This document shows, piece by piece, positions 1 to 64,000 of a DNA stretch of 64,000 nt. Each line of letters opens with the position of its first letter. Positions within the stretch are counted from its first letter, which is position 1. Source of the DNA: Stappia indica (GTDB lineage Bacteria; Pseudomonadota; Alphaproteobacteria; Rhizobiales; Stappiaceae); the NCBI RefSeq assembly GCF_020177335.1, contig NZ_JAIVMG010000012.1, positions 90,737 through 154,736 on the forward strand. Reading direction: 5' to 3'. Made by a program: the position numbers and the translations under genes. The notes beneath the pieces were generated by a model, which ran no database searches, had not been told where the DNA came from, and saw only the letters and a list, made by a program, of their open reading frames with translations.

Positions 1-1770
1 GGCGGCGCGCGGGTCGCCATTGGCAAGGCCGAGATCCGCATCGACCACGCCCACCAGCCGCATCAGCGGAAAATTGTGCCCCTTGGCGACCAACTGGGTG
101 CCGACAACAATGTCCGCGCCGCCCTCCTCGATCACCTTCATCTCCCGCTTCATCCGTTCGGCGCCGCCGGGCAGATCGGAGGACAGCACCAGCACCCGGG
201 CATCGGGGAACAGATCACCGGCCTCCTCGGCGATGCGCTCCACCCCCGGCCCGCAGGGCACCAGCGAGTCCGTGCCGCCGCAAGAGGGGCAGTGATCCGG
301 GCTCGGCTCCACATGGCCGCAGTGATGGCAAGCGAGCTGACCGCGAAACCTGTGTTCGATCAGCCAGGTACTGCAATTGGGGCATTGGAAGCGATGGCCG
401 CAGGAGCGGCACAGGGTGAGCGGTGCATAGCCTCGCCGGTTCAGGAACAAGAGCGACTGGGCCCCGTCGGCCAGCGCCTCGGCGATGGCCCGGCGCAGGG
501 CGGGCGCCAGCCACTGGCCGCGCTCCGGTCCGTCCTGGCGCATGTCGATCGCCACGATCTCCGGCATGTTGGCGCCGAGGGCACGCTCCGGCAGCTCCAG
601 CCGCTGATAGCGTCCCGCCTCCGCGTTCACCTGGCTTTCCACCGAGGGGGTGGCCGAGGCGAGAATCACCGGAAAACCGGTGAGATGGCCCCGCACCACC
701 GCCATGTCTCGGGCGTTGTAGGGAACTCGGTCATCCTGCTTGTAGGCGCCGTCATGCTCCTCATCGACAACGATCAGGCCCAGTTCGCGGAACGGCAGGA
801 ACAGGGCCGAGCGGGCGCCGACCACCACCCGGACATCGCCCGTGGCAACGCCGCGCCAGACACGAGCACGCTGCTTCGGCGAGATTTCCGAGTGCCATTC
901 GGCGGGCCTTGCAGCGAAACGGCGCTCGAATCGCTCCAGAAACGCGCTGGTCAGGGCGATCTCGGGAATCAGGATCAACGCCTGCCGCCCGGCGCGCAGC
1001 GCGGCGGCGACCGCCTCGAAATAGACTTCGGTCTTGCCCGAGCCGGTCACACCATCGATCAGGAAGGTCTGGAACCCGCCGCGGGCAGCCGTGACAAGCC
1101 GGTCGGCGGCGACCTGCTGTGCCGCCGTCAGTTTTGGCGGCGCCCAGTCCGGATCCGGAGCCGGCACTGGCGGGACGGCCGGCATCTGCACCACCTCCAG
1201 CACCTCATGGGCGATCAGCCCGTCGATCACCGAGGGGCTGACGCCGGCGGCGTGGGCAAGACCGCTCTTCGACCAGGCAAAGCCGTCCTCCATGGTGTCG
1301 AGCACCCGTTTGCGGGCGGCGGTCAGGCGTTCGGGCGGCGGCGCCGCCTCGATCCGCCGTACGCCGGGAACCGGCGCCTCCGGCTCCAGCGCCTCCTCCG
1401 ACCGCAGCACCATGCGCAGCACCATGCCCGGCGAGGCCAGCGTCCAGTTGGCGACCCAGTCGATCAGCGCCCGCAAGGCATCATCGAGCGGCGGGGCCTG
1501 GTCGTAGTGATGCAACAGATCCTTCAGCCGCCCGGGTGAGACCGGGGCGGCCGCATCCACCGCCCAGACGACACCGATCACCTCACGCGGCCCAAGCGGC
1601 ACGCGGACGATCGACCCGAGGCCGGGCGCCATCCCCTCCGGCACCCGGTAGGTGTAGGGCTCGGCGACCGCGACCGGCAAAAGCACCCGCACCAGCGGAC
1701 GGGCAGACCCGCCAAACAGGTCCTGCACGGCGGTGCGGGCTGGAGCTTTCGGAAGAGGCGTCTGCGTCAT
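1..1770 (-). CDS. priA: Primosomal protein N' (replication restart helicase PriA), 3' end beyond window
   Basis: PriA is a superfamily 2 DNA helicase that recognises stalled forks and reloads the replisome. The frame is open from the ATG at 1770 to base 1, giving 590 codons; the family is about 730 residues, so some 140 C-terminal residues lie outside the window. Visible in order: an N-terminal DNA-binding region (RVLLPVAVAEPYTYRVPEG, about residues 28-46), Walker A GVTGSGKTEVY near residue 240, the DEEH helicase box near 335, and the paired zinc-binding CxxC motifs (CRSCG, CPNC, CHHCG, CPSCGG) near 455-505. The gene is divergent from the transaldolase gene; the 295 bp between them shows no clear operator. 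The identity is secure. Confidence 0.95.
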   Translation of the reverse strand, partial: MTQTPLPKAPARTAVQDLFGGSARPLVRVLLPVAVAEPYTYRVPEGMAPGLGSIVRVPLGPREVIGVVWAVDAAAPVSPGRLKDLLHHYDQAPPLDDALRALIDWVANWTLASPGMVLRMVLRSEEALEPEAPVPGVRRIEAAPPPERLTAARKRVLDTMEDGFAWSKSGLAHAAGVSPSVIDGLIAHEVLEVVQMPAVPPVPAPDPDWAPPKLTAAQQVAADRLVTAARGGFQTFLIDGVTGSGKTEVYFEAVAAALRAGRQALILIPEIALTSAFLERFERRFAARPAEWHSEISPKQRARVWRGVATGDVRVVVGARSALFLPFRELGLIVVDEEHDGAYKQDDRVPYNARDMAVVRGHLTGFPVILASATPSVESQVNAEAGRYQRLELPERALGANMPEIVAIDMRQDGPERGQWLAPALRRAIAEALADGAQSLLFLNRRGYAPLTLCRSCGHRFQCPNCSTWLIEHRFRGQLACHHCGHVEPSPDHCPSCGGTDSLVPCGPGVERIAEEAGDLFPDARVLVLSSDLPGGAERMKREMKVIEEGGADIVVGTQLVAKGHNFPLMRLVGVVDADLGLANGDPRAA

Positions 1771-2065
1771 CGGGGTCGCTTGCAAGGGTCCATTGGCGGC
1801 ACGGCGGACGCACCTCTTCGGCCCGTCCGCGAATCGGGACGGGCCACAATGTCGCAAATCCGGGGCAAGGACGAGGCGGTTTCGCCCTTTTCGAGCGAAT
1901 CGGGGCTGTCGCCGCTGACCGTCCTGCGATATGCAGGCAAAAGCCGGCGCCCAAAAGGGGATGGCCGGCCACCCAGACATATCACACCGGCCGCCCGCGC
2001 CGATGCGACCCTGATGCGTCCGGCCGCCAGAGCCCGGGCCGTTCAGCCAAGGAGCCAGACACGCC

Positions 2066-2719
2066 ATGAAATTCTTCGTCGACACCGCGGATACAGCGGA
2101 CATCAAGGAACTGGCCGCGACCGGGCTTCTCGACGGCGTGACCACCAATCCTTCGCTGATCCTCAAGGCCGGCCGGCCGATGCCCGAGGTGATCGCCGAG
2201 ATCTGCGCGCTGGTTGACGGCCCCGTCTCCGCCGAGGTCACCGCGACGGACGCCGAGGCCATGATCGCCGAGGGCCGCAAGCTCGCCGAGATCGCCGACA
2301 ACATCGCCATCAAGCTGCCGCTCACCCTCGACGGGCTGAAGGCCTGCCGCGTGCTGACGGACGAAGGCCGGATGGTCAATGTCACCCTGTGCTTCTCCGC
2401 CAATCAGGCGCTGCTCGCCGCCAAGGCCGGCGCGACCTTCATCTCGCCGTTCATCGGCCGGCTCGACGACATCAACACCGACGGCATGGATCTGATCCGC
2501 GAAATCCGGGTGATCTATGACAATTACGGCTTCGAGACCGAGATTCTCGCCGCCTCGATCCGCTCCGCCAACCACGTCAAGGACTGCGCGCTGGTCGGCG
2601 CGGATGTCGCCACGGTGCCGCCGGCGGTGCTGAAGGGCCTCGTCAAGCATCCGCTCACCGACAAGGGGCTGGAGCAGTTCCTGGCTGACTGGGCCAAGAC
2701 CGGCCAGAGCATCCTCTAA
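2066..2719 (+). CDS. fsa: Transaldolase-family / fructose-6-phosphate aldolase-like protein
   Basis: A 217-residue protein of the short transaldolase family (TalC/MipB/FSA), a cytosolic TIM barrel forming a Schiff base with a dihydroxyacetone unit. The start [16 protein letters not shown], the loop GVTTNPSLI and the lysine K83 in NIAIKLPLT (the expected Schiff-base lysine) are all seen, and the length matches the short subfamily rather than 320-residue transaldolases. AAGGAG lies about 11 nt before the ATG. Whether it acts as transaldolase or as fructose-6-phosphate aldolase cannot be told from sequence; in Rhizobiales such genes are usually annotated as probable transaldolase. It is followed by xerC on the same strand. 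Confidence 0.9.
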
Positions 2720-2790
2720 GCTCCGACTTACCGCGTGGCGTGGACCGGTGGCGACCGCTACCGGTCCCGTACCATGCTACCCTTCCCCGC

Positions 2791-3759
2791 ATGACCGACG
2801 ATGATTCGCTCCTTGTCTGTGCCCGTGCCGATGTGAATGCGGCAATCGATGACTGGCTCGATCATCTCGGGTCAGAGCGCCGGCTCGCCGACAAGACGCT
2901 CATCGCCTACGAGCGGGATGTGCGGCAATTCCTGCGCTTCCTCACCGGTCATCAGGGCGAACCGCCCGCGCTCGCCCATCTTGCCGAGCTGCGCCCGGCG
3001 GATTTCCGCGCCTTTCTCGCCCGGCGCCGCCAGGGTGGCAGCCAGAGCCGGACCCTCGCCCGCGGCCTTGCCGGCATCCGCTCCTTCCTTGGATTTCTGG
3101 AGCGGCGTGGCGACGTCAACGCCGCGGCGGCCGCTGCCGTGCGCCCTCCGCGCCAGCCGCGCTCGCTGCCCAAGCCGGTTGCCGCCAGCGATGCCCTGAC
3201 CATTGTCGATGCCGATTGCAGTCTGGATACCGAACCTTGGGTGGCGGCGCGCAACGCCGCTGTCTTCACCCTGCTCTACGGCTGCGGCCTGCGGCTGGGC
3301 GAGGCGCTTTCGCTGACCGGCGCCAGCGCACCGCGCAAGGAAAGCCGCTCCTTGCGGATCACCGGCAAGGGCGGGCGCCAACGGATCGTGCCGCTGCTGC
3401 CGATCGTCGGCGAGGCGGTGGAGGCCTATCTCGCCGCCTGCCCGTACACGCCCGCACCGGACGGGCCGCTGTTTCTTGGCGTGCGCGGCGGCCCGCTCAA
3501 CCCGCGCATCGTCCAATACGCCATGGCTCGGCTCAGAAGCGCCCTGGGACTGCCCGACAGCGCCACCCCGCATGCCCTGCGCCATTCCTTCGCCACCCAT
3601 CTTCTGGCCGGCGGCGGCGATCTGCGGACCATCCAGGAACTGCTCGGCCACGCGAGCCTTTCCACCACACAGATCTACACCGAGGTGGATGCGGCGCGGT
3701 TGCTCGATGTCTATGACCGGGCGCATCCACGCGCCGGCGCCGGCAAACCGGCGAGATGA
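2791..3759 (+). CDS. xerC: Tyrosine recombinase XerC
   Basis: Site-specific tyrosine recombinase that, with XerD, resolves chromosome dimers at dif. The protein is 322 residues from the ATG at 2791, which gives the usual N-terminus; an in-frame GTG at 2740 would add 17 unrelated residues. The SAM-like N-terminal domain covers about residues 15-105. The catalytic set is visible: Arg in CGLRLGEALSL, Lys in TGKGGRQRIVPL, HALRHSFATHLL (H-x-x-R), His in LLGHASLSTTQIYTEV and the nucleophile Tyr in the same stretch. Its place beside priA is typical of Rhizobiales, so I favour XerC over XerD and over a phage integrase. There are no attachment-site repeats or phage genes nearby. Confidence 0.9.
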   Translation: MTDDDSLLVCARADVNAAIDDWLDHLGSERRLADKTLIAYERDVRQFLRFLTGHQGEPPALAHLAELRPADFRAFLARRRQGGSQSRTLARGLAGIRSFLGFLERRGDVNAAAAAAVRPPRQPRSLPKPVAASDALTIVDADCSLDTEPWVAARNAAVFTLLYGCGLRLGEALSLTGASAPRKESRSLRITGKGGRQRIVPLLPIVGEAVEAYLAACPYTPAPDGPLFLGVRGGPLNPRIVQYAMARLRSALGLPDSATPHALRHSFATHLLAGGGDLRTIQELLGHASLSTTQIYTEVDAARLLDVYDRAHPRAGAGKPAR

Positions 3760-3797
3760 CGATTGACTGAGCACGCCACAGTAGAACAGAATCGCAC

Positions 3798-4202
3798 ATG
3801 CGCGTTCCCGCTCTTCCTCTCCTCGGCCTGCTGCTGCTGACGACGCCATCTCTGGCGGATGAGGAGTTTTGCCGCATTCCCGAGGCGGGAAGCTGGGTCA
3901 ACCCGGCGGCGCAGACCCGGCAGATCCGGCGGATCGAAATCACCAGCGCCTGTATCGACGGCCAGGTCACGGCGCAGATGCGTGCCTTTACCCACTGCGC
4001 CCCGCGCGACTGCAAATGGGGCTGGACCGAGGCCTTCCGCCAAGCCGATGGCCGACTGTTCGCACGTTTCGAAGGCTTTTTCAGTGCCCGCGAGATCATC
4101 ATCGTCCGCATGGGCGAGCGCATCGAGGCGCTGGTGACCATCGACCCGCATGACCCCAAGGAGCCGAATGCCTTTCACAGCGCGATCATGATCCGCGAGT
4201 GA
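3798..4202 (+). CDS. Small secreted protein of unknown function
   Basis: 134 residues with a clear Sec signal peptide (MRVPALPLLGLLLLTTPSLA, cleavage probably before DEEFC). The mature part of about 114 residues has four cysteines (C24, C51, and the pair in HCAPRDCKWGW), suggesting two disulfides in the periplasm, and a predicted beta-rich core (TRQIRRIEITSACIDGQVTAQMRAF). I do not recognise the family with certainty. It lies 38 nt after xerC on the same strand and converges on lpdA. No catalytic motif is visible. Confidence 0.7.
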   Translation: MRVPALPLLGLLLLTTPSLADEEFCRIPEAGSWVNPAAQTRQIRRIEITSACIDGQVTAQMRAFTHCAPRDCKWGWTEAFRQADGRLFARFEGFFSAREIIIVRMGERIEALVTIDPHDPKEPNAFHSAIMIRE

Positions 4203-4223
4203 CCGGGCGCCTTGCGGCAAAGG

Positions 4224-4250
4224 CCCGGGCCGACCGGCGGCCGGCCCGGG
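4224..4250 (-). terminator. Hairpin downstream of lpdA
   Basis: A perfect 9-bp stem, CCCGGGCCG against CGGCCCGGG, with a 9-nt loop, 15 nt past the lpdA stop. Read on the minus strand it is followed by CCTTTG, a weak U-tract. It lies between the convergent ends of lpdA and the secreted-protein gene and probably ends lpdA transcription. Confidence 0.55.
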
Positions 4251-4265
4251 AATGTCAGATCCGGC

Positions 4266-5690
4266 TCAAGCGTGGATCGGCTTGGCGAAAGCGGCCATCG
4301 CCGCTTCCTTGACCGCTTCGCTCATGGTCGGATGGGCATGGCAGGTGCGCGCCAGATCCTCCGAGGAGCCGCCGAACTCCATCAGAACGGCCGCCTCGTG
4401 GATCATCTCGCCGGCGCCATGACCGATGATATGCACCCCGAGCACCTGGTCGGTGGCAGCATCGGCCAGCACCTTGACGAAACCGTCCGAGTGCCCCATC
4501 GCCTTGGCCCGGCCATTGGCGATGAAGGCGAACTTGCCGACCTTGTAGTCGATCCCATCCGCCTTGAGCTGCTCTTCGGAGCGGCCGACCTCGGCCACCT
4601 CCGGGCTGGTGTAGACCACGCCCGGGATCACGCCGTAGTTCACGTGCCCGGCCTGACCGGCCAGGATCTCGGCCACCGCGACGCCCTCGTCTTCGGCCTT
4701 ATGGGCCAGCATCGGACCGGCAATGACATCGCCGATGGCATAGATGCCCGGAACATTGGTCTGGTAGTGCCCGTCGGTCTGCACCCGGCCGCGCTCGTCG
4801 AGGGCGACACCGACTGCGTCGAGGCCAAGCCCCTCGGTCACGGGCCGGCGACCGATCGCCACCAGCACCACATCGGCGTCGAGCGTCTTCGCCTCACCGC
4901 CGGCAGCGGGCTCCACCGTGACCTTCAGCGTCTTGCCTGAGGTATCGACCGCCGTCACCTTGGACGACAGGTGGAACTCCATGCCCTGCTTCTTCAACAT
5001 CCGCTGGAAGTTCTTCGACACATCCGCGTCCATCGGGCCGAGGATCTTGTCCATGAACTCCACCACGGTGACCTCGGCGCCCAGGCGGCGCCAGACCGAG
5101 CCCAGCTCCAGACCGATGACACCGGCGCCGATCACCACCAGCTTGCCCGGTACCTTCTCCAGCTCCAGCGCGCCGGTGGAGGACACCACCCGCTTCTCGT
5201 CGATCTCGATCCCCGGCAGCGACACCACGTCCGAGCCGGTGGCGATGACGATGGAACGGCTTTCAACGGTCTGGGTCGAGCCGTCGGCGGCGGTCACCTC
5301 CACCTGACCGGCGGCGAGAATGCGACCGGTGCCCTGATAGACGGTGACCTTGTTCTTCTTGAACAGGAAATCGATGCCGGACACGTTGGCGTCGATGGTC
5401 TTGTCCTTGTGCGCCATCATCGCCTTCAGGTCGAGCTTCGGCTTGCCGACCTTGATGCCGAAGCCCTCGAAGTGATGGCCGGCTTCCTCGAACATCTCCG
5501 AAGTATGCAGCAGCGCCTTGGAGGGAATGCAGCCAACATTGAGGCAGGTGCCGCCATGAGCGGCGCTGTCGCCGTCGCGCACGGTGCGCTTTTCCACCAC
5601 GGCCACCTTCAGGCCGAGCTGGGCCGCCTTGATGGCGCAAACGTATCCGCCAGGGCCGGTGCCGATGACGACAAGATCAAACTGTGACAT
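4266..5690 (-). CDS. lpdA: Dihydrolipoyl dehydrogenase (E3 of 2-oxoglutarate dehydrogenase)
   Basis: 474-residue FAD enzyme that reoxidises the dihydrolipoyl arms of the E2 protein and makes NADH. Seen: the FAD-binding [17 protein letters not shown] at the N-terminus, the redox-active disulfide [16 protein letters not shown] (residues about 40-55), the NAD-binding [13 protein letters not shown] near 185, and the C-terminal dimer-interface [13 protein letters not shown] with the catalytic His and Glu. I chose the ATG at 5690 because AAAAGG sits about 9 nt upstream; an in-frame ATG at 5711 would add seven residues. It is the last gene of the suc block, separated from sucB by a LysE exporter gene, and presumably works with SucA and SucB. 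Confidence 0.95.
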
Positions 5691-5753
5691 TTCGTTCGCC
5701 TTTTCATTCAAGCTTGCTGTCGGCGCCCGGGGCGCCGGGCGGAGGTCGAGCGC

Positions 5754-6368
5754 TCAGCGGTCGGCCAGGGCCAGCCGCAGGCCGAAGCCGGCGAAGGCAA
5801 CGGCAACCGTGCGGCGCATGAAGGCCAGGAACCGGGCAGAACGCAGAAGCCGCGCGCCGACGGCTGCGGCGAAGATGCCGTAGCCGGCGAAGACCACGAA
5901 GGTCAGCGCCATGAAGACGCCGCCGAGCCGCAGCATCTCAAGGCTCGTCCCGGGGCGCCCCGCGTCCACGAATTGCGGCAGGAACGCCAGGAAGAACACC
6001 GACAGTTTCGGATTGAGAACATTGATCAGAGCGCCGGTGCGCACCACCGCCGCGAGGCCCGGGGCATCACCGGCCGCAGCGCCAAGGCGCAGCGGTCCGG
6101 AGTCGCGCAAGGTCTGCCAGGCCAGATACAAAAGATAGGCCGCCCCGGCGTATTTCAGCGCCTGGAACAGCAGTGCGCTGGTGTGCAGCAGCGCCGCCAG
6201 ACCAAGCATGGAAGCGAGGATCGCGGGCAGAATTCCCAGCGTGCAGCCGAAGGCCGCCGCGACCCCGTGGCGCCGCCCGAAGGCAAGGCCGGTGGCGAGC
6301 GTGTAGAGGACGCCGGTGCCCGGTATGAGAACCACGACCAGCGCGGTGATCAGGAATTCCAGCCCCAT
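5754..6368 (-). CDS. LysE/RhtB family amino-acid exporter
   Basis: 204-residue inner-membrane protein with about six hydrophobic segments and the family hallmark near the N-terminus (LITALVVVLIPGTGVLYTLATGLAFGRR split across the first segment and loop; the PGTGVL part matches the PGP motif region). The family exports lysine, homoserine, threonine and similar compounds; the substrate here cannot be read. It sits between sucB and lpdA on the same strand, an arrangement seen in some Rhizobiales, but nothing links its transport role to the dehydrogenase complex. A strong inverted repeat lies upstream, so it may be transcribed separately from sucB. Confidence 0.85.
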   Translation of the reverse strand: MGLEFLITALVVVLIPGTGVLYTLATGLAFGRRHGVAAAFGCTLGILPAILASMLGLAALLHTSALLFQALKYAGAAYLLYLAWQTLRDSGPLRLGAAAGDAPGLAAVVRTGALINVLNPKLSVFFLAFLPQFVDAGRPGTSLEMLRLGGVFMALTFVVFAGYGIFAAAVGARLLRSARFLAFMRRTVAVAFAGFGLRLALADR

Positions 6369-6449
6369 CGTCCCCTCCGTCGCCGGCAGGTGTCGGGGCT
6401 CCTTCAGCGAAAGAAAGGCCGCTGAGGAGCCCCGTCCTTAGCCTCTTGC

Positions 6450-6493
6450 GCATGTTCTTTCCCGAAAACCGTAAACACTTTTCGGGAACATGC
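6450..6493. repeat. Palindromic repeat between sucB and the LysE gene
   Basis: GCATGTTC-TTT-CCCGAAAA on the left pairs with TTTTCGGGAACATGC on the right, leaving a 4-nt bulge and a loop of about ten bases. It starts one base after the sucB stop codon. The ends (GCATG..CATGC) with an inner CCGAAAA/TTTTCGG resemble a short dispersed palindrome I remember from Rhizobiales genomes, usually just outside genes. It could end or stabilise the sucB mRNA. Confidence 0.65.
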
Positions 6494-6494
6494 T

Positions 6495-8006
6495 TTAGAG
6501 ATCCAGCACCAGCCGCTGCACGTCTTCCAGGCTCTCCTTGACCCGCACCAGGAAGGTCACCGCCTCCTTGCCGTCGACGATGCGGTGATCGTAGCTGAGC
6601 GCCAGATACATCATCGGCCGGGCCACGATCTGGCCGTTGACCACCATCGGACGCTCCTGGATCTTGTGCATGCCGAGGATGCCCGACTGAGGGGCGTTGA
6701 GGATCGGCGAGGACATCAGCGAGCCATAGACACCACCGTTGGAGATGGTGAAGGTGCCGCCGGTCATGTCGGCCATGCCGAGCTTGCCGTCGCGCGCCTT
6801 GCGGCCGAGGTTGCCGATCTCCTGCTCGATCTGGGCGATCGACATCTGATCCGCATCGCGCACCACCGGAACCACCAGGCCCTTGTCGGTGCCCACCGCC
6901 ACGCCGACGTGGCAGTAGTTCTTGTAGATGATATCGGTGCCGTCGATCTCGGCGTTCACCGCCGGGATTTCCTTCAGCGCATGGCAGACCGCCTTGGTGA
7001 AGAAGCCCATGAAGCCGAGCTTGACGCCGTGCTTCTTCTCGAACAGGTCCTTGTAGGTCTTCCGCAGCTCCATCACCGGGCCCATGTCCACCTCGTTGTA
7101 GGTGGTCAGCATGGCCGCCGTGTTCTGGGCGTCCTTGAGCCGGCGGGCGATGGTCTGGCGCAGCTTGGTCATCCGCACCCGCTCTTCGCGGACCTCGTCC
7201 TCGGGCAGCGAGGCCGGGCGGGCGGCAACCGGTGCCGCGGCCTGTGCCGGCGCCGTCATGCCGGCGGCAACCGCGGCGATCACGTCGCCCTTCAGCACCT
7301 GGCCACGCTTGCCGGAGCCGGCAACCTGATCGGCCGACAGGCCCTTTTCCGCCATCATCTTGGCAGCGGAGGGGGCCGGCGGCATGGACGAGGCAGCAGC
7401 GGCCGGAGCCGGCGCAGCCACGGCAGCAGCCGAAGCGGCGGCAGCAGCGCCCGCGCCAACGGCGATGCGGGCCAGCAGCTGGCCCGGGGTCACCGTGTCA
7501 CCGGTGCTGGCGCTGATTTCCACCACGGTGCCGGCCTGCGGAGCCGGAATTTCCTGGGCTGCCTTGTCGGTCTCCAGCTCCACCAGGGTCTCATCGACCT
7601 TGACGCTGTCGCCGACCTTGACGAACCATTCGCCGACCTCGGCCTCGGTGACGCTCTCACCAGCGGAAGGTACCAGAACGTCGATGGTCTCGGTCGCCGC
7701 AGCCGCGCTCTTCGCCGCCGGCTTTGCAGCCGCCGGAGCCGCTGCCTTGGCCGGTGCCGCGGCGCCCGTACCTTCGGCGATCTGCCCCAGAAGGGCGCCA
7801 ACCTCGACTGTATCCCCTTCCTTGACGAGGATGTCGGAGAGGGTGCCGGAGGCCGGAGCGGGAACTTCCACGGTCACCTTGTCGGTTTCCAGCTCCACAA
7901 TCGGCTCATCCGCGTTGACCGCGTCACCGGGCTTCTTGAACCACTGGGCGATGGTCGCCTCGGTAACGGATTCGCCAAGAGTGGGAACTCGAATTTCGGT
8001 CGCCAT
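6495..8006 (-). CDS. sucB: Dihydrolipoyllysine-residue succinyltransferase (E2o) with two lipoyl domains
   Basis: 503-residue core subunit of the 2-oxoglutarate dehydrogenase complex, which moves succinyl groups from lipoamide to CoA. Two lipoyl domains are visible, about residues 2-77 and 106-182, each with the lipoylated lysine in ELETDK (K43 and K148), joined by Ala/Pro-rich linkers. A peripheral subunit-binding domain ([17 protein letters not shown], about 222-255) and the catalytic domain with [12 protein letters not shown] near the C-terminus follow. Start at 8006 ([13 protein letters not shown]) matches family N-termini; AGAAATGATC precedes it. E2o proteins commonly carry one lipoyl domain, so the doubled domain is a noteworthy variant. 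It lies 69 nt after sucA. Confidence 0.95.
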
Positions 8007-8075
8007 GATCATTTCTCTTTCATCGGACGGCGGCACGGGACGAGCCCGGCCGCGCTAATCTGTGAACCGCTCCGC

Positions 8076-11060
8076 CTACTCGGCGAAGGCCTCGTCGAGG
8101 AACGCCTGAAGCTGGGCGAGATGCTTGGACATGAGCCCGGTCGCCGTGGCCGCCGAGGCGGCGCGGCCGACATAGCGCGGCCGCTGATGCTTGGCATCGA
8201 TCTGCGCCAGCACCCACTCCACATAGGACTGGATGAAGAACCAGGCCCCCATGTTCTTCGGCTCTTCCTGGCACCAGACGATATCCGCATCCTTGAAGCG
8301 GGCCAGCTCGGTGACCAGCGCCTTGGTCGGGAACGGGTAGAGCTGTTCCACGCGCAGCAGGTAGACGTCGGTGATGCCGCGCTTTTCCCGCTCTTCCAGC
8401 AGGTCGTAGTAGACCTTGCCCGAACACAGGACCACCCGACGGATCTTCGCGTCCTCCACCAGCCGGATGCCGGCCTCCGGATCCATCTGCGCATCGTCCC
8501 AGAGCAGGCGATGGAAAGTCGATCCGTTGGTGAACTCGTCGAGCTTGCTGACCGCGCGCTTGTGGCGCAGCAACGACTTCGGCGTCATCAGGATCAGCGG
8601 CTTGCGGAAGTCCCGCTTCATCTGCCGCCGCAGGATGTGGAAGTAGTTGGCCGGCGTCGTGCAGTTCGCCACCTGCATGTTGTCTTCCGCGCAGATCTGC
8701 AGGAAGCGCTCCAGGCGGGCGGAGGAATGCTCCGGCCCCTGCCCCTCGTAGCCATGCGGCAGCAGGCAGACGAGGCCGGACATGCGCAGCCACTTGCGCT
8801 CGCCGGAGGAGATGAACTGGTCGAACACCACCTGGGCGCCGTTGGCGAAATCGCCGAACTGGGCTTCCCAGAGGGTCAGCGCATTGGGCTCGGTCAGCGT
8901 ATAGCCGTATTCGAACCCAAGCACGGCCTCCTCGGAGAGCATCGAGTTGATGACCTCGTAGCGGGCCTGCCCCTCGCGCAGGTGATTGAGCGGAATGAAC
9001 CGGTTCTCATCTTCCTGGTCGTAGAGCACCGAATGGCGCTGCGAGAAGGTGCCGCGTTCACAGTCCTGACCGGACAGGCGCACGGCGTGACCGTCAAGCA
9101 GCAAGCCGCCAAAGGCCATCGCCTCGGCCGTCGCCCAATCGATCCCCTGACCGCTTTCGAACATCTTCTTGCGGTTGTCGAGGAAGCGGCGGATCGTGCG
9201 GTGGGCGTTGAACCCCTCCGGCACCTGGGTCAGAGCCGTTCCGATGGTCTTGACGAAATCATCGGAAATGCCGGTCTGACCACGGCGCGGATCGTCGAGA
9301 TCCTTGGCCTGCTTCATGCCGGCCCACTTGCCATCGAGCCAGTCGGCCTTGTTCGGCTTGTAGCCGTTGCCGGCCTCGAACTCGGAGTCCAGCTGCGCAC
9401 GCACTTCCGCACGCATGGCCTCGACTTCCTCGGCGCTCAAGACGCCGTCCTTGACCAGCCGCTCGGCGTAGATCTGCAGCGTGGTCGGATGCTTGCGGAT
9501 CTGCCGGTACATGATCGGCTGGGTGAACGCCGGCTCGTCGGATTCGTTGTGGCCGAACCGCCGGTAACAGATCATGTCGATGACCACCGGCTTGCCGAAC
9601 ATCTGCCGGAACTCGGTGGCGATCTTCGCCGCGTAGACCACCGATTCGGGATCGTCGCCGTTGCAGTGGAAGATCGGCGCCTCGATCATCTTCGCCACAT
9701 CCGACGGATACGGCGAGGAGCGCGAGAAACGCGGATTGGTGGTGAAGCCGATCTGGTTGTTGATGATCACATGGATCGAACCACCGGTGCGGTGGCCGCG
9801 CAGCGCCGACAGGCCGAAGCACTCGGCAACCACGCCCTGGCCGGCGAAGGCCGCATCGCCGTGCAGCAACAGCGGCAGCACCTTGGAGCGGTCCACGTCG
9901 GTGGTCTCGACCCATTTTCCGTCAACCGCCGACAACTGATCCTGCTTGGCCCGCGCCTTGCCCAACACCACCGGATCGACGATCTCAAGGTGCGAGGGGT
10001 TGGCGGTCAGCGACAGGTGGACGTTGTTGTCGTCGAAGGAGCGGTCGGAGGATGCACCGAGGTGGTACTTCACATCGCCGGAGCCTTCCACGTCATCGGG
10101 GGTGAAGGAGCCGCCCTTGAACTCGTGGAAGATGGCCCGCAGCGGCTTGCCCATCACCTGGGCCAGCACGTTGAGCCGGCCACGGTGGGCCATGCCCAGC
10201 ACGATTTCCTTCACACCGAGCGCGCCACCGCGCTTGATGATCTGCTCCAGCGCCGGCAGCAGCGCCTCGCCGCCATCCAGGCCAAAGCGCTTGGTGCCGG
10301 TGTATTTGACGTCCAGGAACTTCTCGAACCCCTCGGCCTCGACCAGCTTGTTGAGGATCGCCCGCTTGCCCTCGGCGGTGAAGGAAACCTGCTTGTCCGG
10401 ACCCTCGATGCGCTCCTGGATCCAGGCCTTCTCGGCCGGATTGGAGATGTGCATGAACTCCACGCCAAGGGTGGAGCAATAGGTGCGCTTGAGGATCTCG
10501 AGCATCTCGCGGATGGTCGCGAACTCAAGGCCCAGCATGTAGTCGATGAAGATCGGCCGGTCCCAGTCCGCCTCGGCGAAACCGTAGGTGGAGGGATGCA
10601 GCTCCTCGTGGCTCTCCAGCTCCTTGAGGTTGAGCGGATCGAGGTCCGCATGCAGATGGCCGCGCATGCGATAGGCGCGGATCATCATCAGCGCGCGCAC
10701 CGAATCGCGCGTCTGCTGCTGCACGTCGGCCTCGGTGATCGCCTCACCGCGTGCCTGCGCCTTGTCCTTGATCTTGTCGCCGAGCGCCTTTTCCACCGGC
10801 GCCCAGTTGCCATCGAAGGCGTTGACCAGGTCCCCATTGGCGGCGACCGGCCAGTCGGCGCGCTTCCAGGATGCGCCACGCGCCTCCTTCAGCACATCCG
10901 CCTTTTCGTCGGCAAGGTTGGAAAAGAATGCCCGCCACGTCTCGTCGAGGGATCCCGGATCCTCCTTGTAGCGCGCATAAAGATCTTCGATGTAAGCCGC
11001 GTTGCCACCGTACAAGAACGACGTCATCGCGAAGGCATTGTTCACGTCTTGCCGAGCCAT
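8076..11060 (-). CDS. sucA: 2-oxoglutarate dehydrogenase E1 component
   Basis: 994-residue thiamine-diphosphate enzyme that decarboxylates 2-oxoglutarate. The N-terminal peptide FLYGGNAAYIEDLYARY that docks the complex is present, followed by GMAHRGRLNVLAQVMGK and the HLGAS, GDAAFAGQGVVAE and NNQIGFTTNP motifs of the ThDP site and the C-terminal transketolase-like half (FEYGYTL, LLPHGYEGQGPEHSSAR). I chose the ATG at 11060 because MARQDVNNAF matches the N-termini I know for rhizobial OdhA; an in-frame GTG at 11111 would add 17 residues. The leader between sucD and sucA carries two long hairpins. Confidence 0.95.
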   Translation of the reverse strand: MARQDVNNAFAMTSFLYGGNAAYIEDLYARYKEDPGSLDETWRAFFSNLADEKADVLKEARGASWKRADWPVAANGDLVNAFDGNWAPVEKALGDKIKDKAQARGEAITEADVQQQTRDSVRALMMIRAYRMRGHLHADLDPLNLKELESHEELHPSTYGFAEADWDRPIFIDYMLGLEFATIREMLEILKRTYCSTLGVEFMHISNPAEKAWIQERIEGPDKQVSFTAEGKRAILNKLVEAEGFEKFLDVKYTGTKRFGLDGGEALLPALEQIIKRGGALGVKEIVLGMAHRGRLNVLAQVMGKPLRAIFHEFKGGSFTPDDVEGSGDVKYHLGASSDRSFDDNNVHLSLTANPSHLEIVDPVVLGKARAKQDQLSAVDGKWVETTDVDRSKVLPLLLHGDAAFAGQGVVAECFGLSALRGHRTGGSIHVIINNQIGFTTNPRFSRSSPYPSDVAKMIEAPIFHCNGDDPESVVYAAKIATEFRQMFGKPVVIDMICYRRFGHNESDEPAFTQPIMYRQIRKHPTTLQIYAERLVKDGVLSAEEVEAMRAEVRAQLDSEFEAGNGYKPNKADWLDGKWAGMKQAKDLDDPRRGQTGISDDFVKTIGTALTQVPEGFNAHRTIRRFLDNRKKMFESGQGIDWATAEAMAFGGLLLDGHAVRLSGQDCERGTFSQRHSVLYDQEDENRFIPLNHLREGQARYEVINSMLSEEAVLGFEYGYTLTEPNALTLWEAQFGDFANGAQVVFDQFISSGERKWLRMSGLVCLLPHGYEGQGPEHSSARLERFLQICAEDNMQVANCTTPANYFHILRRQMKRDFRKPLILMTPKSLLRHKRAVSKLDEFTNGSTFHRLLWDDAQMDPEAGIRLVEDAKIRRVVLCSGKVYYDLLEEREKRGITDVYLLRVEQLYPFPTKALVTELARFKDADIVWCQEEPKNMGAWFFIQSYVEWVLAQIDAKHQRPRYVGRAASAATATGLMSKHLAQLQAFLDEAFAE

Positions 11061-11140
11061 CTCCACAGCGAGGTTTCGCCCCGCCCGCCTATTTGAGGGG
11101 AGCCCTTTCACGCAGCGCCCCAGAGAACGGATATGGAATA

Positions 11141-11170
11141 GACCCGCGCGGGGCGTGTCCCGCGCAGGTC
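11141..11170 (-). other. Strong hairpin in the sucA leader
   Basis: GACCCGCGCGGGG and TCCCGCGCAGGTC form a stem of about 12 bp with one mismatch and a tight loop, 81 nt upstream of the chosen sucA start. No U-tract follows on the minus strand, so it is not a standard terminator. It may shape or stabilise the sucA 5' end. Confidence 0.45.
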
Positions 11171-11229
11171 TCCTTCAATCGGTACACGGGAAATTCCCGG
11201 TGGGGAAGCACCCGTGCCCGCATATGCTC

Positions 11230-11261
11230 CCGCGATCACGGTTAAAATGCGGTGATCGCGG
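11230..11261. other. Perfect 10-bp inverted repeat between sucD and sucA
   Basis: CCGCGATCAC and GTGATCGCGG are separated by 12 bases and lie 12 nt past the sucD stop. The symmetry suits either an mRNA-end hairpin or a binding site for a dimeric regulator. There is no T-run on the minus strand, so efficient intrinsic termination is doubtful. Confidence 0.5.
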
Positions 11262-11272
11262 AAATCTTTTCC

Positions 11273-12181
11273 TCAGCCCTTGAGAACCTCAAGCAGCGTC
11301 TCGCCAAGCTTCGCCGGAGACGGGGAAACGCGGATGCCCGCCTCTTCCATCGCCGCGATCTTGTCTTCCGCACCGCCCTTGCCGCCGGAGATCACCGCGC
11401 CGGCATGGCCCATGGTGCGGCCCGGAGGCGCCGTGCGACCGGCAATGAACCCGGCCATCGGCTTCTTGCGGCCCTTCTTCGCCTCGTCCTTGAGGAACTG
11501 GGCGGCCTCTTCCTCGGCCGAACCGCCGATCTCGCCGATCATGATGATCGACTGGGTCTCGTCGTCGGCCAGGAACATCTCCAGGACGTCGATGAACTCG
11601 GTGCCCTTGACCGGATCGCCGCCGATGCCGACCGCCGTGGTCTGGCCAAGGCCGGCATTGGTGGTCTGGAACACCGCCTCATAGGTCAAGGTGCCCGAAC
11701 GCGAGACGACGCCGACCGAGCCCTTCTTGAAGATCGAGCCCGGCATGATGCCGATCTTGCACTCTTCCGGGGTCAGGATGCCCGGGCAGTTGGGGCCGAG
11801 CAGACGCGAGTTCGACTTCTCAAGCCGCGCCTTGACCTTGACCATGTCGGCCACCGGGATGCCCTCGGTGATGCAGACGATGAACGGCACTTCCGCATCG
11901 ATCGCCTCGATAATCGCGGCCCCGGCGCCTGCCGGCGGCACGTAGATCACGGAGGCATCGGCGCCGGTGGCTTCCTTGGCTTCACCGACGGAGGCGAAGA
12001 TCGGCAGCTCCGCCGCGCTTTCCATGCCGGACGACCAGGTTTCGCCGCCCTTCTTGGGATGCACGCCGGCGACCATCTTGGTGCCGTAGTATTCCAGAGC
12101 CTGTTCGGTGTGGAACGTACCGGTCTTGCCGGTCAGCCCCTGCACGATGACCTTGGTGTCCTTATTGACGAGAATAGACAT
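11273..12181 (-). CDS. sucD: Succinyl-CoA synthetase (ADP/GDP-forming) alpha subunit
   Basis: 302-residue subunit that carries the phosphohistidine of the TCA-cycle substrate-level phosphorylation step. The N-terminal Rossmann part with [15 protein letters not shown], the central [15 protein letters not shown] loop and the active-site [18 protein letters not shown] (the phosphorylated His near residue 250) are all present. Its ATG overlaps the sucC stop by one base (TGATG), so translation of the two subunits is probably coupled and balanced. It is followed by a perfect inverted repeat before sucA. Confidence 0.96.
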
Positions 12182-13380
12182 CAGGCGGCCTCCTTCACGG
12201 CCTTGACGATCTTCTGGGCGGCATCGTCGAGATCATCCGCCGCGATGACGTTCAGTCCGCTTTCGTTGATGATCTTCTTGCCGAGCTCGACGTTGGTGCC
12301 TTCCAGCCGCACGACCAGCGGCACCTGCAGCCCGACGTCCTTCACCGCAGCGACCACGCCTTCGGCGATGACGTCGCAGCGCATGATGCCGCCGAAGATG
12401 TTGACGAGAATGCCCTTCACGTTCGGATCGGAGGTGATGATCTTGAACGCGGCGGTGACCTTCTCCTTGGAGGCGCCGCCACCGACATCGAGGAAGTTCG
12501 CCGGCTCCGCGCCATAGAGCTTGATGATGTCCATGGTCGCCATGGCCAGGCCGGCGCCATTGACCATGCAGCCGATGTCGCCGTCGAGCGCCACATAGGC
12601 GAGGTCGTACTTGGACGCCTCGATTTCCTTGGCGTCTTCCTCGGTCTCGTCGCGCAGGGCCATGATGTCGTCGTGACGGAACAGGGCGTTGCCGTCGAAG
12701 GACACCTTGGCGTCGAGCACCCGGAGCCGGCCGTCCTTCATGACGATCAGCGGGTTGACCTCAAGCAGGCTCATGTCCTTCTCGACGAAGGCGGTGTACA
12801 GCACCGGGAACAGCTTCATGCCGTCCTCGCGGGCCGCGCCGGTCAGCTCCAGCGCGTCGCACAGCTTGGCCGCATCCGCCTCGGTGACGCCGGTGCTCGG
12901 GTCGATCGGCAGATTGTGGATCTTCTCCGGGGTTTCCTCGGCAACGGCCTCGATGTCCATGCCGCCCTCGGTGGAGACGACGAAGGCCACCCGGCCGCAG
13001 GTGCGGTCGACGAGAATGGAGAGATAGAGCTCACGCTCGATGTCCGCGCCATCCTCGATGTAAAGGCGGTTGACGACCTTGCCGGCCGGGCCGGTCTGCT
13101 TGGTCACCAGGGTGTTGCCGAGCATCTCGGCGGCATGGGCCTTGACCTCGTCGAGCGAGAAGGCAAGGCGCACGCCGCCCTTGGCGTCCGGGCCCAGTTC
13201 CTTGAACTTGCCCTTGCCGCGGCCGCCGGCATGGATCTGCGACTTGACGACCCAGAGCGGGCCCGGCAGCGCCTTGGCCGCCGCTTCCGCCTCGTCGGCG
13301 GTGAAGATGGCAATGCCTTCGGCGACCGGCGCGCCATAGGCCTTCAGGACCTGCTTGGCCTGGTATTCATGAATGTTCAT
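12181..13380 (-). CDS. sucC: Succinyl-CoA synthetase beta subunit
   Basis: 399 residues, the usual length. An ATP-grasp domain starts at the N-terminus ([34 protein letters not shown]), and the C-terminal CoA-ligase half has GIAMATMD-like [24 protein letters not shown] and [15 protein letters not shown]. With SucD it makes succinate, CoA and ATP or GTP from succinyl-CoA. A purine-rich GGGGGGATAG precedes the start. It lies downstream of mdh, separated from it by a GC-rich hairpin that might lower read-through. Confidence 0.96.
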
Positions 13381-13426
13381 GCGTCTATCCCCCCGTTGGG
13401 TTGGAGACTGTTCGCGTCATACGAAA

Positions 13427-13448
13427 CGGGAGGCCGTTCGGCCTCCCG
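13427..13448 (-). terminator. Hairpin between mdh and sucC
   Basis: A perfect 9-bp stem CGGGAGGCC / GGCCTCCCG with a GTTC (minus strand GAAC) tetraloop, 10 nt past the mdh stop. On the minus strand it is followed by TTTCG, a short U-tract, so partial termination between mdh and sucCD is plausible. It could equally protect the mdh message 3' end. Confidence 0.55.
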
Positions 13449-13458
13449 GTCAAATCCC

Positions 13459-14424
<966 letters not shown>

Positions 14425-14436
14425 CTATTGCTTCCC

Positions 14437-14446
14437 TTTACGTAAA
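14437..14446. promoter_or_regulatory. TTTACGTAAA palindrome upstream of mdh
   Basis: A perfect 10-bp palindrome starting 16 bases before the mdh start codon. The same ten bases occur upstream of sdhC, inside a longer palindrome. Its position close to the start codon would suit a repressor. The shape recalls MerR-family LiuR-type operators, but I cannot assign the regulator. Confidence 0.4.
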
Positions 14447-14563
14447 ATGGAGCATCGGCCGTTCGTGACGGTCGGGCATGGCACTAACCTCTTTGCGCCC
14501 GAGGTGCAAGCTAATCGAAGGATTAGGCCGAACCGCCACCCCCTCGCCGCATGGACGAGATCG

Positions 14564-15745
14564 CTATCCCGCCGGGTCCTGCAACCATTCGCGCGAGCGC
14601 ATCTCGATCAGGCGCGAGACGGTGCGCTCGAACTCGAAGCATTCCGTGCCGGTTCGCGCGATATAAAGGCCGTCCGGCTCGGTTGCCGCCGACAGCACCA
14701 GCTTGTTGCGGTTGTTGTAGAGCGTGTCGATCAGGTTGATGAAGCGCTTGGCCGCGTTGCGCTGTGGCAGATCCATCACCGGCACGCCTTCCAGCACGAT
14801 GGTGTGATAGGACAAGGCAATGCGCTGAAAGTCGGCGGCGCCAAGCGGCTGCTCGCACAGTTCCGCGAAGGTAAAGCGGGCGACGCCGGCCGCCGTCCGG
14901 GTGACCGGGATCCGGCGTCCCTTGGCCTCCAGCTCCTCCGAATGGGCAGGCAGGCCGTGGGTCAGCTTGCGCCAGAGCTCTTCCAGCCCAGCCTCCGCCT
15001 CCGGTCCGAGCGGCGTCAGGTAGAGCGGCGCCCCGGCCAGCTTCTCCAGCCGGTAGTCGGTGCGCGCATCGAGGCAAAGCACATCCACCCGGGTCTTCAA
15101 GAGTGCCACGAACCCGAGGAAATGGCCGCGATTGAGACCGTCGCGATAAAGGTCGTCCGGATCGACGTTGGAGGTGGCGACCATCACCACGCCAAGCTCG
15201 AACAGCCGGGTGAACAGGCGGCCGAGAATCATCGCGTCGGCAATGTCCGTCACGGTGAATTCGTCGAAGCACAAAAGACGGGTTTCCTCGGCGATCGCCG
15301 CGGCCACCGGCGGAATCGGATCATCGCCGGAAATCTCCCCATCGCGAATCCGCGCCCGTACCGCATGGACCCGCTCATGCACATCGGCCATGAATTCATG
15401 GAAATGGACCCTGCGCTTCTTGCGCGACACGGCAATATCGAAGAACAGGTCCATCAGCATGGTCTTGCCACGCCCGACCTTGCCCCAGACATAAAGCCCG
15501 CGCACCGGCGTCTTCGCCGCGCCGCGCCGGCCGAACAACCAGCCAAGGGCACTTTTCTTCGACGCCGGGCCGGTCTCCGCCAGCACTTCGTTCAGCGTAT
15601 CGAGGGCGTGCACCACCTTGTCCTGGGCCGGATCATGCTCGATTTCGCCGGCGGCGATCAGCGCGGCATAACGGCCGGCCACCGTGTGAGCGACCGGGAT
15701 CGCCTCATTGCGCTGCGATTCGGAACGACGCTGCAGCTCATCCAT
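14564..15745 (-). CDS. zapE: AFG1-like ATPase, cell division protein ZapE
   Basis: 393-residue AAA-type P-loop ATPase. Walker A is GLYVWGKVGRGKTMLMDLFF (about residues 83-102) and Walker B is LLCFDEFTVTDIADAMILGR (about 155-174); ATSNVDPDDLYRDGLNR is the sensor-1 region typical of the family. In E. coli ZapE acts at the constricted Z-ring, and the mitochondrial homologue LACE1/AFG1 helps turn over respiratory subunits. The gene is upstream of mdh on the same strand, a conserved alphaproteobacterial pairing. The start (MDELQRRSESQRNE) is the first ATG of the frame. Confidence 0.92.
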   Translation of the reverse strand: MDELQRRSESQRNEAIPVAHTVAGRYAALIAAGEIEHDPAQDKVVHALDTLNEVLAETGPASKKSALGWLFGRRGAAKTPVRGLYVWGKVGRGKTMLMDLFFDIAVSRKKRRVHFHEFMADVHERVHAVRARIRDGEISGDDPIPPVAAAIAEETRLLCFDEFTVTDIADAMILGRLFTRLFELGVVMVATSNVDPDDLYRDGLNRGHFLGFVALLKTRVDVLCLDARTDYRLEKLAGAPLYLTPLGPEAEAGLEELWRKLTHGLPAHSEELEAKGRRIPVTRTAAGVARFTFAELCEQPLGAADFQRIALSYHTIVLEGVPVMDLPQRNAAKRFINLIDTLYNNRNKLVLSAATEPDGLYIARTGTECFEFERTVSRLIEMRSREWLQDPAG

Positions 15746-15926
15746 GGGACGGGATCCGGGCGAGGGGCGGCACGGCGCAGGCAGCGCCGCACGATGTGCG
15801 GATGGAAGAAGAGGTCACGGTGTCTCCCCGCAAGAGGTGTTTTGCCGCTGATAGCCAATCCGCCCCCCGGGGTGCAACACCCGGCCACCAGAAAGGCTTC
15901 CCGCGGACCTCTGTCTGGGCAAAAGG

Positions 15927-16337
15927 TCAGTCGGTTTTCGGATCGGGAAGAAAGGCCTCATCCACCGGCACCTGCAGACCGGTGGCGAGCCTGTTGGTCT
16001 CGCTCGCCATGCCGACCACCGCCAGCAACTCGCCGAGCTGCGCCTCGCTCATGCCCTTGGCGCGAGCCGCCGCCGTATGCGAGCGGATGCAATACTCGCA
16101 ACCATTGGCGATCGACACCGCCACATAGAGCATTTCCTTGATCTGCGGATCGAGCGCGCCCGGGGCCATCACCTGCTTCAGGCTGTCCCAGGTGCGCGCC
16201 AGCAAAGCCGGATCATTGGCGAGCACCCGCCAGAAATTGTTGATGAAATTGGTCTTGCGCACCGCCTTGATGTCGGCGAACACCGCAGCCGCCTGCGGCG
16301 ACAGCTCCTCATCCTTCAACACCGGCCAGATCGACAT
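15927..16337 (-). CDS. Carboxymuconolactone decarboxylase / AhpD-like protein
   Basis: 136 residues. The helical core carries the AhpD-type redox motif in IANGCEYCIRSHTAAARAKG (CxxC followed by His), as in peroxidase-linked CMD proteins that relay reducing power or handle thiol adducts. I chose the ATG at 16337 (MSIWPVLKDEELSP) because GGGGGGGAG sits four bases before it; the frame is open ten codons further. It stands alone between zapE and the Omp19-like gene, both on the same strand. The substrate is unknown. Confidence 0.82.
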   Translation of the reverse strand: MSIWPVLKDEELSPQAAAVFADIKAVRKTNFINNFWRVLANDPALLARTWDSLKQVMAPGALDPQIKEMLYVAVSIANGCEYCIRSHTAAARAKGMSEAQLGELLAVVGMASETNRLATGLQVPVDEAFLPDPKTD

Positions 16338-16511
16338 GTTTCTCCCCCCCTCGTGGCGGCGGAACACGCACTTGGAGAAACAAGCACCCCACCGGAGGCG
16401 GAACGCCCCGAGCGGAGCGCTGTTTTCCCGACAGCGCCCACCTTCTCCGTCGTGCCGCGATCTTGCGACGGAGAACCGGCGCTCCCTCGCCGGCCCCCGC
16501 CTCGATCTGCG

Positions 16512-17057
16512 TCAGCGGTAGACTGAAATCGGCGCGCCGGTCGAGGCCCGCCCGTTGAAGCTCTCGGCGCTGGTGGCGTAGAGCTGGGCAACCGTCGCTC
16601 CGGTGTCGTCCTTCAGAATCACCTGCTTGCCCTGAAGATCCCAGGCCGAGATCTTCTGCATCGCCGGCGAGGTGCAGCCGCGCGAATTGGCGCGGTACCC
16701 GCCGCTCCAGGTGGTCAGCGTCATGAACAGCTTGCAATTGTCCGATCCGGAGGCCAGCGACCAGCCGCCGAGCATATCGCTGCGTCCGATTTCCCGCGCG
16801 CCGGCCGGCGCTGTCGTGGACAAGGGCGCACCGCCGGCAACCTGCGTGCCGCTTCCATCCGGCATGGTTCCATCGAGAGGCGCACCCGCCTGGCCCTGCT
16901 GCACCGGGTCCAGCGGCTCCAGCGGCTGGCTGCTGACCGGCGGGGTCGGGGTCGCCGGCAGGGCCGCCGGCCGGCTGCCGCCATAGCCCAGTCTCTGACA
17001 TCCGGCGAGGGCCAGGGCCAGACAGAGTGTGGCGGTCACGGGCGCGGTACGGATCAT
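16512..17057 (-). CDS. Outer-membrane lipoprotein with Inh protease-inhibitor domain (Omp19-like)
   Basis: 181 residues. The lipoprotein signal ends in the lipobox LALAGC (Cys about residue 19). A Pro/Ala/Gly-rich linker runs to about residue 90, and an AprI/Inh-type beta-barrel domain follows (GGWSLASGSDNCKLFM, GYRANSRGC, AWDLQGKQVILKDDTG, AQLYATSAESFNG). The two cysteines in that domain match the family disulfide. The layout matches Brucella Omp19, a surface lipoprotein that inhibits host proteases. Start at 17057 has AAGGAAG upstream. The divergent neighbour is a GNAT gene. Confidence 0.82.
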   Translation of the reverse strand: MIRTAPVTATLCLALALAGCQRLGYGGSRPAALPATPTPPVSSQPLEPLDPVQQGQAGAPLDGTMPDGSGTQVAGGAPLSTTAPAGAREIGRSDMLGGWSLASGSDNCKLFMTLTTWSGGYRANSRGCTSPAMQKISAWDLQGKQVILKDDTGATVAQLYATSAESFNGRASTGAPISVYR

Positions 17058-17298
17058 CTCGTTCACTTCCTTGTTTCTTCGGCCTTGTTGCCTCGGCCCG
17101 GCGGCGGGCGGCGCCACTCTAGCGCAGGCGCCCCCCCACTGCCCATGCCGATCCTTGTCGTTTTTTGGTAACCAAAGGGTTGATAGCGGCCAATGCAAGG
17201 CAGGCGGTCTTGAAAACGCCGCAGTGGTCGGTGATCTTGTGCCTCACGGTCTGGGGAGACCCAAGAAGCGGCGCGCCCACGCAACAAGGAGCGCTGAG

Positions 17299-17874
17299 AT
17301 GCCGCGCAACACCAACGACACCCATCACACCGGATATTACCGAAAACTCACATTCGCCGATCAAGCGCAGTTTCGCGATCATCTGCTGCGGCTGACGCCG
17401 GAGGCGCGCCGGGCCCGCTTCGCCATGCCGGCGAGCGATGCCTTCCTGCGCTGCTATGCCCAGACCAGCTTCACGCTGGAAACGCTGATCCACGGCTATT
17501 TCGTGGACGGATACCTGCGCGCGGTCGCCGAGCTGCGGATGTTCCCCGATGGCACCACCGCCGAAGCGGCGTTTTCCGTCGAAGCCGACTGGCAGCAGAC
17601 CGGCGTCGGCACGCGGCTGATGGAACTGACCCTGATTGCTGCGCGAAACCGCGGCTGCCGTCATATCTACATGAACTGCCTGGCCACCAACCGGGCGATG
17701 CAGCAGCTTGCCCGCAAGTTCACCTCCGATCTGTCGTTCGAGATGGGAGATATCGTCGGCCGAATCGCACCGCGCGCCTATTCGCCGTTCAGCCTGATTC
17801 GCGAGCAAATCGCGGACGTCTTCGGATTTCTCGGCGCGCTCGCGGACCGGCCGGGCCTTCAGGCCCGGCGCTGA
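17299..17874 (+). CDS. GNAT family N-acetyltransferase
   Basis: 191 residues. The acetyl-CoA loop is seen in ADWQQTGVGTRLMELTLIAARNRG (Q-x-x-G-x-G, about residues 95-118), preceded by the core beta strand LRAVAELRMFPDGTTAEAAFSVEADW. The C-terminal stretch ends GDIVGRIAPRAYSPFSLIREQIADVFG. AAGGAG sits eight bases before the ATG at 17299. The substrate cannot be read from sequence. A GC-rich inverted repeat (CCGGGCC..GGCCCGG) overlaps the 3' end of the gene. Confidence 0.82.
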   Translation: MPRNTNDTHHTGYYRKLTFADQAQFRDHLLRLTPEARRARFAMPASDAFLRCYAQTSFTLETLIHGYFVDGYLRAVAELRMFPDGTTAEAAFSVEADWQQTGVGTRLMELTLIAARNRGCRHIYMNCLATNRAMQQLARKFTSDLSFEMGDIVGRIAPRAYSPFSLIREQIADVFGFLGALADRPGLQARR

Positions 17875-17896
17875 CCCGGCCGGCACTGCAACGCTC

Positions 17897-18352
17897 TCAT
17901 GCCGAGATTCGCCAGCCATCCGCTTCGCACAGCCAAGTGTCATGGGCCCGGTTGATCGCCCGGCGTACGCTGCGGAACGCCTCGCGCACCGCTTCGGGTC
18001 CCGTTGCCTTGCCCGCCGAAGGCCCCGCCGCGAACGGCCATTCGAACGCTCGCGTGCGCGGTGGCCAGGCCTGCCGGGTGCGCTGCACGACGCCCGGCGC
18101 AAGGCTGATGACCACATCCGGGGCCGGTGCGTGCGGCAGCAGGAACAGCTCCCAGGGCTTGGGCTCCAGCCCGGCGGCGGGGATGCCGTGTTCGGACAGG
18201 ATGCGCCCGACGCCGGGCGCAAGGCGCGGCGCCGGATCAAGCCCAGCGGAAAAGGCCCGAATCGCGCCATTGTCCAAGGCATTCAGATAGGCCTCGGCCA
18301 ATGGGCTCAGCACCGAATTGTCATCGCAAAGAAAGAGAACCGTCTTCGCCAT
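17897..18352 (-). CDS. ArsC / low-molecular-weight tyrosine phosphatase-like protein lacking the catalytic arginine
   Basis: 151 residues beginning MAKTVLFLCDDNSVLSPLAEA, which lines up with the P-loop of LMW protein tyrosine phosphatases and thioredoxin-type arsenate reductases. The family motif is C-x5-R-S; here it is C9-DDNSV-L15-S16, so the nucleophile Cys is kept but the phosphate-binding Arg is Leu. VVISLAPGV matches the later strand, but a clear DPxx general-acid loop is not apparent. It is probably not a normal phosphatase. It converges on the GNAT gene. An in-frame GTG at 18358 is an alternative start. Confidence 0.7.
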   Translation of the reverse strand: MAKTVLFLCDDNSVLSPLAEAYLNALDNGAIRAFSAGLDPAPRLAPGVGRILSEHGIPAAGLEPKPWELFLLPHAPAPDVVISLAPGVVQRTRQAWPPRTRAFEWPFAAGPSAGKATGPEAVREAFRSVRRAINRAHDTWLCEADGWRISA

Positions 18353-18482
18353 CGTCACATTCCATCATTCGGATCGAATCGTCCCCGCCCGTGACAGGGG
18401 GTTTACGCCGATTGAAAAACGTCAGTGTGACGAAACCGGAGAGTGTGTCTGGCTTTGTCGCGACAATCTCGTGGCAACGGGC

Positions 18483-18839
18483 TTAGCCCTTGTCGCCCTC
18501 GGTGAAACTGTCATAGGCCGCAAGGGCTTCGGCGCCGTAGATCATCGACGGGCCGCCGCCCATGTAGACCGCCACACCGATCGCTTCCATGATCTCTTCG
18601 CGGCTCGCGCCATATTTCGCCGCCGCGCGGGCGTGGTACGCAAGACAGCCGTCGCAGCGCACGGTGATGCCGATCGCCAGCGCGATCAGTTCCTTGGTGC
18701 GCGAATCAAGCGCGCCCGCGCCAATCGCAGACCGGGCAATCTCATGAAAGCCCTTGGCAACGCCCGGAATTCCGCCGCGAAGCTCTCCCATCCGCGCATC
18801 CGTTTGCGTGATGAAGGCCTGCCAGTCGCTCACAGCCAT
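18483..18839 (-). CDS. Carboxymuconolactone decarboxylase / AhpD-like protein
   Basis: 118 residues. VRCDGCLAYHARAAAKYGAS carries the CxxC-x3-H pattern of AhpD-like CMD proteins, and the C-terminal helix is EIMEAIGVAVYMGGGPSMIYGAEAL. AAGGAG lies 9 nt before the ATG. It is shorter than, and not obviously a duplicate of, the CMD protein at 15927-16337. It is divergent from the MAPEG gene. Role unknown; likely redox or stress related. Confidence 0.82.
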   Translation of the reverse strand: MAVSDWQAFITQTDARMGELRGGIPGVAKGFHEIARSAIGAGALDSRTKELIALAIGITVRCDGCLAYHARAAAKYGASREEIMEAIGVAVYMGGGPSMIYGAEALAAYDSFTEGDKG

Positions 18840-19085
18840 GATTCAGTCTCCTTGACATATTGCGCGATGATCTCGCGGGTGATGGGTCGTCGGGCCGGCC
18901 TCGGCATCGCTCGGCCGACCGGTCCGGACAGACCCTAGAGCCGCCGCGCGACCGGCCGCCATGCGCCAGATCAAAGCGTGCCCCGCGCCGCTTCGCCGCC
19001 TTGACGCGGGCGTGAGCGCAAGACAGGTTGCGCCACCTGCCGCGAACGGCTCCTCCCGCCCCTTTCCCATCAAGGAAACGCTTTC

Positions 19086-19463
19086 ATGCCCCTCGCCCTC
19101 TGGTGTGTTCTCATTGCCGCCCTGCTGCCCATGCTGTCCGCCCTGCCGGCCAAATTCGACAAGGGTTATGACAACGCCAACCCGCGCAATCCGGATTTCT
19201 GGCGCGAAGGGTTCCGCGCCCGCGCCGCCAGCGCCCAGGCCAATGGCTTCGAGGCCTTCCCCTTCTTCGCCGTTGCCGTGATCGCCGGCTTGTGGCAGGG
19301 CGGCGACGCAGAGTGGATCGACCGGCTCGCCGGCCTCTTCATTGGCCTCAGGCTGATCTACATCTTCTGCTACTGGACCGACCGGGCCAATCTGCGTTCG
19401 CTGAGCTGGGGCCTCGCCTTTGCCTCCGTCATCGCCATCTTCACCAGCCCGCTGTGGAGCTGA
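19086..19463 (+). CDS. MAPEG family membrane protein
   Basis: 125 residues with four hydrophobic segments (about 1-18, 55-72, 80-98, 105-122). The MAPEG signature is seen as R-A-x-A-A-x-A-N-x-x-E near residues 44-56 (RARAASAQANGFEAFPFF). The family holds glutathione- and eicosanoid-related enzymes; bacterial members often have no known substrate. AAGGAAA precedes the start. It stands alone between an AhpD-like gene and the outer-membrane barrel gene. Confidence 0.82.
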   Translation: MPLALWCVLIAALLPMLSALPAKFDKGYDNANPRNPDFWREGFRARAASAQANGFEAFPFFAVAVIAGLWQGGDAEWIDRLAGLFIGLRLIYIFCYWTDRANLRSLSWGLAFASVIAIFTSPLWS

Positions 19464-19614
19464 CGCGGCACCAGCGCCGCAAAACAAGACTTGTTGCATA
19501 TCGGCGACACCACAGCCAAAAGGAGAAAAATGCCCGCATTGAGTGTTGCCGCAAGTGTCCCTCTCCATCCATAACAGCTTCAGTAAATTCGATAGTCAGG
19601 GACACTTTTACTCC

Positions 19615-20244
19615 ATGCGTGCATTTCTCGCCTCCACCGCCCTCGCCGTCGCGCTTTTTTCCGCACCGGCCGTTGCCGCCGATCTGTCGCAGCAGAGCTT
19701 CTCAGCCCCGGCGAACCAGTATGACTGGACCGGGGTCTATGCCGGCGCCCATGCGGGCTATGGCTGGCTGAACGGCAAGGACAACTTCGGCGGCTCCAGC
19801 AGTTTCGACGGATTTATCGGTGGTCTGTACCTTGGCTACAACCACATGTTCGATCAGTTCATGATCGGTGCCGAGATCGATGGAAGCCTCATGGATATTG
19901 GTGGCACCTCCAGCCCCGGCAACAAGTTCGATATGAACTGGGGCGCTACGGCGCGTCTGCGTGCCGGCCTCGCCTATGACCGCTTCCTGGTTTATGCGAC
20001 CGGCGGCCTCAGTGTGGCGGATCTTGAAACCAAGAACACCGTGCGCGGCACGAAGAGCTCCAACACCCATACCGGCTGGGTACTTGGCGCAGGCATCGAG
20101 GCGTTTGTGACCGAAGCGGTCTCCGCCCGTCTGGAATACCTGCACCATGACTTCGGCAACAAGACCTACAACCTCGGCGCCGCTGACTTCAAACTCAAGG
20201 GCCAGCTCGACGTGGTCCGCGCCGGTGTCGCCTACCATTTCTAA
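19615..20244 (+). CDS. Outer-membrane beta-barrel protein (Omp25/RopB-like)
   Basis: 209 residues. A Sec signal peptide (MRAFLASTALAVALFSAPAVAA) precedes a predicted eight-stranded barrel. The mature N-terminus YDWTGVYAGAHAGYGWLNG and the C-terminal VRAGVAYHF, ending in the Phe recognised by BamA, are hallmarks of the Brucella Omp25/Omp31 and Rhizobium RopB group. These proteins are abundant and tie the outer membrane to the envelope. An in-frame start at 19543 would place the signal peptide internally and is rejected. A strong terminator follows. Confidence 0.88.
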   Translation: MRAFLASTALAVALFSAPAVAADLSQQSFSAPANQYDWTGVYAGAHAGYGWLNGKDNFGGSSSFDGFIGGLYLGYNHMFDQFMIGAEIDGSLMDIGGTSSPGNKFDMNWGATARLRAGLAYDRFLVYATGGLSVADLETKNTVRGTKSSNTHTGWVLGAGIEAFVTEAVSARLEYLHHDFGNKTYNLGAADFKLKGQLDVVRAGVAYHF

Positions 20245-20290
20245 AGTCATTGCCGGTTTTCGGGCCACCTCGAAACACCACCGCGCCCAC

Positions 20291-20325
20291 AGCCCTTCAG
20301 CCGCATCCGGTTGAAGGGCTTTTTC
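20291..20325 (+). terminator. Rho-independent terminator of the outer-membrane protein gene
   Basis: AGCCCTTCA pairs perfectly with TGAAGGGCT across a 12-nt loop and is followed by TTTTC. It lies 47 nt past the stop codon. Confidence 0.85.
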
Positions 20326-20373
20326 TTGGTGCACGCGGGCTTGTCGCACCGCGCCTAAAGGCACGCCGCCGCC

Positions 20374-20751
20374 TCAGTCGTTCCAGACCGTCGCGTTTTC
20401 CGCGAAATCCGGTCGTTGCGGCTTGACCACGCAGAAGCGGTGGCCGCTCGGCGCCTCCATCACCACCCAGCCCTTGATCTCCCGCAGGCGGGTCGCGCCG
20501 AGCCGCTCCAGCCGGGCGACCTCCGCCGGAATATCATCGGTTTCAATATCGAGATGCACCCGCGAGGGATGATCGACCGCCTGCACCAGGACCCGCAGCT
20601 CGCCGGGCGGGCCCGTCAGATCGCGGTATTTCGGGTCGATCGGATCGACCTCGCGCTCACGCCCCAGGGCTGCGGCCCAGAAGGCTTCATGCGTTTCCGC
20701 ATCCGGCCCCTCGCAATCGATCACCAGACAGGCCAACCGGCTTTTGTGCAT
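20374..20751 (-). CDS. VOC (glyoxalase/bleomycin-resistance) family protein
   Basis: 125 residues. The betaalphabetabetabeta repeats of the vicinal-oxygen-chelate fold are suggested by MHKSRLACLVIDCEGPD, HLDIETDDIPAEVARLERLGA and WVVMEAPSGHRFCVVKPQ. The metal-ligand pattern (HLD.. and E.P.GH) is partly present. Start at 20751 has GGAGGGGAG upstream; the frame is open 25 codons further but that extension looks random. It lies past the sdhB terminator on the same strand. Function unknown; such proteins often confer resistance or detoxify small molecules. Confidence 0.78.
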   Translation of the reverse strand: MHKSRLACLVIDCEGPDAETHEAFWAAALGREREVDPIDPKYRDLTGPPGELRVLVQAVDHPSRVHLDIETDDIPAEVARLERLGATRLREIKGWVVMEAPSGHRFCVVKPQRPDFAENATVWND

Positions 20752-20827
20752 GGCTCCCCTCCACCGCCAAGAACAAATAATGAACATAAAACCATGCACC
20801 GGAAGGGCGCGCAAGCCCGGAAACACA

Positions 20828-20854
20828 AAAGGCCGCCCCTGAGGGACGGCCTTT
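20828..20854 (-). terminator. Rho-independent terminator of the sdh operon
   Basis: AAAGGCCGCCCCT and AGGGACGGCCTTT form a long stem with one mismatch and run into TTTTGTG on the minus strand, 45 nt past the sdhB stop. It ends the leftward sdh transcription unit. Confidence 0.8.
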
Positions 20855-20898
20855 CATCGCTTTGCAGTCCGTCGGCAACGCCGATGGTACGTCCGGTG

Positions 20899-21681
20899 TC
20901 AGATCCGACGTTCGACCATCATCTTCTTGATCTCGGCAATCGCCTTGGCCGGGTTCAGCCCCTTCGGGCAGGCCTGTGAGCAGTTCATGATCGTATGGCA
21001 GCGGTAGAGCCGGAACGGATCCTCAAGATTGTCGAGCCGCTCGCCGGTCGCCTCGTCGCGGCTGTCGATCAGCCAGCGGTAGGCCTGCAGCAGCACGGCG
21101 GGGCCGAGATAGCGGTCGCCATTCCACCAGTAGCTCGGGCAGGAGGTGGAGCAACAGGCACACAGGATGCACTCATAGAGCCCGTCGAGCTTGGCCCGAT
21201 CCTCGTGGCTCTGGCGCCATTCCTTTTCCGGCGCCGGCGTCGTCGTCTTCAGCCAGGGCTCGATCGAACGGTGCTGGGCATAGAACCGGGTCAGATCCGG
21301 CACCAGATCCTTGACCACCGGCATATGCGGCAGCGGATAGATCTTCACCGGCCCTTCGCCGATCTCGCCCATGCCCTTGGTGCAGGCCAGCGTGTTGGTG
21401 CCATCGATGTTCATGGCGCAGGAGCCGCAGATCCCCTCGCGGCAGGAGCGGCGGAAGGTCAGGGTCGGGTCGATCTTGTCCTTGATGTAGATCAGCCCGT
21501 CGAGCACCATCGGCCCGCAATCATCCTTGTCGATGAAATAGGTGTCGATGCGCGGATTGCGCCCGTCGTCCGGGTTCCAGCGGTAGATCCGGAACTCGTG
21601 AAACTGGCTGGCGCCGGCCGGCTTGTCCCAGACCTTGCCCGCAGCAACCTTGGAATTCTTGGGAAGCGTCAGCTGTACCAT
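20899..21681 (-). CDS. sdhB: Succinate dehydrogenase iron-sulfur subunit
   Basis: 260-residue respiratory complex II subunit passing electrons from FAD to quinone. The plant-type [2Fe-2S] cysteines are in [24 protein letters not shown] (split across about residues 72-95), and the C-terminal [4Fe-4S] and [3Fe-4S] sets in [18 protein letters not shown] and [17 protein letters not shown]. Start at 21681 ([12 protein letters not shown]) lies four bases after the creD stop, so its translation may depend on creD. It is unusual in being split from sdhA by three genes. No other sdhB is in the window. Confidence 0.96.
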
Positions 21682-21685
21682 ACCC

Positions 21686-23095
21686 TCAAGCCTCTTTCGC
21701 AGATTCTTCAAGCGCCTGTCCGGCAGTGCCGGACCATTCCACATTCCGCGTGGCGAACATCGTCACGGCAATCGCCAGGAAGGCAATGACCGAGCCGACC
21801 AGCAGGGCATAGTCCTGCTCCCGCATCAGCAGATACAAAACCCCGTAAATGGTCGCAAGCACAATGGCCATGACCGCGCCAGCGCGCCGGTCCCGTCCAT
21901 TGGCGGACACATAGGCGGCAACCAGCAACGTGATCGCTGTCGCCGCAACAAGATAGGCCCAGTCGTAGCCGATCTGCTCAGCGAAGGCGAGCAGCAGCAG
22001 GTAGAAGATCATCAGCGCGAACCCGACCAGCAAATACTGGATCCAGTACATGCTCCAGCTTGCCTTCAGTTCCAGAATGAACACGGCAAGGAAGGTCAGC
22101 GCGATGAAGCCGATACCATATTTCAGGCAGCGGGCCACCATCTGATAAAGATCGACCGGCTGCACGAACCTGACGCCCAGCGGCTGATCGGTCAGTGGCA
22201 GGCGGGTCATGGTTTCCGCCTTGGCCACGCCGCGCGCCAGGAAGGGGATCGACCAGGAGGCGGTGAAGCCATCCTTGGAGATGCTGCGGGCGTCGGGCAG
22301 GAAGGCCCCGGTAAAGCCCGGGTGCGGCCAAGGTGACGAAATCTGAAGATTGGTGCTCTGGCCGGCCGGCGTGAAATGCAGCGACTGCGAGCCATTCAGC
22401 GCAAGATCGACGCGGAAAGCAAAGCCGGAGCGCCATTCCGCCTCTGAAATCGGCACATGAATCCCCGGCGCGGGGCGGCGCCCGGTCGCGGTGGGAACGG
22501 GATCGTCAAGCGCGCCAAGCCCCGGCTGGAAGGGACGGGCGGAGGAGCCGTCGAGGTGCAGCGACACGTCGTTCTTCACCGCGCGCATGTCGCTGATGCC
22601 GATGACCAGCGTTGCCTGATCGGCGAGAACGGTGATATCCGCATCCTGTTCGAAGGCGGCCATATCGGCTGGCTCGAACCGGCCGGACAGGTCGATCCGC
22701 CCCTGGAACACCGGCAGGGTATAGATGGACTTCTTCCGCTCCTCGACCGTGGCCTCGACCTTGTTGGTCAGCGTCTTGGGATAGAACAGACGGTAATTGC
22801 GGTCGGTTTGCCGAAAGGTCTCGCCTCCGCTGCGGACTTCGCGGGTGGTCAGATACGGCACCAGCAGATAGGGGCCGTTGACCATCTGGGCATCGCCCCA
22901 TCCACGGGCGATCTCATCGGCAACGCCGCGCGCCCGGCTTTCGCGCTCCTCAACCAGCGCCCAGATCATCAGGCTGGGGATGAACAACAGCAGGGTGACG
23001 AAGCCGATCAGCACGAATTTCGTGCCCGGCGTGCTCACCCGTGGCCGCGTTGACAACAACAACCGTCCAGATGCACCGGCGCTCGCTTGGGTCAT
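21686..23095 (-). CDS. creD: Inner-membrane protein CreD-like
   Basis: 469 residues. One N-terminal membrane segment ([19 protein letters not shown], about 27-45) is followed by a large periplasmic domain of about 270 residues ([24 protein letters not shown] is the conserved start) and a C-terminal cluster of about five membrane segments (from [18 protein letters not shown]). This is the CreD/inner-membrane CreD family, linked in enterobacteria and Stenotrophomonas to envelope integrity and CreBC control, with unknown biochemistry. No creBC genes are in the window. It lies inside the sdh gene series, 142 nt after the FkbM gene and four before sdhB. Confidence 0.85.
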
Positions 23096-23237
23096 ACTTC
23101 ACTCTCCAAACAGGAAAACTCAACCGGAGCGAGCAAAGCGGAGGCCAACGGCGGTTTTATGCGCAAACCGAGGCAAGAGCGGGCCGAAATCGGGCCACTT
23201 GCGGCAAGCGGGGGACAAGGGCGCGGCAAGACGCGGG

Positions 23238-24104
23238 TCACGTTCCGATCTCCTCATCCGCCAGTGTCAAAAGAATGTTGTCCGCCGTTTCGCCGGCGGA
23301 GCGATAGCCGCAACCGATCAGCGCGGCGAGGCAATCCTCCTGCCAGTGCTCCCGGCAGTTGGTCTCCAGCAGGATGGCCAGCGGCCAGGCCTGGCGCGGC
23401 GCGGAGCTCAGGAAGGGCATCAACACCCTGTCCTCGAAGCCCTCGACATCGACCTTCAGCACATCGGCGCGGCCGATCCGGTGGTCGGCCAGCACATCGC
23501 GCAAGGGGCGCACCGTCACCTGCCGCGAACGCCAGTCGCCGGCCCACTTCCCGGTGGTCAGGTCGGGCACGAGGGTCGCGAAGCCGCAGTTCGACGGCTC
23601 ATGCCAGAGTGCCAGAGTTCCCGCTTCCGCACCGATGGCCACATTGGCGATTTCCACCGTCGTCGCGCCATTGGCGGCGACATTGTAGGCGAGCCTCTCC
23701 GCGGTGTCGGGATTGGCCTCGATCGCCAGAACCCGGACGCCGCGCCGGGCGGCATCGAGACTGTAGCTGCCCACATTGGCGCCGACATCGACAAAGGTCA
23801 CGCCGGCCCGAAACCGCGGTGCCAGGAGGGCGTGTTCGGCCCGCTCCGGCAGCCGGCTGCGAGCAAGGATCTTGCGATCATCGTAATTGCTGCCGGGGTA
23901 GAGGCGAAACCGCAGGCCATCGGCCTCCGCGTCATAGGGGCCGCGAAAGCAGCGGGCCACGAGCGCACGCACGCGCTTGCGCAGCCGGTCCGGCAATTCG
24001 TGCCGGTCCGCCAGCCGCCAGGCGACGCGCCCGATCCCCTCGGCCGGATAGGTGCCAAAGGGAGACGTGGTGTCGATATCGAAACTCACGGCCGCCATGC
24101 CCAC
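23238..24104 (-). CDS. FkbM family SAM-dependent methyltransferase
   Basis: 288 residues. SAM motif I is VTFVDVGANVGSYSLDAARRG (first ten or so residues decisive, about 98-118), the acidic strand end is VLAIEANPDTAERL, and the FkbM-type LKVDVEGFEDRVLMPFL and LLETNCREHW are seen near the C-terminus. The family O- or N-methylates sugars, lipids or natural products; the target is unknown. I favour the GTG at 24104, since AGGA lies six bases before it and overlaps the stop of the preceding microprotein; an ATG at 24098 is the alternative. It sits between the sdhA-side genes and creD. Confidence 0.8.
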   Translation of the reverse strand: MGMAAVSFDIDTTSPFGTYPAEGIGRVAWRLADRHELPDRLRKRVRALVARCFRGPYDAEADGLRFRLYPGSNYDDRKILARSRLPERAEHALLAPRFRAGVTFVDVGANVGSYSLDAARRGVRVLAIEANPDTAERLAYNVAANGATTVEIANVAIGAEAGTLALWHEPSNCGFATLVPDLTTGKWAGDWRSRQVTVRPLRDVLADHRIGRADVLKVDVEGFEDRVLMPFLSSAPRQAWPLAILLETNCREHWQEDCLAALIGCGYRSAGETADNILLTLADEEIGT

Positions 24105-24112
24105 ATCGCGTC

Positions 24113-24268
24113 CTACTGCGCGCCCGGACCGAGGAGCACGTCGACCCGGCCCGCGACTGCCGTCAGCGCGCCGGCCACAGCCGGCAGCACCACCCCCGCC
24201 GACAGGGTCGCCGCCAGGGCGATCCTGCCGAAGGTGTTCAATGCCTGCTGTGCCCGGCGCTGGATCAT
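24113..24268 (-). CDS. 51-residue membrane microprotein within the sdh gene series
   Basis: An open frame of 51 codons from an ATG four bases after the sdhA stop to a TAG eight bases before the FkbM start. The product begins MIQRRAQQALNTFGRI and has one long hydrophobic stretch (ALAATLSAGVVLPAVAGAL, about residues 17-35), so a single membrane helix with a positive N-terminus inside is likely. I do not recognise the family. Tight packing on both sides, and overlap of its stop with the next ribosome binding site, support a real gene. It may be an accessory of complex II, but that is inference. Confidence 0.6.
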   Translation of the reverse strand: MIQRRAQQALNTFGRIALAATLSAGVVLPAVAGALTAVAGRVDVLLGPGAQ

Positions 24269-24272
24269 CGGC

Positions 24273-26102
24273 TTAGTAGACGCGCGCTTTCGGCGCGATC
24301 TTGGCCATGTCGATGCCGCCTTCCTCGAAGGTGGTCAGCGGCTCGGTGACCACCGCGCGATAGTCGAGCGTCACCTTGCCGGCCTCGTCGACGCGGGCCA
24401 GCGTGTGCTTGCGCCAGTTCTCGTCGTCGCGACCGCCCATCGGACCGTCCTTGTAGTCCTCGCGGGCATGGGCGCCACGGCTCTCCTTGCGCGCCTCGGC
24501 GCCATAGACCGTGGTGATCGCATTGGCCATCAGGTTCTCCAGCTCCAGCGTTTCCACCAGATCGGAGTTCCAGATCATCGACCGGTCGGTGACCTTGAGA
24601 TCGGCGAGCTCGCCCCAGATCGCCGTCAGGCGCTGACAGCCCTGCTCCAGGCTTTCCTGGGTGCGGAACACGGCGGCGTCTTCCTGCATCGCCCGCTGCA
24701 TCTTCTCGCGAAGACGGGCCGTCGGGGTGCCGCCATTGGCATGGCGCAGCTTGTCGAAGCGGGCCATGATCTTGTCGCAGCTTGCCTCGTTCGGCGTCGG
24801 CACGGCGGACTTCGGGTCGACCACCTCGCCGGCCTTGATGGCGGCGGCGCGACCGAAGACCACCAGGTCGATCAGCGAGTTGGAGCCCAGTCGGTTGGCA
24901 CCGTGCACCGAGGCGCAGCCGGCCTCGCCGACGGCCATCAGGCCCGGCTGGATCGCGTTGGGATCGTCCTTGGTCGGGTTCAGCACCTCACCCCAGTAGT
25001 TGGTGGGGACGCCGCCCATATTGTAGTGGACGGTCGGCAGCACCGGGATCGGCTCCTTGGTCACATCGACGCCGGCGAAGATCTTCGCCGATTCCGAAAT
25101 GCCCGGCAGACGCTCGGCGAGGATATCCGGATCGAGGTGGTCGAGATGCAGGAAGATGTGATCCTTCTGCTTGCCGACGCCGCGCCCCTCACGGATTTCC
25201 ATGGTCATGCAGCGCGAGACCACGTCGCGCGAGGCGAGATCCTTGGCCGACGGCGCATAGCGCTCCATGAAGCGCTCACCCTCGGAGTTGACCAGGTACC
25301 CGCCTTCGCCGCGCGCGCCCTCGGTGATGAGGCAGCCGGCGCCGTAGATGCCGGTCGGGTGGAACTGCACGAACTCCATGTCCTGGAGCGGCAGACCGGC
25401 ACGAGCGGTCATGCCGCCGCCATCGCCGGTGCAGGTATGCGCCGAGGTGGCGGAGAAGAAGGCGCGGCCATAGCCGCCGGTCGCCAGCACCACCATCTTG
25501 GCGGAGAAGCGATGGATCGTGCCGTCATCGAGGTTCCAGGCGATCACGCCCTGGCAGACCCCATCCTCGGACATGATCAGATCGAGCGCGAAATACTCGA
25601 TGAAGAACTCGGCATTGTGCCGCAGCGACTGACCGTAGAGCGTGTGCAGGATCGCATGGCCGGTGCGGTCTGCGGCGGCGCAGGTGCGCTGCACCGGGGG
25701 ACCGTTGCCATAGTTCTGCATGTGGCCGCCGAAGGGGCGCTGGTAGATGCGCCCGTCCTCGGTGCGCGAGAACGGCACGCCGTAATGCTCCAGCTCGTAG
25801 ACCGCCTTGGGCGCCTCGCGGGCCAGGTACTCCATGGCGTCGGTATCGCCGAGCCAGTCGGAGCCCTTCACCGTGTCGTACATGTGCCACTGCCAGCAGT
25901 CCGGCGTCATGTTCTGCAGCGAGGCGGCGATACCGCCCTGGGCCGCGACCGTGTGCGAGCGGGTCGGGAACACCTTGGAGATACAGGCTGTGCGGAGGCC
26001 CTGCTCGGCCATGCCGAGGGTGGCGCGCAGGCCGGCGCCACCGGCACCGACGACGACCACGTCATATTTGTGGTCGACAAAGGAGTAGGCTTGTCCTGCC
26101 AT
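24273..26102 (-). CDS. sdhA: Succinate dehydrogenase flavoprotein subunit
   Basis: 609 residues, usual length. FAD is bound by [21 protein letters not shown]; the covalent-FAD histidine is in [12 protein letters not shown] (near residue 60). [43 protein letters not shown] with its catalytic residues, and [19 protein letters not shown] complete the family signature. Start at 26102 ([14 protein letters not shown]) lies five bases after the sdhD stop; a longer frame to 26150 would overlap sdhD. It oxidises succinate to fumarate at the cytosolic face of the membrane. Confidence 0.97.
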
Positions 26103-26106
26103 TTGT

Positions 26107-26490
26107 TCAGCCTCCGAAGCTGATCTTGAGAACGGCGAACACCGACGCAAGGCCGATGAAAACCGAGAAGAAGGTATTGCCCATCAGCGCCAGCAGCTTG
26201 GCGCCCTCACCGTGGACATAGTCCTCGATGATCACCTGCATGCCGAGCTTCATGTGATAGACGGAGGACAGGATCACCAGCACCATCAGAACCCCGACGA
26301 GGGGATTGGCGAGGGTCTCCACCACGTCCTCGTGATCGCCGCCCTGCAGCGCCACGATCAGGATCACGAAGAAGGAGATCAGGAACACATTGGCGACCGC
26401 GGTGACCCGCTGGTGCCAGAAATGGGTGGTGCCGTCCTTGGCCGAGCCGAGGCCCTCGACCCGGGAAAGAGGGGTGCGCATGTCGTTCAT
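26107..26490 (-). CDS. sdhD: Succinate dehydrogenase membrane anchor subunit
   Basis: 127 residues with three hydrophobic helices (about 28-48, 60-80, 100-122). The [15 protein letters not shown] entry helix and [16 protein letters not shown], which carries the candidate haem b histidine, match alphaproteobacterial SdhD. Two ATGs compete, at 26496 and 26490; I chose 26490 because GGAG then lies seven bases upstream. It anchors SdhAB together with SdhC and forms the quinone site. Confidence 0.92.
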
Positions 26491-26502
26491 CGTCATTCTC
26501 CC

Positions 26503-26901
26503 TCAGCGAACCGCGTAGCCGATGACCCAGAGCAGGATCGTGATGGCGACCGAGCCGATGATCGTCGCCCGCGCCAGCCACTCGCGTGCCTCGCGGCCGA
26601 AACCGTAGCCCATGTCCCAGATGAAATGGCGCAGACCGCCGATCAGGTGGTGCACCAGCGCCCAGGTGAAGCCGAACAGCACCAGCCGCCCGAACAGCGA
26701 GCCGTACAGCTCGTTGACGAAGTCGAAGTACTCCGGTCCGGCAGCGGCGGCGACCAGCCACCAGGCAACCAGGATCGTGCCGACATAAAGCGCCGCGCCC
26801 GTGATCCGGTGCAGGATCGACATGACCATGGTGAGAATGGGTTTGTAGATCTGGATATGCGGCGACAGCGGCCGGCTGTTCTTCATCCCGACGTCCGACA
26901 T
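26503..26901 (-). CDS. sdhC: Succinate dehydrogenase cytochrome b556 subunit
   Basis: 132 residues with three membrane helices. RPLSPHIQIYKPILTMVMSILHRITG holds the family signature (SPH..Y and the S-x-x-H-R-x-T-G quinone-site motif), and ALVHHLIGGLRHFIWD carries the haem histidine. It is the first gene of the sdh series. The 14-bp palindrome CGTTTACGTAAACG lies 33 bases upstream and is a candidate operator. Confidence 0.95.
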   Translation of the reverse strand: MSDVGMKNSRPLSPHIQIYKPILTMVMSILHRITGAALYVGTILVAWWLVAAAAGPEYFDFVNELYGSLFGRLVLFGFTWALVHHLIGGLRHFIWDMGYGFGREAREWLARATIIGSVAITILLWVIGYAVR

Positions 26902-26934
26902 GGGTTGTTCTCCCGTCTCCCCTAAGCCGCCTTA

Positions 26935-26948
26935 CGTTTACGTAAACG
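26935..26948. promoter_or_regulatory. CGTTTACGTAAACG palindrome upstream of sdhC
   Basis: A perfect 14-bp palindrome within a run reading TTACGTTTACGTAAACGGTA. The inner TTTACGTAAA is identical to the palindrome upstream of mdh. Its position, 34-47 bases before the start codon, suits repression. It resembles MerR-family LiuR-type sites as I remember them; the true regulator is not known. Confidence 0.5.
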
Positions 26949-27063
26949 GTAGCTTTATCAGGGTCTTGTATCCCCGCCTTCTAACGCCAACATCGGGCGG
27001 CGTCAAAGTATCCTGTTGGATAAGCCGGGAGAAGCGGGCAACGAGCGCCGTGGCGATGCCCGG

Positions 27064-27744
27064 CTAACCACCCAAGGGGACAGGTGACCTATAGGTCAAC
27101 CGTTTGTTGAGATGCACCATCATCACCGTGGCGAAGATCGGCGTCAGCAGGTTGAGCAGCGGGATGGCCAGGAACCCGGCAATCGCCAGACCGGCGAGAA
27201 ACACCGTGCCGCGATGGGCGCGGCGGAAGGCCTTCGCCTCTTCCGGCGCGCGAAAGCGCATGGCGGCGAATTCGAAGAACTCGCGGCCGAGCAGGTAGCC
27301 GTTGACCAGCAGGAAGGCGACCAGATTGACGCCCGGCACCAGCAAGAGGAACAGGGCCAGGAGGTTGCCAAGGATGACGATGCCGGTGAACTTGATCGCC
27401 TGGGGCACCGCCTGCGCCAGCGGCAAGGCCCTCCCCGGCGGATCGGCGGGATAGTCGCTGCGCTCCACCACCTCGGCGATATCGTCCTGCAGCAGGCCGG
27501 CAATGACGGCGGTGACCGGCGCCACCAGGAACCCGAGCACGAAGATCACGCCGATGCCGGTCAGGATCGACAGGGCGGTGTCGAGCCAGGGATAGGGCAG
27601 CGCGACGAACCAGGCGACGGCGCCGTTGAGCGCGAGCCAGACCAGCAGCAGCAGGGCCAGCGTGTAGCCCAGCGTCTTCCAGAAAATCGCCCGCAGTTCG
27701 GGCTGGAAAATCTGCGAGAGCGCGCGCAGCGCGGAGGAAATCAT
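27064..27744 (-). CDS. EI24/CysZ-like membrane protein
   Basis: 226 residues with about four long hydrophobic segments. GYTLALLLLVWLALNG, ILTGIGVIFVLGFLVAPVTAV and LLVPGVNLVAFLLVNGYLLGREFFEFAAMR (in parts) are typical of the EI24 domain; the GREFFE-x-x-x-x-R stretch is a hallmark of CysZ, a sulfate channel. I therefore call it CysZ-like, but no sulfur genes lie nearby. I chose the ATG at 27744 (MISSALRALSQIF); the frame upstream looks non-coding. Confidence 0.78.
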   Translation of the reverse strand: MISSALRALSQIFQPELRAIFWKTLGYTLALLLLVWLALNGAVAWFVALPYPWLDTALSILTGIGVIFVLGFLVAPVTAVIAGLLQDDIAEVVERSDYPADPPGRALPLAQAVPQAIKFTGIVILGNLLALFLLLVPGVNLVAFLLVNGYLLGREFFEFAAMRFRAPEEAKAFRRAHRGTVFLAGLAIAGFLAIPLLNLLTPIFATVMMVHLNKRLTYRSPVPLGG

Positions 27745-27838
27745 GAGGCGCGAGTGTCCCGGTTGGTGAACGTCACCGCCTTCAGGTAGGTTCAGCGTGC
27801 GGCGATCACAAGCGTTTTCGCGTCCTGAGCAGCGCAGA

Positions 27839-28435
27839 TCAGCGGTCGATTGGCCGCCACACAAGCGCCCCGGCATCCTGCCCGGTCACAGCCTTGCGGG
27901 AAAACACGAAGAAGCCCCCGCCGCCCGCCGGCTGATCGCCAAGCCGGGAAATCGGCAATCCGCACAGGTGACATTTCAGGAGGGTTCCAACACCGCCATG
28001 GCCGACGAACAGCACAGCCTCGTCCTCGGGGATGCGCGCAAGATGCGCCCCGACGCGGGAGACGATGCGTGCCTGGGCGTCGGCGGCCCGTTCCCAGCCG
28101 CGCACGCTTGCCGTCGGCTCGGCGAAGAAGCGGTCGGCCACTTGTTCGAACTCCTCCGGCGGCAGATATCCGGTCGCGCTGCGGTCGTTCTCGTGCATCG
28201 CCTCATCGACAAGGACCGGCAGCGCGAGCCTTTCGGCAAAGACACCTGCCGTTTCCCGCGCCTTGCGTTCGTTGCTGGAAACGATATGCCGCAGATCCGC
28301 AACAAACGGCTGGCGCAAGCCGGCCCGCGCCCGCTGAAGACCGCGCTCGGACAACCCCCATTCGGGCACCGGCACCGCCGGGTCGATGCGAACCTCCGGG
28401 TGGGTCAGATAGATGCAATCGGCGGGCCGGCTCAT
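27839..28435 (-). CDS. Histidine phosphatase superfamily protein with atypical THP motif
   Basis: 198 residues. Normal members start LxRHGxT; here the strand reads YLTHPEVRIDP, so the nucleophile His12 is kept but the preceding Arg is Thr and the Gly is Pro. WGLSERGLQRARAGL, SSNERKARETAGVFAERL and VLFVGHGGVGTLLKCHL (second catalytic His) follow the family. A subfamily with this THP motif exists as I recall, function unknown. Its start overlaps the nudC stop (ATGA), so the two genes are co-translated. Confidence 0.78.
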   Translation of the reverse strand: MSRPADCIYLTHPEVRIDPAVPVPEWGLSERGLQRARAGLRQPFVADLRHIVSSNERKARETAGVFAERLALPVLVDEAMHENDRSATGYLPPEEFEQVADRFFAEPTASVRGWERAADAQARIVSRVGAHLARIPEDEAVLFVGHGGVGTLLKCHLCGLPISRLGDQPAGGGGFFVFSRKAVTGQDAGALVWRPIDR

Positions 28436-29406
28436 GCCGCCTCGATCCAGGAGCGAATCAGCCAATGGGCGATGGACAGCGGCGGCGGGACCATCAGGCC
28501 TTGCGGATGGTCACTCGCCATCATGGCCCGCACCTCCTTGCGGGAAAACCAGCGGCAATCCTCCAACTCGCTTTCATCCATGCGGATCTCGCGGCTGGTC
28601 GCCGTCCCGTGGCAGCCCATCATCAGCGAGGCCGGGAACGGCCAGGGCTGGCTGGCCCGGTAGCTGACGGCCCCGACATGAATGCCCGCTTCCTCAAACA
28701 CCTCGCGGCGCACCGCCTCCTCCACGGTTTCGCCCGGCTCGATGAAGCCGGCCAGGGTGGAATAGACGCCTTCGGCGATTTGCGGCGTGCGCCCCATCAG
28801 GCAGCGCTCGCCGTCGCTCACCAGCATGATCGCCACCGGGTCGGTGCGCGGGAAATGCAGGCTGCCGCAAGCGGGACAATCGCGCCGGTAGCCCCCGAGC
28901 GTCATCACCGAAGGGCTGCCGCAGCGCGAACAGAACCGGTGGGTGTCATGCCAATGAAGCAGTGCGCTGGCCTGTGCCAACATCCCCAACATGCCCGGCT
29001 CCAGCACGCCCTGCAGGGCGAGCGAGCGCAGATCGATCGGCTTGAGCGGTTCGCCCAGCGCCTCAAGCTGATCCGCGTCGATCTCCAGCGGCGCGGCGAA
29101 CACCGGCGCGCCCTTTTCCGGCGCCCCGCCTTCCGGAGCGAAGCCCAACAGCAGACTATCCTCCACCCGCATCGACAGCCGGTCGGCGCGGTCCCGCCGA
29201 TGCAGCACGGACAGGGGCCGGCCCGGGCCCTGGTCCGACACATCGACCACCGGACGCTTGTCACAAAAGAGCACGAAACGGGCCGCCTCCGCCGAAAAGT
29301 GGCGCGCGAGCCACTCCGCATCGCCGCGATGCTCGGACAGGCGCTCCAGCGGGTTGCCGTGAAAGGCGAAACCGGCGGCCGGAAGAGTGGCGGAACACAA
29401 GGTCAT
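28432..29406 (-). CDS. nudC: NAD+/NADH diphosphatase NudC
   Basis: 324 residues. The enzyme hydrolyses NAD(H) and, in E. coli, removes NAD caps from RNA. The zinc ribbon is CSRCGSP...CPACG (about residues 165-185), and the Nudix box is GFIEPGETVEEAVRREVFEE plus AGI, matching G-x5-E-x7-R-E-x2-E-E-x-G. SQPWPFPASLMMGC is the NudC-specific SQPWPFPxS motif. Start MTLCSATLPAAG at 29406 is the first ATG matching family length. It overlaps the histidine-phosphatase gene by four bases. Confidence 0.93.
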   Translation of the reverse strand: MTLCSATLPAAGFAFHGNPLERLSEHRGDAEWLARHFSAEAARFVLFCDKRPVVDVSDQGPGRPLSVLHRRDRADRLSMRVEDSLLLGFAPEGGAPEKGAPVFAAPLEIDADQLEALGEPLKPIDLRSLALQGVLEPGMLGMLAQASALLHWHDTHRFCSRCGSPSVMTLGGYRRDCPACGSLHFPRTDPVAIMLVSDGERCLMGRTPQIAEGVYSTLAGFIEPGETVEEAVRREVFEEAGIHVGAVSYRASQPWPFPASLMMGCHGTATSREIRMDESELEDCRWFSRKEVRAMMASDHPQGLMVPPPLSIAHWLIRSWIEAA

Positions 29407-29464
29407 GAAGGCGTCCGATCCTGGCGGAAGAACAACGGGTGACGGTCGCTGGCGACGAAGCGAA

Positions 29465-29896
29465 TCACGCCCCCGGCCCGGAAGGGGCCATGCCCAGCGC
29501 ATCGCGCAGACGGCGGATCAGCATCCCCGCCACGTCCTCCTCGTAGGGCAGCGGCACACCCTGCCCCCAGACGGGGCCGGGCCAGGCGGCATCGCCCTGG
29601 AAGCGGGCGATCACATGCACATGCAGTTGCGGCACCAGATTGCCCAGCGCGCCGACATTGAGCTTGTCGCAGACCGTCACCGCCCGCAGCGCCGAGCTGG
29701 CGGCGGCAATCTCGCGCATCAGCAGATGGCGCTCCTCCTCGTCGAGATCGAGGATTTCCGTCAGATCGGGGCGCTGCGGCACCAGCATCAGCCAGGGGAA
29801 GCGGGCATCGCTCATCAGCCGCACCGCACACAGGCCAAGAAGGCCGACAGGCAATGTGTCCGCCGCCAGCCGAGGATCAAGCACAAAGGGCGTCAT
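29465..29896 (-). CDS. HIT family protein
   Basis: 143 residues. The histidine triad is LVPQLHVHVIARFQGD (H-x-H-x-I-x-R; the third position is Arg-like rather than His), which makes it close to the FHIT/galT branch with an altered triad. DKLNVGALGN matches the KxNxxxxGN part of the nucleotide site. HIT proteins hydrolyse nucleotide phosphoramidates or dinucleoside polyphosphates. It lies upstream of nudC on the same strand, so three nucleotide-related hydrolases are grouped here. Confidence 0.85.
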   Translation of the reverse strand: MTPFVLDPRLAADTLPVGLLGLCAVRLMSDARFPWLMLVPQRPDLTEILDLDEEERHLLMREIAAASSALRAVTVCDKLNVGALGNLVPQLHVHVIARFQGDAAWPGPVWGQGVPLPYEEDVAGMLIRRLRDALGMAPSGPGA

Positions 29897-30121
29897 TCAG
29901 GGACCATCCGTTGAGGTTCCCCGGCACTATATCGCGCCCTTGCCGCCGCACCACCCCCGACGCGCGCCGCTCCATCTCAAGAGGCAGATGCACAAGGCGC
30001 GGATTGAGGCTTGCCAAGGGCGCGCCGCTGCCGTTCCATTCGCCTGTCTATATCAAGGAGGGCGACGTTGGGGGGAAGCGGCACGATGCCAGCATGCCTC
30101 GCCCGCGCCGAGGGAGGATCC

Positions 30122-31762
30122 ATGCTGCCAGCGGCCGAGAGTTACGATGATCTGACGACGCGGTTTCGCTGGCAGATCCCCGAGTTCTACAACATCGGCC
30201 AGGACGTCTGCGACAAATGGGCGGAGCGCGACCCGGAGCGCGACGCGCTGATCTGCATCGCCGAGGACGGGACCCGCGAAATCGTCAGCTTCGATGGCCT
30301 GCGCCGCCTGTCCAACCGGATCGCCAGGCTGCTGCGCGCCAGCGGCGTGACCCGCGGCGACCGGGTGGCGATCCTGCTGCCGCAGGCGGTGGAGACCGCC
30401 GCCACCCATATCGCCGCCTTCAAGCTCGGCGCCATTTCCCTGCCGCTGTTTCTCCTGTTCGGCGAAGAGGCCCTCTCCTACCGGCTGCGCGATTCCGGTG
30501 CCCGCGCGGTCGTCACCGATGCAGCGGGCGCGGCCAAGCTGGCGGCGATTCGCCCAGGCCTGCCTGACCTTGCCGAGGTGTTCACCATCGACGGCGCCCA
30601 TCCCGGCACCCGCGACCTGCACGCGGAAGCGAGCGGGCTGCCGGACAGCTTCGAGCCGGTGAAGACCAGCGCGGAAGATCCGGCGATCCTGATCTACACC
30701 TCCGGCACCACCGGCCAGCCGAAGGGCGCACTGCATGCCCACCGGGTGCTGCTCGGCCATCTGCCGGGGGTGGAAATGAGCCATGACTTCTTTCCCCGCC
30801 CGGGCGACCGGATCTGGACCCCGGCCGACTGGGCCTGGATCGGCGGCCTGCTCGACGTGTTGATGCCGGCGCTGCATCACGGCGTGCCGGTGGTCGCCCG
30901 GCGCTTCGGCAAGTTCACCGCCGAGGCCGCCTTCGAGCTGATCGCCAGCGAGGGCATCCGCAACGCCTTCCTGCCGCCGACGGCACTGAAGATGATGCGC
31001 GCCTTCGAGGACCCGGGCGCGCGCTGGAAGCTCGACATGCGCACCATCGCCAGCGGCGGCGAAACCCTCGGCGCGGAGCTGCTCGACTGGGGCCGCCGGG
31101 TGTTCGGCGTCACCATCAACGAGTTCTATGGCCAGACCGAGTGCAACATGATCGTCTCCTCCTGCGGCGCGCTGATGCCGCCGCGCCCCGGCATCATGGG
31201 GCGGGCGGTGCCCGGTCACGATCTGGCCATCATCGATGCCGAGGGCCGACCACTGCCCGATGACGAGGAAGGGGCGATCGCCGTGCGACGGGGCGATCCG
31301 GTGATGTTCCTGCGCTACTGGAACAATCCACAGGCGACGGAAGCAAAATTCGCTGGCGACTATCTTCTGACCGGCGACACCGGCGTGCGCGATGCGGACG
31401 GCTGGATCCGCTTCATCGGCCGCGATGACGATGTGATCACCTCCTCCGGCTACCGGATCGGGCCGGGCGAGATCGAGGACTGCCTGATCGGTCATCCGGC
31501 GGTGCAGATGGCCGGGGTGGTGGGCAAGCCGGACCCGGCACGCACGGAAATCGTCAAGGCCTATGTGGTGCTTGCCGAGGGCTATGAGGCGGATGCGGCC
31601 CTTGCCGCCGAGCTTCAGGCCTTCGTCCGCCAGCGGCTCGCCGCCCATGAGTATCCGCGCGAGATCGCCTTCGTCGACGCCTTGCCGATGACCACCACCG
31701 GCAAGATCATCCGCAAGACCCTGCGCCGGCAGGCGGAGGATGAGGCCGCGCACGCGCCCTGA
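30122..31762 (+). CDS. AMP-dependent acyl-CoA synthetase
   Basis: 546-residue adenylate-forming ligase of the acetyl/medium-chain acyl-CoA synthetase type. The P-loop AMP motif is LIYTSGTTGQPKGALHAH, followed by PADWAWIGGL, the A5 NEFYGQTECNMI, the A7 YLLTGDTGVRDADGW, A8 GRDDDVITSSGYRIGPGEIE and the catalytic lysine in TTTGKIIRKTLRR at the C-terminus. Start at 30122 has GAGGGAGGA six bases upstream. The acyl substrate is not readable; it could serve short- or medium-chain acids. It stands alone before the SRP RNA gene. Confidence 0.88.
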   Translation: MLPAAESYDDLTTRFRWQIPEFYNIGQDVCDKWAERDPERDALICIAEDGTREIVSFDGLRRLSNRIARLLRASGVTRGDRVAILLPQAVETAATHIAAFKLGAISLPLFLLFGEEALSYRLRDSGARAVVTDAAGAAKLAAIRPGLPDLAEVFTIDGAHPGTRDLHAEASGLPDSFEPVKTSAEDPAILIYTSGTTGQPKGALHAHRVLLGHLPGVEMSHDFFPRPGDRIWTPADWAWIGGLLDVLMPALHHGVPVVARRFGKFTAEAAFELIASEGIRNAFLPPTALKMMRAFEDPGARWKLDMRTIASGGETLGAELLDWGRRVFGVTINEFYGQTECNMIVSSCGALMPPRPGIMGRAVPGHDLAIIDAEGRPLPDDEEGAIAVRRGDPVMFLRYWNNPQATEAKFAGDYLLTGDTGVRDADGWIRFIGRDDDVITSSGYRIGPGEIEDCLIGHPAVQMAGVVGKPDPARTEIVKAYVVLAEGYEADAALAAELQAFVRQRLAAHEYPREIAFVDALPMTTTGKIIRKTLRRQAEDEAAHAP

Positions 31763-31842
31763 TCCGGCCGCCAGCGATGGGGACAAGGCTGTGCAAGGAC
31801 GGCAGACCGGGAAAGCCGAGACGCATTTGTCCGGATTTTTCC

Positions 31843-31871
31843 TTGCAAACGGGGCGCTGAACGCCGATATA
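31843..31871 (+). promoter_or_regulatory. Sigma-70-type promoter of the SRP RNA gene
   Basis: TTGCAA (31843-31848) and GATATA (31866-31871) are separated by 17 bases, with the predicted RNA start eight bases past the -10 box. The match of spacing and start makes this one of the few promoters in the window that I can place. Confidence 0.65.
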
Positions 31872-31878
31872 TGCGCCC

Positions 31879-31975
31879 GGGAGGTTGGTGGTGGACGAGC
31901 CACTCGCCAACCGGGTCAGGTCCGGAAGGAAGCAGCCCCAACGAGTCGCGGCACGGGTCATCGTGCCAGCCTCCC
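31879..31975 (+). ncRNA. ffs: Small signal recognition particle RNA (4.5S type)
   Basis: The apical signature GGTCAGGTCCGGAAGGAAGC, followed by AGCCC, is the universal SRP domain IV loop bound by Ffh. Terminal bases GGGAGG and CCTCCC pair to close a hairpin of about 97 nt. It lies 170 bp upstream of dnaX, the conserved bacterial ffs-dnaX-ybaB-recR neighbourhood. Confidence 0.95.
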
Positions 31976-32145
31976 ACCTCAAGCCTATCCCCTCCAGTCT
32001 CCGCTTCCCGCTCGCGGGAGCACCGATGCGCATGTTTCCGGCATGATCTTCGGTGGTCGCCTTGCGCGCGATCTGTCATGGACAAATCCGCCTTTGGCAC
32101 GGATAGCCCTCTACATTGCGGCCAAGCGCCGTTAAGTTGGACGAC

Positions 32146-34077
32146 ATGGACGGACCTTCGCACACCGACACAGACCTCGGCCCGGATGACGGGCACGACC
32201 CGGCACATCCGGCTTCCGGCCTGGAGACCGGCGGCTACCGCGTTCTGGCGCGCAAGTATCGCCCCCGCAGCTTCGACGATCTCGTCGGGCAGGAGGCGAT
32301 GGTGCGGACGCTGCAGAACGCCTTCGAGACCGGCCGGATCGCCCAGGCGTGGATGCTGACCGGCGTGCGCGGCGTCGGCAAGACGACGACGGCGCGCATC
32401 CTGGCGCGCGGGCTCAATCACGAGATTCCCGGCGAAAGCAGCCGTCCCACGGTGCAGCTCGACAAGATGGGCATCCACTGCGAAGCCATCATGGACGGGC
32501 GCCATGTGGATGTCATCGAGATGGACGCCGCCTCGCACACCGGCATCGACGACATTCGCGAGATCACCGAGGCGGCGCGCTACCGTCCGGCATCGGCGCG
32601 CTACAAGGTCTACATCATCGACGAAGTGCACATGCTCTCCAAGGCCGCGTTCAACGGCCTTCTGAAGACGCTGGAAGAGCCGCCGGAGCATGTGAAGTTC
32701 ATCTTCGCCACCACCGAAATCCGCAAGGTGCCGGTCACGGTGCTGTCGCGCTGCCAGCGCTTCGACCTGCGCCGCATCGACGCCGACAAGCTGGTGGGGT
32801 TGCTGCGCCGGATCTCCGCCGCCGAATCGGTCGAGATCAGCGACGAGGCACTGGCGCTGATCGCCCGCGCCGGCGAGGGCTCGGCCCGCGATTCCCTGTC
32901 GCTGCTCGATCAGGCCATCGCCCATGGACAAGGCCCCGTCGCCGCCGACGATGTGCGCGACATGCTCGGCCTTGCCGACCGGGCGCGGGTGATCGACCTG
33001 TTTCAGCACTTGATGAAGGGCGACGCTGGCGCCGCCATGGCCGAATTCCGGGCGCAATACGACAGCGGCGCCGATCCGGTGGTGGTGCTCTCGGACCTTG
33101 CCGAATTCACCCATCTGGTCACCCGGCTGAAGATCGTGCCGAGCGCCGGCGATGAGGCCTCGGTCACCGAGGCGGAACGCCGGCGCGGGCGCGAATTGGC
33201 CGATACTCTGTCGCTGCGCATCCTGTCGCGCACCTGGCAGATCCTGCTGAAGGGCGTTGCCGAAGTGCAGGCGGCGCCGAAGCCGCATCTGGCGGCGGAC
33301 ATGGTGCTGGTGCGCATTGCCTATGCGGCCGACCTGCCGGACCCGGAAGAAGCGCTGAAGCTGCTGAAGAGCGGCCAGCCGCTGCCCGTGGCCGCTCCCG
33401 CTACACCGCAAGCCGGCCCCGCCGGCGGAGCTCCGGTGAGTGGATCGAACCCCGCCGCCGCGCCGCAGATGGCCGCGCCGGCGGTGTCCCAGCCGCAACA
33501 AACCGCCGCGCCCTCCTCCGCCCCGGTTGGCGGCGAGCCGCGACTTCAGGCGCTGGCCGGAGGCCGCGCCGCCGGTGGCCCGGTCGCCATGGCCGCGCCT
33601 CAGGTAGAGGACGCTCCGGCGCCGGGCCATGCCGAACCACAGGAAGAGGCTGTTCCGCTCAGATCGCTGGCCGATTGCGCGGCGCTGGCCGCCGAAAAGC
33701 GCGACATCCGCCTGAAGGTGGAGATCGAACGGCAAATGCGGCTGGTGCGCTTCGAACCGGGTCGGATCGAGATCCAGCCGGTGCCGGAAGCCGATCCGGA
33801 TCTGGCCGGGCGCTTCGGCCGCAAGCTTGGCGAATGGACCGGACGGCGCTGGATCGTCTCCGTCAGCCGCACGCAAGGGCGTCCGACCCTGCATGAGGAG
33901 CGGGAAGCCAACCAGCGCCAGCTCCTGTCCGATGCGAAGTCCGAGCCGGCCGTTGCCGCTCTGCTGGAGGCCTTTCCCGGCGCCAAGGTGGTCGATGTCC
34001 GGATGCAGGCACCCGATGACGGGCTTGACATGCCGCCAGCCGAGGACGACATCGAAAGCGAGAACCCGGCACCCTGA
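32146..34077 (+). CDS. dnaX: DNA polymerase III tau/gamma subunit
   Basis: 643-residue clamp-loader ATPase. YRVLARKYRPRSFDDLVGQE opens the AAA domain, Walker A is GVRGVGKTTTARILARGLN, Walker B is YIIDEVHMLS, and the sensor-1 is FATTEIRKVPVTVLSRCQRF. The zinc-module region keeps only one clear cysteine (IHCEAIMDGRHVDVIEMDAAS), which I recall as usual for Rhizobiales. An Ala/Pro-rich linker (about residues 415-500) joins the tau C-terminal domain that contacts the polymerase. The start at 32146 is the ATG closest to family length; a GTG-led extension to 32116 is possible. Confidence 0.95.
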   Translation: MDGPSHTDTDLGPDDGHDPAHPASGLETGGYRVLARKYRPRSFDDLVGQEAMVRTLQNAFETGRIAQAWMLTGVRGVGKTTTARILARGLNHEIPGESSRPTVQLDKMGIHCEAIMDGRHVDVIEMDAASHTGIDDIREITEAARYRPASARYKVYIIDEVHMLSKAAFNGLLKTLEEPPEHVKFIFATTEIRKVPVTVLSRCQRFDLRRIDADKLVGLLRRISAAESVEISDEALALIARAGEGSARDSLSLLDQAIAHGQGPVAADDVRDMLGLADRARVIDLFQHLMKGDAGAAMAEFRAQYDSGADPVVVLSDLAEFTHLVTRLKIVPSAGDEASVTEAERRRGRELADTLSLRILSRTWQILLKGVAEVQAAPKPHLAADMVLVRIAYAADLPDPEEALKLLKSGQPLPVAAPATPQAGPAGGAPVSGSNPAAAPQMAAPAVSQPQQTAAPSSAPVGGEPRLQALAGGRAAGGPVAMAAPQVEDAPAPGHAEPQEEAVPLRSLADCAALAAEKRDIRLKVEIERQMRLVRFEPGRIEIQPVPEADPDLAGRFGRKLGEWTGRRWIVSVSRTQGRPTLHEEREANQRQLLSDAKSEPAVAALLEAFPGAKVVDVRMQAPDDGLDMPPAEDDIESENPAP

Positions 34078-34211
34078 GCCTCGACCTTTGACACGCACGT
34101 TCCGGCGCCCTGAACCGGGACGGCCGGACCGGCCCGGCGACCCTGCGGGGCACCGGCTTTCTGGATACTCGGGCGCGCGCGCCGCCCCCACTCACGCGAT
34201 GGAGACCGCAA

Positions 34212-34532
34212 ATGGATTTCTTGAAGATGATGAAGCAGGCGAAGCAGATGCAGGAGCAGATGGGCTCGCTGCAGGAAAAGCTTGCCGAGCTGGAAGTCGA
34301 AGGCAGCTCCGGCGGCGGGCTGGTGCAGGTCACCATGTCCGGCAAGGGCGAATTGAAGGGCCTGAAGATCGACCCGTCGCTGGCCAAGGCCGATGAGGTC
34401 GAGATCCTGGAGGACCTCATTCTCGCCGCGCATCAGGACGCCAAGGGAAAGGCGGAAGCCGCCATGCAGGAAAAGACCCAGGAGCTGATGGGTGGCCTCG
34501 GCCTGCCTGCCGGCATGAAGCTGCCGTTCTGA
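34212..34532 (+). CDS. ybaB: YbaB/EbfC family nucleoid-associated protein
   Basis: 106 residues. [27 protein letters not shown] is the coiled-coil-like first helix, and [24 protein letters not shown] the DNA-contacting beta sheet (both in part). The family forms a tweezer-like dimer on DNA. It lies between dnaX and recR as in most bacteria, 25 nt before recR. Confidence 0.95.
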
Positions 34533-34557
34533 CAGCGCGCGAAGACGGACGGAACGG

Positions 34558-35166
34558 ATGTCGAACCGGGCGGTCGCCGGGCCGGAAATCGAGAAGCTGA
34601 TCCAGCTGCTGGCCAAGCTGCCCGGGCTCGGGCCGCGCTCGGCCCGGCGCGCGGCGCTGCATCTGATCAAGAAGAAGGATCAGTTGCTGATCCCGCTTGC
34701 CCGGGCCATGGGCGTTGCCGTCGACAGCATCGGCGTCTGTTCCACCTGCGGCACGGTCGACACAACCGACCCTTGCACCATCTGCTCGGACCCGCGCCGC
34801 GACACCGGCACCATCGTCGTCGTGGAGGATGTGGCCGACCTGTGGGCGCTGGAACGGGCCGGGGCGCTCAACTGCCGCTATCACGTGCTCGGCGGCACCC
34901 TGTCGCCGCTCGATGGCATCGGCCCGGACGACCTGACCATCACCGCGCTGCTCGAACGGGTCGCCGCCGGCGGCATCCGCGAGATCGTGCTGGCGGTCAA
35001 CGCCACGGTGGAGGGCCAGACCACCGCCCATTACATCACCGACAGGCTGCGCGGCCTCGATGTCTCCGTCACCCGGCTGGCCCATGGCGTGCCGGTCGGC
35101 GGCGAGCTCGACTATCTCGATGAGGGCACGCTGGCGCAGGCGATGAAGGCCCGCACCCAGTTCTGA
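34558..35166 (+). CDS. recR: Recombination protein RecR
   Basis: 202 residues. The helix-hairpin-helix ([20 protein letters not shown]) is followed by a four-cysteine zinc finger ([16 protein letters not shown], about residues 61-76) and the Toprim domain ([18 protein letters not shown]). With RecO and RecF it loads RecA on gapped DNA. The ATG at 34558 gives full family length. Confidence 0.96.
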
Positions 35167-35275
35167 CCCCCCTCCCCCGCTTGCCTGTTTCACCGGCGCG
35201 CCGGGGTTTGCCAGGGTCGAGGGACAGCAGTTAGGTTCACTGCCGAGTGCCCCGTCGCGCCACCGGAGACCTGCC

Positions 35276-36478
35276 ATGCGCCGCGTTCCGCTTCTCCTTG
35301 CCGCCGCCCTGTCGCTGCTGGCCGTGCCAGTGAGCGCCGGACCTTACGATGCCGGCTTTCGCGCCTTTCTCGACGGAACCATTGCGCCCGCGGCCCGCGA
35401 AGCCGGGGTTCCGGCGGCGGTGATCGCGCGCGAGCTTGCCGGCATGACACCGGACACCTCCTTGCCCGGGCTTGGCAAGCCGGGCGGCAAGGGCACCCCG
35501 CCGCCGGTGAACTACCAGGCGGAGTTTCGCGCGCCCGGCGGCTATTTCCGCGACAGCCAGTTCAACGGGCTGGTGGCCAAGGGACGCACCCTCGCCCGCC
35601 AACATGCCGCGACGCTGCAGCGGATCGAGCAGCGCTACGGAGTGCCGGGCCGGATCGTGCTGGCGATCTGGGCACGCGAATCGGGCTATGGCGCCGCGCG
35701 GATCCCCAAGGATGCGCTGCGCACCCTGGCGACCCGCGCCTATATGGGCCAGCGGCGCGACTTCTTCGCGAAAGAGACCGTCGCCGCGCTGCAAATTCTC
35801 GCCGACGGCCATATCCGGCGGCAGGACATGAAAAGCTCCTGGGGCGGCGCGCTCGGCCAGCCGCAATTCCTGCCCTCCAGCTTCCTGCGTCATGCGGTCG
35901 ATTTCGATGGCGATGGCAAACGCGACATCTGGAATTCAGCGCCCGACACGCTCGCCTCCATCGCCGCCTATCTCAACTGGTACGGCTGGGTGAAGGGGCG
36001 CGACTGGGGCTTTGAAGCCGTCGTTCCGGCCTCCGTCTCCTGCACCCGCGAAGGACCGGATCGCGGCCAGCCGATCACGTCCTGGACGACCGAGGGCGTG
36101 CGGCGAGTGAAGGAGCGTCCGTTCCCCGCCCATGAGCGGCCGCAGCCCGGCTTCCTGCTGATGCCGGCCGGGCGTTTCGGCCCGGCCTTCATCGCCACCG
36201 ACAATTTCTATGTGCTGAAATCCTATAATGAATCCGACGTTTACGCCCTGTTCGTCGGCCATCTCGCCGACCGCTACGGCACCAACGCCGGCTTCGTGCA
36301 GGACTGGCGGCCGATCAAGACCCGCTCGCGCGGCGCGGTGCGCAAGATCCAGCTGGCGCTGGAAGCCAAGGGGTATGACGTTGGCGGCGCCGACGGGCTG
36401 ATCGGCTTCAAGACCCGCCGTTCGCTCGGCGCCGCGCAGGAAAAGGCCGGCAACCCCGCCACCTGCTGGCTGGAGTGA
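35276..36478 (+). CDS. Lytic murein transglycosylase (MltB family) with peptidoglycan-binding domain
   Basis: 400 residues. A Sec signal peptide (MRRVPLLLAAALSLLAVPVSA) precedes the SLT_2 catalytic domain (about 25-310) with the catalytic Glu135 in LAIWARESGYG and the family motifs SSWGGALGQPQFLPSSFL and DFDGDGKRDIW. A PG_binding_1 domain (AVRKIQLALEAKGYDVGGADG, in part) closes the protein at about 340-395. No lipobox is seen, so it is probably periplasmic and soluble. It cuts glycan strands to 1,6-anhydromuramic ends. It converges on the BCCT module. Confidence 0.9.
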   Translation: MRRVPLLLAAALSLLAVPVSAGPYDAGFRAFLDGTIAPAAREAGVPAAVIARELAGMTPDTSLPGLGKPGGKGTPPPVNYQAEFRAPGGYFRDSQFNGLVAKGRTLARQHAATLQRIEQRYGVPGRIVLAIWARESGYGAARIPKDALRTLATRAYMGQRRDFFAKETVAALQILADGHIRRQDMKSSWGGALGQPQFLPSSFLRHAVDFDGDGKRDIWNSAPDTLASIAAYLNWYGWVKGRDWGFEAVVPASVSCTREGPDRGQPITSWTTEGVRRVKERPFPAHERPQPGFLLMPAGRFGPAFIATDNFYVLKSYNESDVYALFVGHLADRYGTNAGFVQDWRPIKTRSRGAVRKIQLALEAKGYDVGGADGLIGFKTRRSLGAAQEKAGNPATCWLE

Positions 36479-36492
36479 GCGGGGCAACGCCC

Positions 36493-36609
36493 TCAATCCG
36501 GTTTATCGTCCCGTGCCGGCAGCTTGCGCACCAGCAGCCAGCCGGCGAAGCCGATGAAGACGAAGGTTCCAAGGTTGAGAACCGTATCGAGCAGATCGCC
36601 GATAATCAT
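36493..36609 (-). CDS. 38-residue membrane microprotein overlapping the BCCT transporter gene
   Basis: An ATG at 36609 overlaps the BCCT stop codon as ATGA, and the frame runs 38 codons to a TGA at 36493. The product starts MIIGDLLDTVLNLGTFVF and continues IGFAGWLLVRKLPARDD, that is, one membrane helix of about 20 residues followed by a short basic tail. It shows no homology I recognise. The four-base overlap implies co-translation with the transporter, and the hydrophobic make-up suggests it sits beside it in the membrane. The mltB stop at 36478 is 14 bases away on the other strand. Confidence 0.6.
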   Translation of the reverse strand: MIIGDLLDTVLNLGTFVFIGFAGWLLVRKLPARDDKPD

Positions 36610-38096
36610 GTCGCGGTCTCCTCTCCCAGCGCGCGGACAAGGCAGACCATCAGCAGCACGGTGATGAAGACGAAGGGCAGCGCGCCGAGCGCGATCAGCT
36701 TTTTCACCGCATCCATCGACCCGGACAGGATCATGGCGTAACCGACAACCCCGAGCAGAACGCCCCAGATCAGGCGAATGCGCGGCCTGGGATCCGGATC
36801 GCCGCCGGTGGAAAAGGTGCCGAGGACAAAGGCGGCGCTGACGACGCTGGTGACGATGAACAGAAAGGCGGCAATGATGGTGCCGAGGGTGGTCACCACC
36901 GGGAACGGCATACGCCCCAGCAGGGCGAAGGTCGCCCGTTCCGCATTGGCGGCGGCCATCGTTGCCAGTTCCCCAGCGCCCTGCAGCGTTTCGTAAAGGC
37001 CGATGCCGCCGAACACGCCGAACCAGACCACCGAAAACAGCGTCGGCCCGATCAGCACGCCGAACACGAATTCACGGATCGTGCGGCCCTTCGAAATCCG
37101 CGCGACGAACACGCCGACAAACGGCCCCCAGGCGATCCACCAGACCATGTAGGTCAGCGTCCAGCTCTTGAACCAGGTCGCCACCTCGTCATCGAAGAAG
37201 GTGAAGGTCTGAAAGCCGCGCGGGATCGCATTGGTCAGATACTGGCCGAAACTGCCAAGCACCGAGTTCAGAAGCACTTCCGTCGGGCCGAAGATCACCA
37301 CGAAGACAGCAAGGCCGATTGCCAGCAGCATGGCCAGGTTGGACAGCTTCGCCATGCCGCTGCCCAGGTCCGTCATCAGCGCGGGGAGATAACAGGCCAC
37401 CATGGCAACGAACACGGTGCCGACCAGCGCCGCCCCGGCGCCGGTGCCGCCACCAAGCACATCAATGCCATCGGCCACCTGAAACACACCCATGGCAATC
37501 GAGCCGCCAACACCGATGGCAATGGCCACGATGGCCATGAAATCCGACATCCAGCCGAGCGCCCGCGCCCAGCGCTCCCGCGGAAACAGATAGACAATCG
37601 GCGCGCTCACCAGCATCGGCGTGCCACGCCGGAACGCGAAATAGGCAATGATCAGCGCGGTGGTGCCGTAGATCGCCCAGGCGTGAATGCCCCAGTGAAA
37701 AATCGTCGTCACGAGAGCCTGTTGCGCGGCCACGGGGGCGCTCATTGCTGTGCGTGCGAAGGCGAAATGGGTCAGCGGCTCGGCCACGGCCCAGAACAGC
37801 AGGCCGACACCCATGCCGGCGGCGAACAGCATGGCGATCCAGGACGGTGTCGAGAACTCGGGCCGGTCGTCATCGGCGCCGAGGCGAATGCCGCCGAAGC
37901 GGGAGAACGCCAGCCAGAGACAGAAGACCAGCATTCCCGACACGGTGAGCATCAGGAACCAGCCGCGGCTGCGGAAATACGCGTCGACGATCACCGAGGC
38001 GATGGCGACGAGACCGGCGGAATCGACCACGCCCCAAAGGCCGATGGCCGCAATCAGGGCCAACGAGGCAACCAGAAGCGCCGGCTTTGCAGTCAT
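36606..38096 (-). CDS. BCCT family (betaine/carnitine/choline) transporter
   Basis: 496 residues with about twelve membrane segments. The family stretch is seen in WIAMLFAAGMGVGLLFWAVAEP, IFHWGIHAWAIYGTTALIIAYFAFRRG and the helix-8 region TYMVWWIAWGPFVGVFVARISKG (in parts). BCCT carriers import quaternary ammonium compounds such as glycine betaine, usually with sodium, for osmoprotection or as carbon and nitrogen source. The C-terminal tail is short, so strong osmosensing by a long tail is unlikely. A microprotein gene overlaps its 3' end. Confidence 0.92.
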   Translation of the reverse strand: MTAKPALLVASLALIAAIGLWGVVDSAGLVAIASVIVDAYFRSRGWFLMLTVSGMLVFCLWLAFSRFGGIRLGADDDRPEFSTPSWIAMLFAAGMGVGLLFWAVAEPLTHFAFARTAMSAPVAAQQALVTTIFHWGIHAWAIYGTTALIIAYFAFRRGTPMLVSAPIVYLFPRERWARALGWMSDFMAIVAIAIGVGGSIAMGVFQVADGIDVLGGGTGAGAALVGTVFVAMVACYLPALMTDLGSGMAKLSNLAMLLAIGLAVFVVIFGPTEVLLNSVLGSFGQYLTNAIPRGFQTFTFFDDEVATWFKSWTLTYMVWWIAWGPFVGVFVARISKGRTIREFVFGVLIGPTLFSVVWFGVFGGIGLYETLQGAGELATMAAANAERATFALLGRMPFPVVTTLGTIIAAFLFIVTSVVSAAFVLGTFSTGGDPDPRPRIRLIWGVLLGVVGYAMILSGSMDAVKKLIALGALPFVFITVLLMVCLVRALGEETAT

Positions 38097-38184
38097 GTCG
38101 ATCTCCCCCCAACACGCCGTTCAGACTGCCTCGATCATGGCACCTTGTCCTGTCGCGCCGACCCCACAGACCGGTTTGCAGCCC

Positions 38185-39855
38185 TCACTCGCTGACCACC
38201 CCCGCATCCACCGTTTCCAGCCGGAAGGCGGCGGCCATCAGTGCCTTGGTGTACTCGGTCCGGGGCGCATCGAACACCGCATCGGCCGTGCCGGCCTCCA
38301 CCACCTTGCCGGCGCGCATGACGATCACGTCATTGGCCAGCGCCCGCACCACCTTCAGATCATGAGAGATAAAGAGATAGGCCAGCCCGTGCCGCTTCTG
38401 CAGATCGCGCAGGAGGTCGACCACCTGCGCCTGCACGCTCATGTCCAGCGCCGAGGTCGGCTCGTCGAGCATGACGAATTTCGGCTCCAGCACCATCGCC
38501 CGGGCAATGGAGATGCGCTGGCGCTGGCCACCGGAAAACTCGTGCGGATAGCGGAAGCGGGTCGATGCATCGAGACCCACTTCCTCCAGCGCCGCCGCCA
38601 CCTTGCGGTCGCGCTCCTCCAGCGACAGGTCCGGGAAATGGACGCCCAGCCCCTCGCCAACGATATCGGCGACCGACATGCGCGGGCTGAGCGAGCCGAA
38701 CGGATCCTGAAACACCACCTGCATGTCCCGGCGCAGCGGGCGCATGTCGCGCCATGACCGATCCTGGATCTCATTGCCCTCGAAGCGGATCCGCCCGGTC
38801 GAGGAAATCATCCGCAAGAGGGCCAGCCCGAGCGTCGTCTTGCCGGAGCCGCTTTCGCCGACGATGCCAAGGGTCTGGCCCTCGCGCACGGTCACGTCAA
38901 TGCCGTCCACCGCCTTGATGTGATCGACCGTGCGGCGCAGAAAACCGCGCTTGACCGGGAACCACACCTTGACGTCCTCGGCGTCGACAACCACCGGCCG
39001 CGACGTATCGGAGACCGGCGGCGCGCCCTTCGGCTCGGCCGCCAGAAGGTGCCGGGTGTAGCTGTGCCGCGGATTGTCGAAGATTTCGGCCACCGGTCCG
39101 GTCTCGACGATCTTGCCCCCGGTCATGACGCAGACCCGGTCGGCGATCCTGCGCACGATGCCGAGATCATGGGTGATGAACAGCATCGCCATGCCGGTTT
39201 CGCGCTGCAGATCCTTGAGCAGCTGCAGGATCTGCGCCTGAACGGTGACATCAAGGGCGGTGGTCGGCTCATCGGCGATCAGAAGATCCGGCTCGTTGGC
39301 CAGCGCCATGGCGATCATCACCCGCTGGCGCTGACCGCCGGAGAGCTGGTGCGGATAGCTTTGCAGCCGCTGTTCGGGTTCGCGAATGCCGACCTGGCGG
39401 AGCAGCTCCAGCACCCGCGCCCGGGCGGCGCTGTCGCTCATGCCGCGATGGATCTTCAGCATCTCCGCCACCTGCCGTTCCACCGTGTGCAGCGGATTGA
39501 GCGAGGTCATCGGCTCCTGAAAGATCATCGAGATCTCGTTGCCGCGAATGCGCCGCAACGCCTTTTCATCGGCGGTCAGCACATTCTCGCCCTTGAACAG
39601 GATCTCACCGGACGGGTGCGAGGCCGCCGGATAGGGCAACAGCTTCACCGCCGACAGGGCGGAGACGGACTTGCCGGAGCCGCTTTCACCGACCAGCGCC
39701 AGCGTCTCGCCGGGGGCGATCTGAAAGGAAATCCGGTCAACGGCGGTCTGCGTCACCCCATTCTGGGTGAAGGCAACGGAGAGATCGCGCGCTTCCAGCA
39801 ACGGAGCCCCCTCTGCGCGGACGGCGGCGGTATGAGCGGTATCGGTCTTCGTCAT
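38185..39855 (-). CDS. yejF: Peptide ABC importer, duplicated ATP-binding protein (YejF-like)
   Basis: 556 residues with two complete ABC domains. Walker A motifs are [19 protein letters not shown] and [17 protein letters not shown]; signature motifs [15 protein letters not shown] and [15 protein letters not shown]; Walker [13 protein letters not shown] and [12 protein letters not shown]. It powers the Yej-type importer of oligopeptides (microcin C in E. coli). The chosen ATG at 39855 lies eight bases after the yejE stop; a longer frame would overlap yejE. It is the last gene of the operon. Confidence 0.92.
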
Positions 39856-39862
39856 GGACGCC

Positions 39863-41029
39863 TCAGGCAAAGCTTTTGCGGGGATCGAAGGCGTCACGCA
39901 CCGCCTCGCCGATGAAGATCAGCAGGCTGAGCATGGTCGAAATCACGATGAAACCGGTGATGCCGAGCCAGGGGGCCTGCAGGTTGTTCTTGCCCTGCGC
40001 CAGCAGTTCGCCGAGCGAGGCCGACCCGGGCGGCAGGCCGAAGCCGAGGAAGTCGAGCGCCGTCAGGGTCGAGATCGAGCCGTTGAGGATGAAGGGCATG
40101 AAGGTCAGCGTCGCCACCATCGCATTGGGCAGCATGTGCCGCCACATGATGGTGCGGTTGCCGACGCCGAGCGCGCGGGCCGCCGTCACGTATTCGAAAT
40201 TGCGGGCGCGCAGGAACTCCGCCCGCACCACCCCGACCAGCGCCACCCAGGAGAAGGCGAGCAGGATGGTGAACAGGGTCCAGAAGCCGGGGATCAGCAC
40301 CGAGGAGACGATCAGGATCAGGTAGAGCGTGGGGATCGCCGTCCAGATCTCGATGAAGCGCTGGAACAGAAGGTCGACCCAGCCGCCATAATACCCCTGC
40401 ACCGCGCCGGCGGCGATGCCGACCATGGAAGACGCCAGGGTCAGCGCCAGGCCGAACAGGACGGAGATACGGAAGCCATAGACCAGCCGGGCGACCACGT
40501 CGCGGCCCTGATCGTCGGTGCCGAGCCAGTTCCAGTTGCCCATCACGCAGTTGGGATCCTCCGCCCCGAGCGGATAGCGCACGCAGCGTTCCTGCTTGTC
40601 CAGCATCCAGGAGGGCGGGGCCGGCGCCGGCACCGGGATCTCGTTGTTCACGGTGCGGTAGGAGTAGCGCACCGCCGGCCAGAGCATCCAGCCATTGGCG
40701 TTGATCTCCTCCTGAATGAACGGATCGCGATAATCGGTCACCGCCAGGAAGCCGCCGAATTTCTCCTCCGGATAATCGACCAGCACCGGCGCCAGAACCT
40801 CGCCCTTGTAGACGGCGATGATCGGCCGGTCGTTGACCAGCAGCTCGGAGACCAGCGACAGGCCAAACAGGACGAGAAAGATCCACAACGACCAGAAGCC
40901 GCGCCGGTTGGCGGCGAAATTCGTCAGCCGCCGCCGGTTGATCGGCGACAGCCAACCCCGGCGCGGCGGCGGGTTGTCAGCGTGGCTTGCGGATGCGGCG
41001 GGTCCGTTGTCGGTCAGGCGATGTTCCAT
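39863..41029 (-). CDS. yejE: Peptide ABC importer permease (YejE-like)
   Basis: 388 residues. One membrane helix and a periplasmic stretch of about 130 residues precede the usual five-helix permease core. NWNWLGTDDQGRDVVARLVYG is the start of the transport domain, and the EAA loop is seen in YVTAARALGVGNRTIMWRHMLPN. The long periplasmic insert with PEEKFGGFLAVTDYRDPFIQ is typical of YejE. It lies 3 bases after yejB. Confidence 0.92.
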   Translation of the reverse strand: MEHRLTDNGPAASASHADNPPPRRGWLSPINRRRLTNFAANRRGFWSLWIFLVLFGLSLVSELLVNDRPIIAVYKGEVLAPVLVDYPEEKFGGFLAVTDYRDPFIQEEINANGWMLWPAVRYSYRTVNNEIPVPAPAPPSWMLDKQERCVRYPLGAEDPNCVMGNWNWLGTDDQGRDVVARLVYGFRISVLFGLALTLASSMVGIAAGAVQGYYGGWVDLLFQRFIEIWTAIPTLYLILIVSSVLIPGFWTLFTILLAFSWVALVGVVRAEFLRARNFEYVTAARALGVGNRTIMWRHMLPNAMVATLTFMPFILNGSISTLTALDFLGFGLPPGSASLGELLAQGKNNLQAPWLGITGFIVISTMLSLLIFIGEAVRDAFDPRKSFA

Positions 41030-41032
41030 CCC

Positions 41033-42136
41033 TCAGACCTCCCGGCTTTCGAAATCGATACGCGGATCGATCCAGGTGTAGGTCAGGTCGGAAATGAGGT
41101 TCACCACAAGGCCCAGCAGCGAGAAGATGTAAAGGGTGGCGAAAACCACCGCGTAATCCCGGTTGATCACCGCTTCGAAGCCGAGCAACCCCAGGCCATC
41201 GAGCGAGAAGATCGTCTCGATCAGCAGCGAGCCGGCGAAGAACGAGGAAATGAACGCGCCCGGGAAGCCGGCGATGACGATCAGCATGGCATTGCGGAAC
41301 ACATGGCCATAAAGCACCTGGCGCTCGCTCAGGCCCTTGGCCCGCGCGGTCTGGACATATTGCTTGCGGATCTCATCGAGGAAGGAATTCTTGGTCAGCA
41401 GGGTCACGGTGGCGAAGGCCGAAAGCACCATGGCGGTGAGCGGCAGCGCCAGATGCCAGAAGTAATCGAGGATCCGCGCCGGCCAGGAAAGCTGCTCCCA
41501 ATTGTCCGAGGTCAGCCCGCGCAAGGGGAACAGGTCGAGGAAGGAGCCGCCGGCGAACAGGACGATCAAGAGCACGGCGAACAGGAAGCCGGGAATGGCA
41601 TAGCCGACGACGATCACCGCCGAGGTCCAGACATCGAAGCGCGAGCCGTCGTTCACCGCCTTGCGAATGCCGAGCGGAATGGAAATGGCGTAGGAAATCA
41701 GCGTCATCCACAGGCCGAGGGAGATCGACACCGGCATCTTTTCCAGCACCAGATCGAGCACGGCGATATCGCGGAAATAGCTGTCGCCGAAGTCGAACCG
41801 CGCATAATCCCACAGCATCGAGGTGAACCGCTCCAGCGGCGGCTTGTCGAAGCCGAACTGGCGCTCCAGATCCTTGATGAACTCCGGATCGAGCCCCTGC
41901 GCGCCCCGGTATTTGGAGGTGGCGGCATCGGCGCCGCCGCCGGCTCCAGCGCCGCTGAAATCGCCGCCGCCCCCGCTGATCCGGGCCGTGGCGGACACAT
42001 CCGTGCCCTGCAACTGGGCGATCACCCGTTCGACCGGCCCACCGGGCGCGAACTGGATGATCACGAAATTGATGGCCATGATGCCGACCAGGGTCGGCAC
42101 GATCAGCAGCAGTCGCCGCAGAATATAGGCGCCCAT
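41033..42136 (-). CDS. yejB: Peptide ABC importer permease (YejB-like)
   Basis: 367 residues. [20 protein letters not shown] opens the protein, which has six membrane segments; the EAA loop is [20 protein letters not shown] ([20 protein letters not shown]). A Gly/Ala-rich segment of about 20 residues (residues about 50-72) sits in the periplasmic insert. The ATG at 42136 matches family N-termini; the frame upstream is random. It pairs with YejE to form the channel. Confidence 0.92.
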
Positions 42137-42237
42137 CGTGGTCTTCGTCCTTGTTTCAAGGCCGCCCGCCATCATGGGATGGGCCTGGGGCGGCGGAAAT
42201 CCTTCAGTCTCGTTCAGCCCCCCGCCGAACGCCCGCC

Positions 42238-44154
42238 TCAGCCGCGAACGCCGATCTGCTCGGCCTTGTCCTTCTCGAACCACCAGTGGAGTTCGGGCCG
42301 GAAGTCATAGGCGGGCGAGGCCTCCGGCATGCCGAACACGTCCCAGAGCGCCACCGTGTGCACCGGCTTGTACCAGTGCGGCACCCAGTAGTATCCGGCG
42401 CGCAGCACCCGGTCGAGCGCACGGGCGGCGGTGGTCATCTCTTCCCGGCTTGTCGCCTGCAACACCGCCTCGATCAAGGCATCGACGGCCGGCGAGCTGA
42501 TGCCGGCCAGATTGCTGCTGCCCGGGATCTGCGCCGACGCCGAGCTCCACATCTCGCGGATCTCCTCGCCAAGGGTCGGGGAGAGGGCGAAGCGCCGCGA
42601 GGCAATGTCGAAATCGTAGTCGTTGAGCCGCGCCTGATACTGCGCCGGATCGACCACCCGGAAGGTGGCCGCGATGCCGAGCCGCTCCAGGTTCTTCACG
42701 AAAGGCAGCGCCACCCGCTCGAAGGACGGCGAGTTCGACATGATCTCGAAGGCGAAGGGCTCCCCGTCCGGGCGCAGCAGCACCTTGCCATCACGGGTGC
42801 AGCCGGCGGCGCGCAGCAGCCGGTCCGCCTCGCGCAGCATGGCGCGGTCCTGGCCGGAGCCGTCGGACACCGGCGCCAGCACCGCCTCGCCGAAGGCCGC
42901 TTCCGGCAGTTGCGCCCGCAAGGGCTCCAGGAAGGCCAGCTCCGCCGGGGTCGGCAGGCCAGTCGCCAGCATCGGTGAATTCTGGAAGAAGGACTGGGTG
43001 CGCTGATAGGCCCCGAAGAACAGCGCCTTGTTCGACCACTCGAAATCGAACCCGTAGCCGATCGCCCGGCGCACCAGCGGATCGGCGAAGAGCGCGCGGC
43101 GGGTGTTCATGAACCAGCCCTGCCCGCCGGCGGGACGTCTGTCAGGAAACTCCCGCCGCACCACACGCCCGTCGAGAACGGCGGGGAAATTGTATTCCGT
43201 CGCCCAGACCCGCGCGGTGAATTCCTCCTGGAAGGTCATCACCCCTTTCTTGAACGCCTCGAAGCCGACCTGGCGGTCGCGGAAGAACTCCAGCCGGACC
43301 CGGTCGAAATTGAACATGCCGCGCACCGCCGGCAGATCCTTCGCCCACCAGTTTTCCACCCGCTGGTATTCCACATAGCGGCCGACCTCATGGCGGCCGA
43401 CCTTGTAGGGGCCGGAGGAGAGCGGCGGGGTCAGGGTCGTCTGGGCGAAATCGTAGCGGGTATAATAGGCCTTGGAGAGGATCGGCAGGCCGGTGACCAG
43501 CAACGGCACCGTACGCGTCTGCCGGCCGGTAAAGCGCACGGCCAGCCGGTGCGGCGCCAGGACCACCGCCTCGGCCAGTTCCCCCATGATCTGGCGGATC
43601 GAGGGATGCCCCTCCTCCTTCAGAGTCATCAGCGAGAAGGCGACATCCTCGGCGGTCAGCGGGCTGTCGTCATGGAACCGGGCCTCGGGCCGCAGGTTGA
43701 AGGTATAGGTGTTGCCATCGGCGGAGACCTCCACCGTCTCGGCGACAAGGCCATAGACCGCATCCGGCTCGTCGAGCGCGCGCACCATCAGGCTGTCGAA
43801 ACACAGTTCCATGCGCGGCGGCGCGTCACCCTTGAGGATGAAGGTGTTGAAGCTGTTGAAGGTCTGTACGTTCTGATTGTAGCCCCAGGACGGTGCGGAA
43901 AAGGACATGCGCCCGCCCTTCGGCGCATCGGCATCCACGTAGTCGAACGCCTGGAAATCCGCCGGGTATTTCAGATCGCCGAACACCGACAGGCCATGGC
44001 GCGGCCCTGTGCCGCCCGCCGGGGTCGCGGGGGCCGGCGCTTGCGCGTCTTGTGTCTGTGCTCGAGAGACGGAGAGCGGCAGCAGGTTTGCTGCGGAAAA
44101 CGCGGCGACGCCCTTCAGCAGCGTCCGGCGGCTTGTCTCCATGGGCTTCTTCAT
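42238..44154 (-). CDS. Peptide ABC importer, second extracellular solute-binding protein (family 5), probable Tat substrate
   Basis: 638 residues. The N-terminus [20 protein letters not shown] carries a twin-arginine S-R-R-x-L-L-K motif, so export through Tat is likely. [24 protein letters not shown] is the YejA-type mature start, and the SBP_bac_5 domain fills the rest. Its ATG overlaps the stop of the first binding-protein gene (ATGA). Two binding proteins thus share one set of channel and ATPase proteins. An upstream extension to 44313 is random sequence. Confidence 0.9.
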
Positions 44155-46025
44155 CCCCGCCCTCCGACCCGCGCGGCCTTGTCCTTGTCCCACCACCAGA
44201 TCGTCGGGAAGCCGTGAGAGAACTCCGGCAGGGTCTGCGGGCGGCCGAACCGGTCCCAGCGGGCGGTGCGGTCGACATCGGAATAGAACTGCGGCACCAC
44301 GAAGTGGTTCCACAACAGCACCCGGTCGAGCGCGTGGGTGGCGGCGACCAGCTCTTTCCGGTCCTTGGCGTAGATGATCCGCTCGATCAGCTTGTCGATC
44401 GCCGGATCCTTGATGCCGGCGTAGTTGCGCGACTGCGGACGGTCGGCCGCCTCCGAGCCCCAGAAGTCGCGCTGTTCGTTGCCCGGCGACAGCGACTGCC
44501 CCCAGACCAGCGTCGCCATGTCGAAATCGCGGCTCTGCACCCGGTTGATGTATTGCGGCACGTCGATCAGTCGAAGCACGGTCTTGACGCCGATGTTCTC
44601 CAGGTTCTTCGTGTAGGGCAGCAAGCCGCGCTCGGCGGAACGGTCATAGTAGATGAACTCGACGGTGAACTGCTCGCCGGTGTTGGCATCGACCATACGC
44701 CGACCATCGAGCTTGTAGCCCGCCTCACGGAACAGCTTCACCGCCTGGCGCAGGTTGTCGCGCACCTTTTTCGGCGAGCCGCCGACCGGGTTCTCGTAAG
44801 GGGTGGTGAACACCTCCGGCGGCACCTCGTCGCGCACGGTCTCCAGGATTTCCAGCTCCCGCCCCTCCGGCAGGCCGGAGGCCGCCAGATCCGTCCCGGC
44901 GAAATAGGAGCCGATCCGCTTGTGCAGCCCGGCGGAGACCACCTGGTTGGTGGTCTCGAAGTCATAGGCAAGGTTCAGCGCCTGGCGCACGCGCGGGTCC
45001 TGAAACTTTGCCCGGCGCAGGTTCGGCACATAGGCCTGCATCCGGCCGGAGGCGCGCGAGGGAAACTCCTCCAGCACCACGCGCCCATCCTTCACCGCCG
45101 GAAAGTCATAGGCCTTGGACCAGACATTGGCGCTGAGCTCCTCGCGGAAATCATACTGGTCGCCCTTGAACGCCTCCAGCTCGACCGCGGAATCGAGAAA
45201 GACGTCGTAGCGGATCTCACCGAAGTTGTTGGTGCCGACCCGCACCGGGTGGTCCTTGGCCCAATAGTCCTCCACTCGCTCATAGACGATGTGGCGGCCC
45301 GGCTCGAACGACTTGATCCGGTAGGGACCGGAGCCGAGCGGCGGCTCCAGCGTGCCCTTGGCGATGTCGCGCTTGACGCCGTTGGCGTCCGTGCCTTCCC
45401 ACCAGGCCTTGGGCAGCACCGGCACCTGGCCGACGATATGCGGCAGCTCACGGTTACCCGGCGCATCGAAGGTGAAGCGCACGGTCCGCTCGCCGACCTT
45501 CTCCGCCTTGGCCACGTGGCGATAGTAGAAGCCCTGGCTCGGATTGACCTCGCGCAGCTTCTCGAAGCTCCAGATTACATCCTCGGCGGTGATCGGCGTG
45601 CCGTCATGCCAGCGCGCGGCCGGATCGAGCCGGTATTCGACCCAGGCATGATCGGCAGGCGAGCGCACCGCCTCGGCGATCAACCCATAGGAGCTGCTGG
45701 TGTCGAGTTCATCCAGCGAACTGTCCATCAGCATGTCGTAAAGGAGACCGAGGCCTGGCGCCGGATTGCCCTTGGAAAGGATCGGATTGAAGGTGTCGAA
45801 ACCGGTGGAAACGGCAAGACGCACCGTACCGCCCTTCGGCGCCTGCGGATCGACATAGTCGAAATGGGTGAAGCCTTGCGGATAGGCGGGCTCGCCCGTC
45901 AGCGCCGTGCCATGGGTCCAGGCCGGCTCCTCGGCGCGCGCCGGCTGTCCGGCCAGAACAAGCGCGGCCACGCAGGCAAGCGCGGCCCGGTGAATGGTCG
46001 ACAATGGCGTGTGTGGCTGCGACAT
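44151..46025 (-). CDS. yejA: Peptide ABC importer, first extracellular solute-binding protein (YejA-like)
   Basis: 624 residues. A Sec signal peptide (HRAALACVAALVLAGQPARA) precedes the SBP_bac_5 domain, with the YejA start YPQGFTHFDYVDPQAPKGGTV and later YRLDPAARWHDGTPITAEDV. It delivers oligopeptides, possibly peptide antibiotics of the microcin C type, to YejBEF. It is the first gene of the yej operon; I could not place a convincing promoter in the 237 bp upstream. Unlike its neighbour it lacks the twin-arginine motif. Confidence 0.9.
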   Translation of the reverse strand: MSQPHTPLSTIHRAALACVAALVLAGQPARAEEPAWTHGTALTGEPAYPQGFTHFDYVDPQAPKGGTVRLAVSTGFDTFNPILSKGNPAPGLGLLYDMLMDSSLDELDTSSSYGLIAEAVRSPADHAWVEYRLDPAARWHDGTPITAEDVIWSFEKLREVNPSQGFYYRHVAKAEKVGERTVRFTFDAPGNRELPHIVGQVPVLPKAWWEGTDANGVKRDIAKGTLEPPLGSGPYRIKSFEPGRHIVYERVEDYWAKDHPVRVGTNNFGEIRYDVFLDSAVELEAFKGDQYDFREELSANVWSKAYDFPAVKDGRVVLEEFPSRASGRMQAYVPNLRRAKFQDPRVRQALNLAYDFETTNQVVSAGLHKRIGSYFAGTDLAASGLPEGRELEILETVRDEVPPEVFTTPYENPVGGSPKKVRDNLRQAVKLFREAGYKLDGRRMVDANTGEQFTVEFIYYDRSAERGLLPYTKNLENIGVKTVLRLIDVPQYINRVQSRDFDMATLVWGQSLSPGNEQRDFWGSEAADRPQSRNYAGIKDPAIDKLIERIIYAKDRKELVAATHALDRVLLWNHFVVPQFYSDVDRTARWDRFGRPQTLPEFSHGFPTIWWWDKDKAARVGGRG

Positions 46026-46262
46026 GACGAATTAGCGGCTCCCTGTTTCCCTCGTCGGCACCATTGAGGCGCGCCTGCACGCGCATCGCGGCACCTTGGC
46101 AATTTGTCTTATATTAGGTGCTTCAAGGGAATCCCGACAGCGGTGAAACGCTTCATGACCAAAGTTTAATTGAAACTCCTGGCAAAACGGACGCCTCCGC
46201 CCTCCGGCACCGCGGCGTGTCGCCCATGCCCGATGACTGTCCGCCGCCTCGTTCCGGCGCCG

Positions 46263-47651
46263 TCAGGCCGGCACCTCGACCTTGGCGCGATACATGCGCT
46301 GATCGGCAAGTTCGAGCAGTTCGGGAATGGTGGCCGCATCGTCGGGGTAGAAGGCGTAGCCGACACTCGCCTGGATGACGATCTGATGCTCGCCCACCCG
46401 CACCGGCGCACACACCGCCTCGCGCAGGCGCTCGACAATGGCGCGAACCGTGGTCTGGCTGATGCCCCCCGGCACCACCACCACGAACTCGTCCCCGCCG
46501 ATCCGGGCAATGGTGTCCACGTCCCGGGTTTCCCGCTGCAGGCGGGCGCCCACCTCCTGCAGCACCGCATCGCCGGCCGCATGGCCATAGGTGTCGTTGA
46601 TCGGCTTGAAACCGTTGAGGTCGACGAAAAAGACCTGAAAGCCCAGCCCGGTGCGCTCGGACAGATCCGCAAGCTGCTCCATCCGGTCGATGAGCAACCG
46701 ACGGTTCGGCAATCCGGTCAACGGATCGTGCAGCGCCATTGACCGGGATCGCTGCTGAGCGGACACCACCAGCGCCGACAGGGCAGCCACCACCATACTC
46801 ACCACAATGCCGATCACCAGGGCGACCCGCGCCTCGCGCGATGTTCCGTCCCAACCGCCGACCGGTCGGCTGGCAAGTTGCCAGGAGCCGTCCGGCAGGG
46901 TCACCGGCATGGTCACCGCGTCTTCTGCGAACAGGGCCGCGTCGCCCAGAATTGCCCCACCCTCGGCGCCAGCGCCATCGACACCCCGAAGCGCGAAAAG
47001 ATGACCATCCACCTCGGGCAGCAAGCCGGCGCGCGTGAACAAGCGATCGCTGTCGATGACGATCGAGGCCATGCCCCAATAGCCACGCTCCAGCCCATGC
47101 CCACCCCCGCCGGTGGGCACCAGCACCGGAATACGGGCAATCAAGGCCCGACCGCCCTGCACCAGATCGACGGGACCTGCGACCACCGGATTCCGGTCCC
47201 GCATCGCCCGGCGGACCCCGGACCACTGCTGTTCGCTCTTGCTATAGTCGAGGCCAATCACCGCTTCATTCCCCTTCAGCGGATGAATGAAGCGGACCAC
47301 ATTGCCCGGCGCGAGCGCGATGATGCGGATGTTCCGGTCGACCCGTGTGATTTCACTGACAAAGCTGCGGAACTGGTCGTCGGTCAGGTCGGACTGCACC
47401 GCCACGAAACCGAGCAGCCCTTGCGCGATGTAGAGCGTGCCATTCAGCTCTCCCTCGATCCGCGCCCGAACCTCGGAAAGACGGGCGAGACTTTCGCCCT
47501 GCTGGCTCTCCCGCGCATTCTGCTCCAAAAGACGCACGACATAGGATGTCAGGCCGACACCCAGCAGCATGACGAACACCACGACGGCACTCACCAGAGT
47601 TCGCAGTCTCCAGCGGTTCAGCACGTGCCCGGGCAGGCCTTCCGCGGTCAT
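46263..47651 (-). CDS. CHASE-domain diguanylate cyclase
   Basis: 462 residues. A membrane helix (LVSAVVVFVMLLGVGLTSYVV, about 17-37), a periplasmic CHASE-type sensor of about 230 residues (ITRVDRNIRIIALAPGNVV, HPLKGNEAVIGLDY), a second helix (about 273-297) and a GGDEF domain. The active site is ARIGGDEFVVVVPG (about residue 384), and the product-inhibition I-site RxxD is present as RDVD five residues upstream. It should make c-di-GMP under feedback control. The sensed ligand is unknown. Start at 47651 (MTAEGLPGHVL); an in-frame extension to 47678 is possible. Confidence 0.88.
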   Translation of the reverse strand: MTAEGLPGHVLNRWRLRTLVSAVVVFVMLLGVGLTSYVVRLLEQNARESQQGESLARLSEVRARIEGELNGTLYIAQGLLGFVAVQSDLTDDQFRSFVSEITRVDRNIRIIALAPGNVVRFIHPLKGNEAVIGLDYSKSEQQWSGVRRAMRDRNPVVAGPVDLVQGGRALIARIPVLVPTGGGGHGLERGYWGMASIVIDSDRLFTRAGLLPEVDGHLFALRGVDGAGAEGGAILGDAALFAEDAVTMPVTLPDGSWQLASRPVGGWDGTSREARVALVIGIVVSMVVAALSALVVSAQQRSRSMALHDPLTGLPNRRLLIDRMEQLADLSERTGLGFQVFFVDLNGFKPINDTYGHAAGDAVLQEVGARLQRETRDVDTIARIGGDEFVVVVPGGISQTTVRAIVERLREAVCAPVRVGEHQIVIQASVGYAFYPDDAATIPELLELADQRMYRAKVEVPA

Positions 47652-48017
47652 CGCCCATCGCCCGGACGGGGCCGGCAATCAGCATCCGCAGCCCGCACCG
47701 CAAATGTCCGGCTGCAATTGCCAGTCACCTTCCGGGCATTTCCACCGCGCCACGCCAACACGCCATACTCCTTCAATCGGATACCGCCCCCCTGTCGGCC
47801 GGCGACCCCGGCCACCTGTTGAATGGAACCGGTCCCGCAGATGATGCTTTCTTCATCGATGACACACCGGGCAGGTCGGGAAAACCCCGGTCAAATTACT
47901 GAAAAGGATCAGCAGGCACCACCTACCCAGGGTTCTGCCCCCGAAACGCAACAAGGCCGGGTCGCCCCCGGCCTTGCATTCATTTTTCATGGGCCAGAGC
48001 CCGCGTTGGACCGAACC
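47652..48017. other. Intergenic region without a gene
   Basis: The 366 bp between the CHASE-GGDEF gene and the cytochrome c gene hold only the hairpin at 47952-47976. I see no open frame with a ribosome binding site and no clear promoter boxes, although the cyclase gene must have its promoter here. Base composition is a little richer in A and T than the neighbours. Confidence 0.5.
47952..47976. terminator. Terminator downstream of the cytochrome c gene
   Basis: CAAGGCCGGG pairs perfectly with CCCGGCCTTG across a five-base loop. The minus-strand side is followed by TTGCGTTTC; the plus side by a T-run after a few bases. It ends cytochrome c transcription and may work in both directions. Confidence 0.75.
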
Positions 48018-48905
48018 TTACTGAGCGGTGTCAGCCGCCGGGGTCCCCTCGCCGGTGACCGCGTCCTTGACCGTCTCGGCCGCATCGGAGGCCGCTTCCG
48101 CCGCGCTGTCGGCGGCATCCTTGACCGCCTCGGCAGCATCGGTCGCCGTCTCGGCGGCGCTCTTGGCGGCGTCCGTCACGGTCTCCGCAGCGCTCTCGGC
48201 CGCTTCGGTCACGGTCTCCTTGGCGCTGTCGGCCGCTTCGGTTACCGTTTCAGTCGCCTCGGTCGCGGTCTCGGTCACCGCTTCGGCAGCCCCCTCGACG
48301 GCCTCGGTCGCGGCTTCCGTGGCGCTTTCCGTGCTGCTTTCGGCGGCGGCTTCCGGGCTCGGCAGCGGCATCGGCTCATCGGCGAGCGAGCGCAGATAGG
48401 CAATCAGGTCGGCGCGCTGCTCCGGCTTCTTCAGGCCGTTGTAGCTCATCGAAGTCTTGGCAACGAGGTCCTTCGGCTTGGTCAGGAACACATCGAGGTT
48501 CTCGTAGAGCCAGGCATCGGTGCCCTCGGCATATTCCGTCATCGAACCGGAATACTTGAACCCTTCATGGGAAGCCGGCTTGCGCCCGACCACACCCCAC
48601 AGAGCGGGGCCGACCTTGTTCTTGCCGCCCTTGGTGAAGTCGTGGCAGGCGGCGCAGGCGCGGGTGAGCTTCTGGCCGTTCTCGGCGGAAGCGCTGGCGA
48701 GGCGAACGGCGATCGGCTCGATCTGCGGCTCTTCGGCCACCGTCTCCTCGGCCTCGCCGTCCCCATCGGCGACAACGATCTCGTAGCCGGGCGTCTCCGG
48801 CGGAGCTTTGGAGAAGATGACGTCCGACAAGATGCCAAGACCCATCGTCACCAACAGTGCGAACAGGACGGCGCCGGCAATCGTGTTTAGCTTGGAGGAG
48901 TTCAT
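48018..48905 (-). CDS. cycM: Membrane-anchored cytochrome c (CycM-like) with 11-residue repeat tail
   Basis: 295 residues. An uncleaved N-terminal anchor (IAGAVLFALLVTMGLGILSDVIF, residues about 9-31) leads to an acidic linker and a class I cytochrome c domain: haem motif CAACH (C84, C87, H88) and the axial Met153 in TSMSYNGLKKPEQRADLIAYL. In Rhizobiales such CycM proteins pass electrons from complex III to the aa3 oxidase. The oddity is the last 110 residues, almost only Ala, Glu, Thr, Asp, Ser, Lys and Val, in six exact 11-residue periods (residues 211-276), predicted as a long amphipathic helix. It is divergent from kdsB. Confidence 0.88.
   Translation of the reverse strand: MNSSKLNTIAGAVLFALLVTMGLGILSDVIFSKAPPETPGYEIVVADGDGEAEETVAEEPQIEPIAVRLASASAENGQKLTRACAACHDFTKGGKNKVGPALWGVVGRKPASHEGFKYSGSMTEYAEGTDAWLYENLDVFLTKPKDLVAKTSMSYNGLKKPEQRADLIAYLRSLADEPMPLPSPEAAAESSTESATEAATEAVEGAAEAVTETATEATETVTEAADSAKETVTEAAESAAETVTDAAKSAAETATDAAEAVKDAADSAAEAASDAAETVKDAVTGEGTPAADTAQ
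48078..48275 (-). repeat. Six tandem 33-bp coding repeats in the cytochrome c tail
   Basis: The encoded 11-mers read TETATEATETV, TEAADSAKETV, TEAAESAAETV, TDAAKSAAETA, TDAAEAVKDAA and DSAAEAASDAA, an LEA-3/apolipoprotein-like period. At DNA level the units are diverged, which argues against very recent slippage. Copy number could still vary between strains. Confidence 0.8.
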
Positions 48906-49108
48906 TCCTGCGGGCTCCAACTCGTCGGTTGCTTCGGGTTGCGTCGGGCGCGGCCCCGCGCAACATTGCGCATCGTGAAAAAGTCGCCGGAAACTACAAA
49001 GTTTTTGACGCCCGTGTCCATAGGTATAAAAGAGCAATCCATGTTCCAGTCGACCAATCTTGCAGCCACGCCCTGCGCCAGCCCCTGCCCGCAGGCGGAG
49101 ATACAACG

Positions 49109-49870
49109 ATGAGCGGCGCTCTCGTCGTCATTCCCGCGCGCATGGCCTCCACCCGCCTGCCCGACAAGCCGCTCCTCGACATCGCCGGACAACCGATGAT
49201 CGTGCATGTGCTGGAACAGGCCCGCGCGGCGGATATCGGGCCGGTTGTGGTCGCCTGCGACGACCCGCGCGTCAAGGCGGCGGTCGAGGCCGTCGGCGGC
49301 AAGGCGGTGCTCACCGATCCGGATCTGGCCAGCGGGTCCGACCGGGTGCGGGTTGCCGCCAACACGGTCGACCCGGATGGTCGCTTCCCCGTGGTGCTCA
49401 ACCTGCAAGGGGACGTGCCCCTGATCGATCCGGCGGCGATCCGCGCCACCTTCGATCCCCTGTCCGATCCGGCGGTCGATATCGGCACCATCGCCACGGA
49501 GATCCGCGACCCGGCCCTTCGCGACGATCCCGGCGCGGTCAAGACCGTCGGCACGCCAGCCGGCGACAAGCGCCTGCGCGCGCTGTATTTTACCCGGGCG
49601 ACGGCGCCGACCGGCCCCGGTCCGCTCTATCAGCACATCGGGCTCTATGCCTTTCGCCGGGCCGCCCTTGAGGCGTTCGTCGCCCTGCCGCCCTCGCCGC
49701 TGGAAATTCGCGAGCGGCTGGAGCAGCTGCGCGCGCTCGAAGCGGGCATGCGCATCGACGTCAGCCTGATCGACAGCGTGCCGATGGATGTGAACACCCC
49801 GGAAGACATCGAAGCGGTGCGGGCTGTGCTGACAAGGCGCGGTGCGGCCTCGGCGCACCCACACTCCTGA
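49109..49870 (+). CDS. kdsB: 3-deoxy-manno-octulosonate cytidylyltransferase
   Basis: 253 residues. The nucleotidyltransferase start is VVIPARMASTRLPDKPLLDI, followed by VVACDDPRV, LQGDVPLI and HIGLYAFRRAALEAF. The enzyme makes CMP-Kdo for the inner core of lipopolysaccharide. GGAG lies nine bases before the ATG at 49109; a longer frame from 48857 would overlap the divergent promoter region. It is followed by pheA, the order found in Rhizobiales beside cycM. Confidence 0.95.
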   Translation: MSGALVVIPARMASTRLPDKPLLDIAGQPMIVHVLEQARAADIGPVVVACDDPRVKAAVEAVGGKAVLTDPDLASGSDRVRVAANTVDPDGRFPVVLNLQGDVPLIDPAAIRATFDPLSDPAVDIGTIATEIRDPALRDDPGAVKTVGTPAGDKRLRALYFTRATAPTGPGPLYQHIGLYAFRRAALEAFVALPPSPLEIRERLEQLRALEAGMRIDVSLIDSVPMDVNTPEDIEAVRAVLTRRGAASAHPHS

Positions 49871-49896
49871 TCCTCCCAACCAGATTCGAAGAACTC

Positions 49897-50787
49897 ATGT
49901 CCGAACAGAAGAAAATCGTCTTTCAAGGTGAGCTGGGCGCCAACTCCCACACCGCCTGCCGCAATGTCTACCCGGATTATCAGCCGATCCCTTGCGCCAC
50001 CTTCGAGGATTGCTTCTCGGTGCTGGAAAGCGGCGAGGCCGATCTCGGCATGATCCCGCTGGAGAATTCGGTGGCCGGCCGGGTCGCCGATATCCATCAC
50101 CTCCTGCCGCGCTCCAGCCTGCATATCATCGGCGAATATTTCCTGCCGATCCGGTTCCAGCTGATGGCGCCGCGCGGGGCAACCGTTGAGGGCCTGCGCT
50201 CGGTGCAGAGCCATGTGATGGCCCTTGGCCAATGCCGCAAGATCATCCGCGAGCTCGGACTGACGCCGATCACCGGCGCCGATACCGCCGGCTCCGCCCG
50301 TCAGGTCGCCGAAAAGGGCGACCTCAGCGCGGCGGCGCTGGCGCCGCAAATGGCGGCGGACGCCTATGGGCTCGACATCCTGCGCACCAACGTGGAGGAC
50401 GAGGCGCATAACACCACCCGCTTCCTGATCCTCTCGCGCGATTCCCTGCGGGCGGCCAACAATGGCCAACCGGTGATCACCACCTTCATCTTCCGGGTGC
50501 GCAACGTGCCGGCCGCGCTCTACAAGGCGCTTGGCGGCTTCGCCACCAATGGCGTCAACATGACCAAGCTGGAATCCTACCAGCTGGAAGGCCAGTTCTT
50601 CGCCTCCATGTTCTATGCCGATGTGGAGGGGCATCCGGATGAACGCTCCGTCGCGCTGGCGCTGGAGGAGCTGCAGTTCTACTCCGCCGAGCTGAAGATG
50701 CTCGGCGTCTATCGTGCGGACCCGTTCCGCGAAAAGATCCGCGAGCCGGAGGCCAATCGCGCGCTGCGCCCGACACCCGGCATCTGA
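49897..50787 (+). CDS. pheA: Prephenate dehydratase
   Basis: 296 residues. KIVFQGELGANSHTACRNVYP starts the PDT domain; PLENSVAGRVADIHHLL and DEAHNTTRFLIL (the catalytic T-R-F) follow. A C-terminal ACT domain (VRNVPAALYKALGGFATNG..TKLESYQ) should bind phenylalanine for feedback control; the classic ESRP motif reads ESYQ here. It is a monofunctional dehydratase without chorismate mutase. It makes phenylpyruvate. Confidence 0.95.
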   Translation: MSEQKKIVFQGELGANSHTACRNVYPDYQPIPCATFEDCFSVLESGEADLGMIPLENSVAGRVADIHHLLPRSSLHIIGEYFLPIRFQLMAPRGATVEGLRSVQSHVMALGQCRKIIRELGLTPITGADTAGSARQVAEKGDLSAAALAPQMAADAYGLDILRTNVEDEAHNTTRFLILSRDSLRAANNGQPVITTFIFRVRNVPAALYKALGGFATNGVNMTKLESYQLEGQFFASMFYADVEGHPDERSVALALEELQFYSAELKMLGVYRADPFREKIREPEANRALRPTPGI

Positions 50788-50811
50788 CGACGACCACACC
50801 CACGAGGCACC

Positions 50812-51804
50812 ATGACCTTCAGCACCCTTTGCATTGGCAATGCCATTTGCGACGTCTTCGCCCATGTCGAGGAAGACTTCCTGGTTCGGGAAAACCTGAT
50901 CAAGGGGGCCATGCGGCTCATCGACACCGACGAGGCGGTGCGGCTCTACGACAAGATGGGCCAGACCACCCGGATGTCCGGCGGCAGCGCCGGCAACACC
51001 GCCGCGGGTATCGCCGCGCTCGGTGGCCAGTCGGCCTATTTCGGCAAGGTGGCCGCCGATGAGCTGGGCACCGCCTATCGCCACGACATGCGCGGCACCG
51101 GCGTTCATTTCGAAACCCCGGCGCTGGCCGACGGGCTGCCCACCGCGCGCTCGATGATCCTGATCACGCCCGATGGCGAGCGGACGATGAACACCTATCT
51201 GGGCGCCTGCACCGAGCTGTCGCCGGGCGACATCGATGCGGATGTCGTCTCCCGCTCGGCGATCACCTACATGGAAGGCTACCTGTGGGATCCGCCCGCA
51301 GCCAAGGACGCCTTCCTCAAGGCGGCCGAGATCGCCCATGCCCATCGCCGCCAGGTGAGCCTGACCCTGTCCGATTCCTTCTGCGTCGATCGCTACCGCG
51401 ACGAGTTCCTGTCGATGATGCGGGCCGGCACCATCGACCTCCTGTTCGCCAATGAGCACGAGTTGAAGGCACTCTATGAGACCGCCGACCTCGACACCGC
51501 GATTGCCGCCGTGCGCGAGGATTGCGCCCTGACCGCCCTGACCCTCGGCGAGAACGGCGCAATGGCGATCTCGCGCGGCGAAACCGTGCATGTGGCGGCG
51601 GAAGAAGTCGCCGATGTTGTCGATCTGACCGGAGCGGGTGACCTGTTCGCCTCCGGCTTCCTGTTCGGTCGCTCCCGCGAGTTCGATCTGACGACGTCGC
51701 TGGAACTGGGCTGCCTGTGCGCCGCGCAGGTGATCGCCCATGTGGGCGCCCGGCCGGAAAAGCCGCTGAAGCAGGCCGCACTGCAACAGGGCTTCGCCGT
51801 CTGA
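50812..51804 (+). CDS. PfkB family carbohydrate kinase, adenosine kinase-like
   Basis: 330 residues. GGSAGNTAAGIAALGGQSAYFGKVAADELG is the ribokinase motif 1 region (in parts), and VVDLTGAGDLFASGFLFG the ATP-site motif 2 with the catalytic Asp. The N-terminus CIGNAICDVFAHVEEDFL and the TYLGACTELSPGDID stretch fit the adenosine kinase group found in Rhizobiales after pheA. It would salvage adenosine to AMP. A strong terminator follows. Confidence 0.88.
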   Translation: MTFSTLCIGNAICDVFAHVEEDFLVRENLIKGAMRLIDTDEAVRLYDKMGQTTRMSGGSAGNTAAGIAALGGQSAYFGKVAADELGTAYRHDMRGTGVHFETPALADGLPTARSMILITPDGERTMNTYLGACTELSPGDIDADVVSRSAITYMEGYLWDPPAAKDAFLKAAEIAHAHRRQVSLTLSDSFCVDRYRDEFLSMMRAGTIDLLFANEHELKALYETADLDTAIAAVREDCALTALTLGENGAMAISRGETVHVAAEEVADVVDLTGAGDLFASGFLFGRSREFDLTTSLELGCLCAAQVIAHVGARPEKPLKQAALQQGFAV

Positions 51805-51823
51805 GCCCACGGCACATGAACGC

Positions 51824-51860
51824 AAAACGTCCGGACGCCATCAGGCTCCGGCCGTTTTCT
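51824..51860 (+). terminator. Rho-independent terminator after the kinase gene
   Basis: AAAACGTCCGGA and TCCGGCCGTTTT form a 12-bp stem with one mismatch and an 11-base loop, followed by CTTG after the T-run. It ends the kdsB-pheA-kinase transcription unit and faces the convergent gpmA. Confidence 0.8.
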
Positions 51861-51919
51861 TGTCCGCATGAGCGCGGCGCCGCAACACGCACCGCCGCGC
51901 CCCGGAGTTCAGGTCTCTG

Positions 51920-52540
51920 TCAGTCCTTCAGGTCCTGCACCGAGGCGATGCTGCCGTCGTCGCTGAGCCGATAGACGATCGGTGCGCCGGTGCCCAACTC
52001 ACGCTTCAGGATCTCGTCCGGGGAAAGCCCTTCCAGATCCATAATCAGCGCCCGCAGCGAGTTGCCATGGGCGGCAACGATCACCCGCTCGCCGGCGATC
52101 ACCCGCGGCAGGATTTCCGACCGGTAGTAGGGCAGCACCCGCTCGGCGGTCATCTCCAGGCTCTCGCCGCCGGGAGGGGGCACGTCGAAGGACCGGCGCC
52201 AGACATGCACCTGCTCCTCGCCGAATTTCTCGCGCGCCTCATCCTTGTTCATGCCGGTCAGGTCGCCATAATCGCGCTCGTTCAGCGCCTCGTCGCGGAT
52301 CGTCTCCAGATCCGGCTGGCCCAGCTCCTCCAGAAGCAGCGCCAGGGTGCGCTGCGCCCGGGTCAGCGCCGAGGTGTAGGCGACGTCGAAGGTCAGCTTC
52401 AGATCCTTCAGCTTGCCGCCCGCCGCGCGGGCTTCGGCAACGCCCTGTTCCGTCAGGTCCGGATCCTTCCAGCCGGTGAAGAGGTTCTTGAGGTTCCATT
52501 CGCTCTGACCGTGACGAACGAGTACCAGCAGGCGTTCCAT
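51920..52540 (-). CDS. gpmA: 2,3-bisphosphoglycerate-dependent phosphoglycerate mutase
   Basis: 206 residues. [20 protein letters not shown] holds the nucleophile His of the RHG motif, [20 protein letters not shown] the substrate loop and [18 protein letters not shown] the second catalytic His. It is shorter than the E. coli enzyme (250), as is common in Alphaproteobacteria. It interconverts 3- and 2-phosphoglycerate. It lies 44 nt after dapB and is probably co-transcribed. Confidence 0.93.
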
Positions 52541-52584
52541 GTAATAGTTTCTCCAGCTTCGGGGTAGGTAGGGAGGGAGGAGGA

Positions 52585-53397
52585 TCAGTCGGCCAGTCCG
52601 AGAACATCGGCCATCGAATAGAACCCGGGCTTCTGATTGCGCGCCCAGAGCGCGGCCTTGACCGCGCCATGGGCAAAGATCTGACGGTCCTGGGCGTGGT
52701 GCGACAGGGTGAGCGTCTCCAGCGGCCCGGCGAACATCACCGAATGGTCGCCGATCACCGTGCCGCCGCGCAGGGCCGCGTAGCCGATCTTGCCGCGCGG
52801 GCGAACGCCGGTGATGCCGTCGCGGTCCCTCAGCTCGTTCCCCGCCAGCGGGATGCCCCGACCCTCGGCCGCCGCCTCGCCCAGAAGCAGCGCGGTTCCC
52901 GAGGGCGCGTCGACCTTGTTGCGGTGATGGGCCTCCAGGATCTCGATATCGAAATCGGCGTCCAGCGCCGCTGCCGCCTGCCTGACAAGCGCGGCCAGCA
53001 GATTGACGCCAAGGCTCATGTTGCCGGAGCGCACGATCCGGGCATGACGACCGGCGGGGCGGATCTCAGCCAGATCGTCTTCGCTCATGCCGGTGGTGCC
53101 GATCACATGCACGACCCGCGCCTGCGCCGTCAGTTCCGCGAAATGCCGGGTCGCCGCCGGCGCGGTGAAGTCGAGCACGCCTTCCGTCGCCGCGATCACC
53201 GAGAGCGGATCATCGGTCACCGGCACGCCGAGCGGCCCCACTCCGGCGAGCATTCCCGCGTCCGCGCCAAGCTCCGGCACGCCCGGACGTTCGATGGCGC
53301 CGCCAAGACACACCCCATCCATCTCGTGTAGCGCGCGTATCAACGCCCGACCCATTCGCCCGGCGGCGCCAACGACGGCAAGACGCATATCGCTCAT
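52585..53397 (-). CDS. dapB: 4-hydroxy-tetrahydrodipicolinate reductase
   Basis: 270 residues. The NAD(P)-binding [16 protein letters not shown] opens the enzyme; [12 protein letters not shown] and [18 protein letters not shown] hold the catalytic His-His and Lys. It serves lysine and diaminopimelate synthesis. Start at 53397 ([10 protein letters not shown]) has TTGGAG about 7 bases upstream. It is the upstream neighbour of gpmA; divergent from luxP. Confidence 0.95.
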
Positions 53398-53697
53398 GTG
53401 TTTCTCCAACCCCAGACCATGCAAGGCGGTATAGCAGCTTGCCCGCCCCGCGCAACACACGGGCGATTTCTCCCCATGGCCGCTACGTCAGAAAGAGGCC
53501 GAGCCAAGGGCGACACATTTCCGAAAACTGCGTTTCATTGCAACAATTGCCAAGTACTCGACCAGTCCTTCTTTCCCTTCCCTGAATTTATCGCCGGCGC
53601 AGCCGATCTTCACGCTTCTTCAATGCGGCATTGATACTTGAATGAGAATCTTCCCTGATTCAGTCTTGTGGTGAAGGCGCGAAACCTGGAAAGCAAC
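53398..53697. other. AT-richer upstream region of the luxP-luxQ-like operon
   Basis: Some 300 bp between divergent dapB and luxP with clearly lower GC content than the rest of the window, most marked from about 53510 (for example TTTCATTGCAACAATTGCC). It must hold both promoters, but I cannot pick -35/-10 boxes with confidence. GGAAAG lies six bases before the luxP start. The composition would fit regulatory DNA or a transfer boundary. Confidence 0.5.
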
Positions 53698-54822
53698 ATG
53701 AAACAATGCCGGCCCTATCTTCCGCACGCATTACTTGTGATTGCATTCCTTGTGCTTTCCGTCCCGTTCCCAACCCAGGCAGGCACCGGCCCACGGGCCG
53801 AATACTGGGACCTTGATGAGTTTCTCGCCAGCCAGCCGAAACAACCAGAAATTGTCTCCCGTTTCAACGAACGGGTCCAAGGGCCCGGCCAGCGCGTAAC
53901 CACAAGCCTGCCACCGGTGCGTATCGCGGTGGTGTATCCGGGAAAGCAGGTGTCGGATTACTGGCGCCGCAGCATCGAATCATTCACGGCCCGCCTCGAT
54001 GAAATCGGTCTTCGCTACGAGCTGGAGTCTCATGTCACTGCACCGTCGACGGAAGTTCGCCTGCAAATGCAGTATATTGGCGAGGCGCTGAAATCGGACC
54101 CCGACTATCTGGTGTTCACGCTCGACGCGTTCCGCCATCGCAGCATCATCGAGCGACTGATCGCCCGCGGCCGGCCCAAGGTCATCCTGCAGAACATCAC
54201 CACGCCGCTGCGTGCCTGGTCCAAAAACCAGCCGTTTCTTTATGTCGGCTTCGACCATGCGACCGGCACCAGGGCCCTGGTGCAGCACTATCTCGCCCGC
54301 CACCCCGATCCGGAACGCTATGCCATCTTTTATGGCTCGCGCGGCTATGTCAGCCACGCCCGCGGTGAGACCTTCCGTCTGGCGATGGCGGGGGAGCCGT
54401 CCAAGACCCTCTCCACCTCGTATTTCGTCGGCTTCGATCGCGACAGCGCCCGCACTGCCGCCCGGACCCTGCTGATGGAGGATCCGGAGCTCTCCTACAT
54501 CTTCTCCTGCTCCACCGACATCGCGCTCGGCGTGCTCGATGCCATCCGGGAGATGGGGCGCGAAGGTGAGGTCCACACCAATGGCTGGGGCGGCGGCAGC
54601 GCCGAGCTCGAACAGATCGCCGTGGGCGCGCTGGAAGCCACCGTCATGCGCATGAACGACGACAATGGCGTGGCCATGGCCGAGGCGATTTCGCTCGACA
54701 TTCAGGGGCGCGGGCATGAGGTGCCGCAGGTCTATTCGGGAGACTTCGCCCTGGTCACATCCCGGGACGGCCCGGAGCGCATCGAGACCCTGAAACGCAG
54801 AGCCTTCCGGTATTCGCAATGA
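53698..54822 (+). CDS. luxP: LuxP-like periplasmic autoinducer-2 binding protein
   Basis: 374 residues. A Sec signal peptide (HALLVIAFLVLSVPFPTQA) precedes a Peripla_BP_4 two-lobed fold. It aligns throughout with Vibrio harveyi LuxP: VVYPGKQVSDYW, LVFTLDAFRHR, LQNITTPLRAW, QPFLYVGFDHATGTRAL, NGWGGGSAELE, TVMRMNDDNGVAMAEAI and the end PERIETLKRRAFRYS. The LuxP residues I recall as AI-2 contacts are kept: Q84, S86, W89, N166, R222, S272, T273, D274, W297, R318. It overlaps the receptor gene by ATGA. A plain sugar-binding protein is much less likely. Confidence 0.88.
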   Translation: MKQCRPYLPHALLVIAFLVLSVPFPTQAGTGPRAEYWDLDEFLASQPKQPEIVSRFNERVQGPGQRVTTSLPPVRIAVVYPGKQVSDYWRRSIESFTARLDEIGLRYELESHVTAPSTEVRLQMQYIGEALKSDPDYLVFTLDAFRHRSIIERLIARGRPKVILQNITTPLRAWSKNQPFLYVGFDHATGTRALVQHYLARHPDPERYAIFYGSRGYVSHARGETFRLAMAGEPSKTLSTSYFVGFDRDSARTAARTLLMEDPELSYIFSCSTDIALGVLDAIREMGREGEVHTNGWGGGSAELEQIAVGALEATVMRMNDDNGVAMAEAISLDIQGRGHEVPQVYSGDFALVTSRDGPERIETLKRRAFRYSQ

Positions 54823-57575
54823 AAGACAGGCGCGACTTCAGCTTCAACCGGTTTGTGCTCGGTCTTTTTCTGGTGGCTCTGCTGGCGACCTCCGCCGCGC
54901 TGTTTTCCATCAGCTATGTCGGCAGCCTCTCCATTGTCGATCATGAGCTGGAGCGCTTCGCCAAGCGCGAACAGACCCTCGCCCGGCTGGTATTCGAGCA
55001 AAATCTCTCCCGCCTCGACACCTACCTCAGGGCCTTGTCCAAGGACACCAAGCTGAAACAGGCGCTGCGGGCCGGCGACCAAGAGGCCACAACGCGCATT
55101 CTCGGCGCCGCGACGGACACCCCGTTGGGGGCCCAATTCGAGATGCTGCTCCTCGACCGCCCGATGGCGCCGGACTGGGCGGATGCCAGCTTTTCGATCT
55201 TCGACCTTCACCGCGTGTTGCCGGCGGACCGGCGCCAGACGCTCCCGCTCGGCAGCTGGATGATCCTGGCCGACGAAACCCGGACAGATGGCACGCTGGT
55301 CGCCGCCGAGGCCATCCCGGTGGTGGACGAGCGCGACGGCAAGGTGCTGGGCCACCTGGTTGGCGGCTTTGTCCTCAATGACACGATCGCATTGCTGGGC
55401 GAATTGTCCCGCGCCCTTGAAACCGACAGTCTCGCCCTGTTTCACGGCACTGCCGCCATTGCCAGCGTTGGTCGCCTGGGCTCGTCTCCGCTTGACCAGG
55501 ACACCTGCGCGACGCTGACCAAAGATGCCCATATGCTGGCCGGCGACCAGCTTCTCGTCCGCAGCGAATTGAAGGTCGACCGGCACGGTCACCCTCTCTA
55601 CGTGGTCACCGAGCGACCGAGCGAGACGATCGAGAACATCCGCTCCACCTATCTGGAGCTGTTCGCCCCGTTCCTGCTCTACATCCTCGCCGCCGCGCTG
55701 GTCGCCGCCTATGTGCTGCATCGCTTTACCAGCCCCGCGCTGCAACGGCTGCTTGCCTACGCCTCGCGCATTCGCCGCGACAGCTCGGATCTCACCTATC
55801 ACCCCGGCGCGGTGAAGGAGTTCAACGATCTCGGGCGCAATCTGCAGCACGCCTTCACCGATCTCCGGGATACGGACCGGCAATTCCGCGAGTTGATCGA
55901 CGGATCCTTCCAGGGCGTTTGCATTCACGCCGATCTGGAAGTCCTCTACCTCAACAGGTCGCTGCTGAACATCCTCGGCTACGCCCCCTCGGACCGGGAC
56001 CTGCTGGTGTCTCGCGGCGTTCTCGCACTGGTCGCGCCGGAAGAGCATGACCGGATGAAATCCTACCTGCGGGCACGCAAGCAAGGCGCGTCGGCGCCCG
56101 GTGTGTTCGAGGCGAAGGGCCTCAGCAAGACCGGCGAGCGGCTCTGGATCGAGTTGCATGTACGCCCCGCCCGCTGGGATGATCGCGATGCCTATTACGT
56201 CACCATCACCGACATTTCCGAACGCAAGCGGCAGGAAGAGCTGATCATCCGGCAAGCGAATTTCGACATGCTCACCGGTCTGCCGAACCGCACGCTGTTT
56301 CGCGACAGGCTGCTTCAGTCGATTGCCCGGACCCAGTGGAACGGCGGCGTTTTCGCCCTGCTGTTCGTTGACCTCGACCGCTTCAAGAACATCAATGACA
56401 GCCTCGGTCACAGCGCCGGCGACATGCTGATCAAGGCCGCCGCCGAACGGATCAGTTGCGTGCTCGATGACCACGATACCGTGGCGCGGCTGGGTGGCGA
56501 CGAGTTCGCGATCATCCTCGCCAATGCCCGCAATGTCTGGGAAATCGAAATGCAGTCCGCGCGCATTCTGGAACAGCTTGCCCGGCCGGTGATGGTCAAT
56601 GGCAACACAGAGGTGTTTTCCACCGCCAGCATCGGCATCACCGTGTCGCCCAACGACGGCGACGATGACGAGGTGTTGCTGCGCCAGGCCGACACGGCGA
56701 TGTATCACGCCAAAGCGGAGGGCGGGAACAAGCTGCGCTTCTTCTCCTCCAGCATGAACGACCATCTGGCCCGTTCGATGGAGATCGAGAGCTCCCTGCG
56801 CCGGGCGCTGGAGACCCAGGAGCTGCGCCTGCATTACCAGCCCCTCGTCGATGTCGCCAATGGTCAGGTGATCGGCTGCGAGGCGCTGGTCCGCTGGAAC
56901 CATCCGGAAAAGGGGCCGATCCCACCGGCGGATTTCATCCCGGTTGCCGAGGACACCGGTCTGATCGTCCCCCTGGGCGCCTGGGTGCTGGAGGAGGCCT
57001 GCCGCTTTCAGCGCGCCTGCGCGGATAAGGGCCTCTCCCTGCCGGTGATCAGCGTCAATGTCTCTCCGCGCCAATGCCGGGATGAAACCTTCGTCGACAT
57101 GGTGCGCGAGACCCTGAAGCGCACCCGGATGCCTGCCCGCTGCCTGCATCTGGAAATCACGGAGAGCGTCATGTTCGACGAGACCGGGGCCAGCCCGATC
57201 GAAACGCTGAACGCCATTCGCGATCTTGGCGTGCGCCTGTCGCTCGATGACTTCGGCACCGGCTATTCGTCGCTGAGCAACCTCAAACGCTTCCCGATCG
57301 ACACCCTGAAGATCGACCAATCCTTCGTTCGGGATCTGGAAACCGACGAGGAAAGCCGGGCGCTGGTGAAGGCGATCATTGCCATGGCCGCCAGCCTCGG
57401 CATCAACGTCATCGCCGAAGGCGCCGAAACGCAAGGCCAGTGCCAGACCCTGCTGGCCCTCGGCTGCCGCCAGATCCAGGGCTATCATCTCGGCCGGCCG
57501 ATGCCAGGGGCCGAGTTTCTTGCCTATCTGGATCAGCCCGACAAGGCCGACCGGCTTGATGCAGGGGTTGCCTGA
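54819..57575 (+). CDS. LuxQ-like sensor fused to PAS-GGDEF-EAL (c-di-GMP enzyme)
   Basis: 918 residues. Helix 1 (about 12-34), a periplasmic region of about 240 residues resembling the LuxQ periplasmic domain (IPVVDERDGKVLGHLVGGF, VLNDTIALLGELSRALETDS), helix 2 (about 278-303), a HAMP-like linker (to about 350), PAS (about 355-480), GGDEF (RLGGDEFAIIL, 559-563) and EAL (E688). The I-site RxxD is lost (DDHD). The EAL domain keeps all usual residues: EALVRW, NVSP, LEITES, DDFGTGYSS, LKIDQSF, AEGAET, QGYHLG. There is no histidine kinase or receiver domain. LuxP, made from the overlapping gene, is the likely ligand partner. Confidence 0.85.
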   Translation: MKDRRDFSFNRFVLGLFLVALLATSAALFSISYVGSLSIVDHELERFAKREQTLARLVFEQNLSRLDTYLRALSKDTKLKQALRAGDQEATTRILGAATDTPLGAQFEMLLLDRPMAPDWADASFSIFDLHRVLPADRRQTLPLGSWMILADETRTDGTLVAAEAIPVVDERDGKVLGHLVGGFVLNDTIALLGELSRALETDSLALFHGTAAIASVGRLGSSPLDQDTCATLTKDAHMLAGDQLLVRSELKVDRHGHPLYVVTERPSETIENIRSTYLELFAPFLLYILAAALVAAYVLHRFTSPALQRLLAYASRIRRDSSDLTYHPGAVKEFNDLGRNLQHAFTDLRDTDRQFRELIDGSFQGVCIHADLEVLYLNRSLLNILGYAPSDRDLLVSRGVLALVAPEEHDRMKSYLRARKQGASAPGVFEAKGLSKTGERLWIELHVRPARWDDRDAYYVTITDISERKRQEELIIRQANFDMLTGLPNRTLFRDRLLQSIARTQWNGGVFALLFVDLDRFKNINDSLGHSAGDMLIKAAAERISCVLDDHDTVARLGGDEFAIILANARNVWEIEMQSARILEQLARPVMVNGNTEVFSTASIGITVSPNDGDDDEVLLRQADTAMYHAKAEGGNKLRFFSSSMNDHLARSMEIESSLRRALETQELRLHYQPLVDVANGQVIGCEALVRWNHPEKGPIPPADFIPVAEDTGLIVPLGAWVLEEACRFQRACADKGLSLPVISVNVSPRQCRDETFVDMVRETLKRTRMPARCLHLEITESVMFDETGASPIETLNAIRDLGVRLSLDDFGTGYSSLSNLKRFPIDTLKIDQSFVRDLETDEESRALVKAIIAMAASLGINVIAEGAETQGQCQTLLALGCRQIQGYHLGRPMPGAEFLAYLDQPDKADRLDAGVA

Positions 57576-57730
57576 GGCAGCCGTCGCGAAAGCAGCAAGA
57601 GGGGTAGGGCCGAAGGGGCGAAAAGGCCTGTCTTCCGCAGACCAGAACCGCCGCGCGGCAGCTCGCCGCTCCCGGATCGGCGCCCTGGCACCGTCTGCAA
57701 GGCGCCACCGGAAACACTCCGCGATCATGC

Positions 57731-57764
57731 AAAAGGGCCGGGGACTTGCGTCCCCGGCCCTTTT
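57731..57764. terminator. Bidirectional terminator between the c-di-GMP receptor gene and pnp
   Basis: AAAAGGGCCGGGGAC pairs perfectly with GTCCCCGGCCCTTTT across a four-base loop, with T-runs on both strands. It separates the convergent receptor and pnp genes. Confidence 0.9.
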
Positions 57765-57836
57765 TCTTGTCGCTTCCTGCCGGCGTCCGGAAAGGCGCGG
57801 GGGCTGATCCCGCGCCCGGCCGCGCCGAGCCAGAAA

Positions 57837-59954
57837 TTATGCGTCGGCGGCGATGTCCTTGCCGGTCTCCTGATCGACGACCTTCATCGACAGGCGAACC
57901 TTGCCGCGCTCGTCGAAGCCCATCAGCTTGACCCAGACCTTGTCGCCTTCCTTGACCACATCGGTGGTCTTGGCAACCTTCTGCGGTGCGAGCTGCGAGA
58001 TGTGGACCAGGCCGTCCTTGGCGCCGAAGAAGTTGACGAAGGCGCCGAAATCGACGGTCTTCACAACCCGGCCTTCGTAGATCACGCCGACCTCGGGCTC
58101 TGCCGCAATCGAGTTGATCCAGTTGACCGCCGCCTTGATCGCCTTGCCGTCCGCGGACGCGATCTTGACCGTGCCATCGTCCTCGATGTTGACCTTGGCA
58201 CCGGTCTTCTCGACGATCTCGCGGATCACCTTGCCGCCCGACCCGATCACTTCACGGATCTTGTCGACCGGGATCTTCATCACCTCGATGCGCGGGGCAT
58301 GCTCGCCCAGTTCGGCGCGCGCTTCGGAAAGCGCCGAGCTCATCTCGCCAAGGATATGAACGCGGCCGTCACGGGCCTGCTCCAGCGCCACCTTCATGAT
58401 CTCCTCGGTGATGCCATCGATCTTGATGTCCATCTGCAGGGAGGTCACGCCTTCGGCGGTGCCGGCCACCTTGAAGTCCATGTCGCCGAGATGATCCTCG
58501 TCACCGAGAATGTCGGACAGGACAGCGAAGCGATCGCCTTCCTTGATCAGGCCCATGGCGATGCCCGCCACCGGAGCCTTCAGCGGAACGCCGGCATCCA
58601 TCAGGGCCAGCGAAGTGCCGCAGACCGTTGCCATCGACGAGGAGCCGTTGGATTCGGTGATCTCGGACACGATGCGCAGCGTGTACGGGAACTCGTGGTG
58701 CGGCGGCAGCAGCGGATGAACCGCCCGCCAGGCCAGCTTGCCATGGCCGATCTCACGACGGCCGGGCGACCCCATGCGGCCGGTCTCGCCGACCGAATAC
58801 GGCGGGAAGTTGTAGTGCAGCATGAAGGTCGACTTGTAGGTCCCCTCCAGCGCATCGACGAACTGCTCGTCGTCGTTGGTGCCGAGGGTCGCAACCACCA
58901 GCGCCTGGGTTTCGCCACGGGTGAACAGCGCCGACCCGTGGGCGCGCGGCAGAATGCCGGCCTCGGAGACGATCGGACGCACGGTCTTCAGGTCACGCCC
59001 GTCGATCCGCTGGCCGTTGTCGAGGATCGCGCCGCGGACGATCGCCGCTTCCGCTTCCTTGAACAGGCCGCCGACCACCACGGTGTCGATGCCCGCGTCG
59101 CCGGCTTCGGCGGCGAGCGTCTCCATGACCTTGGCCTTGACCGCATCGATGGCGTTCTTGCGCTCGGTCTTTTCACGGATCGCATAGGCGGCGGTCAGCT
59201 CGTCGGCGGCAAGCGCCTTGACCCGGGCCGCCAGCTCGGAATGATCCGGCAGGTTCAGCTCGCGCGGCTCGCGCGCAGCGGTCTCGGCCAGCTTGACGAT
59301 CGCATCGATCACCGGCTGGAAGCCCTTGAAGCCGAACATCACCGCACCGAGCATCAGCTCCTCGGTCAGCTCCTTGGCTTCCGATTCGACCATCAGCACG
59401 GCTTCGCTGGTGCCGGCCACGACCAGGTCGAGCGCGGATTCGGGCATGTCGTCGATCAGCGGGTTGAGCACATACTCGCCGTTGATGTAGCCGACGCGGG
59501 CGCCGCCGATCGGGCCCATGAAGGGGATGCCGGAGATGGTCAGAGCCGCGGAGGCGGCGACCATGGCCAGCATGTCCGGTGCGTTTTCCATGTCATGGGA
59601 CAGGACGGTGATCACCACCTGGGTGTCGCACTTGAAGCCATCGACGAACAGCGGACGGATCGGCCGGTCGATCAGGCGCGAGGTCAGCGTCTCATGCTCG
59701 GAGGGACGGCCCTCGCGCTTGAAGAAACCACCGGGGATCTTGCCGGCGGCGAACGCCTTTTCCTGGTAGTTCACGGTCAGCGGGAAAAAGTCCTGGCCGG
59801 GCTTGGGGGCCTTGGCGGCGACAACGGTCGCCAGCACCTTGGTCTCGCCGTAGGTGGCCAGCACGGCGCCGTCGGCCTGACGGGCGACCTTGCCGGTTTC
59901 CAGCGTCAGCGGGCGTCCGGCCCACTCAACCTCTACACGATGAATATCGAACAT
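57837..59954 (-). CDS. pnp: Polynucleotide phosphorylase
   Basis: 705 residues, usual length. Two RNase PH domains (first at [20 protein letters not shown], second with [22 protein letters not shown]; both shown in part) flank a helical domain; a KH domain ([21 protein letters not shown]) and an S1 domain ([21 protein letters not shown]) close the protein. It degrades RNA from the 3' end and is part of the degradosome. The leader towards rpsO has two stem-loops, which is where PNPase and RNase III act on their own message in E. coli. Confidence 0.97.
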
Positions 59955-60078
59955 ATTTCTTTCCTAACGTTCAGTCGCCCGTCCGCCTCCGAAACGAGGC
60001 GGCGCGGCGCGGTCTTTGAAGGTCCGGCACTGGCGCTCTGCCGCGCCGGCCCCTCCTGGGACGTGCCACGGGCAAGAC

Positions 60079-60127
60079 AGCAAGCGGTTCGGAACCGGAG
60101 CGTCCGGTGTCGGCCAAGCCGCTTGCT
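60079..60127 (-). other. Structured pnp 5' leader, stem-loop 1
   Basis: AGCAAGCGG and CCGCTTGCT pair perfectly; inside lies a second small hairpin (CCGGA / TCCGG). It lies about 125 nt before the pnp start codon. In E. coli a long hairpin there is cut by RNase III and lets PNPase repress itself; the same is likely but not shown here. Confidence 0.55.
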
Positions 60128-60133
60128 ATCCTG

Positions 60134-60169
60134 CCCCATGACCGTCATTTGCTTGCCCGGTCCATGGGG
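60134..60169 (-). other. Structured pnp 5' leader, stem-loop 2
   Basis: CCCCATGACCG pairs with CGGTCCATGGGG, with one bulged base and a loop of about 13. It stands between the rpsO terminator and stem-loop 1. Confidence 0.45.
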
Positions 60170-60180
60170 GACCGGATTTG

Positions 60181-60206
60181 AAAACGCGGCGCCCACTGGG
60201 CACCGC
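60181..60206 (-). terminator. Terminator downstream of rpsO
   Basis: GCGGCGCCC and GGGCACCGC pair with one wobble over a three-base loop and are followed on the minus strand by GTTTTC. It lies 18 nt past the rpsO stop; read-through into pnp is likely to be partial. Confidence 0.65.
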
Positions 60207-60223
60207 GCCTTCGCATTGCCGTG

Positions 60224-60493
60224 TTAGCGGCGCAGACCCAACCGCTTGATCAGGTTCTGGTAGCGTTCCATGTCGGTCTTCTTCAGGTAGTCGAGAAGCG
60301 ACCGGCGCTGGCTCACCATCTTCAACAGGCCGCGGCGGGAGTGGTTGTCCTTGCCATGGCCCTTGAAATGTTCCGTCAGGTTGACGATCCGCTCGGTGAG
60401 AATGGCGACCTGCACGTCGGCAGAGCCGGTGTCACCTTCCTTGATCGCGTATTCCTTGATCAGTTCCGCCTTGCGTTCCGCGGTAATCGACAT
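60224..60493 (-). CDS. rpsO: 30S ribosomal protein S15
   Basis: 89 residues, the exact family length. [44 protein letters not shown] and [22 protein letters not shown] are the S15 signature (in parts). It binds 16S rRNA early in 30S assembly. It lies 3 nt after truB and upstream of pnp, the conserved bacterial order. Confidence 0.98.
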
Positions 60494-60496
60494 CGG

Positions 60497-61471
60497 TCAG
60501 TTCCTTTCGATGACAGTCGCCCCGGTCATGACCGGAGCGATATTGAAAACACGCCGTGGCCGGAGTTCCCCGCGTTCGATCTCGCCAAGCGCCACCAGCT
60601 CGCCATGAGCGGTCACGCTGACCAGACCCTTGAACGCCGGCGCATCCCGCCCGCGTAGCAAAACGCCCTGCCCATTTCTCAGGCGGGCGGCATCCTGCCG
60701 GGAGACGGCCAGCGCCGGGATGTCGTCCAGCGCGGTCGCTACAGGCAAAATGACAGATGCATGCGCCTCGTCGAGGCCCATGCCGGGCGCACATTGCCCC
60801 AAGTCTTCCAGAGTTTCCAGCGGAATCATGTCCTCTTCCGCGAAGGGCCCCACCAGGAGCCGGCGCAGCGCGGTGACATGGCCGCAGGTGCCAAGCCGGC
60901 GCCCCAGGTCCCGGGCCAGCGCCCGGACATAGGTGCCCTTGCCGCATTCGACCTCGAACACCGCTTCATCTGCGTTCGGACACTCGACCAGCCACAGCCG
61001 GTGGATATCGACCGGACGGGCTTCCAGCTCCACCGCCTCGCCGCTGCGTGCCAGGTCATAGGCGCGGGCGCCCTCCACCTTGATCGCCGAGAATATCGGC
61101 GGCACTTGCGAGATGGTGCCGGTAAATTCCGGCAGGACCGCTTCGATCTCCGCCGCATCCGGACGCACGTCGCTGACCGCGACCGTCTCGCCCTCGGTGT
61201 CGTCGGTCGCCGTCTCGATCCCCCAGCGCACGGTGAACCGGTAGACCTTGCGTCCGTCCATGGCGAAGGGCACGGTCTTGGTCGCCTCGCCAAAGGCCAG
61301 CGGCAGGCAGCCGGAGGCCAGCGGGTCGAGCGTGCCGGCGTGGCCGACCTTCTCCGGGTGAAAGATCTTCTTGATCCGCGTCAGCGCATCGTTGGAGGAG
61401 AGCCCGACCGGCTTGTCGAGCACCAGCCAACCGTCGATGCGGTTGCGCGGCTTCTTCCGCTGCCGGCTCAT
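60497..61471 (-). CDS. truB: tRNA pseudouridine-55 synthase
   Basis: 324 residues. GWLVLDKPVGLSSNDAL and the catalytic Asp in KVGHAGTLDPLASGCLPLAFG are family marks; the C-terminal part is close to a PUA-like domain. It makes Psi55 in the T-loop of tRNAs. The ATG at 61471 lies four bases after the rbfA stop. It is co-transcribed between rbfA and rpsO. Confidence 0.96.
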   Translation of the reverse strand: MSRQRKKPRNRIDGWLVLDKPVGLSSNDALTRIKKIFHPEKVGHAGTLDPLASGCLPLAFGEATKTVPFAMDGRKVYRFTVRWGIETATDDTEGETVAVSDVRPDAAEIEAVLPEFTGTISQVPPIFSAIKVEGARAYDLARSGEAVELEARPVDIHRLWLVECPNADEAVFEVECGKGTYVRALARDLGRRLGTCGHVTALRRLLVGPFAEEDMIPLETLEDLGQCAPGMGLDEAHASVILPVATALDDIPALAVSRQDAARLRNGQGVLLRGRDAPAFKGLVSVTAHGELVALGEIERGELRPRRVFNIAPVMTGATVIERN

Positions 61472-61475
61472 CGGC

Positions 61476-61892
61476 TCACTCGTCGTCGTCGCTGTCGGTG
61501 TGGGCGGTATCGCGGCGGACATCGTCCCGCTTCAGCAACTGGGTGATGCGGTCGTCGTCATCGAACCGGGTATCCAGCACGAACCGCACGTCCGGCAGGT
61601 ATTTCATCGTCCAGCCCCGGGACAATTCGCGGCGGATGAAGCGGGAGCTGCGGTTCAGCGCATCCACCACCTTGTCCGCGTTCTGTCCGCCAAGCGGCAT
61701 GACCAGGCAACTGGCCAGACGCAGGTCCGGCGTCATCCGCACCTCCGGCACGCTGACGATCACGCCCTCCAGCGCCGGATCGGCCAGATGGCCGCGCGAC
61801 AGGATGTCGGAGACTTCCTTGCGCACCAGTTCCCCCACGCGCAACTGACGTTGCGACGGCATTCCGGCCTGCGGCCTGTTCGTTGGCGCCAT
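61476..61892 (-). CDS. rbfA: Ribosome-binding factor A
   Basis: 138 residues. RQLRVGELVRKEVSDILSRG opens the KH-like fold; EVRMTPDLRLASCLVMPLGG and ALNRSSRFIRRELSRGWTMKYLPDVRFVLD (in part) follow. The last 15 residues are an acidic tail. It helps mature the 30S subunit and is needed at low temperature. It lies between infB and truB. Confidence 0.96.
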   Translation of the reverse strand: MAPTNRPQAGMPSQRQLRVGELVRKEVSDILSRGHLADPALEGVIVSVPEVRMTPDLRLASCLVMPLGGQNADKVVDALNRSSRFIRRELSRGWTMKYLPDVRFVLDTRFDDDDRITQLLKRDDVRRDTAHTDSDDDE

Positions 61893-61937
61893 GTTCAGAT
61901 CCAGACAGTTTCACGCAACACGCTCGCGAAAAGGCAA

Positions 61938-61964
61938 ACGCCGGCGGATGAGCTCCACCGGCGT
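61938..61964 (-). terminator. Hairpin between infB and rbfA
   Basis: ACGCCGG and CCGGCGT form a seven-base stem with a 13-base loop and lead into TTGCCTTTT on the minus strand, 24 nt past the infB stop. It is likely to weaken, not block, transcription into rbfA. Confidence 0.5.
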
Positions 61965-61988
61965 CCCCATTTCGCCGCGCGGCGGCTC

Positions 61989-64000
61989 TTAGAGCGAGCG
62001 GGCCACTTCCTCGACCCGGTAACACTCGATGACGTCGCCAGGACGCATGTCCTGATAGTTCACGAAGTTCATGCCGCATTCCTGACCGGACTGAACGTCC
62101 TTCACTTCGTCCTTGAAGCGCTTCAGGGTGCCGAGCTTGCCCTCGTGGATCACCACATTGTCGCGGATCAGGCGCACTTCCGCGCCGCGCTCCACGATAC
62201 CTTCGGTGACCAGGCAACCGGCGACCTTGCCGACCTTGGAAATGTTGAAGATCTCGCGGATCTCCGCATTGCCGAGGAAGGTCTCGCGCCGTTCCGGCGA
62301 CAAGAGGCCGGACATCGCCGCCTTCACGTCATCCACCAGGTTGTAGATGATGTTGTAGTAGCGGATCTCGATGCCTTCGCGATCGGCCGCTTCCCGCGCC
62401 TGCTTGTTGGCACGCACGTTGAAGCCGATGATCGGCGCATTGGAGGCAGCGGCCAGGGTGACATCGCTCTCGGTGATGCCGCCAACGCCCGCATGCAGCA
62501 CCCGGGCCTTGACCTCGTCGGTGCCCAGCTCCTCCAGCGCGCCGGCGATCGCCTCGACCGAGCCCTGCACGTCGCCCTTGATCAGCAGCGGCGTTTCCTT
62601 GGCGCCGTTTTCCTGCAGACGGTTCATCATCTGCTCGAGCGAGCCGCGCGAACCGATGTCGCGCAAGGTCGCCTTCTCGCGCTTCTGACGCTGACGATAG
62701 TCGACGATCTCACGGGCGCGGGCCTCGTTCTCGACCACGGCCACCATGTCGCCGGCTTCCGGCGTGCCCTGGAAGCCCAGAACCTCGACCGGCTTGGAGG
62801 GACCTGCCTCCTTCACCTGCTCGCTGTTCTCGTCGAGCATGGCGCGCACGCGGCCCCACTCGGACCCGGCGACCAGAATGTCGCCGACCTTGAGCGTGCC
62901 CTTCTGCACCAGGACGGTCGCAACCGGACCACGGCCCTTGTCGAGCTGTGCCTCGATCACGGTGCCTTCAGCGGTGCGATCCGGATTGGCCCGCAGCTCC
63001 AGCACCTCGGCCTGCAGCAGGATCATCTCCAGCAGCTTGTCGAGATTGGTGCCCTTGAGCGCGGAGACCTCGACCTCGATCACATCACCGCCCATGGATT
63101 CCACGACGATCTCGTCCTGGAGCAGTTCGGTGCGCACCCGGGTCGGATCGGCCGCCGGCTTGTCGATCTTGTTGATCGCCACGATGATCGGCACACCGGC
63201 CGCCTTGGCGTGGGAGATCGCTTCCCGGGTCTGCGGCATCACGCCGTCATCGGCGGCCACCACCAGAATGACGATATCCGTCGACTTGGCGCCGCGGGCA
63301 CGCATCTGCGTGAAGGCAGCGTGGCCCGGGGTGTCGATGAAGGTGATCTTGTGACCGCCCTGCTCGACCTGATAGGCACCGATGTGCTGGGTGATGCCAC
63401 CGGATTCGCCGGACACCACGTTGGAACGGCGCAGTGCGTCGAGCAGCGAGGTCTTGCCGTGGTCGACATGGCCCATGATGGTGACCACCGGGGGGCGCGG
63501 CTGCAGCAGCTCGTCCGCCTCCACCGCGTCGGAGAACAGACCGTCCTCGACATCGGCTTCGGACACCCGCTTGACGGTGTGGCCCATCTCCTCGGCGATC
63601 AGTTCCGCCGTATCGGCGTCGATCACGTCGTTGATCTTGAGCATCTGCCCCTGCTTCATCAGCAGCTTGATCACATCCACCGCGCGCTCCGCCATGCGGT
63701 TCGCCAGGTCCTGGATGGTGATCGCCTCGGGCAGCACCACTTCGCGCGAAATCTTCTCACGCACCACCTGCTGGCCAGCGCGCTTTTCCTTCTCGCGGCG
63801 ACGGCGCAGCGAGGCGAGCGAACGGCTCCGGCCCTCGCCATCCCCGGTGGCGGAGGAAATGGTCAGCTTGGACCGGCGACGGTCGTCGCCGGTGCGCGCC
63901 GGGGTGCGGGCCGGCGGCGCGGCCTTCGGGCGCTTGACCGCCTTCAGACCCTTGCGTGCCTCGCTGTCGTCGGCGGGCGCGGCCGCCTCGGGCCGGCGCG
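61989..64000 (-). CDS. infB: Translation initiation factor IF-2, 5' part beyond window
   Basis: The C-terminal 670 residues are in the window and the reading frame stays open to base 64000, so the true start lies to the right. The last visible N-terminal part is a basic, Ala/Pro/Arg-rich region ([18 protein letters not shown]). The G domain has [20 protein letters not shown], the switch [15 protein letters not shown] and the guanine-recognising NKID; domains II to IV with the fMet-tRNA-binding end GVVERG-like [14 protein letters not shown] and C-terminal [16 protein letters not shown] follow. It places initiator tRNA on the 30S subunit. Confidence 0.97.

What the first reader, a model, noticed from the sequence alone, without database searches (positions are those of the whole stretch)
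53698..57575. LuxP/LuxQ-like receptor wired directly to cyclic-di-GMP enzymes
A LuxP homologue and a membrane protein with a LuxQ-like periplasmic sensor overlap by ATGA. In Vibrio, LuxPQ signals through a histidine kinase and phosphorelay. Here the sensor is followed by HAMP-PAS-GGDEF-EAL and no kinase. This predicts that AI-2 binding changes c-di-GMP levels in one step. The domain reading is direct; the function is inference. I am not aware of a described system of this form in Alphaproteobacteria.
Basis: partly seen in the sequence, partly recalled or inferred. Interest (0 to 1): 0.93.

Follow-up and report, generated by a model that had tools for sequence, protein, structure and literature searches.

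The report
AI-2 listener built on c-di-GMP enzymes
A Stappia-type bacterium, in whose genome no gene for the signal-making enzyme LuxS was found, carries a LuxP-type binding protein next to a membrane protein joining a LuxQ-type sensor to c-di-GMP enzyme domains instead of a kinase, a pair that likely lets it overhear the AI-2 signal of other bacteria and would turn it directly into a change of its own internal messenger.

Summary

The pair is in 20 of 87 family genomes, 14 of 14 in its genus; LuxS was found in 0 of 87, so it would be a listener. Of the 80 best-scoring named LuxP loci, 52 have a kinase partner and 17 GGDEF-EAL (12 Stappiaceae-type, 5 gammaproteobacterial). In LuxP-paired copies checked, EAL residues are complete in 25 of 25 and GGDEF in 23, so breakdown is the likelier output.

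Against a simple reading: 18 of 38 family copies lack luxP but keep the enzyme, and similar sensors sit beside TctC-type binding proteins elsewhere.

One-step AI-2 to c-di-GMP is known from direct-binding receptors, and NspS-MbaA is a polyamine analogue; a LuxP-fed form was not found in ten paper searches. New variant of a known kind. AI-2 binding and enzyme control are untested.

The parts
53698..54822 (+). luxP-like gene, 374 aa periplasmic binding protein (Peripla_BP_4), with the ten AI-2-pocket positions Q84 S86 W89 N166 R222 S272 T273 D274 W297 R318
   Evidence: Pfam, PDB sequence match to LuxP E 4e-100, pocket residues, model pLDDT 88.5
53698..53784 (+). likely signal peptide (about residues 1-29; hydrophobic core 4-22; cleavage site not predicted by a tool)
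   Evidence: hydropathy scan; reading of the translation
54819..54822 (+). ATGA overlap of stop and start codons, likely translational coupling; 4-bp overlap kept in 19 of 19 relatives with the pair
   Evidence: sequence, coordinates
54819..57575 (+). membrane protein, 918 aa: TM - LuxQ-type sensor - TM - linker - PAS - GGDEF - EAL, no kinase
   Evidence: Pfam, hydropathy
54855..54911 (+). first transmembrane-like helix (residues 13-31)
   Evidence: hydropathy, long helix 9-74 in the model
54924..55604 (+). LuxQ-periplasm sensor domain (PF09308, residues 36-262)
55659..55715 (+). second transmembrane-like helix (residues 281-299)
   Evidence: hydropathy, helix 269-320
55716..55853 (+). linker (residues 300-345), HAMP-like by position only; not confirmed as HAMP
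   Evidence: no HAMP hit; 2 of 60 sensors match weakly; low-confidence model here
55917..56222 (+). PAS domain (PAS_9, residues 367-468)
   Evidence: Pfam E 3.2e-11
56256..56732 (+). GGDEF domain (residues 480-638); RLGGDEF motif intact, RxxD inhibitory-site position reads DDHD
   Evidence: Pfam E 2.1e-44; motifs
56793..57500 (+). EAL domain (residues 659-894); E688, N747, E779, D810, D811, K831, E867, Q887 present
   Evidence: Pfam E 6.3e-76; motifs
52585..53397 (-). dapB, divergent neighbour, the synteny landmark of this locus in the family (not part of the signalling unit)
   Evidence: NCBIfam TIGR00036 E 3.4e-77; synteny

Best explanation
The two overlapping genes encode a LuxP-type periplasmic binding protein and a membrane protein in which a LuxQ-type sensor is joined to PAS, GGDEF and EAL domains, and together they likely form a listening receptor: LuxP would bind AI-2 released by other bacteria, dock on the sensor, and thereby shift c-di-GMP synthesis and breakdown inside the cell without any phosphorelay. 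Shown by calls: gene order and overlap, domain make-up, LuxQ-like predicted fold, an intact AI-2 pocket, intact GGDEF and EAL motifs, and no LuxS match in this genome or in any of 87 family genomes. Inferred: that the ligand is AI-2 (probably the borated form, as the two arginines named as contacts of the borate ester are kept, though distant sugar-type SBPs keep them too), that LuxP contacts this sensor as in Vibrio, and that ligand binding changes enzyme output. Direction, my commitment at about 60%: the regulated output is mainly EAL breakdown of c-di-GMP, because the EAL residues are complete in 25 of 25 LuxP-paired copies checked while the GGDEF motif is degenerate in two of them. AI-2 would then lower c-di-GMP and favour leaving a surface; the opposite sign is not excluded.
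For: LuxP at 338 bits versus 33 for ribose-binding protein. Ten pocket positions identical to V. harveyi in the window, in 63 of 80 named loci and in 16 of 19 family relatives with the pair; in 10 of 10 distant SBPs Q77, S265 and D267 are all replaced; three of those ten, scanned with neighbours, sit beside a transport permease. No transporter gene flanks the window's luxP: neighbours are dapB, phosphoglycerate mutase and pnp. LuxQ-periplasm over Pfam cut-off, and the LuxQ fold ranked first. 4-bp overlap in 19 of 19 relatives that have the pair; pair in 14 of 14 genomes of the genus. LuxS 0 of 87, SahH present in the own genome. EAL residue set complete in 20 of 20 family copies with luxP and 5 of 5 gammaproteobacterial ones; GGDEF motif present in 20 of 20 and 3 of 5. 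Precedent for an SBP controlling a GGDEF-EAL protein: NspS-MbaA (PMC8967002, passages; PMC9993111, abstract).
Against: In 18 of 38 family copies luxP is absent and the enzyme is there, and those sensors are no more diverged than paired ones, so the sensor may answer to something else. TctC-type SBPs sit beside PF09308-PAS-GGDEF-EAL proteins in two other genomes, so the sensor fold does not specify AI-2. One same-genus LuxP (L157, genome 89% complete, 7% contaminated) has N159, R215, T266, D267 and R310 replaced. R215 and R310 also occur in the distant SBPs, so they do not discriminate. LuxP and sensor distances correlate no better than LuxP and EAL (r 0.784 and 0.807), so no specific co-evolution was shown. 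No complex was modelled; nothing was measured.
Confidence: 0.66

Rival explanations
1. The pair is an SBP-coupled c-di-GMP receptor, but the ligand is a sugar or another AI-2-like polyol rather than AI-2. It works the same way with another input.
For: LuxP belongs to the ribose-binding fold family. Sensor proteins of the same type are found next to TctC-type SBPs in L130 and L131 and next to a 29%-identical LuxP-like SBP in L134. L157's pocket has changed.
Against: All ten AI-2-pocket residues are kept in the window, whereas ten distant SBPs of the same bacterial family change three of the ten positions or more. A 2025 survey reports that three randomly chosen LuxP proteins out of 267, from Proteobacteria and Deferribacterota, bound AI-2 (PMC12268683, passage).
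Confidence: 0.18
2. LuxP is accessory: the membrane protein senses something directly through its double-PAS sensor, and LuxP only tunes it or is a relic on the way to loss.
Against: luxP is kept in 14 of 14 genomes of the window's genus, and there its pocket is unchanged, or differs at one position (one S265A, one unreadable letter), in all but L157. No dCache_1 hit in the window protein (dCache_3 weakly, E 0.009, in the sensor alone). Five positions are conserved with luxP but kept in at most 3 of 18 copies without it; of these N187 is also common elsewhere (22 of 34 other paired sensors, 3 of 10 orphans).
Confidence: 0.12
3. The protein is a catalytically silent or c-di-GMP-binding effector (LapD-like) rather than an enzyme.
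For: Tandem GGDEF-EAL proteins are often degenerate (general knowledge); the GGDEF motif is degenerate in L076 and L079.
Against: The GGDEF motif and all eight EAL residues checked are intact in the window, and the EAL set is complete in 20 of 20 family copies with luxP. Closest solved structures by sequence are the motility regulator 4rnh and 5m3c (E 1e-111 or better); the entry named cyclic dimeric GMP binding protein, 3pjw, is far weaker (E 7e-35).
Confidence: 0.04

Closest known systems
LuxPQ of Vibrio (V. harveyi, V. cholerae)
   Same: LuxP with the same pocket residues; LuxQ-type periplasmic domain and fold; luxP directly upstream of the sensor gene.
   Different: LuxQ is a hybrid histidine kinase feeding a phosphorelay; here the output is PAS-GGDEF-EAL and no LuxS was found in the host.
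NspS-MbaA (V. cholerae, Sinorhizobium meliloti)
   Same: A periplasmic binding protein controls a membrane GGDEF-EAL protein (PMC8967002, passages; PMC9993111, abstract).
   Different: Ligands are polyamines; NspS is a different SBP family (recalled, not tested here); the sensor families were not compared here.
[not shown]
   Same: AI-2 changes c-di-GMP output of one membrane protein in an alphaproteobacterium (PMC7584622, passages).
   Different: AI-2 binds the dCACHE domain directly, no binding protein; the window protein has no dCache_1 hit.
YeaJ of Salmonella (GAPES1 sensor)
   Same: AI-2 to c-di-GMP in one protein (PMC12268683, passages).
   Different: GAPES1 domain, direct binding; the passages name only a GGDEF output.
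LsrB in AI-2-nonproducing Alphaproteobacteria (S. meliloti, Rhodobacter)
   Same: Hosts without LuxS that are thought to eavesdrop on AI-2 (PMC3386761, passages).
   Different: LsrB belongs to the Lsr uptake system, not to a membrane signalling enzyme.

Membership tests
LuxP (AI-2-binding periplasmic protein) | Full-length similarity to Vibrio LuxP, clearly above sugar-binding relatives | tested here: met
   338 bits over residues 35-373 versus 35 bits for the best other chain and 33 for ribose-binding protein
LuxP (AI-2-binding periplasmic protein) | AI-2-contacting residues kept | tested here: met
   10 of 10 in the window. Seven hydrogen-bonding ones are named in PMC9687752; S265, D267 and W289 as direct contacts are recalled. 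The numbering fits the alignment with one constant offset
LuxP (AI-2-binding periplasmic protein) | Binds AI-2 (S-THMF-borate) | not testable with these tools
   needs purified protein
LuxQ sensor module | LuxQ-periplasm domain (PF09308) over the curated cut-off | tested here: met
   52.1 bits, cut-off 25.7; 60 of 60 sensors that I aligned match at E <= 0.01
LuxQ sensor module | Fold of the LuxQ periplasmic domain | tested here: met
   [not shown]
LuxQ sensor module | Direct contact with LuxP | not testable with these tools
   no complex prediction on offer; distance correlations not specific
LuxPQ two-component receptor | Histidine kinase output (HisKA, HATPase) | tested here: not met
   none listed; GGDEF and EAL instead
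LuxPQ two-component receptor | Host makes AI-2 by LuxS | tested here: not met
   LuxS 0 of 1 own genome, 0 of 87 in the family; listed because the Vibrio systems have it, LuxPQ membership does not strictly need it
CahR-type dCACHE AI-2 receptor | dCache_1 domain in the sensor | tested here: not met
   no dCache_1 hit listed for the window protein; dCache_3 at E 0.12 for the whole protein and 0.009 for the sensor part; 4 of 60 aligned sensors match dCache_1
NspS-MbaA type SBP plus GGDEF-EAL receptor | SBP gene next to a membrane GGDEF-EAL protein with a periplasmic sensor | tested here: met
NspS-MbaA type SBP plus GGDEF-EAL receptor | Polyamine-binding SBP of the NspS family | tested here: not met
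   the SBP is Peripla_BP_4/LuxP; that NspS is of another SBP family is recalled
Active diguanylate cyclase | GGDEF signature; RxxD inhibitory site optional | tested here: met
   RLGGDEF present; RxxD absent at that aligned position in all 38 family copies, the window included. Activity itself not tested
Active EAL phosphodiesterase | Catalytic and metal-binding residue set (positions recalled from the EAL literature) | tested here: met
   E, N, E, D, D, K, E, Q all present in the window and in 20 of 20 family copies with luxP. Activity itself not tested

The most novel reading that the evidence does not exclude
LuxP plus the LuxQ sensor is a portable AI-2 front end that evolution has plugged onto different engines: kinases, a serine-phosphatase domain and, apparently three times, c-di-GMP enzymes. 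In Stappiaceae, where no LuxS was found, it is a pure listening post that reads neighbours' borated AI-2 straight into c-di-GMP, mainly by controlling its breakdown; in Roseibium lineages the antenna gene was deleted cleanly while the enzyme lived on with a new input.
Probability: 0.45. Interest if true: 0.82.

Novelty: new variant of a known kind. Interest (0 to 1): 0.66.

Why it matters
Papers still describe LuxP chiefly as a Vibrio protein feeding a kinase: 'present only in Vibrio spp.' (PMC7584622, 2020), Vibrio in a 2026 review (PMC13220807), transport into the cell for LuxP in a 2025 survey that counts 267 LuxP proteins (PMC12268683); a 2021 paper lists LuxP in Desulfovibrio (PMC8586430). 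All were read as passages. If the pair works as predicted, AI-2 has a LuxP-fed receptor type whose output is a second messenger, in bacteria that only listen. That makes two open questions directly testable: whether LuxS-negative marine Alphaproteobacteria respond to AI-2, and how a binding protein controls a GGDEF-EAL enzyme. The luxP-minus relatives at the same locus give ready natural controls.

Tried and rejected
HAMP in the window protein: not found by Pfam, weak in 2 of 60 aligned sensors; left as a linker. The hydropathy scan also flags residues 848-866, which lie inside EAL and were not taken as membrane.

Three origins of the GGDEF-EAL pairing: the LuxP tree needs three changes between GGDEF-EAL and kinase (four when loci with other or no outputs are counted), but the AU test does not reject one clade (p 0.065), so 'three origins' is a reading, not a result. 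That tree held 64 rows: the window and 63 of 80 loci; 17 Vibrionaceae loci were dropped beforehand to thin them, and sequences were cut to their last 350 residues.

Co-evolution of LuxP and sensor as evidence of contact: LuxP distances correlate with the sensor (0.784) but as well with EAL (0.807); partial values given EAL are 0.266 (sensor), 0.068 (PAS) and -0.284 (GGDEF). Not specific (19 genomes; one of 20 lacked dapB in its stretch).

Relaxed sensor after luxP loss: not seen. Mean identity of sensors to Stappia is 0.298 (6 Roseibium-type copies with luxP), 0.313 (15 without), 0.307 (the pair L141, L147) and 0.258 (L159).

The distant 30-33% LuxP-like proteins of the family as AI-2 receptors: rejected for now, pockets differ and the three whose neighbours I scanned sit by a transport permease. 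Of the ten fetched, two (L178, L179) gave no ORF hit.

First output sorting by motif patterns was replaced by similarity searches and Pfam.

Literature: ten paper searches. 'LuxQ periplasmic' with GGDEF gave 0 papers. LuxP with GGDEF gave 30 papers, 25 listed; I read passages of eight of the 25 (PMC7584622, PMC8301110, PMC12268683, PMC5247445, PMC13220807, PMC8586430, PMC3183031, PMC8895600) and found no LuxP-fed GGDEF or EAL protein in those passages. The top hit, PMC11796354 (AI-2 and c-di-GMP in V. furnissii through a histidine kinase), was seen in the listing only. Most subscription papers are not in the library, so absence from print is not shown.

The solved LuxP-LuxQ complex could not be used for interface mapping (no coordinates on hand), and no pair was modelled as a complex. 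The LuxP model was not searched against structures, as the sequence match already sufficed.
Full report
What is there. Two genes on the + strand overlap by ATGA. The first, 53698-54822, is a 374-aa periplasmic binding protein with a hydrophobic N-terminal stretch. Its best solved relatives are four LuxP sequences of V. harveyi (338 bits, E 4e-100 to 6e-100); the best other chain scores 35 bits and ribose-binding protein 33 bits. The second, 54819-57575, is 918 aa: a transmembrane-like helix, a LuxQ-periplasm domain (PF09308, 52.1 bits, cut-off 25.7), a second transmembrane-like helix, PAS, GGDEF and EAL. No kinase domain is listed.

Ligand pocket. I mapped the V. harveyi pocket onto the alignment; its numbering fits with one constant offset. 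Seven hydrogen-bonding residues (Q77, S79, W82, N159, R215, T266, R310) are named in PMC9687752 (passages); S265, D267 and W289 as direct contacts are recalled. The window keeps 10 of 10. Of 80 named LuxP loci, 63 keep all ten, 9 have Ala and 5 Thr for S265, and 3 differ at one other position (one of these an unreadable letter). Of 19 family relatives with the pair, 16 keep all ten, one has S265A, one has an unreadable letter, and one (L157) has five of ten replaced. As a contrast, ten distant binding proteins of the same bacterial family (30-33% identical) all replace Q77, S265 and D267, while keeping R215 and R310. For three of these (L180, L181, L182) neighbours were scanned: a transport permease in all three, an ABC ATPase in the two where that neighbour was also submitted. 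The window's luxP has no transporter beside it: the flanks are dapB, phosphoglycerate mutase and pnp.

No signal maker found. LuxS has no match in the window's genome nor in any of 87 genomes of its family, while the same search finds it in 5 of 14 control genomes. The genome has SahH. So AI-2 would have to come from other species. Eavesdropping by LuxS-negative Alphaproteobacteria has been proposed before for LsrB (PMC3386761, passages).

Spread. LuxQ-periplasm is found in 9 of 385 genomes sampled from the class and 16 of 398 from the phylum, both counts including the window's own genome, but in 38 of 87 of the family and 14 of 14 of the genus. Close LuxP (49-100% identity) is in 20 of 87: the same 14 and 6 of another genus; 11 further genomes have only 30-33% matches. 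I fetched the locus of all 37 relatives. In all 37 the protein carries GGDEF and EAL regions similar to the window's. In 19, luxP lies directly upstream with a 4-bp overlap; in 18 it is absent. dapB lies divergently upstream in 36 of 37 (not found in the stretch of L148). The distance from dapB to the enzyme is 1329-1617 bp in the 18 measured loci with luxP and 367-611 bp in the 18 without, where no LuxP match better than E 7 was seen. On a tree of the enzymes the label needs three changes (0 of 500 shuffles as low; quick tree, some long branches). Because the LuxP sequences themselves form one supported family clade split like the enzymes, loss of luxP is more likely than repeated gain at one site; the tree itself cannot tell gain from loss.

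What survives the loss. In copies without luxP the GGDEF motif is kept in 17 of 18 and the EAL residues in 17 of 18, the exception lacking the later part of EAL. Their sensors are no more diverged than those of luxP-carrying Roseibium-type copies. So the enzyme likely has a use without LuxP there. This is the strongest evidence against treating LuxP as the only input of this protein type.

Outputs of LuxP elsewhere. A protein search listed 120 of 1418 LuxP-like proteins at E <= 1e-30 among 7998 scored. The genome scan found 297 relatives and kept the best 80, which favours window-like sequences. Of the 80: 52 have a histidine-kinase partner (49 by comparison with a Vibrio LuxQ kinase, and L057, L060, L066 by Pfam), 17 GGDEF-EAL, 1 SpoIIE phosphatase (L017), 3 a sensor without output domain (L052, L064, L080), 1 is cut by the contig end (L068) and 6 have no partner next to them (two of these at a contig end). 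The 17 are 12 Stappiaceae-type loci (L002-L013; L007 and L013 are not named Stappiaceae but match contigs of family genomes by length) and five gammaproteobacterial ones: Marinobacterium L025, Zobellella L027, Oceanisphaera L028, Oceanospirillum L076 and L079, all five with PF09308, GGDEF and EAL by Pfam. On the LuxP tree they fall in three groups by host, not one group by output, though a single clade is not rejected (AU p 0.065).

Enzyme side. In the window GGDEF reads RLGGDEF; the inhibitory RxxD position reads DDHD, and none of 38 family copies has RxxD there. The eight EAL positions checked are complete in 20 of 20 family copies with luxP and in 5 of 5 gammaproteobacterial ones, while the two Oceanospirillum proteins read INADEY or INADEF instead of GGDEF. 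The common denominator of LuxP-linked c-di-GMP proteins is therefore EAL, which is why I lean to breakdown as the controlled step. The sign of the AI-2 effect is a guess.

How it likely works. By the Vibrio model (established knowledge, LuxPQ), AI-2 binding to LuxP rearranges LuxP-LuxQ pairs in the membrane. Here the same front end would act through the PAS linker on GGDEF-EAL dimers. An SBP driving a GGDEF-EAL protein is established for NspS-MbaA, where different ligands tip MbaA towards synthesis or degradation (PMC8967002, passages). The parts fit; none of the dynamic steps was tested.

Verdict. It is a new variant of a known kind: LuxP-LuxQ input on a c-di-GMP enzyme output, arranged like NspS-MbaA.

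Noticed in passing
L141, L147, L159, L160, L162-L175 (family relatives): The LuxQ-type sensor-GGDEF-EAL gene sits at the same place beside dapB but luxP is cleanly missing; the enzyme motifs are mostly intact. Its present input is unknown.
   Followed up: yes
L130:1-3286 (-) and L131:373-3519 (+): A LuxQ-periplasm-PAS-GGDEF-EAL protein directly follows a TctC-type (tricarboxylate) binding protein instead of LuxP: a second SBP family apparently feeding the same kind of sensor and output.
   Followed up: partly
L017:7001-10473 (Desulfococcaceae): LuxP followed by LuxQ-periplasm-PAS-SpoIIE phosphatase: LuxP sensing apparently wired to a serine phosphatase.
   Followed up: partly
L052, L064, L080 (Oceanimonas, Oceanisphaera): LuxP followed by a LuxQ-type sensor with PAS domain(s) but no output domain, while a sister locus (L028) has GGDEF-EAL: shortened or frame-broken copies, cause not examined.
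   Followed up: partly
L157:1782-2945: A same-genus LuxP with an open frame whose pocket positions N159, R215, T266, D267 and R310 are replaced, with a long-branched partner: possible change of ligand. Source genome is 89% complete with 7% contamination.
   Followed up: no
L134:2-3189 (G591): A 29%-identical LuxP-like protein overlaps a 698-aa-plus protein with a partial LuxQ-periplasm match and no recognised output in the stretch held; the same genome also carries L131.
   Followed up: no
L044, L051, L071, L074: LuxP with the pocket intact (or only S265A) but no sensor gene next to it (two Methylocystaceae MAGs, two Motilimonas): partner elsewhere or absent.
   Followed up: no
window 54732-57728 (-): A 998-codon open frame runs antisense across the whole GGDEF-EAL gene; in this GC-rich DNA probably a by-product of codon usage.
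   Followed up: no
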